From: Planctomycetia bacterium
GTDB lineage: Bacteria; Planctomycetota; Planctomycetia; Pirellulales; UBA1268
DNA: 33,673 nucleotides
Direction: 5' to 3'
Assembly (NCBI GenBank): GCA_009919445.1
Contig: RGBY01000003.1
Span: forward strand, 1-33,673
The position numbers and the translations under genes were made by a program. The notes beneath the pieces were generated by a model. That model saw only the letters and a list, made by a program, of their open reading frames with translations. It ran no database searches and was not told the origin of the DNA. Every line of letters begins with the position of its first letter. Position 1 is the stretch's first letter. Shown here piece by piece: positions 1-33,673 of the stretch.

Positions 1-303
1 CTGAGCCGGCTCGTCTGCTGGTGGACGCATTGGGTCCTCCGCGTGCCTGCCTTCGATAGTTCAAGCGGCTTCCGGGTGATTCGGCTGAGCTTCCTTGATG
101 TTCTGCAGGATCCCACTGAGGGCTATGCGATTCAGGAGCAGATGCTTTGGCAAATCCATCGGGCCGGCGGCCGGATTCGTGAGGTGCCCATTACCTTCAC
201 TCAGCGACAACGAGGACTCAGCAAGGTGGACTGGTGGCAGATGGTGCTGGGGGCTTCCGATCTGGTGCGGCTGGGCTGGGCAACCTGGTTTCAAAGAAAG
301 TGA
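1..303 (+). CDS. GT2 glycosyltransferase, polyprenol/dolichol-phosphate mannosyltransferase-like, C-terminal fragment (5' truncated by window edge)
   Basis: Frame 1 is open from base 1 to the TGA at 301-303. Motifs 'SSGFRVIR', 'GYAIQEQML' and 'EVPITFTQRQRGLSKV' match the C-terminal part of the Dpm1-like catalytic domain. Confidence 0.8.
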   Translation: MSRLVCWWTHWVLRVPAFDSSSGFRVIRLSFLDVLQDPTEGYAIQEQMLWQIHRAGGRIREVPITFTQRQRGLSKVDWWQMVLGASDLVRLGWATWFQRK

Positions 304-311
304 GGCTGGCG

Positions 312-1409
312 ATGGCAGGCCATAAACCAAGTATTGGCATTCTGACCAGTGGTGGAGATTGCCCAGGGCTCAATGCTGTTATCCGTGCGGCCGTGATTTC
401 ATCAGATCGGCTTGGCTACGACTGCGTCGGTTTTCTGCGTGGCTATGAGGGGCTGGTTGATCCGGTTGACTACATGCCGCTGACGCAAGGCAATACCAGC
501 GGCATCCTCACTCTCGGCGGCACGATTCTGGGCTCAACAAATCGGGGCCGGTTTTCAGCCACAGTGGGTGAAGATCAGCGGATTGCCATCGACCCCAAGC
601 TTCTGGAAGGTGTTTCCCGGACCATTCGGCAGCTTGGCATCTGCGGGCTCATCTGCATCGGGGGGGATGGCTCACTGGCAATTGCCGAGCAGTTTCATCG
701 CCATGGCATTCCGGTGGTCGGTGTGCCCAAGACCATCGACAATGATCTGGGAGCCACAGCGTTCACCTTTGGGTTTGACTCTGCCGTGTCGACTGCCACC
801 GATGCGCTTGATCGGCTCCGCACCACGGCAGCCAGCCACCAGCGAATCATGGTGTTGGAAGTGATGGGTCGCCATGCCGGATGGATTGCCCTGCATGCCG
901 GTATCGCAGGTGGTGCCGACGTCATTCTGCTGCCTGAGATTGGCTGGAGTTTTGATCATGTCTGCCGCAAGATTGCCGACCGTGAGGCCGCTGGCCGGCG
1001 GCATGCCTTGGTGGTTGTGGCGGAAGGGGCCAGCCTGCCCAGCGGCGACCTTGTGTGCGTGACGGCAACTGGTGCGAGTGAACAGGTCAAACTCGGCGGG
1101 ATTGGCCAGGTCGTTGCGGCTGAACTTGCCCGGCGGCTTGACCGCCAGACCCGAACGGTTGTGTTGGGCCATCTGCAGCGGGGCGGGAATCCAACCACGT
1201 TCGATCGGGTGCTGGCCACGGAATTCGGCGTTCTCGCGGTTCAGTTGATTCATGAAGGCCGGTTCGGTGAGATGGTATGCTTCAGGCCACCTGAGATCGA
1301 AAGCGTGCCGATTGCCGAGGCGATTCAGACGCTGTCACGGGTGAACCCCGGGGGGGCTGCCATTCGGGCTGCCCGCGGACTGGGGATTTGTTTTGGGGAT
1401 CGCGGCTGA
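312..1409 (+). CDS. pfkA: 6-phosphofructokinase (group III PFKA-like)
   Basis: Motifs 'GILTSGGDCPGLNAVIRA', 'GGDGSLAIA', 'PKTIDNDLGAT', 'MGRHAGWIALHAG' and 'LGHLQRGGNPTTFDRVLAT'. The ATG at 312 is the likely start because the track ORF start at 234 lies inside the upstream gene. Confidence 0.93.
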   Translation: MAGHKPSIGILTSGGDCPGLNAVIRAAVISSDRLGYDCVGFLRGYEGLVDPVDYMPLTQGNTSGILTLGGTILGSTNRGRFSATVGEDQRIAIDPKLLEGVSRTIRQLGICGLICIGGDGSLAIAEQFHRHGIPVVGVPKTIDNDLGATAFTFGFDSAVSTATDALDRLRTTAASHQRIMVLEVMGRHAGWIALHAGIAGGADVILLPEIGWSFDHVCRKIADREAAGRRHALVVVAEGASLPSGDLVCVTATGASEQVKLGGIGQVVAAELARRLDRQTRTVVLGHLQRGGNPTTFDRVLATEFGVLAVQLIHEGRFGEMVCFRPPEIESVPIAEAIQTLSRVNPGGAAIRAARGLGICFGDRG

Positions 1410-1480
1410 TTTGCCTGACGGGCGTCGGGTGATGAATGCCACCATGGAATAGCGAAGCGAAAACGCAAGGAGTAATTGAG

Positions 1481-3445
1481 ATGGCGGCAGCGGACAAACC
1501 AGCCGGACGCGTGGCGAGTGTCATGCAGGAGACTCGTTCCTTTCCTCCCCCGGCAGCCTTTTCGGAAAAGTCTCGAATCGGTTCGATGGAGGCTTACCAA
1601 GAGCTCTACGCTGCTGCTGCCAATGACCCAATTGCCTTCTGGGGTGAACGGGCCTCCGCGCTGCCATGGCTGAAGCCGTATGACGAGGTGCTGCGGTGGA
1701 ATCCGCCTCATGCCGAGTGGTTTGCCGGTGGGCAGACCAATGCCTCGGCCGCCTGCGTCGATCAGCATGTTGCAGCCGGGCTCGGCGAGAAGACAGCCAT
1801 GGTCTGGGTTGGTGAACCAACCGGTGAACGGCGAACCCTCACCTTCCGTGAACTTCAGGCTGAGGTGAGCCGGGCAGCCGCCGGGCTTGCAAAGCTTGGT
1901 GTGAAGCAGGGAGATGTAGTTTCGATCTATATGCCGATGACCCCCGAACTGGTCATCGCGATGCTTGCGTGTGCCCGGATTGGAGCCGTTCACTCGGTGA
2001 TCTTTGGAGGGTTCTCCAGCGAAGCAATCGCTGAGCGGAACAACGATGCCCAGGCGGTGGCAGTCATTACTGCTGATGGCGGCTGGCGACGGGGAAGCAT
2101 GCTGCCGCTGAAAGCCAATGTTGATGAAGCCCTGGAGAAGTCACCGAGCGTCAAGCATGTGGTGGTGCTCAAGCGGACCGGGCAAGACGTCACCATGGTC
2201 GAGGGGCGAGATGTCTGGTGGCATGACATGACGGCCGGCATGCCAGACGATTTTCCGCCAGTTCCTATGGACTCAGAGTCTCCGCTTTTCATTCTCTACA
2301 CCAGTGGTTCCACGGGAAAGCCAAAGGGAATCAAGCACACCACCGCCGGCTACATGCTCTGGGCGAAGACGACCGCAGAATGGGTTTTTGATCTGCGGGA
2401 CGACGATCTCTTCTGGTGTACGGCTGACTGTGGCTGGATCACTGGGCACAGTTACGTTACCTATGGCCCTCTGGCTGCCGGGGTGGGCATTCTTATCTAT
2501 GAAGGCGCACCCGATGCGCCGCATCAGGGACGGTTCTGGGAAATTATTGAAGAAGAGAAGCCAACCATTTTCTACACAGCACCGACCGCAATTCGGGCTT
2601 TCATGAAGTGGGGGCCAGAACACATTGATGGCCGTGATCTCTCAAGCCTGCGGCTGCTGGGCACGGTGGGCGAGGGCATTAATCCTGAGGCCTGGATGTG
2701 GTACCACGAAACGATTGGTGGCCAGCGTTGCCCCATCGTTGATACCTGGTGGCAGACTGAAACGGGCGGCATCATGATGAGCCCATTGCCGGGCTGTACG
2801 CCGACCAAGCCAGGAAGTTGCACGCTGCCCTTGCCAGGTGTCTGCCCAGAGATTGTTGATGCAGAGGGAACACCGGTTGAGCAGGGTGAAGGCGGCTGGC
2901 TGGTGATGACCAAGCCCTGGCCTGGCATGTTGCGGGGCATCTGGGGCGACGAGGAACGATTCGTTGAAACCTATTGGTCACGGGTGCCGGGGAAGTATCT
3001 GGCTGGAGACAATGCTCGCCAGGATGACGACGGCTATTACTGGATCATGGGCCGAATCGACGACGTGCTCAACGTGGCAGGTCATAGGCTCTCGACAATT
3101 GAGATTGAAAGCGCCCTGGTGAGTCACCCGACGGTTGCCGAAGCGGCTGCCGTCGGTCGGCCACACGACGTCAAGGGCGAGGCCGTGGCCGTCTTTGTGA
3201 CGCTTCGGTCAGGGGAGCCGGACGACGCCCTCCGGAAAGAGCTGCGACAGCATGTCCGGCACCAGATTGGTGCCATTGCCTCACCGGATGACATTCACTT
3301 CACCGCATCGCTCCCCAAAACCCGGAGTGGCAAAATCATGCGGCGGCTCCTGCGTGACATTGCCGCTGGCCGTGAAACGGTGGGTGACACGACCACGCTT
3401 GAAGATTACACGGTGCTCGCAAAACTACGGGGCAACGACGACTAA
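1481..3445 (+). CDS. acsA: acetyl-CoA synthetase (acetate--CoA ligase, AMP-forming)
   Basis: Motifs '[15 protein letters not shown]', '[18 protein letters not shown]', '[11 protein letters not shown]', '[26 protein letters not shown]' and '[14 protein letters not shown]'. An AAGGAG Shine-Dalgarno sits at about 1467, upstream of the ATG at 1481. Confidence 0.94.
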
Positions 3446-3467
3446 AAGCCCCTGGAATGAGGGGCTT
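3446..3467 (+). terminator. hairpin immediately after the acsA stop (AAGCCCCT-GGAATG-AGGGGCTT)
   Basis: 8-bp perfect inverted repeat with a 6-nt loop starting at the base after TAA. There is no downstream T-tract, so intrinsic terminator function is only suggested. Confidence 0.5.
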
Positions 3468-3559
3468 GGCGGGACGGCATGCAGTAACAGAGGGGCTTCG
3501 ATCGACATAGTATTGTAGGTCGTTCGTTTCCCTTCCGCTGCCGTCGTGTCATTCCCCTC

Positions 3560-6037
3560 ATGTCACCATTTTCCCTTAAAAGGCTTTGGTCTGTCTGGCG
3601 GCAGCGTCGTCGTGGGTTGGGTCGTGGGTGCTGGTTGCTGCTGGGCGTCCTCGGCGCCAGCCTGCCAGCCACTGGCCATGCAGCTGGGAACCAATTCCCT
3701 GCCTCTGCTGGTGCCTTGCTTCAGTCGGCATGCATCGACTGCCATCAGGGTGAAGATGCAGAGGCAGGCCTTGACCTTGAGACGTTCATGGCCAATGCGG
3801 TGGCGGATGTTGGTGTAGCCCAGGATGACACCTGGACGCGAATCATTGATCGTGTTGCCGCCGGTGAGATGCCACCAGCCGACGCGGAACAGCCCACACT
3901 TCAAGAACGACAACTGTTTGTGACGCGAGCCGGCGACTGGTTGCGAGACCTGCAGCGGTCACGGGATGCCGCGATTGGTCGTGTTCGTGGTCGTCGACTC
4001 AACCGCCAGCAGGTTGAACGGTCACTGCATGAATTGCTAGGCATTGATATTCCACTGGCCGACAAGCTTCCCGATGAAGGACGGCCGCGGGGCTTTACGA
4101 CAGTTGCTGAGCGGCAGGCAGTCTCTCATCACCATCTCTCGCGCCATCTGACAGTAGTTGATCTGGCGCTCGATGAGGCCTTTGGGCGAGCCCTTGGAAC
4201 GGCTGAACCGCTCAGCCGTGAGTTTGATGCACAGGGACTTGTACGGAAAAATCCCAGGCGGCGGTGCCGGGAGCCTGAACTCCGCGAGGGTGAAGCGGTC
4301 GTCTGGTCATGTTCTATGCCCTACTACGGTCGTCTGCCGGCCACGACAGCACCAGCGGATGGCTGGTATGCGTTCCGACTGAAGGCACATGGCATCAAGC
4401 TGCCCGAGTCTGGTGGTGTCTGGACCGCCATTCATGCCGGGCCTTGCGTCTCAACTGCACCGCTGCTCGAGCCAGTCACCTGCTTCGAAGCGGGTGAGCA
4501 GCCTCGCACGATTGAGTTCACCACCTGGTTGCCCAAAGGACACATGCTGGAGGTCAGACCTCAGGATGCCACCATCAAACGGGCACGGTTTGCCGGTGGT
4601 CAGGTCGGTGCAGGCGAGGGAGAGCCACAGGATGTGCCTGGCGTTGCCATCAATCAGCTTGAGATGAGGCAGGTCTACCGGTTTTCAGTCGAAGAACTGA
4701 GGCAGCGGCTATTCGGTGATCTGAAGTATGAGAAGGCGAAGCGAACGGGTCTGCTGAAGCCAGTTGTCACCAAGCCGCTTGTGAAAATAGAGGGCCTGCT
4801 CAGTGCGTTTGCATGTCAGGCTTTTCGGCATCCGGTGTCACCAGAGGAACTCACTGGATATGTCGAACTTGCCAGAGACGTGCATGGCCAGACACGATCA
4901 TTCACCGAGGCTGTTCGGGCGGGCTATCGAGCGATTCTCTGTAGTCCGGAGTTTCTTTACTTTCGTGAAATGCCAGGTCAGCTCGATGGCTATGCCCTCG
5001 CCACGCGACTGAGTTATTTCGTCACGGGAGGGCCACCCGATGACGATCTTCTGGAGGCGGCCCGCAGTGGACGGCTGGACGAGGCTGCTGAGGTCCGCCG
5101 GCAGCTGCAGCGGTTGCTCGAGCAGGGAGAGGTTGACCAGGTCGGTGTACCGGCAGCCGAACGGCAGTTTGTTGAGGATTTTGCCGCAGAGTGGCTCGAT
5201 CTTGATCAGATCGACTTCACGGTACCTGATCGGCGGATGTACTGGACGTTTGACCCGATCGTTCAGATGAACATGCTTGCGGAAACCCATGCCTTTCTTG
5301 CTCATCTGTTGCACCATGATCGACCAGTTACGGAGTTGATTGCGGCTGACTATACGTTTGGCACAAGTCGGCTGGCGAGGTTTTATGGGGCTGATAATGT
5401 GCAGGGCGAGCAGCTGCGGCAGCTGGTGTTGCCAGCCAATACCCATCGGGGCGGCTTGCTCACCCAGGGTGCGATTCTCAAGGTGACGGCTAATGGCACG
5501 ACGACGTCCCCTGTGGTGCGTGGGGCCTGGGTCGCCGAACGCCTGCTCGGCATTCATATTCCTCCTCCACCGGCAGGAATTCCTGCCATTGAGCCTGATA
5601 TCCGTGGGGCTACGACCATTCGTGAGCAACTGGCCAAGCATCGCGACGACCCCGCCTGCGCCAGTTGCCACCGCCAGATGGATCCATACGGCTTTGCCCT
5701 CGAGACATTTGACCCAGCGGGACAATGGCGAACGCACTACCGGTCAGTCGGCCAGAAAAAAAACGGCACGAGACTGGCAATTGACTCATCAGGTGAACTG
5801 CCCGACGGCAGTGTGTTTGCCAGCATTGATGAATTGAAACAGGAACTGGCCCGGGATCCGCAGGCAATCGCTCGCGGGGTGGCGGGCAATCTGCTGGTCT
5901 GGGGAACGGGTGCCAAGCTGAGCATTCGAGACCGTCAGGCGGTCCACAAGATTGTCGAGGCAGCAGGCAAGAAGGGGTACGGCTTTCGGGCAATACTTGA
6001 GGAAGTGGTTGTGAGCCCGGTCTTTCGTTCCAAATGA
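3560..6037 (+). CDS. DUF1587/DUF1592/DUF1588/DUF1585 (PSD-type) domain protein with c-type cytochrome motifs
   Basis: N-terminal hydrophobic signal; 'CIDCHQG' and 'CASCHRQ' (CxxCH). Segments 'GRRLNRQQVERSLHELLGID', 'RAILCSPEFLYFRE..LDGYALATRLSYF', 'HRGGLLTQGAILKVTANGTTTSPVVRGAWV' and 'DPACASCHRQMDPYGFALETFDPAGQWR' are typical of the family. Confidence 0.9.
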   Translation: MSPFSLKRLWSVWRQRRRGLGRGCWLLLGVLGASLPATGHAAGNQFPASAGALLQSACIDCHQGEDAEAGLDLETFMANAVADVGVAQDDTWTRIIDRVAAGEMPPADAEQPTLQERQLFVTRAGDWLRDLQRSRDAAIGRVRGRRLNRQQVERSLHELLGIDIPLADKLPDEGRPRGFTTVAERQAVSHHHLSRHLTVVDLALDEAFGRALGTAEPLSREFDAQGLVRKNPRRRCREPELREGEAVVWSCSMPYYGRLPATTAPADGWYAFRLKAHGIKLPESGGVWTAIHAGPCVSTAPLLEPVTCFEAGEQPRTIEFTTWLPKGHMLEVRPQDATIKRARFAGGQVGAGEGEPQDVPGVAINQLEMRQVYRFSVEELRQRLFGDLKYEKAKRTGLLKPVVTKPLVKIEGLLSAFACQAFRHPVSPEELTGYVELARDVHGQTRSFTEAVRAGYRAILCSPEFLYFREMPGQLDGYALATRLSYFVTGGPPDDDLLEAARSGRLDEAAEVRRQLQRLLEQGEVDQVGVPAAERQFVEDFAAEWLDLDQIDFTVPDRRMYWTFDPIVQMNMLAETHAFLAHLLHHDRPVTELIAADYTFGTSRLARFYGADNVQGEQLRQLVLPANTHRGGLLTQGAILKVTANGTTTSPVVRGAWVAERLLGIHIPPPPAGIPAIEPDIRGATTIREQLAKHRDDPACASCHRQMDPYGFALETFDPAGQWRTHYRSVGQKKNGTRLAIDSSGELPDGSVFASIDELKQELARDPQAIARGVAGNLLVWGTGAKLSIRDRQAVHKIVEAAGKKGYGFRAILEEVVVSPVFRSK

Positions 6038-6182
6038 ACGGTGGCCTGAGAGATGGCCCAAAGGTGATGGCGAGAAGAGCTCATCGAGTCGACAGAAAAC
6101 TCAGCGGAACTGGTCCCAGCGGAACTGGCCTTAGAAAAATCGATTTGCCGTTATGACGCTTCAAGAAACACAGGGGATTCGC

Positions 6183-7478
6183 ATGCCGGTTGCCTTCAAC
6201 ATTGATGTGAAACGATCGCTTAATCGCCGCACGCTTCTCCGCGGAGCGGGAGTGTCGCTGGCAATGCCCTGGCTGTCGGCAATGCGGCCAGCTTTCGGAG
6301 GGGGCCGTGTTGAATCGCCGCGGCGATTTGTGGCGATGACCCTGGGCCTGGGGCTCCTTGCTGACAACCTCAACCCGGCAACTGCTGGTCGAGAGTATCA
6401 GGCATCTCCCTACCTTGCTGGCCTGAACGATCTTCGCAACTCCTTCACGGTTGTCTCGGGTGCATCTCACCCCCGGGTCAGTGGTGGCCATCAGGCCGAG
6501 GCAAGCCTGCTGACGGCGGCCCCGATGACATTTGGATCGCCGAGTCGGAATTCGATTTCACTCGATCAGTTACTGGCAAAAAACCTCGGGCATGAAACTC
6601 GTTTCCCGTCGCTTGTCCTGGCACTTTCAGGGAGCAACAGTCCGGCCTACACCGAAAACGGGTCGATGATTCCGGCTGAGTCATCTCCTGCACGGCTGTT
6701 TACGCGGCTCTTCGTGGCCGATTCGCCTGCTGAGCAGAAACAGCAGATGGCCCGGGCGCAGCAGGGTAGAAGCATCATGGATGTCGTTGCCGAAGACACG
6801 CGGTCTCTGGAGCGTCGGCTGGGCCGTGGCGACCGCGATCGGCTTGATGCCTATTTCACCAGCGTCCGTGATCTGGAAAAGCGGCTGGAACAGGAAGAGG
6901 CCTGGGCCCATCGTCCAAAACCCAAGGTGACTGAGCCCAAGCCGATTGATATTGGAAACGGGAATGACTTCGTTGCCCGGCAGCGACTGATGAGCGACAT
7001 GATCAGGCTGGCTCTTCAGACCGACTCATCTCGATTTATCACCTGCCATTTCGGAGGGAGTGGTGGGGTGGTGCCACTGGAAGGGGTAGACGAGGGGTAT
7101 CACACGCTCAGCCATCACGGCCGTGACGACGAAAAGCTGGCACAGCTGGCGATTGTTGAAAAAGCGATCATCAATGCCTGGGGTGATTTCCTGCGGACGC
7201 TCCAGGCAGTGGAGGAAGATGGCGGCACCCTTCTGGATCAGACCAGCGTGCTGTTGACGAGCAATCTTGGAAACGCCTCCAGTCACGATAATCGCAACAT
7301 GCCGGTGCTCTTGGCAGGAGGTGGCTTCCGGCATGGTCAGCACCTGGCCTTCGACAGGAAGCAGAACCACCCGCTGCCCAACCTCTACCTGTCGGTTCTC
7401 CAACAAACAGGACTTCAGGTCGACCACTTTGCGACCTCAACCGGAACGATGCCGGGGCTTGAGCCAACCCGGCCCTAA
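6183..7478 (+). CDS. DUF1552 domain protein with Tat-like signal
   Basis: '[22 protein letters not shown]' twin-arginine leader. Body motifs '[19 protein letters not shown]', '[20 protein letters not shown]' and '[20 protein letters not shown]'. The start could also be 6153. Confidence 0.88.
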
Positions 7479-8660
7479 GAAGTGGATCGGGAGTGCCGTG
7501 CCGTCTCGCAGGGCGGATTGATGAGCGACGACACCAGCCGCAGTCATCGCCAGGGCATGTCCGATATGAATCGCCGGTGGACGGTCGGTAAGAATTGCTG
7601 TGACAAATTCATCAGTCAGTGGGCCATGCGAGTGCCCGTGATCAGTTGGCCAGTCAATGCCCGGTGGGAGGGCTGGCGGTGACAGATCGGGGAGGTCTGC
7701 CGGGCTCATCGTTCCGCTGTAGTGGCCGTTTCCATAACTACCAAGCCGGCCCGTCGCCCTACCTGTCTCACTGAATGGTCGCCGACTGCTGCTGTCTTGA
7801 ATCACGCGGCAGAGTGCGTTGTCTGTGGTTTGGAAAAGAGCACACTCGCCCGAGAATGGATTTCCGTAGGGATTGGCGTCCGGCTGTTGGTAGGGCAGAT
7901 GCCCGGGCAACCCCCTTGCCGATGCCGTAAGGAAGTGCCCGCCCGAGACACCCGTGTGAAATGCTGTTGCGTGCGTCGGATACCAAAGCGGTGGAAACCC
8001 ACGTCGCCAGTCTTGAAAAGACGGTGTCGGCGTCTTCGAGGCATGATAATGGAAGTACTCTCCCTCCGTGTACCGAAGCGGGCCGAGGGCGTTGGCACGA
8101 TAGAGGGCCCGCATGGCGCAGCACTCCGGGCGAAACCAGCTCGTTTCGAACATCATGTAGGTTCGGCCAGTTTCGCGCACAGTCTCAAAGAGCTCGTGCG
8201 CATCATCAAGATTCCCAAAGAATGCCGGCACGGCCGTTCCGACATGCTTGCCATGCTTCATTGCCAAGAGGGCATGCCGAGCATGACTAGGGGCATCGGT
8301 GGCGATGAATACTGCCTCAATAGAATCATCTTGAACCATGTCCTCGATTGACTCATAGGTCTGGCTGCAGCGGACGGCCTGCGCGAGGTCGGCACAGCGA
8401 TCAGGAAAGAGGTCGGTGACTGCTGCGACCTCGATATTCGGGTGTGATTCAAAGCGGAAGGTTGTACCGAAGCGACAATGGCCGTTGCCGGCGATGCCAA
8501 GGCGAATGCGGCGATCAGAAGAGGGCTTCCAGACCCGTGGTTGCTGCCGCTCAGCTTGAGAAATGATGGGTTCAGCGGCGCGGGTCTGACTGGGAAACAA
8601 GGCGGCGGCCGGAACTGCGGCGGCTGCAAGTGTTACGTGTCGGCGTGAATAGGTCGGCAT
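7437..8660 (-). CDS. Gfo/Idh/MocA-family oxidoreductase-like protein, Tat-type leader (paralogue 2)
   Basis: '[20 protein letters not shown]' leader and Rossmann segment '[16 protein letters not shown]'. '[30 protein letters not shown]' is the family signature. Clearly related to the ORF at 8669-9901. Confidence 0.88.
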
Positions 8661-8668
8661 AGGGGATG

Positions 8669-9901
8669 TCAGGAGGCGTACTGGGGGATCTTGAGGGGCT
8701 CACCGTTTTTGACGGCCGACTGGTGAGCCACGATGCCGGCAACCGTCATGTTGAGCGCTGCCACCACATCAACTAATGGTTTGCGGTCACGCAGAATCGC
8801 ATCGATGAAGTCGGTAGTCAGATGACCATGAGAACCACCATGTGGGCCAGCATTCATGCCAGGTGGTAATGGGGGGCGATCAATGGCTGGGGTTGCTGGT
8901 TTTTGCTGGCCATAGATGCGGCCCTGTTCGCCTGCTGCTGCTGGCATGTCCCATGAGACAGCCATTCTTGACATGCCTGCTTCACTTGTTCGCAGCAACG
9001 CCACTTCGGTGCCGAACGGGTTGCGGTAGTCGTTATTATTCGCCTGAAGGTGCGGGACCACACTGGGCATGCCGAGTGCAGAAACTTCGGTGAATCGTTC
9101 TCCCGTTACACCGATATAGTAAGCAGTGGCGTGGGTGGGATACCACTGCGGTGGCAGACCTTTCCGCCAGCCGTTGAGATCAACAGCCCGCGTCCTGGGG
9201 TTGTAGCCGCCAATAGGCTTGCCAAAGTAGTGATAGTACTCACCCTCTGAATAGACAAGCTTGCCGAATTTTCCTGCCAGGTACTGCTGACGCCAGGTGT
9301 AGAGGTCATGATGGAAACAGGATGTTTCAAACATCATGTACTTACGACCTGTTTTCTGGACGGCCTCGGAAAGTCTTTCAGCATCTTCGAGTGATCCAAA
9401 AACTGCCGGAACAGCCGAGGCAACATGCTTGCCCCGATCCAAGGCCCTGATTGCCAGTTGGGCATGGCTGGGAGCATCGGTGGCAATGAAGACAGCTTCG
9501 ATCGTGTCATCGTCAAGCATTTGTTCGCACGATTCAAAAGTTTTTTCGCACCGGCAGGCCTTTGACAGTGCCGCTCTCCGCTCAGGGATGAGGTCAGTCA
9601 CTGCTGTGACACTAACATTAGGATGTTCCTGAAAGCCAAACTGGGCGCCGAACTGACAAAGCCCAAAACCGGCGATTCCGACACGAATTTTTCGGTCAGA
9701 AACAGGTTCCCAGGGGCCACTCGCAGCTCCTGGTTCATTGACTTCGAACCCAGGAATGATCTTCCCGCTGGCATCGACTGGCGGTGCATCCCGATCGGCT
9801 GCGGCTGCCGTTGTGCTACCGATACCGATGGCGGTGCCAACTACTCCGAGACGTTTTGCAAAACACCGGCGGGAAAAAGTGTCTTGTTCAGAGTGGCTCA
9901 T
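8669..9901 (-). CDS. Gfo/Idh/MocA-family oxidoreductase-like protein, Tat-type leader (paralogue 1)
   Basis: 'MSHSEQDTFSRRCFAKRLGVVGTAIGIG' leader, 'RKIRVGIAGFGLCQFG' and '[30 protein letters not shown]'. The ATG at 9901 overlaps the upstream TGA (ATGA). Confidence 0.88.
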   Translation of the reverse strand: MSHSEQDTFSRRCFAKRLGVVGTAIGIGSTTAAAADRDAPPVDASGKIIPGFEVNEPGAASGPWEPVSDRKIRVGIAGFGLCQFGAQFGFQEHPNVSVTAVTDLIPERRAALSKACRCEKTFESCEQMLDDDTIEAVFIATDAPSHAQLAIRALDRGKHVASAVPAVFGSLEDAERLSEAVQKTGRKYMMFETSCFHHDLYTWRQQYLAGKFGKLVYSEGEYYHYFGKPIGGYNPRTRAVDLNGWRKGLPPQWYPTHATAYYIGVTGERFTEVSALGMPSVVPHLQANNNDYRNPFGTEVALLRTSEAGMSRMAVSWDMPAAAGEQGRIYGQQKPATPAIDRPPLPPGMNAGPHGGSHGHLTTDFIDAILRDRKPLVDVVAALNMTVAGIVAHQSAVKNGEPLKIPQYAS

Positions 9902-10776
9902 TGCGGGGTCTCCTGTTGTTTTGAGAGCAGACTGCGCAGGACGGAATGGTTGTTGCGAATATGGTCTTCGAGTCGGTTTCCGGCAGCTTCCCAATCACCT
10001 GTGATAAGGGCCTCAAGAATGCCACGATGCTGTTGTACCGCCTGCAAGGCCGCACCGTAGTCAAGTGCTTCCCATTCAAAGAGCCGTTCAAAGTACTTGC
10101 CATGCCGATCAAAAAAGTCAGCGATAAATGGGTTCTGCGACTTTTTGATGAGGTACGTATGCAGCCTTGCGTCAGGCTGCGGTCGCTCGCTTGATCGTGT
10201 TGGAATACGGTTTGCGGCAAGCATCTCTTGAAGCTCTGCCCGAACCAGTCGATGCTTCGCAAGATTGAGTGCCATGCGTTCAACCATGACGCGAAACTCG
10301 ATGTACGCATCGAGGTCTGCTTCCTTGAACGGCCGAAGCCTCCAGCCACGTCGGGGCAGGTGGACGATGATCCCATCGCCAGCAAGGCGGTGAAAGATCT
10401 GGCGAATCGTCGCCCGACTCACGTTATATTTCCGAGCTGTTGCCTCTTCCCGCAAGATGATCGAAATACCTTTGAGGCTTTGTTCAATAAGATCTTGGGT
10501 GACTGTGGCGAAATGGGTTTCAAAGGTTTGAAGGGGATCTGGCTGCTTGGTCTTTGGCTGCCGCTGCCGTCCCCGTCGCTTTGTGATGACAAGCCGGCGA
10601 TTCGTCGAGCGTTGCAGAAATCCCTCATCGATGAGTTCTGTGACCGCGATGCGAACGGGGGTTAGGCTGACGTTGTAATGGTCAGAAAGCCGCTCAAGGG
10701 TCAGCAAGTCGGCGAGCGCCTCCCCTCGGTCGATTCGAGCCATAAGGTCGTGCTTGATGTGTCTCGTCAGACTCAT
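9898..10776 (-). CDS. GntR-family transcriptional regulator with two tandem winged-helix domains and a C-terminal FCD domain
   Basis: First wHTH 'LTLERLSDHYNVSLTPVRIAVTELIDEGFLQRSTNRRLVI'. Second wHTH 'IILREEATARKYNVSRATIRQIFHRLAGDGIIVHLPRRGWRLRPF'. FCD-like helices follow, with 'DARLHTYLIKKSQNPFI' and 'QHRGILEALITGDWEAAGNRLEDHIRNN'. ATG at 10776. Confidence 0.85.
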   Translation of the reverse strand: MSLTRHIKHDLMARIDRGEALADLLTLERLSDHYNVSLTPVRIAVTELIDEGFLQRSTNRRLVITKRRGRQRQPKTKQPDPLQTFETHFATVTQDLIEQSLKGISIILREEATARKYNVSRATIRQIFHRLAGDGIIVHLPRRGWRLRPFKEADLDAYIEFRVMVERMALNLAKHRLVRAELQEMLAANRIPTRSSERPQPDARLHTYLIKKSQNPFIADFFDRHGKYFERLFEWEALDYGAALQAVQQHRGILEALITGDWEAAGNRLEDHIRNNHSVLRSLLSKQQETPQ

Positions 10777-10904
10777 GGAAGGGATAGTGGGTGGCGACAG
10801 TGAGGCAGACTGCACGAGCGACCGACCTAGCGGCCCAGAGCAAGTGAGGAGGTAGGCAGACGGGATTCCCGGCCACAGGGGGGTCTGATGCTCATTAGTT
10901 TTAT

Positions 10905-10922
10905 TTTGTAGACAAAGACAAA
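10905..10922. promoter_or_regulatory. candidate GntR/FCD operator: TTTGT-AG-ACAAA inverted repeat plus an extra ACAAA half-site
   Basis: The + strand reads TTTGTAGACAAAGACAAA. TTGTnnACAA-type palindromes are characteristic GntR/FCD operators. It lies in the divergent gap between the gntR-like gene (start 10776) and the U32 gene (start 11075). Confidence 0.5.
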
Positions 10923-11074
10923 AGTGGTCAAGCCGGCCCCGCTGTTCGGCGAGAATCATGTTCTTCATGCGTTTCATGCGTCTGGCAAGGTCGTAAGACG
11001 ACTTGATGGACGGCGAACAGCGATGCAGATTCAGCCTCTGGCTGTTCCTACCTTTCCGGTCGATACTCAAGAAC

Positions 11075-13579
11075 ATGAACCGAGCCCCCGAACTTCTTGC
11101 TCCCGCTGGCAATCAAGACTGCCTGCGAGCGGCCATCGCCAACGGCGCTGATGCCGTCTACTTCGGGTTGGAAACCGGCTTCAATGCCCGGGCCCGAGCG
11201 ACCAATTTTACGGTCGACAACCTACCCGAAGTGATGCAGGTGCTGCACCGGTATGGGCTGCGTGGATACGTCACACTCAATACGCTTGTTTTCACTGATG
11301 AACTGGAGCCATTTGCCGAGACGGTGGCAGCGGTCGCTCAGGCTGGTGTTGATGCGGTATTGGTGCAGGACGTCGGTGCGGCACGATTGATTCAAAAGGT
11401 GTGTCCTGATCTGCCACTGCATGCTTCGACACAGATGACGCTCACCAGCGCCGAGACGATTCAGCTGGCAGAATCTCTTGGCATGGAGCGAGTTGTTCTG
11501 GCCAGAGAGTTATCGCTGGAAGAAATTACAGCCATCTCGCGTGATACCTCGATGCCGCTTGAGGTCTTTGTTCATGGGGCCCTCTGCGTGGCCTACTCAG
11601 GCCAGTGCCTCACCAGTGAGTCTCTCGGCGGGAGGAGTGCGAACCGAGGACAGTGCGCGCAGGCCTGTCGACTCCCCTACGATCTGCTCTGCGATGGGCA
11701 GGACGTTGATCTGGGAAACCAGCAGTATCTGCTTTCACCACAGGACCTCGCCGCTTTTCCACTTGTACCCGATCTGATTGCTGCTGGCGTCGCGTCATTG
11801 AAAATCGAGGGCCGCTTAAAGACTCCTGAATATGTGGCAGCGATCACCCGTCGCTACCGCGAGGCAATCGACGCAGCAGTTACGGGGGCACCAGTGATCT
11901 TTACGCCCCGCCAGATCGAGGAGATGGAGCTGACCTTCTCTCGCGGGTTTTCGCCTGGCTGGCTGCAGGGTTGTGACCACAAGATGCTGGTGCCGGCCAC
12001 CAGCAGTGCCAAGCGAGGGGTTTTGTTAGGTGAGGTCCTCGCGGTGTCAGGCCAACGAGTGGCTGTGCAGCTTGCCGCCTCTGTTGCTCGCGGTGACGGC
12101 GTGGCTTTTGAAGCGCCAGCTGATGAGCCAACCCAGGGTGGCCGTGTCTACGAGGTCTTTGTTGGAGGGCGGTCGCTTGAGCAGCCCGTCGAGCGGGTAA
12201 TCGTGGAACTGGCCTTTGGACGAAACGCCATCGACCTCACCACCATCACGCGGGGCCAGCAGGTCTGGAAGACTGACGACCCGCAGGTAACCCAGCGGCT
12301 TCGCAAGACCTACAGTGGTGGGCATCTGCAGCGGCAGCAGCCGCTCGATCTTGTCATTGCGGTAGCCGTTGGCCAGCCGCTGGTCATCGAGGCTCGTCTT
12401 GCCGATGGTCAATCGTGCCGACTGGCCAGCGAAACGCCAGTTGAAGCAGCCCGTCAGCATCCACTGACCGAGACGGTGCTGCGTGAGCAATTCGGCCGCC
12501 TCGGCGGCAGCCCTTTCAGACTTCAAAACCTGACCGCCACAATCACCGATCACCCGATGGTGCCTTTTAGTGTGCTCGGGCAACTCCGTAAGGAACTGGT
12601 CAGCCAACTGACAGCCCTGGTGGAGCAGCCAGCCTCTCGGCAGGTGGCTGCTCAGCCCGCCACGGTCGTGCGGGAACTGCTGGCTGCCGTTGCCGCACCT
12701 GCTGTTACCACGCCAACCTTGCCGACACTGCAGGTGCTCGTTCGGACAGAATCGCAACTGCAGGCCGTGCTTGACCTCGGTGAGCGCAACCTCCTGGCTG
12801 ACTTCGCCGATATCCGCCGCTATCGCGAGGCGGTTCAGCTGGCTCGCCGTTATGGGGCTCAGCTCTTTGTCGCGACGCCCCGGATTCAGAAGCCGGGTGA
12901 GCTGGGGATTTTTGCAGCCCTGGCCCGCCATGACCCCGACGGCATTCTTGTTCGCAATAGCAGCGGGCTTGAGTTCTTCCGTCAGCGTGGGCTGCCGATT
13001 GCCGGAGATTTTTCACTCAATGTCACCAACCCTGTTACGGCAGCATTCTTTCTGGAACGTGGGCTCCAGCGGCTGACGATTTCCTATGACTGTAATCGCG
13101 AGCAGCTGCTCGATCTGGTTGCCGCCACTGATGCCAGTCGTCTCGAGGTGGTCATCCACCAGCACATGCCAATGTTTCATATGGAGCACTGTGTTTTTTG
13201 TGCAGTGCTGTCGCCTGGTACCAACAAGACGAACTGCGGTCGACCATGCGACACCCACACCGTTCACTTGCGGGATCGAATTGGGGTTGAGCATCTGCTT
13301 ACGGCTGATGTTGGCTGCCGGAATACGCTCTTTAATGCGGTTCCGCAGAGTGGTGCTGAGGCTGTCGCAGCATTGCGCGAAAGAGGGGTTGGCCATCTGC
13401 GAATCGAACTTCTTGATGAGTCAGCTTCGGAGATCAGCAGCATCATCACGGCGTACCGCGATCTCCTTGCTGGAAAGGTCACTGGCCAGAGTGTCTGGGC
13501 TGGCCTGCAGGCTGCCAACCGGGTTGGGGTCACCCGGGGGACGCTCGAGGAACGTCGCAACCCCTTGGCGATTCTCTGA
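11075..13579 (+). CDS. U32 family peptidase / RlhA-like protein with N- and C-terminal U32-type Cys clusters
   Basis: 'PELLAPAGNQDCLRAAIANGADAVYFGLETGFNARA', 'HASTQMTLTSAETIQLAESLGMERVVLARELSLEEI', 'CVAYSGQCLTSESLGGRSANRGQCAQACRLPY' and 'SLKIEGRLKTPEYVAAITRRYREAID'. A second cluster is 'HCVFCAVLSPGTNKTNCGRPC'. Confidence 0.9.
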   Translation: MNRAPELLAPAGNQDCLRAAIANGADAVYFGLETGFNARARATNFTVDNLPEVMQVLHRYGLRGYVTLNTLVFTDELEPFAETVAAVAQAGVDAVLVQDVGAARLIQKVCPDLPLHASTQMTLTSAETIQLAESLGMERVVLARELSLEEITAISRDTSMPLEVFVHGALCVAYSGQCLTSESLGGRSANRGQCAQACRLPYDLLCDGQDVDLGNQQYLLSPQDLAAFPLVPDLIAAGVASLKIEGRLKTPEYVAAITRRYREAIDAAVTGAPVIFTPRQIEEMELTFSRGFSPGWLQGCDHKMLVPATSSAKRGVLLGEVLAVSGQRVAVQLAASVARGDGVAFEAPADEPTQGGRVYEVFVGGRSLEQPVERVIVELAFGRNAIDLTTITRGQQVWKTDDPQVTQRLRKTYSGGHLQRQQPLDLVIAVAVGQPLVIEARLADGQSCRLASETPVEAARQHPLTETVLREQFGRLGGSPFRLQNLTATITDHPMVPFSVLGQLRKELVSQLTALVEQPASRQVAAQPATVVRELLAAVAAPAVTTPTLPTLQVLVRTESQLQAVLDLGERNLLADFADIRRYREAVQLARRYGAQLFVATPRIQKPGELGIFAALARHDPDGILVRNSSGLEFFRQRGLPIAGDFSLNVTNPVTAAFFLERGLQRLTISYDCNREQLLDLVAATDASRLEVVIHQHMPMFHMEHCVFCAVLSPGTNKTNCGRPCDTHTVHLRDRIGVEHLLTADVGCRNTLFNAVPQSGAEAVAALRERGVGHLRIELLDESASEISSIITAYRDLLAGKVTGQSVWAGLQAANRVGVTRGTLEERRNPLAIL

Positions 13580-13591
13580 GCACAGCTAAGT

Positions 13592-14278
13592 TCAGGACTG
13601 CCAGACCTGTCGGCGATAGGCCAGTGGCGTGAGCCCGATGTACTTCTTAAACGACCGGGTGAAGTGGCTCTGATCGTAGAAGCCACAACTCGCGGCAATG
13701 GAGCCGATAGCAGCGTTGGATTCCGTCAGTTGGCGGCGGGCTAGTTGCAGCCTCAGTCGCATCAGATACTCGCTGGGGCTCATGCGGAACAGCCGGCGAA
13801 ACTCTCGTTGCAACTGGCTTGTCGAAAGCCCTGCCCGACGGGCCATGTCAGGGATACTGACACTTTTCCGATAGTGTCTGACGGCATGCTCAAGTGCCGG
13901 GGTGAGCCGCTGGTAATCGTGCGGTGCGTTTCCCGGCTGGTCAATCGGCCGGAGGACGCCGGCAAGGCCAATGACTTTGCCGCTCGGGTTAAGGAGCGGA
14001 ACTTTCGTTCCCAGGTACCACCGGGGCATGCCCGTATGGTGCGGCATAAACCAGGGCTGATCATGAGCGGGCTGATTCATCTCCATGATCCGGCGGTCAT
14101 CGGCAACGTATTCAGCCGCCAGAGCCGGAGGATGAAAATCAAAGTCAGTCTTGCCGATCATCTCGGCGGGGTCAGTGCAGCCATGGAGGCGAAGAAAACA
14201 GCGATTGACCCGGCAGAAACGACTCTGCCGATCTTTGCCAAAAAAGGCTGCGTCGGGGAGGGCGTCAAAGAGCGGCAA
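13592..14278 (-). CDS. AraC-family transcriptional regulator with N-terminal PAS domain
   Basis: 'PLFDALPDAAFFGKDRQSRFCRVNRCFLRLHG' is PAS-like. 'SIPDMARRAGLSTSQLQREFRRLFRMSPSEYLMRLRLQLARRQL' and 'AIGSIAASCGFYDQSHFTRSFKKYIGLTPLAYRR' are the two AraC HTHs. The start is a TTG; an upstream in-frame TAG with no ATG or GTG between was read by eye. Confidence 0.85.
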   Translation of the reverse strand: MPLFDALPDAAFFGKDRQSRFCRVNRCFLRLHGCTDPAEMIGKTDFDFHPPALAAEYVADDRRIMEMNQPAHDQPWFMPHHTGMPRWYLGTKVPLLNPSGKVIGLAGVLRPIDQPGNAPHDYQRLTPALEHAVRHYRKSVSIPDMARRAGLSTSQLQREFRRLFRMSPSEYLMRLRLQLARRQLTESNAAIGSIAASCGFYDQSHFTRSFKKYIGLTPLAYRRQVWQS

Positions 14279-14475
14279 CGCCTGGGAACGGTCAAATGCC
14301 GTCTGCCAGGCGTCAATTTCTTGGGAAGCCTTGGGGGGGCAGGCGTAATCAGACTAGACGGCGGTCGGTCGGTTCCCGCTATCATGCCGATTCACCAGAC
14401 ACTGAACTCAGAAAACCCATCGCTGGTGTGGCGATGCGGCAGTGAAACAAATTTTTGGAAGCTACGGAGCGGAGC

Positions 14476-15534
14476 ATGTCGGAAAACGCAATCGAGAAGG
14501 TGGTCATCATTGGAAGCGGTCCTGCAGGCTGGTGCGCTGCAACCTACGCGGCCCGTGCCCAGTTGCAGCCGTTGGTCTATGAGGGCGCCATTACGGAAGA
14601 GAACCGGATGGCCGGCACCCTGCCCCTGGGACAGCTTGCCCTGACCAGCGAAGTCGAGAATTACGCAGGGTTTCCAGCCGGTGATCTGGGGGCATTTCTC
14701 GACTCTGCCTTGCCGCAGGAGCGGCGGATGATGATGCCGCCGCACGATGGCCATGGTGTGACCGGTCCAGAGTTGATGGAACTGATGCGACAGCAGGCGG
14801 TCAATTTTGGCACACGGGTCGTCACGGATGACATTGTGAAAGTCGATTTTTCCAGCCGGCCATTCACGCTGGTTACGGCCGGAGGAAGTGAGGTCCGGGC
14901 CCACAGTGTCATTGTCGCGACGGGTGCCAGTGCCAACTGGCTTGGTCTCGAGAGTGAGACCCGTTTTAAGAATCGGGGCGTGAGTGCCTGTGCTGTCTGC
15001 GACGGGGCCCTGCCACGGTTCCGCAACAAGGAACTGGTCGTGGTTGGAGGAGGTGACTCAGCCGTGGAAGAGGCGACCTACCTGACCAAGTTTGCCAGCC
15101 GGGTCCACCTGGTGCATCGTCGTGACGAACTCCGCGCCAGCAAGATCATGGCGAAACGAGCACTCGAGAATGACAAGATTCAGATTCACTTCGACACGAC
15201 GCTGGCCGAGGTGCTCGGGGATGACGAGCAGGGGGTGACTGGCGTGCGTCTTGAGAGCACGACTGACGTCGCGAAAACAACAACCCTGGAAGTGGCAGGT
15301 GTCTTTCTGGCCATCGGCCATACCCCCAACACAGCCTTCCTGGATGGCCAACTGGAATTGAATGCCAAGAAGTACATCATCTGGCAGAAGCACTTCCGCA
15401 CGGCGACCAACGTCGAAGGGGTGTTTGCGGCAGGTGACGTTGCCGATGACTACTACCGTCAGGCCATTTCTGCCGCCGGGACAGGCTGCATGGCCGCCCT
15501 TGATGCCGAACGCTGGCTCGCGGAGCATGACTGA
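14476..15534 (+). CDS. trxB: thioredoxin-disulfide reductase (TrxB)
   Basis: '[29 protein letters not shown]', '[39 protein letters not shown]' and '[34 protein letters not shown]'. ATG at 14476. Confidence 0.94.
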
Positions 15535-15577
15535 TGGGGTTGCCGAGCGGTCGGCTGACGGTCAGCTGCTGGGTGCT

Positions 15578-15593
15578 CCTGAGTCACCTCAGG
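15578..15593. terminator. inverted repeat CCTGAG-TCAC-CTCAGG at the trxB/carA convergent junction
   Basis: Perfect 6-bp inverted repeat in a 54-nt convergent gap that overlaps the carA stop codon. A termination role is inferred only. Confidence 0.35.
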
Positions 15594-16794
15594 CCATCAT
15601 TTCGCGGAAGCGGCTGAACAAGTAGGCCGAGTCGTGCGGGCCGGCAGCGGCTTCCGGATGGTACTGCACGCTGGCTGCGGCAGCGGTGCGGTGCCGCAGG
15701 CCCTCGATGGTGCCATCGTTGAGATTGCGATGAGTAACTTCGAGCGACTCAGGAAGGGTCTCTTCCTCGACGGCGAAACCATGATTTTGCGAGGTGATTT
15801 CGACCTTGCCCGTCGACAAGTCCAGCACGGGCTGGTTGGCTCCACGGTGACCGAACTTGAGTTTGAACGTTTTTGCACCGCAGGCCTGGGCGAGCAGTTG
15901 GTGACCCAGGCAGATTCCGAAGATCGGTACCTTGCCGACCAGTTCACGAACCGTGGCGACCCCATAGTCAACCACCTCTGGGTCGCCGGGACCATTGCTC
16001 AGGAAAACCCCATCGGGCTTGAGAGCCAGCACGTCGGCAGCCGTCGCCCGCCCGGGAAGCACCGTTACTCGGCACCCTTGGCTGGCTAGGTGTCGGGCGA
16101 TGTTCCACTTCATGCCGAAGTCGAGTGCCACCACATGCTTCTCATCGGTGAAGGAATGTGGCTCAGGCATGTCGCCACCAACTCGAGGCATTGGCATCGG
16201 CTGAGCGTCGGCAGCCAGTGGCTCCGCCCAGTCAGTTGGTCCTTCTGGCATTACCTCACGAACAAGATCACGCCCCACCAGCGGTGGTGCTTCGCGAGCC
16301 ATCTTCACCAGGGCATCGGCATCAAGGACTTCACTGGACAGGACACCAGTCATGGCACCATGGGTACGAATCTGTCTGACCAGGGCCCGCGTATCGATGC
16401 CGCTGATGCCAACCACGCCGGCAGCATCGAGATAGTCACTGAGAGTACCCGTGGCGACGTGATTGCTTGCCACCCGACTCGCCTCACGTACGACGAAACC
16501 GGCCATCTGCAGGTGGCCGCTCTCAACATCATCACGGTTGATGCCGTAGTTGCCGATCTGAGGAGCGGTCATCACCAGAATCTGGCCGCGATAACTCGGG
16601 TCGGTCAGAATCTCCTGATAGCCCGTCATTGAGGTATTGAAGCAGACCTCACCAGACACGGTGCCACGGTGACCAAATGCTTCACCGAGAAAGAAGGTGC
16701 CATCTTCGAGCGCTAAAGCTGCTTGTGCCACGCCAGTTCTTCTCCTGCCCAATGGGGTTTCTGGGGGGGTGCTGCGAGACTCCCTCAAAATCAT
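15589..16794 (-). CDS. carA: carbamoyl-phosphate synthase small subunit
   Basis: '[57 protein letters not shown]', '[15 protein letters not shown]' and '[33 protein letters not shown]'. Start chosen as the ATG at 16794; the downstream GTG at '[11 protein letters not shown]' is an alternative. Confidence 0.93.
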
Positions 16795-16968
16795 ACCAGC
16801 GGTGGCCGCCCCGGGAACCGCCCTGTTTCTGAATCGAAAATCCTGCCAAAAAGTGAAATGGAAATCGCCTGCCCTGGCCGGCTCGCTTGTCCTCTGCTGG
16901 CTGAGGCTTGGCATGACTCATTGTCCATCTGCTGGTGAGAAGACATCTTTGTGAAGGAAATAAGCCCC

Positions 16969-17685
16969 ATGCCCAGCCTGACGCGTGCCGAGGTTCGTGA
17001 ACTTGATCGAATTGCCATCGAGGAATTTGGTCTGCCCGGCATCGTTTTGATGGAAAATGCAGGCCGAAACGCTGCGTCAGCCATTCTGCGGACGGTTGGA
17101 ACGCTGGCCGCCGAACGCCTGGTCATTGCGGTCGGCCCCGGGAACAACGGTGGAGACGGACTCGTGATTGCCCGCCACCTGGAACGTGCTGGGGCTGATG
17201 TGCAGGTGGTGCTGGCTGCTGCCGCTGATCGGTTCCGGGGCGATGCGGCGACCAACTTGCGGGTTGTGGAGCGTTCTGGGATTCGGCTGACCTGTCTCGC
17301 CGGGCATCCAGGCGAAGCCTGGCAGGAGGCCCTGGCCGACGCCACCTGCGTGATCGATGCCCTCCTCGGCACGGGGGCCGTCGGGCCTGCCCGTGGAGAC
17401 GTGGCGATGGCGATCAGCAGCATCGTTGCCTGGGCTGACAGAGCGCCAGCCCATCGTGTGATCGCCATTGATCTGCCCTCCGGGCTCGACTGCGATACCG
17501 GCAGGCCCCTGGGGCCCTGCGTCCGTGCGACCCGGACGTTGACCTTCGTGGCGGCCAAACTCGGCTTCGCTGCGGCTGGCGCAGATCAATTCACCGGCCC
17601 GGTCGAAGAACTTGACATCGGTGCCCCCCGAGCAGTGCTGGCCCGGTTTGGCCTCCTCGACAGCTTGGCCCGGTCCGCTGAATAA
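16969..17685 (+). CDS. nnrE: NAD(P)H-hydrate epimerase (YjeF N-terminal domain)
   Basis: 'LTRAEVRELDRIAIEEFGLPGIVLMENAGRNAA', 'VGPGNNGGDGLVIARHL' and 'VIAIDLPSGLDCDTGRPLG'. AAGGAA ribosome-binding site upstream of the ATG at 16969. Confidence 0.9.
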   Translation: MPSLTRAEVRELDRIAIEEFGLPGIVLMENAGRNAASAILRTVGTLAAERLVIAVGPGNNGGDGLVIARHLERAGADVQVVLAAAADRFRGDAATNLRVVERSGIRLTCLAGHPGEAWQEALADATCVIDALLGTGAVGPARGDVAMAISSIVAWADRAPAHRVIAIDLPSGLDCDTGRPLGPCVRATRTLTFVAAKLGFAAAGADQFTGPVEELDIGAPRAVLARFGLLDSLARSAE

Positions 17686-17766
17686 GACGGTGCGATGCAC
17701 TGCCGGCGTTATGAGCCGGTGGAAATCTCTGCCACCGCATGATGCAGTAAGCAGCATCCCCAAACC

Positions 17767-17785
17767 TGCTCAGTGTTTCTGAGCA
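17767..17785. terminator. hairpin TGCTCAG-TGTTT-CTGAGCA between convergent nnrE and proA
   Basis: 7-bp perfect stem with a 5-nt loop in a convergent gap, with no strong T-tract. Confidence 0.35.
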
Positions 17786-17870
17786 TGGCCCAAATGAGAG
17801 GCCCAAATGAAAGGCCAACGGATGTTTTGCGACGAACCGCAAAGGGAGGGAGGATCCTTGCAGCCGTGAG

Positions 17871-19136
17871 TCAGCTTTTGGTTTGGCCCGTTCCGCGGAC
17901 GACGTATTTGTATGTGGTCAATTCTCGAGGGCCGCACGGGCCACGGGCATGAAGCTTGTCAGTTGAGATACCGATCTCAGCGCCAAGCCCGAGTTCACTC
18001 CCATCATTGAATCGGGTGCTGGCATTGACCAACACCACAGCGGTGTCAACGCGAGCAGCGAACCGGTCAGCGGCCGCAGAGTCTGATGTCACGATGGCAT
18101 CGGTGTGGCGAGAGCCGAAACGGTTGATGTGGGTAATGGCCTCATCAATCGAATGAACGACGGCAAGAGAAATTTTTGGCCCCAGGAATTCGGTGGCGAA
18201 GTCGGCTTCCGTAGCACTGCCGATTGTGGGCAGGATCTCGCGGCTAGCGGCATCACCAACCAGTTCAACACCGCGTTTTTCCAGGCCAGCCGCGATCGGT
18301 GGTAACACGGCGGCCGCGACATCGGCATGAACCAGGAGTGATTCGGCGGCATTACAGACCCCCATCCGCTGGCACTTGGCGTCAATCAAGATCTGTTCGG
18401 CCATGGCCAGATCGGCAGCTTTGTCGATGTAGACATGACAGTTGCCACTGAAATGCTTGAGCACCGGCATCTTCGCCTCAGAGCAGACACGCCGGATCAG
18501 GGCTTCTCCGCCACGGGGAATCGTCATGTCGATGAGGTCATCAAACTGGAGAAAGGCACCGACCGCTTCACGGTCAGCCACATCGACCAATTGCACGCAG
18601 TCGACCGGCAGGCCCGTTTCAGTGAGGGCTTGCCGCACGCAGGTGACGATTTGACGGCTGGAATGAGCGGCCTCCTTGCCCCCGCGTAAAATGACGGCAT
18701 TGCCTGAGGCGATCGCCACTGCGGCGGCATCAGCCGTGACGTTTGGACGTGACTCGTAGATAAAAAAGATCACTCCCAGAGGCACGCGAACCTTGCGGAC
18801 TTCAAGGCCATTGGGTCGGGTGTTCGTTTCGATCACTTCTCCGACGGGATCGGGAAGGGCGGCCACGGCTTCGATACCGGCAGCAATTCCTTCGATACGG
18901 TCGGTGTCGAGTCTCAGTCGATCGGTGGCAGCTTCAGTGAGACCAAAGCCAGGAGCAGCAGCAAGGTCTTTGGCATTGGCGGTGAGGATTGCCTGTGCAT
19001 CGGCCCGAATCAGGCGGGCGGCAGCCCGCAGGCATGCGGCCTTCTGTTCTGCTGGAATCGACGCCAGTTCAATTGCTGCTGAGCGGCTGCGGCTGGCAAT
19101 ATCACGACAGTGGGTGGTGAGTTGGTCGGCAGACAT
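17871..19136 (-). CDS. proA: gamma-glutamyl phosphate reductase (glutamate-5-semialdehyde dehydrogenase)
   Basis: 'VRKVRVPLGVIFFIYESRPNVTADAAAVAIASGNAVILRGGKEA', 'MTIPRGGEALIRRVCSEAKMPVLKHFSGNCHVYID' and 'GLGAEIGISTDKLHARGPCGPRELTTYKYVV'. Confidence 0.95.
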   Translation of the reverse strand: MSADQLTTHCRDIASRSRSAAIELASIPAEQKAACLRAAARLIRADAQAILTANAKDLAAAPGFGLTEAATDRLRLDTDRIEGIAAGIEAVAALPDPVGEVIETNTRPNGLEVRKVRVPLGVIFFIYESRPNVTADAAAVAIASGNAVILRGGKEAAHSSRQIVTCVRQALTETGLPVDCVQLVDVADREAVGAFLQFDDLIDMTIPRGGEALIRRVCSEAKMPVLKHFSGNCHVYIDKAADLAMAEQILIDAKCQRMGVCNAAESLLVHADVAAAVLPPIAAGLEKRGVELVGDAASREILPTIGSATEADFATEFLGPKISLAVVHSIDEAITHINRFGSRHTDAIVTSDSAAADRFAARVDTAVVLVNASTRFNDGSELGLGAEIGISTDKLHARGPCGPRELTTYKYVVRGTGQTKS

Positions 19137-19242
19137 GGCGCACTCTCGAGGAATCTGGAAACAGCGATGCCCCGCCAGGGCAGTGGGCGTCTCTCTCAGT
19201 ATGCCATCTCAGGCCTGCTGGTGCTGGCAGGAGCAAGCCGTC

Positions 19243-20121
19243 CTAACGGGTTGCCGAGGAGGCTGCCAGGGCGAGGCGAACCGTTGCCACGTCGTGGACG
19301 CGAATGATAGGGATTCCCTGAGCCGCCAGATTGCAGGCCGTGACAGCAGTGACCAGATCGCGTTCGGCGCGAGTTGGCTCGCGGCCACAGGTCTGCTTGA
19401 CGATTTTGCCAAGGAAGCCCTTGCGGGAGTGGCCAATCAGAATCGGGCAGCCAAGATCGAGAAAGCGGCCTGCTTGCTGCATGAGAGTGAGGTTGTGCTC
19501 GTGTGTCTTGCCAAAGCCAATCCCCGGATCGAGGCAGATTGACTCAGGGGCAATGCCTGCTGCCAGCAGGGCGTCACGCCGGGCACGAAGATAGGCGTGA
19601 ATCTCTTCCACAACGTTGGTGTAGGTCGGCTCAAGCTGCATGGTCTGCGGCGTCCCCTGCATGTGCATGGCGCAGATTCCCGCAGCAGTGCTGCGGGCGA
19701 GGTCAGCCATCTCGGGATCGCCTTCCAGCCCGGTCACGTCGTTGATGATCTCGGCCCCCGCAGCGATGGCCTGCCGGGCAACAACCGCCTTAGACGTGTC
19801 GATTGAAATGGGCAGATTGACCTGCGCAGCAAGGCGGCCGACAACGTCGCCGACTCGCCGCCACTCTTCTTCAGCCGAAACTGGCTCGGCGAAGGGGCGA
19901 GTGCTTTCGCCACCAACATCAAGGATGTCAGCGCCAGCCGCAGCCAGCGAGAGGCCGTGCTCAACTGCGGCCTCAACCCCAGCGTGGAGGCCACCGTCGG
20001 AGAAACTGTCTGGGGTGACGTTAACGATGCCCATCAGCAGGGCCGGCTCACCCGCCGCAGGCAACGGTAGCGACCGCGTCCGTAACTGCCATCTGGCTGG
20101 CCGAGATGTCGGTGAATTCAT
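19243..20121 (-). CDS. folP: dihydropteroate synthase
   Basis: 'LMGIVNVTPDSFSDGG', 'GADILDVGGESTRPFAEPVSAEEEWRRV', 'INDVTGLEGDPEMADL' and 'ILIGHSRKGFLGKI'. ATG at 20121 overlaps the upstream TGA. Confidence 0.94.
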   Translation of the reverse strand: MNSPTSRPARWQLRTRSLPLPAAGEPALLMGIVNVTPDSFSDGGLHAGVEAAVEHGLSLAAAGADILDVGGESTRPFAEPVSAEEEWRRVGDVVGRLAAQVNLPISIDTSKAVVARQAIAAGAEIINDVTGLEGDPEMADLARSTAAGICAMHMQGTPQTMQLEPTYTNVVEEIHAYLRARRDALLAAGIAPESICLDPGIGFGKTHEHNLTLMQQAGRFLDLGCPILIGHSRKGFLGKIVKQTCGREPTRAERDLVTAVTACNLAAQGIPIIRVHDVATVRLALAASSATR

Positions 20122-20672
20122 CACCACGGTTCTTCCATCAGGCCGACAATCTGCTGGGCCATTTTGACGATGCCCTCTTGCTGCGTGCTCACTACTGAGC
20201 GGCCGTATTCTGGCACCAAGGCAGCCGACTGCCCCACATCGACGCTGGCCGCCGGCACGGGGACAGCCCCTGAGGCGAGAACCGCACCACCACGATCGGC
20301 CCAGGTGACAAGCACCTGCAGGTTGAGTTCCACCATTCGCGATTGGTCGCTCGGGCTTTCGACCATCATCCGTTTCGTGTCGGCGACAATGCGGCCAGTC
20401 AGGATGCTGTCGGCCCCTGCGCCGTCGACTACCTTGAACGGGGTCCGTTTTTCAATCTCCTTGCAGACGGCTTCGGTTAGCCGTACCCCCAGATCGACGG
20501 CCGGAGTCACCCGAAAGCTGTCACACTGAAACAGCGGAACGTAGATGGTGCGGACGTTGGCCGCATACAGCGTGCTATTCCCAAATCGATAGGCCGCGCA
20601 GCCCAGTAGCCCCGGTAGCAGGCATGCCAGCCCGCCGAGAATCTGACGGCGATCAAGAAATGGAGCAGACAT
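20121..20672 (-). CDS. LptE-family LPS-assembly lipoprotein-like protein
   Basis: Lipobox 'LLPGLLGCAAYRFG'. 'VRTIYVPLFQCDSFRVTPAVDLGVRLTEAVCKEIEKRTPFKVVDGAGADSILTGRI' is an LptE-like fold signature, and the C-terminus is compatible. Confidence 0.7.
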   Translation of the reverse strand: MSAPFLDRRQILGGLACLLPGLLGCAAYRFGNSTLYAANVRTIYVPLFQCDSFRVTPAVDLGVRLTEAVCKEIEKRTPFKVVDGAGADSILTGRIVADTKRMMVESPSDQSRMVELNLQVLVTWADRGGAVLASGAVPVPAASVDVGQSAALVPEYGRSVVSTQQEGIVKMAQQIVGLMEEPW

Positions 20673-20683
20673 CGCAGACGGCC

Positions 20684-21967
20684 TCAGCGCAGCGGTTGAT
20701 TCTCACCGGATGCATCCTGGCTGGCGATCATGGCGTCAGCCTCGGCCATGGCATCGAGTTCGGCTTCTTTGAGTGAGTCAGGGTTGAGGAATGCGGTGAG
20801 TGCCGGCAGCGGGTTGTCGCTGACATCCTCCAGACCGGCTAACTGCTCAAGCTGATCGCGTGCCCGCTGGGCCATCATCGTCTTGGGGTAGTCGCGGGCG
20901 ATCAGGGCGTAGTAGATCCGTGCCGAGGTGTAGTGCTTGCCCTTGGCATAGAACTCTGCCCGTTTCCAGTGTCGGGTCGCCTGCTGGGCTGCGATTTCAG
21001 CCCGGGTTCGCATGACCCGTTGCTCTTCCTCATCGCTTAACTGATCAGGGAACTGGACGAGAATCTGGTCAGCCAGAATCTCAGCCTCATCGAGCATGCC
21101 CCCCTCGTAACCGGGACCCTGATAGGCCTGCAGTTTGGCCTGCAGGGCAAACAGATGAGCAGGCAGCAGGAATTCGCTGTCGGGGTGCTCGGTTCGCAGC
21201 AGCGAATAGAAGTAGTCGGCGTCGAGCCACTGCCGATCGAGGAAGTGGGCATTGGCCTCGGCCATCAGGCTATCGTCGGCGAGTGGCCCACGAGGGTCGT
21301 TGAGCCGAACATGCTCATAGGCCTTGAGTGCCCGCCCGCGAGTGTCGAAGAGTGGGCGGCTGCGGTCGAGCAGGTTTGGAACCAGCAGGGGCAGGTGCTG
21401 CTTCGCATCCATTGCGAGCCAGTACTGGGCGATGACAAACTGCCGCTGGGCAATTCGATCGAGATACCGGGTGTTGGGGTATTTCTTGACGAGGGCGTCG
21501 TATTGATCTTCAGCCTTGGGATACTGATCGGTGAAGAAGAGGCATTCCCCCACTTGCCACATGGCATCTTCCTCGATGGCTGAATCGGGCCAGCGGTCAA
21601 TGACCTTGCGATAGCGAGACAAGGCCTCTTTGTATTTTTCCTGAACGAACAGTTCGTCGCCGGCGGTGAGCGCATCACGGGCGACAGACTCATTCGGTCC
21701 CCGGCCAACCATCTTTTTGAACCGCCGCTTGATCGTGTCTCCCTTTAGTTGATCCCAGCCGAGGTCCTTGTCGTAGGGAGACTCAGTCGAAATCACCGAA
21801 GAGGTGTCGTTCTCGGCGAGGTCATCGGTTGAATCACTGCTGCCAGTCAGCCATGGCCAGTCTGGCTTCGTCAGCGTTGCGCAGCCGCTGGCGAGCGAGG
21901 CGATCAGAACTCCTGCAAGGACAGAGGCAGAGAGCAGCCACTGCCGGGAGTTGGTCAACGGCTTCAT
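20684..21967 (-). CDS. BamD-like tetratricopeptide lipoprotein
   Basis: Lipobox 'LIASLASGCATL'. TPR-like 'GDELFVQEKYKEALSRYRKVIDRWPDSAIEEDAMWQVGECLFFTDQYPKAEDQYDALVKKYPNTRY'. Confidence 0.75.
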   Translation of the reverse strand: MKPLTNSRQWLLSASVLAGVLIASLASGCATLTKPDWPWLTGSSDSTDDLAENDTSSVISTESPYDKDLGWDQLKGDTIKRRFKKMVGRGPNESVARDALTAGDELFVQEKYKEALSRYRKVIDRWPDSAIEEDAMWQVGECLFFTDQYPKAEDQYDALVKKYPNTRYLDRIAQRQFVIAQYWLAMDAKQHLPLLVPNLLDRSRPLFDTRGRALKAYEHVRLNDPRGPLADDSLMAEANAHFLDRQWLDADYFYSLLRTEHPDSEFLLPAHLFALQAKLQAYQGPGYEGGMLDEAEILADQILVQFPDQLSDEEEQRVMRTRAEIAAQQATRHWKRAEFYAKGKHYTSARIYYALIARDYPKTMMAQRARDQLEQLAGLEDVSDNPLPALTAFLNPDSLKEAELDAMAEADAMIASQDASGENQPLR

Positions 21968-22770
21968 CGTGTCTTCTCGCGAGGGGGGGCAAAGGTGGTG
22001 GACAGCCAGCGACTCGTTTTGAGGCGGTAGCCGAGGAGGTTGCTCAGGAGGGTGTTCATGATGGCTCGCACCTCTCCCATGGCGTCACAATTGGAAAGGG
22101 TCTGTGCAAAGCCATTCCCGGCAAGGTTTCGCAGGAGGGCCAGCGCTGGCGGTGAGACTGACACCACTGCCCGTTTGCCCCGCCGGCAACGTTGGCAGAG
22201 TCCGCCGCCCGAGAGCATGCCGAAGGCAGTACGGGCATCGCCCAGCGAGGCACCGCATTCTGCGCAGGAGTGGAGTGCCGGAAACTGCCCAAGCTGCTGG
22301 AGGATGCCGAGTTCGGTGTGCACGAGAACCATGGCGACTGTTTGGGGATCAAGTCTGCTTGTCTCTGCGGCTGAGCTCTGTCCCGGACGGGGGCGTGACA
22401 GCATTCGGACGGCGCTGGCGGCCAGGTCGAACAGGGCGGGTTGAGGGTCAGCATCAACGGTGACAGCATCAAAGAGTTCAGCAAGGTAGAGTCCGGCCGC
22501 GACAGCAGGCTGGCTGTCACCAACACGAAACCGATGTTCAAGAAAAGCCTCGGTCAATAAGTCGAGACTGCCGCTGGAACGGCGGTGGACGAGTACCTGA
22601 CAGACCGAAAGGAGGTCAAGGGCGGCGTCAAACTTGCTCTTGGGCCGCCACGCTCCCTTCGCCAGCCCCCGCACCTTGCCAGCTTCCCGGGTCAGCAGGG
22701 TGACGATGGCACTGGTCTCACCAAAAGGAATCGCCCGTAGAACCACGGCACGGACCTTTTCGGCGGTCAT
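21964..22770 (-). CDS. recO: DNA repair protein RecO
   Basis: 'VRAVVLRAIPFGETSAIVTLLTREAGKVRGLAKGAWRPKSKF', plus the Zn-binding 'CAECGASLGDARTAFGMLSGGGLCQRC'. Confidence 0.9.
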   Translation of the reverse strand: MTAEKVRAVVLRAIPFGETSAIVTLLTREAGKVRGLAKGAWRPKSKFDAALDLLSVCQVLVHRRSSGSLDLLTEAFLEHRFRVGDSQPAVAAGLYLAELFDAVTVDADPQPALFDLAASAVRMLSRPRPGQSSAAETSRLDPQTVAMVLVHTELGILQQLGQFPALHSCAECGASLGDARTAFGMLSGGGLCQRCRRGKRAVVSVSPPALALLRNLAGNGFAQTLSNCDAMGEVRAIMNTLLSNLLGYRLKTSRWLSTTFAPPREKTR

Positions 22771-24011
22771 GATGGCTTGGCCACGGAGGGCAGCCGAGTG
22801 ACCCGCAGCCGCTCGATCTTGCGACCGGTTGCTGCCAGCACCTCAAGGGCCACCCCGTCGGCTTCAATCTGTTCGCCAACCTCAGGGATGCGTCCAAAAA
22901 CATGAAAGGCGAATCCACCGATGGTGTCGAAGTCGGCCTCTTCGGGAAGGCTGAATTGCATCCGTTCGTTGAGGTCATCGAGCGGGACATGGGCTAGCGT
23001 TTCGCAGACATCTTCTGAAACGGCCAGGATGCCATCATCGAATGCCTCGTCGTGTTCGTCGGCAATTTCACCAACAATTTCCTCAAGGGCATCCTCAATG
23101 GTAACGACCCCACAGACACCACCGAACTCATCGGTCACGATGGCCATATGAGACTTGCCCCGTTGCAGTTCCCGGAGCAGCGTCTGCACGCTCATGGTTT
23201 CGGGAATGAAGTAGGGGGGGCGTATCAGTTCGTTGAGGTCAGGGGGGGTGCCTGCATCACTGCTGTGACACCGGGCCAGTTCAGTGAGGATTTCGCGGGA
23301 GTGGAGCACACCCACAATGTCATCTGACGAAGCCCGCCAGACCGGAAGACGCGAGTGACCACTCTCAATGGCGGTGGCGACCACGTCATCCCACGGGGAG
23401 GCAAGCGGCAGGCCGATCATTTCGGTGCGGGGCGTCATGATCTCTGAAACATGGACATCTTCAAGTTCCATTACGCCTTGAATCATGTCGCGGGCTTCCT
23501 CATCGAGGTGTCCCTCGCGATGGGCCTCATCCATCGCCAGTCGAATCTCGTCCTGTGAGTCTTCGGCGGCTTCCCGGCTTGACCGCGGGAGAAACCGGCT
23601 GGCCAGCCGCAGGAGGCTTCGGCCGATGGCGACCAGTGGCCGCACTAGGTGAATCAACGGTCGCCATAGCCACCAGGTCACCACGACAATCCAGACCCCA
23701 GCCACCCGCGTCAGCAGCATTGGGACAATCACCAGCATGCCCCAGCAGAGCACCATCCAGCCAAGAATGGCCAGGTTGTTCGTCGCAAGGTGGCTAGCTG
23801 CCATCAGGGTGGCCATTACTGCGGCACCCGTGACAACCGTGGCGGCGATAAAGGCAACCCCCTCGCCGGCAGACAGGATCTCATCGTAGATCTCAGGCTG
23901 TTTCTGATGCTGACAGACATCCTGAAGATGATGCCGCCGCGCACCGCGGATCGCGCGGGCCTGGAGGGCGGCGACACTCGCGAAGATGAGCAACAAAAAG
24001 GCAGTCTGCAT
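22767..24011 (-). CDS. CNNM/hemolysin-family membrane protein with CBS pair and CorC_HlyC domain
   Basis: 'VMELEDVHVSEIMTPRTEMIGLP', 'SRLPVWRASSDDIVGVLHSREIL', 'HMAIVTDEFGGVCGVVTIEDALEEIVGEIADEHD' and 'IGGFAFHVFGRIPEVGE'. N-terminal TM segments. Confidence 0.9.
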   Translation of the reverse strand: MQTAFLLLIFASVAALQARAIRGARRHHLQDVCQHQKQPEIYDEILSAGEGVAFIAATVVTGAAVMATLMAASHLATNNLAILGWMVLCWGMLVIVPMLLTRVAGVWIVVVTWWLWRPLIHLVRPLVAIGRSLLRLASRFLPRSSREAAEDSQDEIRLAMDEAHREGHLDEEARDMIQGVMELEDVHVSEIMTPRTEMIGLPLASPWDDVVATAIESGHSRLPVWRASSDDIVGVLHSREILTELARCHSSDAGTPPDLNELIRPPYFIPETMSVQTLLRELQRGKSHMAIVTDEFGGVCGVVTIEDALEEIVGEIADEHDEAFDDGILAVSEDVCETLAHVPLDDLNERMQFSLPEEADFDTIGGFAFHVFGRIPEVGEQIEADGVALEVLAATGRKIERLRVTRLPSVAKPS

Positions 24012-24020
24012 GAAAGGGAT

Positions 24021-24593
24021 TCAGCGTGATGGTGAAGCGGCTTTCCCGCGACGCCGAGGGAGGCGTCGTGGTGGCGGCGGCAGGCCAATGTCCTCCATCA
24101 CCTGACGTTCTCGACGTCGCATCGCCCGTCGTTCGGCTGGACTGTGATCGTCGTAGCCGCAAAGATGGAGGAGCCCGTGGACAAGGTAATACGCCAATTC
24201 GTGCTCTGGCTGCCAGTGGTATCGTCCCGCCTCGCGGTGTGCCGTTTCACCGCTGGCAACAATTTCGCCCGCCAGATGCGTGGAAAGATCGGTCGACCCG
24301 GTAGACCGGGCAAGGCCGGCAGGGGGGCTGAGATCGAAGGTGATCACGTCAGTCGGCCCAGGTACTCCTAGCCAGACCTCGTGCAACTGGGCAATTTCCT
24401 CATCATCGACAATGGCCAGACTGATCTCGGCGGTTTCGATTCCTGTGGCATCGAGGGCGGAAGCCATCAGCCGCTTCAGATCGGTCACCCGTACTGGCAG
24501 CAGTCTCTGCCGATTGCAGCAGTCAATCTGCCTTCGCCCGGCGGTCCCTAGCACCGAATGGCCGGCAGGTCTGCGACGCTTTCCCTCAGCCAC
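24021..24593 (-). CDS. ybeY: endoribonuclease YbeY
   Basis: 'EISLAIVDDEEIAQLHEVWLGVPGPTDVITFDL', 'LAGEIVASGETAHREA' and 'YYLVHGLLHLCGYDDHSPAERRAMRRRERQVM'. The GTG start overlaps the upstream TAG. Confidence 0.9.
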   Translation of the reverse strand: MAEGKRRRPAGHSVLGTAGRRQIDCCNRQRLLPVRVTDLKRLMASALDATGIETAEISLAIVDDEEIAQLHEVWLGVPGPTDVITFDLSPPAGLARSTGSTDLSTHLAGEIVASGETAHREAGRYHWQPEHELAYYLVHGLLHLCGYDDHSPAERRAMRRRERQVMEDIGLPPPPRRLPRRRGKAASPSR

Positions 24594-27064
24594 TAGGCTG
24601 TCCTCTGATCGGGATACTTGACCCGACCGTGGTAGACGGCCGTCAGGCTCTTGATCAGGCTCTGCTCGATGACCCGTAGTTCTTCCAGCGTCAGGCCACA
24701 GTCTTCGAACTGGCCGTCAAGCAAACGCTTCATGGCCAGTTCATGGACGAGGCTCGAGATTCGAGCTGGAGTAGGTTCACTCAGTGAACGGCTGGCGCTT
24801 TCGACAGCGTCAGAAAGCATGAGCACAGCCGACTCACGGGTGCTCGGTCGCGGGCCAGGATAGCGGAAGGTCTGCTCGTCGACGCCACCGCTATTGGGAT
24901 CAGCCTGCGACTTTTCGGCTGCCCGTCGATAGAAGTATTCAACCAGCGTCGTGCCGTGATGTTCCAGGAGCAGGTCAACAATCGGCTGGGGCAGGTTGTA
25001 TTGGCGGGCAAGTTCGGCCCCTTCCTTCACGTGGGCGATGATGATGAGGCTGCTCATGGCTGGCACCAGTGCCTCGTGCCGGTTCTCTTGTCTGCCTTGA
25101 TTCTCAACGTAGTACGCCGGCTTGAGCATCTTGCCGACATCATGAAAGTAAGCGCCCACTCGCACCAGCAGGCCACGGGCACCAATGGCATCGGCTGCAG
25201 CCTCACCAATGCTGGCCACATTGATTGAGTGGTTGTAGGTGCCGGGTGCCCGTCGCACGAGTTCCTGAAGCAACGGGTGGGCCACATCACCAATCTCAAG
25301 CAGGCTGAGGTCAGTGAGGACGCCGAAGGTTTTCTCTACGAAAGGCAGGAGGCCCGTCATGAGGAAACCGGCTAGCAGCGTCCAGACACCAGTCCGGGCT
25401 GCTTCGAAAAGGAGGTAGAGGTCGAGCGGGTGTTCAGCCAGAAGGTTGGCGCCAATCTGCGTTGTCGTGGCGACCGCACCAGCCCAGAGCCCGACGTAGA
25501 TCAGTTTGCTCCGGCTGCGGATCTGGCCCATCCAGAAGATGGTGGCAGCAGCAGCAGCCGTGAGGGTGATGTAATCGGCCAGTCCCTGGCCCAGTCCGAC
25601 CACCAGCACCAGTGCCACCTCGGCCACTAACAGCAACGCCAGATCTTCGTCATAGGCAATCGCCACCGTCATGGCAAAGACCAGCAGCGGGAGGATTTCA
25701 GCCCGCCAGGCATCACCGGCCGCGAAGGAGCAGGCGGCCGTTGTGGCGATCACCAACACCAACAGGGTGGCGACATGGCCGAGATCGAGGAGGACGTCAC
25801 GGTGATGCAGGTGCAGGTAGAAACCGGCCAGGGTGAACATGGCGACAAACAGGCCCAAGAGTGAGGCTGCCCGTCCAATCCGCTCACCCACAGGCTGTTG
25901 CCGCAGCGCCTCCTCGTGTTCCAGTTTGAGAAGGGTCAGTTCTTCACTGGTGATTTCTTTGCCGGCCGGCACCAGAAGGTCGCCTGCGGCATAACGGACA
26001 AACTGCTTGGGTGTCTTTTCAATGGCCTCGGCCTTGGCCCGCGATGTGGCCTCACTATCGACCTCAAGCGAACCGGTCAGGCGGGGGTCGACCCAGTTAA
26101 AGACGCGGTCGGTCAGGGGGCCCGCACCAAGTTCCTCCGTCAGCCGGGACTTCAGCCGAATCTTGGCTTCTCCCAGCAACACGTCGGCCACCTGAGCCCG
26201 AAGCATTTCTGTTGCGTTGCCCAGGGGATGGACATCAATTTCTGTCTGGCTGCCCTCGTCGAGTCCATGCTGAATTTTTTCGAGCACACCCTGAGCTTCG
26301 AGTGGCGCGAAGGCCCGGTCGATGGCTTTGTTGAACTCCAGAAGTTTCTCTTTGGTTCCGACCCGGCTGCGAAAGGCCGTAAAGGCCTGCTCGGCCTCGA
26401 TTTTCTGCCGTGCAAATTCGGTGACAGACGGCTGAGCAGGCTGGGCAGGAGCCTCGTCTCCGGTCGGGTTTGGCTCGGGCTGGTCTTCGGTGGAAGTGAC
26501 GGCGGCAGCAAGCCCGATGTCATCTGGCGTGGTGGCGGGAGGTGTGGTCGGCTCCGGTGCAATCGGTGGATCTGGTGGCTTCACAACAGTCCCCGGCGCA
26601 GGCACCGGCAACCGTTCCAGCACTGCTGCGGTATCAGGTGCAAACTCCAGCCAGGCATCTCGGGAAACAGCAGCCAGGGTTTCGGCGGCAGCAATTTCGG
26701 CGACGCGATTCTTCAGGCCGTCACGAATGCGAAGGATTGGCCCACGGTCCTGGATGTAGACAACCCGCACCTGAGACGTCGCCCGTTCCTGGGCCGCCCG
26801 AGTGCGGTCAAGGTCAGGCTTTTCAAACGGCAACCGCGACACCACGCCGCGTGGGGCAACCGTGCCAAGTCGAAAGGCAAATGGCTGCGACCAGCCGTGC
26901 AGCAGGATCAGCAGGGTCAACCCGGCCAAAAGGCAGAGGCCAAGGCGGACGAGCACTTCCGACCGAGAGATAGTCTCGAGCAGGTGTCCCCAGAAGCCCT
27001 GGGGACCCTCCATCGAGGATGCACGGCGAATGCGGCGGCGAAAAGAAGAAGGGGCGATACTCAT
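24593..27064 (-). CDS. HD-domain 7TM protein (PgpH-like; 7TMR-HDED plus HD phosphohydrolase, putative c-di-AMP phosphodiesterase)
   Basis: 'RAPGTYNHSINVASIGEAAADAIGARGLLVRVGAYFHDVGKMLKPAYYVENQ' and 'LLEHHGTTLVEYFYRRA', several TM segments, an N-terminal extracytoplasmic region, and synteny with phoH and ybeY. Confidence 0.9.
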   Translation of the reverse strand: MSIAPSSFRRRIRRASSMEGPQGFWGHLLETISRSEVLVRLGLCLLAGLTLLILLHGWSQPFAFRLGTVAPRGVVSRLPFEKPDLDRTRAAQERATSQVRVVYIQDRGPILRIRDGLKNRVAEIAAAETLAAVSRDAWLEFAPDTAAVLERLPVPAPGTVVKPPDPPIAPEPTTPPATTPDDIGLAAAVTSTEDQPEPNPTGDEAPAQPAQPSVTEFARQKIEAEQAFTAFRSRVGTKEKLLEFNKAIDRAFAPLEAQGVLEKIQHGLDEGSQTEIDVHPLGNATEMLRAQVADVLLGEAKIRLKSRLTEELGAGPLTDRVFNWVDPRLTGSLEVDSEATSRAKAEAIEKTPKQFVRYAAGDLLVPAGKEITSEELTLLKLEHEEALRQQPVGERIGRAASLLGLFVAMFTLAGFYLHLHHRDVLLDLGHVATLLVLVIATTAACSFAAGDAWRAEILPLLVFAMTVAIAYDEDLALLLVAEVALVLVVGLGQGLADYITLTAAAAATIFWMGQIRSRSKLIYVGLWAGAVATTTQIGANLLAEHPLDLYLLFEAARTGVWTLLAGFLMTGLLPFVEKTFGVLTDLSLLEIGDVAHPLLQELVRRAPGTYNHSINVASIGEAAADAIGARGLLVRVGAYFHDVGKMLKPAYYVENQGRQENRHEALVPAMSSLIIIAHVKEGAELARQYNLPQPIVDLLLEHHGTTLVEYFYRRAAEKSQADPNSGGVDEQTFRYPGPRPSTRESAVLMLSDAVESASRSLSEPTPARISSLVHELAMKRLLDGQFEDCGLTLEELRVIEQSLIKSLTAVYHGRVKYPDQRTA

Positions 27065-27111
27065 CGCGTCATGCTTTGGTGAATGCCGAAGGGTGGCTGG
27101 CCTGTCCTTAA

Positions 27112-28041
27112 TTATTCCTCGTAAGCGTCGACAATGCGCTGAACAAGCGGATGTCGCACAATGTCGGCTCCGCCAAGGCTAATTTTCCGGCAGCCAGTAA
27201 CGCCTGAAAGCCGCTCCATAGCGTCAATCAAGCCACTGCGGCGATTCGGTGGGAGGTCAATCTGCGTGGTATCGCCGGAGATCACCATTTTTGAGCCAAC
27301 CCCAAGCCGGGTGAGAAACATCTTCATTTGGGCGGCAGTGGTGTTTTGGGCCTCATCCAAAATGATGAAGGCGTTATTAAGTGTTCGTCCCCGCATGTAG
27401 GCCAGGGGAATCATCTCGATGACGTCCTGTTCAGTCAGTCGCTTCAGCAACTCGTAGTCCATCATTTCCCGGAGGGCATCGAGCAGTGGTCGCAGATAAG
27501 GGTTGATCTTGGCCTGCAGGTCACCAGGGAGAAAGCCAAGGCTCTCACCCGCTTCAACGGCTGGGCGGACGAGAACGATTTTGGTGACCTGCTCGCTGCG
27601 AAGAGCGGAGACCGCCATGGCGACAGCCAGAAATGTTTTGCCGCAGCCGGCCGGGCCTTCACAGAAGACGACATCGTGATCACGAATGGCTCGGACATAG
27701 GTGGCCTGTCCGGCCGAACGAGGCACAACATGGCCGCCTGGACGCTGCACCTCAATTGACTCGTGTTGGGTCTGTTCTGCACCGTCGGAATTAGTGGCCA
27801 GCAGCCGGTCAACGTCGGCATCATTGACGACACCCTGACGACGAGCAATCTGGTCAAGGGTCTCAAAGATCTCAGCCGCCCGTTGCACGGCAGCCTCATT
27901 CCCTTCGATATGAATCGCGTCACCACGGGCCGAGACACCCACGCCGAGGGCAGCGCGAATTCTGCGGAGGTGTTGGTCGCGCGGGCCGAAGACCGCCAGC
28001 AGGCGCTTCGAATCGACCACAGCAATCGTCGTGCGAGACAT
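27112..28041 (-). CDS. phoH: PhoH family ATPase
   Basis: 'DHDVVFCEGPAGCGKTFLAVAMAVSAL', 'KIVLVRPAVEAGESLGFLPGDLQAKINPYLRPL', 'FIILDEAQNTTAAQMKMFLTRLGVGSKMVISGDTTQIDLP'. ATG at 28041. Confidence 0.94.
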   Translation of the reverse strand: MSRTTIAVVDSKRLLAVFGPRDQHLRRIRAALGVGVSARGDAIHIEGNEAAVQRAAEIFETLDQIARRQGVVNDADVDRLLATNSDGAEQTQHESIEVQRPGGHVVPRSAGQATYVRAIRDHDVVFCEGPAGCGKTFLAVAMAVSALRSEQVTKIVLVRPAVEAGESLGFLPGDLQAKINPYLRPLLDALREMMDYELLKRLTEQDVIEMIPLAYMRGRTLNNAFIILDEAQNTTAAQMKMFLTRLGVGSKMVISGDTTQIDLPPNRRSGLIDAMERLSGVTGCRKISLGGADIVRHPLVQRIVDAYEE

Positions 28042-28246
28042 CAAAGCCCGTCAGGCATCTGCCGGTGACGGTCTCGGGGGAAGGGGGGGTACGCCACGCG
28101 GCGAACCGTTGGCTCGCAGCTACCGCTACGAGCAACATTAAATGGTACCCGGGGAAGCCCGCTGATCCCAGCAAATTCAGCCATGTGCCTGCTTTTTCGG
28201 CTGATTCGGCCGCCGGACTCCCGGCTGGTCAGCCGCAGCCCAGCCC

Positions 28247-29200
28247 TCAGCCGCTGGCATTGACCCAAAGGATCCAGGCGACCGGGGCGGCAAACAACAG
28301 AGAGTCGATCAGGTCGAGCACGCCCCCAAGACCGCCAAGCAGTCTGCCCGAGTCCTTCGTGCCGAGTTCTCGCTTGATGAGAGATTCCGCCAGATCACCT
28401 GCCATCCCGGCCAGACCGACGAGCAGGCCGAAGCCAACCCAGCCACCCAGCGGTTGGGCCGCCACGGCGAAGGCAGTCCCCTGGGAAGCAACCAGCACAA
28501 GCCATGCTGCAGCCAGTGAACCAGCCAGTGAACCGAAGGCTCCTTCCCAGGTCTTACCGGGGCTGAGCCGGGGTGCCAGCGGGATGCGGCCAATTGAGGC
28601 ACCAACAAGATAGGCAGCCACGTCGCCCAATTTGACGACAGCAATCAGGCTAAGCAACGGGACAATGCCAAGGTGGCCAGCGCCGGTCTGCTCAGGGCCA
28701 AGGTTTTCGACGTGCACCAGTCGTAGGCCGACCATGAATGCCATGGGAAGCCCAAGGTAAGTCAGCACGAGAACACCGGCCGACAGTCGCTCAAGTGCCT
28801 GGTCATCGGCACGCCCACCGGCAATTTCACGTCCGAAGAGCATGGCGACCGCAGCCGTAGCAGCCAGCGCAGCCCAACTCAGCGATGCCACCGGTGCGGT
28901 GACACCGGTGTCGGCCACCATCGCCTGGGTGCCCACGGCAACTGAGACAAAGATGGCAACCACACCGGCCCGCAGCAGCCCACCAGGCAATCGCAGGCCT
29001 CTGGCCCGATAGAGCGCGACAAGTTCATCGACGCCGCCAATGGCCAGAAGCATAAGGATCGGCAGGAGCCACCAGGCCGGGAGGCCCCCCAGAAACCCAG
29101 TGGCATCAGCCCAGGCCAGAGCCGCAAAACTGACCAGCAGGCCAGCCGAGGTGGCGGTCCGAGAGGCGAGGGTGGCAAAGGAATGGCGGCCAGCGGTCAT
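28247..29200 (-). CDS. cdsA: phosphatidate cytidylyltransferase
   Basis: Polytopic; 'VVKLGDVAAYLVGASIGRIPLAPRLSPGKTWEGAFGSLAGSLAAAW' and 'GDLAESLIKRELGTKDSGRLLGGLGGVLDLIDSLLFAAP'. Confidence 0.93.
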   Translation of the reverse strand: MTAGRHSFATLASRTATSAGLLVSFAALAWADATGFLGGLPAWWLLPILMLLAIGGVDELVALYRARGLRLPGGLLRAGVVAIFVSVAVGTQAMVADTGVTAPVASLSWAALAATAAVAMLFGREIAGGRADDQALERLSAGVLVLTYLGLPMAFMVGLRLVHVENLGPEQTGAGHLGIVPLLSLIAVVKLGDVAAYLVGASIGRIPLAPRLSPGKTWEGAFGSLAGSLAAAWLVLVASQGTAFAVAAQPLGGWVGFGLLVGLAGMAGDLAESLIKRELGTKDSGRLLGGLGGVLDLIDSLLFAAPVAWILWVNASG

Positions 29201-29961
29201 AGAGAGGTCAGGCCTCCGAAGCGTCGTTCCCGAGACTGATAGGCAGCGATTGCCTGATCGAGGTGCGTGGTGGTGAATTCAGGCCAGGCAGCCGGTGTGA
29301 CCCAGAGTTCAGCGTAACTGATCTGCCAGAGGAGGAAGTTGCTGACCCGCATCTCACCGGCGGTTCGAATCAGCAGATCTGGGTCTGGCATACCGGCTGT
29401 TTCAAGGTGAGCGGCGAAGCTAGCCTCGTCAATCGTATCAGGTTCACGCTCTCCGGCGGCTACCTGCTGAGCCAGGCTGCGGGCAGCAGCAGCAATTTCA
29501 GCTCGTCCCCCGTAGTTGATGGCAAGACAGAGACGCATGCCGCTGTTTCCGGCACAGAGCGAGATGGTTTCATCAATGGCGGCCAGGGTCGCTGCCGGGA
29601 GCGGCGTCCGGTCGCCGATCATGGCGAGTTGAATCTGTTCCCGGAGGAGCAGGTCGCGCTCTTCGATCATGTACTGCTTCAGAAGCAGCATGAGGAAGTC
29701 GATTTCCTGCTGCGGACGCCGCCAGTTTTCGCTCGACAGGCAATAGAGGGTGAGCTGCTCGATGCCGAGTCTGGCTGCATGCTCAGTGACCTGACGAACA
29801 CTTGTGACCCCCTGTTGGTGGCCTTCGATGCGGGGAAGGTCACGCTGCTGGGCCCAGCGGCCGTTGCCATCCATGATGATGGCAATGTGCCGTGGCAAGA
29901 CGGCGGCAGAGCCGGTCGAACTGGTCTGGTGATGAGGCAGGTCTGCGGTGGAAGACTTCAC
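29197..29961 (-). CDS. uppS: isoprenyl transferase (undecaprenyl diphosphate synthase)
   Basis: 'PRHIAIIMDGNGRWAQQRDLPRIEGHQQGVTSVRQV', 'LTLYCLSSENWRRPQQEIDFLMLL', 'DPDLLIRTAGEMRVSNFLLWQISYAELWVTPAAWPEF'. A GTG at 29961 gives a 4-nt overlap with the purA stop; the track ORF start is 29997. Confidence 0.93.
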   Translation of the reverse strand: MKSSTADLPHHQTSSTGSAAVLPRHIAIIMDGNGRWAQQRDLPRIEGHQQGVTSVRQVTEHAARLGIEQLTLYCLSSENWRRPQQEIDFLMLLLKQYMIEERDLLLREQIQLAMIGDRTPLPAATLAAIDETISLCAGNSGMRLCLAINYGGRAEIAAAARSLAQQVAAGEREPDTIDEASFAAHLETAGMPDPDLLIRTAGEMRVSNFLLWQISYAELWVTPAAWPEFTTTHLDQAIAAYQSRERRFGGLTSL

Positions 29962-31307
29962 ACCGTGGCCTGTTCCTGCTGCGGGTTTGGAGGGCATGGT
30001 GCGGTTGCCGGGAACCCTTCACGGAAAATGGTTTGCGCGCGATCGGGACCGACTGAGACAATTGACACAGGTCGGCCAAGAAGTTCTCCGATGCGATCGA
30101 TGTACCGCCGGGCATTGACGGGCAGGTCAGCCTCACGACGAACATCAGTGAGTTCCTCTGGCCAGCCAGGCAGGGTCTCATAAATGGGCTCTGCCTCTTG
30201 AAGATCTTCAATCTGACTGGGGAAGCGATCGACCACCTCTCCTCTGATGCGGTAGGCGGTGCAGATTTTCAGTTCCTCGAGCCCACCGAGCACGTCAAGG
30301 AGCATGACGGCCAGTTCATCAACACCGGAGAGCCGCGACGTGTATCGGGTGGCGACGGCATCAAACCAGCCACAGCGACGCGGGCGTTGGGTGACCGTGC
30401 CAAACTCACGGCCTCGCTGCCGTAGGTGTTCGCCGATGGCGTTGTCCTGTTCGGTGGGCAGGGGGCCACCGCCCACCCGGGTGGAATAAGCCTTGATCAC
30501 ACCGATGACCCGGTTGATCCACCTGCCCGGCACGCCAGACCCGCTGGCGACGCCGACTCCGGAGGAGTTGCTGCTGGTAACAAACGGAAAAGTGCCATGG
30601 TCGATATCGAGTAACGCGCCCTGGGCTCCCTCAAACAAGAGCGGCCGTCCAGTTTCGGCAGCATCAAGAAGGAAATTTGTGGTTTCTCCGACATAGTCTC
30701 GCAGCCGTTCGGCGTAGCCACAGTACTGCTGGAAAACGGCGTTTCGATCGAGGTCAAGTTTAGGCATCTCGCCTGGACGTGACGCCTCGAGGAACCGCTG
30801 TTTCACATCGAAGACATGATCGAACGTCTCGCGGAAGGTGGGGCGATAGAGGTCGCCCAGCCGAAAGGCCAGGGAGCGTCCCACCTTGTCCCGGTAGCAG
30901 GGGCCGATCCCCCGGCCTGTTGTTCCGATCGACTCTCCGCTGGAGAGGCTGCCGTTTAAGATCGCGTCTTCGGCCATGTGCCATGGAAAGACAACATGGG
31001 CCCGGTCGCTCAGCCGAAGTTTGCCAGCCACCGTCACGCCACGGCCTTCAAGCATGTCGATCTCACCGATCACGCTTGCCGGATCGAGCACGACGCCACC
31101 GGTGACCACGCAGGTGACGCCATCGCGGAGGATGCCGCTGGGAATCAGGGAGAGCTTCCAGGTCTCACCGCCGGAAACCACGGTGTGGCCAGCGTTTGCC
31201 CCACCCTGGTAGCGGACCACGATCTCGTGATCTTCGGTGAGGATGTCGACAAGTTTTCCCTTGGCTTCATCCCCCCACTGCAAACCGACAACGCAGGTAC
31301 CGGGCAC
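29958..31307 (-). CDS. purA: adenylosuccinate synthetase
   Basis: 'CVVGLQWGDEAKGKLVDILTEDHEIVVRYQGGANAGHTVV', 'IGTTGRGIGPCYRDKVGR', 'FEGAQGALLDIDHGTFPFVTSSNSSGVGVASGSGVP' and 'VGGGPLPTEQDN'. Confidence 0.95.
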   Translation of the reverse strand: MPGTCVVGLQWGDEAKGKLVDILTEDHEIVVRYQGGANAGHTVVSGGETWKLSLIPSGILRDGVTCVVTGGVVLDPASVIGEIDMLEGRGVTVAGKLRLSDRAHVVFPWHMAEDAILNGSLSSGESIGTTGRGIGPCYRDKVGRSLAFRLGDLYRPTFRETFDHVFDVKQRFLEASRPGEMPKLDLDRNAVFQQYCGYAERLRDYVGETTNFLLDAAETGRPLLFEGAQGALLDIDHGTFPFVTSSNSSGVGVASGSGVPGRWINRVIGVIKAYSTRVGGGPLPTEQDNAIGEHLRQRGREFGTVTQRPRRCGWFDAVATRYTSRLSGVDELAVMLLDVLGGLEELKICTAYRIRGEVVDRFPSQIEDLQEAEPIYETLPGWPEELTDVRREADLPVNARRYIDRIGELLGRPVSIVSVGPDRAQTIFREGFPATAPCPPNPQQEQATV

Positions 31308-31572
31308 GTCGAGGCCCCTCTCTTCTTCAGAAGACGAATCATGCGGGGCGGTGACCGAACCGCCAAAACCATATGCCTGTTGAGTCTAAAACCAGCCGTT
31401 GGAGGGTCAAGCGGAGGCCGGCAGGACCGGCTGCCATGCCGGTCGGTGGTTCCTGTCGGGAATTCTGCGGCAGGCACTGGAGTGGGCGGCCCCGGGCGGT
31501 AGGATCGTGGGAGATGCGGCTGGCAGACCGGCTAGGCTGCCCCTCACCCCTCGCTGGGATGGTCCGAATACG

Positions 31573-32518
31573 ATGGCAAAACGCGGCACCGGGCAGGTCT
31601 TTCATGTGGCGGATGAGGCAGCTGGGCTGACGCTGGCAGCCTATCTGCGGCAGCAGATTCCAGAGACAAGCTGGGCGACTGCAGAAAAACTCGTGCGGGC
31701 CCGTCGCGTGACCATTCATGGCAATCTCTGTCGCGATGCTGCTCGGAGGCTGCAGGCGGGCGAGGTGGTCAAACTGCTCGACATTCCTGTTGCGGCCCCG
31801 CCCGGCCCCCGGGACGTGCACATCGTCTATCTCGACGAGTCCGTTGTGGTGGTCGACAAGCCCTCTGGCATCACCACCACGCGTCATCACGAAGAGGCAG
31901 GCTGGCCAAAGCGTCGGCGGCAGCTTCAGCCCACACTCGATGAGATGCTGCCGATCGTGATTGCCCGCTATCTCGACCGGGGCAAAAAAAAACGACCGCA
32001 CCCTGACCAGCCGACCGCGCCACGGCGGACGACGCCGGTACGGGCGGTGCATCGAATCGACCGTGAGACCAGCGGCCTCCTGGTCTTTGCCCGCACCGTT
32101 CCAGCCGGCCGCAGGCACAATCATCTCGCATCTCGTGCGTGACCGTGGGGATGGCCGTCGGGGCTCGTCGCCGGATGGCCACGGGAAACGGGCGGTGACG
32201 CATGTGCGACCGATTGAGCACTTTGGCGATGCCTACACCCTTGTTGAATGTCGGCTAGAAACCGGTCGGACCCATCAGATCAGAATTCATCTTGCCGAGA
32301 GCGGTCACCCAGTATGTGGCGAGCGGGTCTATTCGGCTCCCGCCAAAGTTGAGGCCGAGGATCGGTCCGGAGCCCGCCGAGTGGCCCTCCATGCTGCCGA
32401 ACTCGGGTTCATCCACCCGGTATCGGGTGAGATGGTGCAATACAGTTCGCCGCTACCGAACGATATTCGCAAATTGCTTGACCGGCTGGCGGCCAGCCAT
32501 GGGCGGCATGAAGCCTAA
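31573..32518 (+). pseudogene. RluA-family rRNA/tRNA pseudouridine synthase, disrupted by an internal out-of-frame deletion near 32100
   Basis: Frame 1 carries an S4-like N-terminus and 'VHRIDRETSGLLVFARTVPA' (motif II), then reads into a stop at 32142. Frame 2 from about 32106 carries 'AGTIISHLVRDRGDGRR...KRAVTHVRPIEHFGD...VECRLETGRTHQIRIHLAESGHPVCGERVY' to the TAA at 32518. The roughly 25-residue connecting region expected between them is absent. Confidence 0.82.
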
Positions 32519-32587
32519 ACATCAGGCCTAAAGGGGCCCGCCGCCACGGCTTGGGGCAATTCTGTTACGTTCGATAGCCTCGCTTCC

Positions 32588-33166
32588 ATGGGAATCGTGA
32601 GGGGAATAGTTGCCTGCCTGGGCCGGTTCATGATCGCGACCATTTTTCTGGTGAGCGCCCTGGGCAACAAGATCGTCAGATTCAATGCGGTGGCTGAGTT
32701 AATGGCAAGCAAGGGCATGCCGCAGACACCTGTCCTCGGCGTGCCAGCCCACAAGCTACTGCTTGTCGGGGCCATTGTGTTTCTGATTCTTGGTGGACTC
32801 TCTGTGGCAGTGGGCTACAAGGCCCGGGTCGGCAGCCTCATGCTGCTGATTTTTCTCGCAGCAGCGACCTTCTTCTTTCATGATTTCTGGAATGCTGAGG
32901 CTGAGCAGCAGCCAACTGAAATGATTCAGTTTTTGAAGAACCTTTCACTGGCGGGGACGATGCTGTTCCTCATTGCCAATGGAGCCGGGCCGGGCAGTCT
33001 CGATCAGCGGCAGGCAGGCAAACCGCGTTGTGCGGCACTGCCTCCCCAGGCCGATCAGCTGGCTAGCCTCGGCAGCCGAACACCACTGCCGGCAGATGGC
33101 GGTGGTACCGATCTGCCAACAAGCCAGACGCCTCCTGCCGACGCTGCTGCAGGGATGTCTTCCTGA
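32588..33166 (+). CDS. DoxX family membrane protein with low-complexity C-terminal tail
   Basis: 'GRFMIATIFLVSALGNKI', 'LLLVGAIVFLILGGLSVAVGYKARVGSLMLLIFLAAATFFFHDFW' and 'QFLKNLSLAGTMLFLIANG' give the four-TM DoxX pattern. Confidence 0.87.
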   Translation: MGIVRGIVACLGRFMIATIFLVSALGNKIVRFNAVAELMASKGMPQTPVLGVPAHKLLLVGAIVFLILGGLSVAVGYKARVGSLMLLIFLAAATFFFHDFWNAEAEQQPTEMIQFLKNLSLAGTMLFLIANGAGPGSLDQRQAGKPRCAALPPQADQLASLGSRTPLPADGGGTDLPTSQTPPADAAAGMSS

Positions 33167-33244
33167 GCGGCTCGGACTGGCATGCGGGCACCGAGCTCGT
33201 AGCGAAACAAGCAATCGGCCAATCGGCAAAAAACAGGCAGAAGA

Positions 33245-33315
33245 AGCTACCCGGCTAGGATTCGAACCTAGACAAAGGGAACCAAAATCCCTTGTGCTAC
33301 CGTTACACCACCGGG
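33245..33315 (-). tRNA. tRNA-Gln (anticodon UUG)
   Basis: The minus strand reads TACCCGGTGGTGTAACGGTAGCACAAGGGATTTTGGTTCCCTTTGTCTAGGTTCGAATCCTAGCCGGGTA plus discriminator G. The acceptor stem TACCCGG/CCGGGTA is perfect, the anticodon loop is TTTTGGT, the T arm is TAGGTTCGAATCCTA, and no CCA is encoded. Confidence 0.95.
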
Positions 33316-33325
33316 TATCGCTCGC

Positions 33326-33331
33326 CGAGTA
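33326..33331 (-). promoter_or_regulatory. candidate -10 element (TATACT) for tRNA-Gln
   Basis: Minus-strand TATACT lies 10 nt upstream of the tRNA 5' end. No convincing -35 was found. Confidence 0.4.
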
Positions 33332-33673
33332 TAGCGAGATTGCCCAGCCCTTGCGTCGGCTGCGTATGGCAGTCGTTTGGCCAGCCCCAGCCAAGTCGTC
33401 TGGAGGGCTTATCTCCGCAAACCAATCCCTTGCGGTCACTACAGATGATGGCAGCATTCCCCGTTCCTCGAAGCGCCGCTTGCGAAGGATCGGTTCCTCC
33501 GTTTTGGGCCGATTTCGCCCTAAACACGCCTAATAACAGCCGCAAGAAAAGAGCCTGCAGATTCGCCGGTGTCGTCAAGAAATGCAGAGAGACCTGAGAA
33601 ACTCAGGGGCTTGTCGCTCGTGTCATCTGGTTGATCCATGGCCCGATCAGCGGTCACCTGCGAACGAGGAGGG

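Follow-up and report, generated by a model that had tools for sequence, protein, structure and literature searches.

An RluA-family pseudouridine synthase gene in a planctomycete draft genome lacks 74 nt at a single internal point, a loss that removes a conserved block with an active-site tyrosine and divides the remaining coding sequence between two reading frames. Judged from the sequence, the gene in this form cannot make the enzyme. As the explanation, a real deletion, very recent or confined to the strain level, is slightly favoured over an assembly fault. The window, that is, the whole 33,673-nt stretch of DNA analysed, is contig C113 of a draft of 2,999,119 bases in 626 contigs, estimated to be 81.6% complete, and the relatives used for comparison are planctomycete metagenome-assembled genomes with titles such as Planctomycetaceae and Pirellulales. 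The features concerned are the following:

29958..31307, minus strand: purA (adenylosuccinate synthetase), the intact, divergent neighbour
31573..32142, plus strand: 5' fragment of the rluA-family pseudouridine synthase gene, with the N-terminal region and catalytic motif II (HRIDRETSG)
32107..32113, plus strand: deletion junction GGCCGCA, placed by the interval in relatives and by the switch in codon usage
~32108..32518, plus strand: 3' fragment in frame 2, with the remainder of the catalytic domain (ETGRTHQIRIHLAESGHP...) and the normal stop
32135..32137, plus strand: GTG that is in frame with the 3' fragment and adjoins the frame-1 stop (GTGCGTGA), a candidate start
32588..33166, plus strand: gene for a DoxX-like membrane protein, downstream of the synthase gene

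The 5' fragment reads in frame 1 as synthase sequence up to HRIDRETSGLLVFARTVPA, retains the catalytic aspartate of motif II (HR[IL]D) as HRID, and is 66-72% identical to the proteins of eight congeners over residues 1-179; beyond the junction it runs through about 11 out-of-frame codons to a TGA at 32140-32142. Frame 2 takes up the synthase sequence from about 32108 (AAGTIISHLVRDRGDGRR...ETGRTHQIR...) and carries it, at 69-77% identity to the congeners, to the C-terminal end GRHEA at 32518. The Pfam domain PseudoU_synth_2 (PF00849) is accordingly matched in two pieces, at profile positions 2-67/68 and 88/89-151 of 152, leaving some 20 positions absent; both fragments score above the cut-off of 26.8 bits (46.3 and 45.3 bits), and the catalytic domain of the window gene is interrupted by a change of frame at 32107-32113. 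The initial annotation had placed motif II in frame 1 and its continuation in frame 2, as is confirmed here (31573-32142, then ~32108-32518), and had expected the switch near 32095-32110, at the right edge of which it was found.

The size of the gap follows from the distance between the HRID and ETGR motifs. Of the 97 relatives in which it was measured, some of them the same gene taken from two collections, 86 have exactly 94 codons, or 282 nt (the main set comprises 68 distinct relatives). The other eleven, eight with longer intervals and three distant chlamydial proteins with 92 codons, all hold the block that is missing from the window gene. The initial annotation had estimated a loss of about 80 nt, 2 mod 3, to be sized against relatives, and that comparison (282 versus 208 nt in the window) gives 74 nt; this length, likewise 2 mod 3, explains the gap as well as the change of frame. 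Its judgement that a simple indel would be inadequate is borne out by the length of the loss and by the conserved block within it. The junction lies between the codons for PA, ending at 32106, and GT, starting at 32114; a homology-free Viterbi reading of codon usage, trained on the other genes of the window, switches frame at 32107/32108. By this reading of the sequence the 74 nt are lost at one point within GGCCGCA, the exact breakpoint being ambiguous without an intact allele. A run of nine A lies at 31984-31992, within the synthase's variable linker, where indel errors would be expected and none is seen; a one-base indel in this run was considered as the cause of the break and rejected, the frame being identical on both sides.

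What has been lost is a block with the consensus RILAEQFRxHTTxRRYLAxxVGRV. The roughly 25 missing residues include nine positions that are invariant in the alignment with the 68 distinct relatives, among them the tyrosine of the R-x-Y (R-R-Y) motif, downstream of the catalytic aspartate, which all 68 possess; the absence of about 25 residues with the motif IIa tyrosine, noted at the outset by comparison with RluD-type proteins, holds against the family. In RluB the corresponding tyrosine is positioned at the target base, and its replacement in the Tyr140Phe variant leaves about 3% of activity (PMC3919597), which marks the residue as important but not strictly essential. An active enzyme would nevertheless not be expected from the window gene, in which the frame is broken and some 25 residues are gone as well. 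These losses bear directly on the idea of a functional split enzyme or a programmed frameshift, in which both fragments would be made, by restart at the GTG at 32135 or by frameshifting near 32108, and would work together: the GTG adjoins the frame-1 stop and both fragments keep conserved sequence, but a split or frameshifted product would still be without the block, its nine invariant positions and the active-site tyrosine, and no relative has a split gene, so that this explanation appears very improbable. The GTG itself is probably an incidental possible restart.

Comparison across the family shows how exceptional the break is. The initial annotation had allowed for relatives with the same split, and none occurs among the 67 other genomes of the family that gave a strong match, every one of which has an open frame of at least 281 codons from stop to stop without an internal stop; the break is therefore not a matter of chance. 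In the eight congeners with the gene, a single open frame of 345-351 codons encodes the protein. In those whose loci were compared, the purA, rluA-family and DoxX-like genes (29958-33166 in the window) are kept together, with purA as the same neighbour and the DoxX-like gene in the same order. Similarity of the DoxX-like protein to its congeners spans approximately residues 1-145, its tail not being conserved, and a tRNA-Gln gene (anticodon TTG) lies on the minus strand at 33246-33317, near the contig end.

No second genome of the species was found. The nearest relative by purA (genome G009, 90% identity, versus 80-83% for congeners with a full-length purA) has neither the 5' part of purA, nor the synthase gene, nor the close DoxX neighbour, and its contig C54 begins inside purA, with codon 54 at base 1. 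An independent loss of the gene in this genome was considered and set aside, because with purA truncated at the contig start and DoxX absent an assembly gap is the simpler account, and the genome thus provides no evidence of gene loss. That one lineage of the genus might be losing this RluA-type synthase, otherwise conserved throughout the family, with G009 also lacking a detectable copy and one RNA pseudouridine having become dispensable there, seems very unlikely.

Outside the gap the gene is undamaged. None of its 105 near-invariant residues is changed, a near-invariant column being one in which at least 97% of the 68 distinct relatives share one residue; at the same 105 columns, 31 of the relatives themselves show no difference and the others 1-7. 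This agrees with the initial description of the remainder as undegraded and fits an event of very recent date; an older, decaying pseudogene was rejected on this ground. The 25 other gene calls scanned in the window are all single, unbroken open frames matching known families, and a survey of codon usage over the window and 20 sampled stretches of the genome, covering about 122 kb of coding sequence, found no other frame switch that resembled a broken gene; the candidates in L153, L157 and L172 had, on reading, the look of ordinary gene ends or noise. Together, the undamaged remainder and the lack of other breaks speak against a generally error-rich assembly as well as against an old pseudogene.

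There remain the two alternatives that the initial annotation had offered jointly, a recent pseudogene or a loss in assembly, and the 74-nt gap in an otherwise undegraded gene supports them as a pair. If the deletion is real, at least some of the sampled cells, and not the assembly alone, would have the purA/rluA-family/DoxX locus of this genus with 74 nt (2 mod 3) lost in one internal piece from the synthase gene. This inactivating loss would remove the active-site tyrosine block and shift the frame, so that translation would end about 11 codons later, at 32142. If the break is instead an artefact, the gene would be intact in the organism, and its 74 bases would have been dropped when the assembler or scaffolder fused two contig ends that happened to share a short overlap. 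Draft assemblies do contain strain mixtures and joins made on very short overlaps, and this account, to which we assign a substantial probability somewhat short of even, draws on the near-universal presence of the intact gene in the family, which would make its loss unusual and counts against a real deletion, and on the complete absence of decay elsewhere in the gene. The fragmentation of the draft into 626 contigs, the proximity of the junction to the contig end (1.6 kb) and the contig break of G009 at the same locus, which hints at a region that may be hard to assemble, point in the same direction.

Against an artefact stand the clean junction, in a window with no N anywhere, the lack of a second frame break elsewhere in the window or in the sampled contigs, and the failure to find at the junction any long repeat, of k-mer length, by which a k-mer assembler could have collapsed 74 nt; the first and last of these speak against a simple repeat collapse. 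A repeat at the junction was rejected as the cause of such a collapse, since nothing more was found there than a weak inverted repeat (32069-32115; 15-nt arms, 80% complementary, 17 nt apart), which covers the junction with its right arm and could be due to chance. Neither the missing piece nor a second copy of the segment was found elsewhere in the assembly.

For practical purposes, automatic annotation will report the gene as two fragments or as a pseudogene, and the case has little importance beyond annotation. Should the deletion be real and fixed, a modification enzyme that the whole family otherwise retains would have been lost here; should it be an artefact, it would caution against reading gene loss into breaks of this sort in draft genomes.

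With respect to known systems, the fragments contain the HRIDRETSG and ETGRTHQIR motifs of the RluA family (PF00849; TIGR00005), and the nearest characterised relative, well studied and with a solved structure, is RluD, followed by RluC, RluA and TruC. An intact congener is covered along its entire length by a TIGR00005 match of 192.3 bits (cut-off 192.7), matches the RluD chains 1v9f, 1qyu and 1prz with E values of 1e-31 to 1e-35, and falls below the NCBIfam equivalog cut-offs for RluD (144 versus 351), RluC (98 versus 378), RluA (88 versus 286) and TruC (89 versus 328). By these profile scores it is an RluA-subfamily protein, just at the TIGR00005 cut-off, and not an equivalog of any of the four. 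Unlike RluA-family enzymes, the window copy is without about 25 residues and a continuous reading frame. It resembles recent bacterial pseudogenes that arise from a short internal deletion in having a single frame-disrupting deletion and a conserved remainder, and differs from them in coming from a draft metagenome-type assembly. Nothing in it is new in kind, and whether it is a deletion or an assembly error, the case is an ordinary one.
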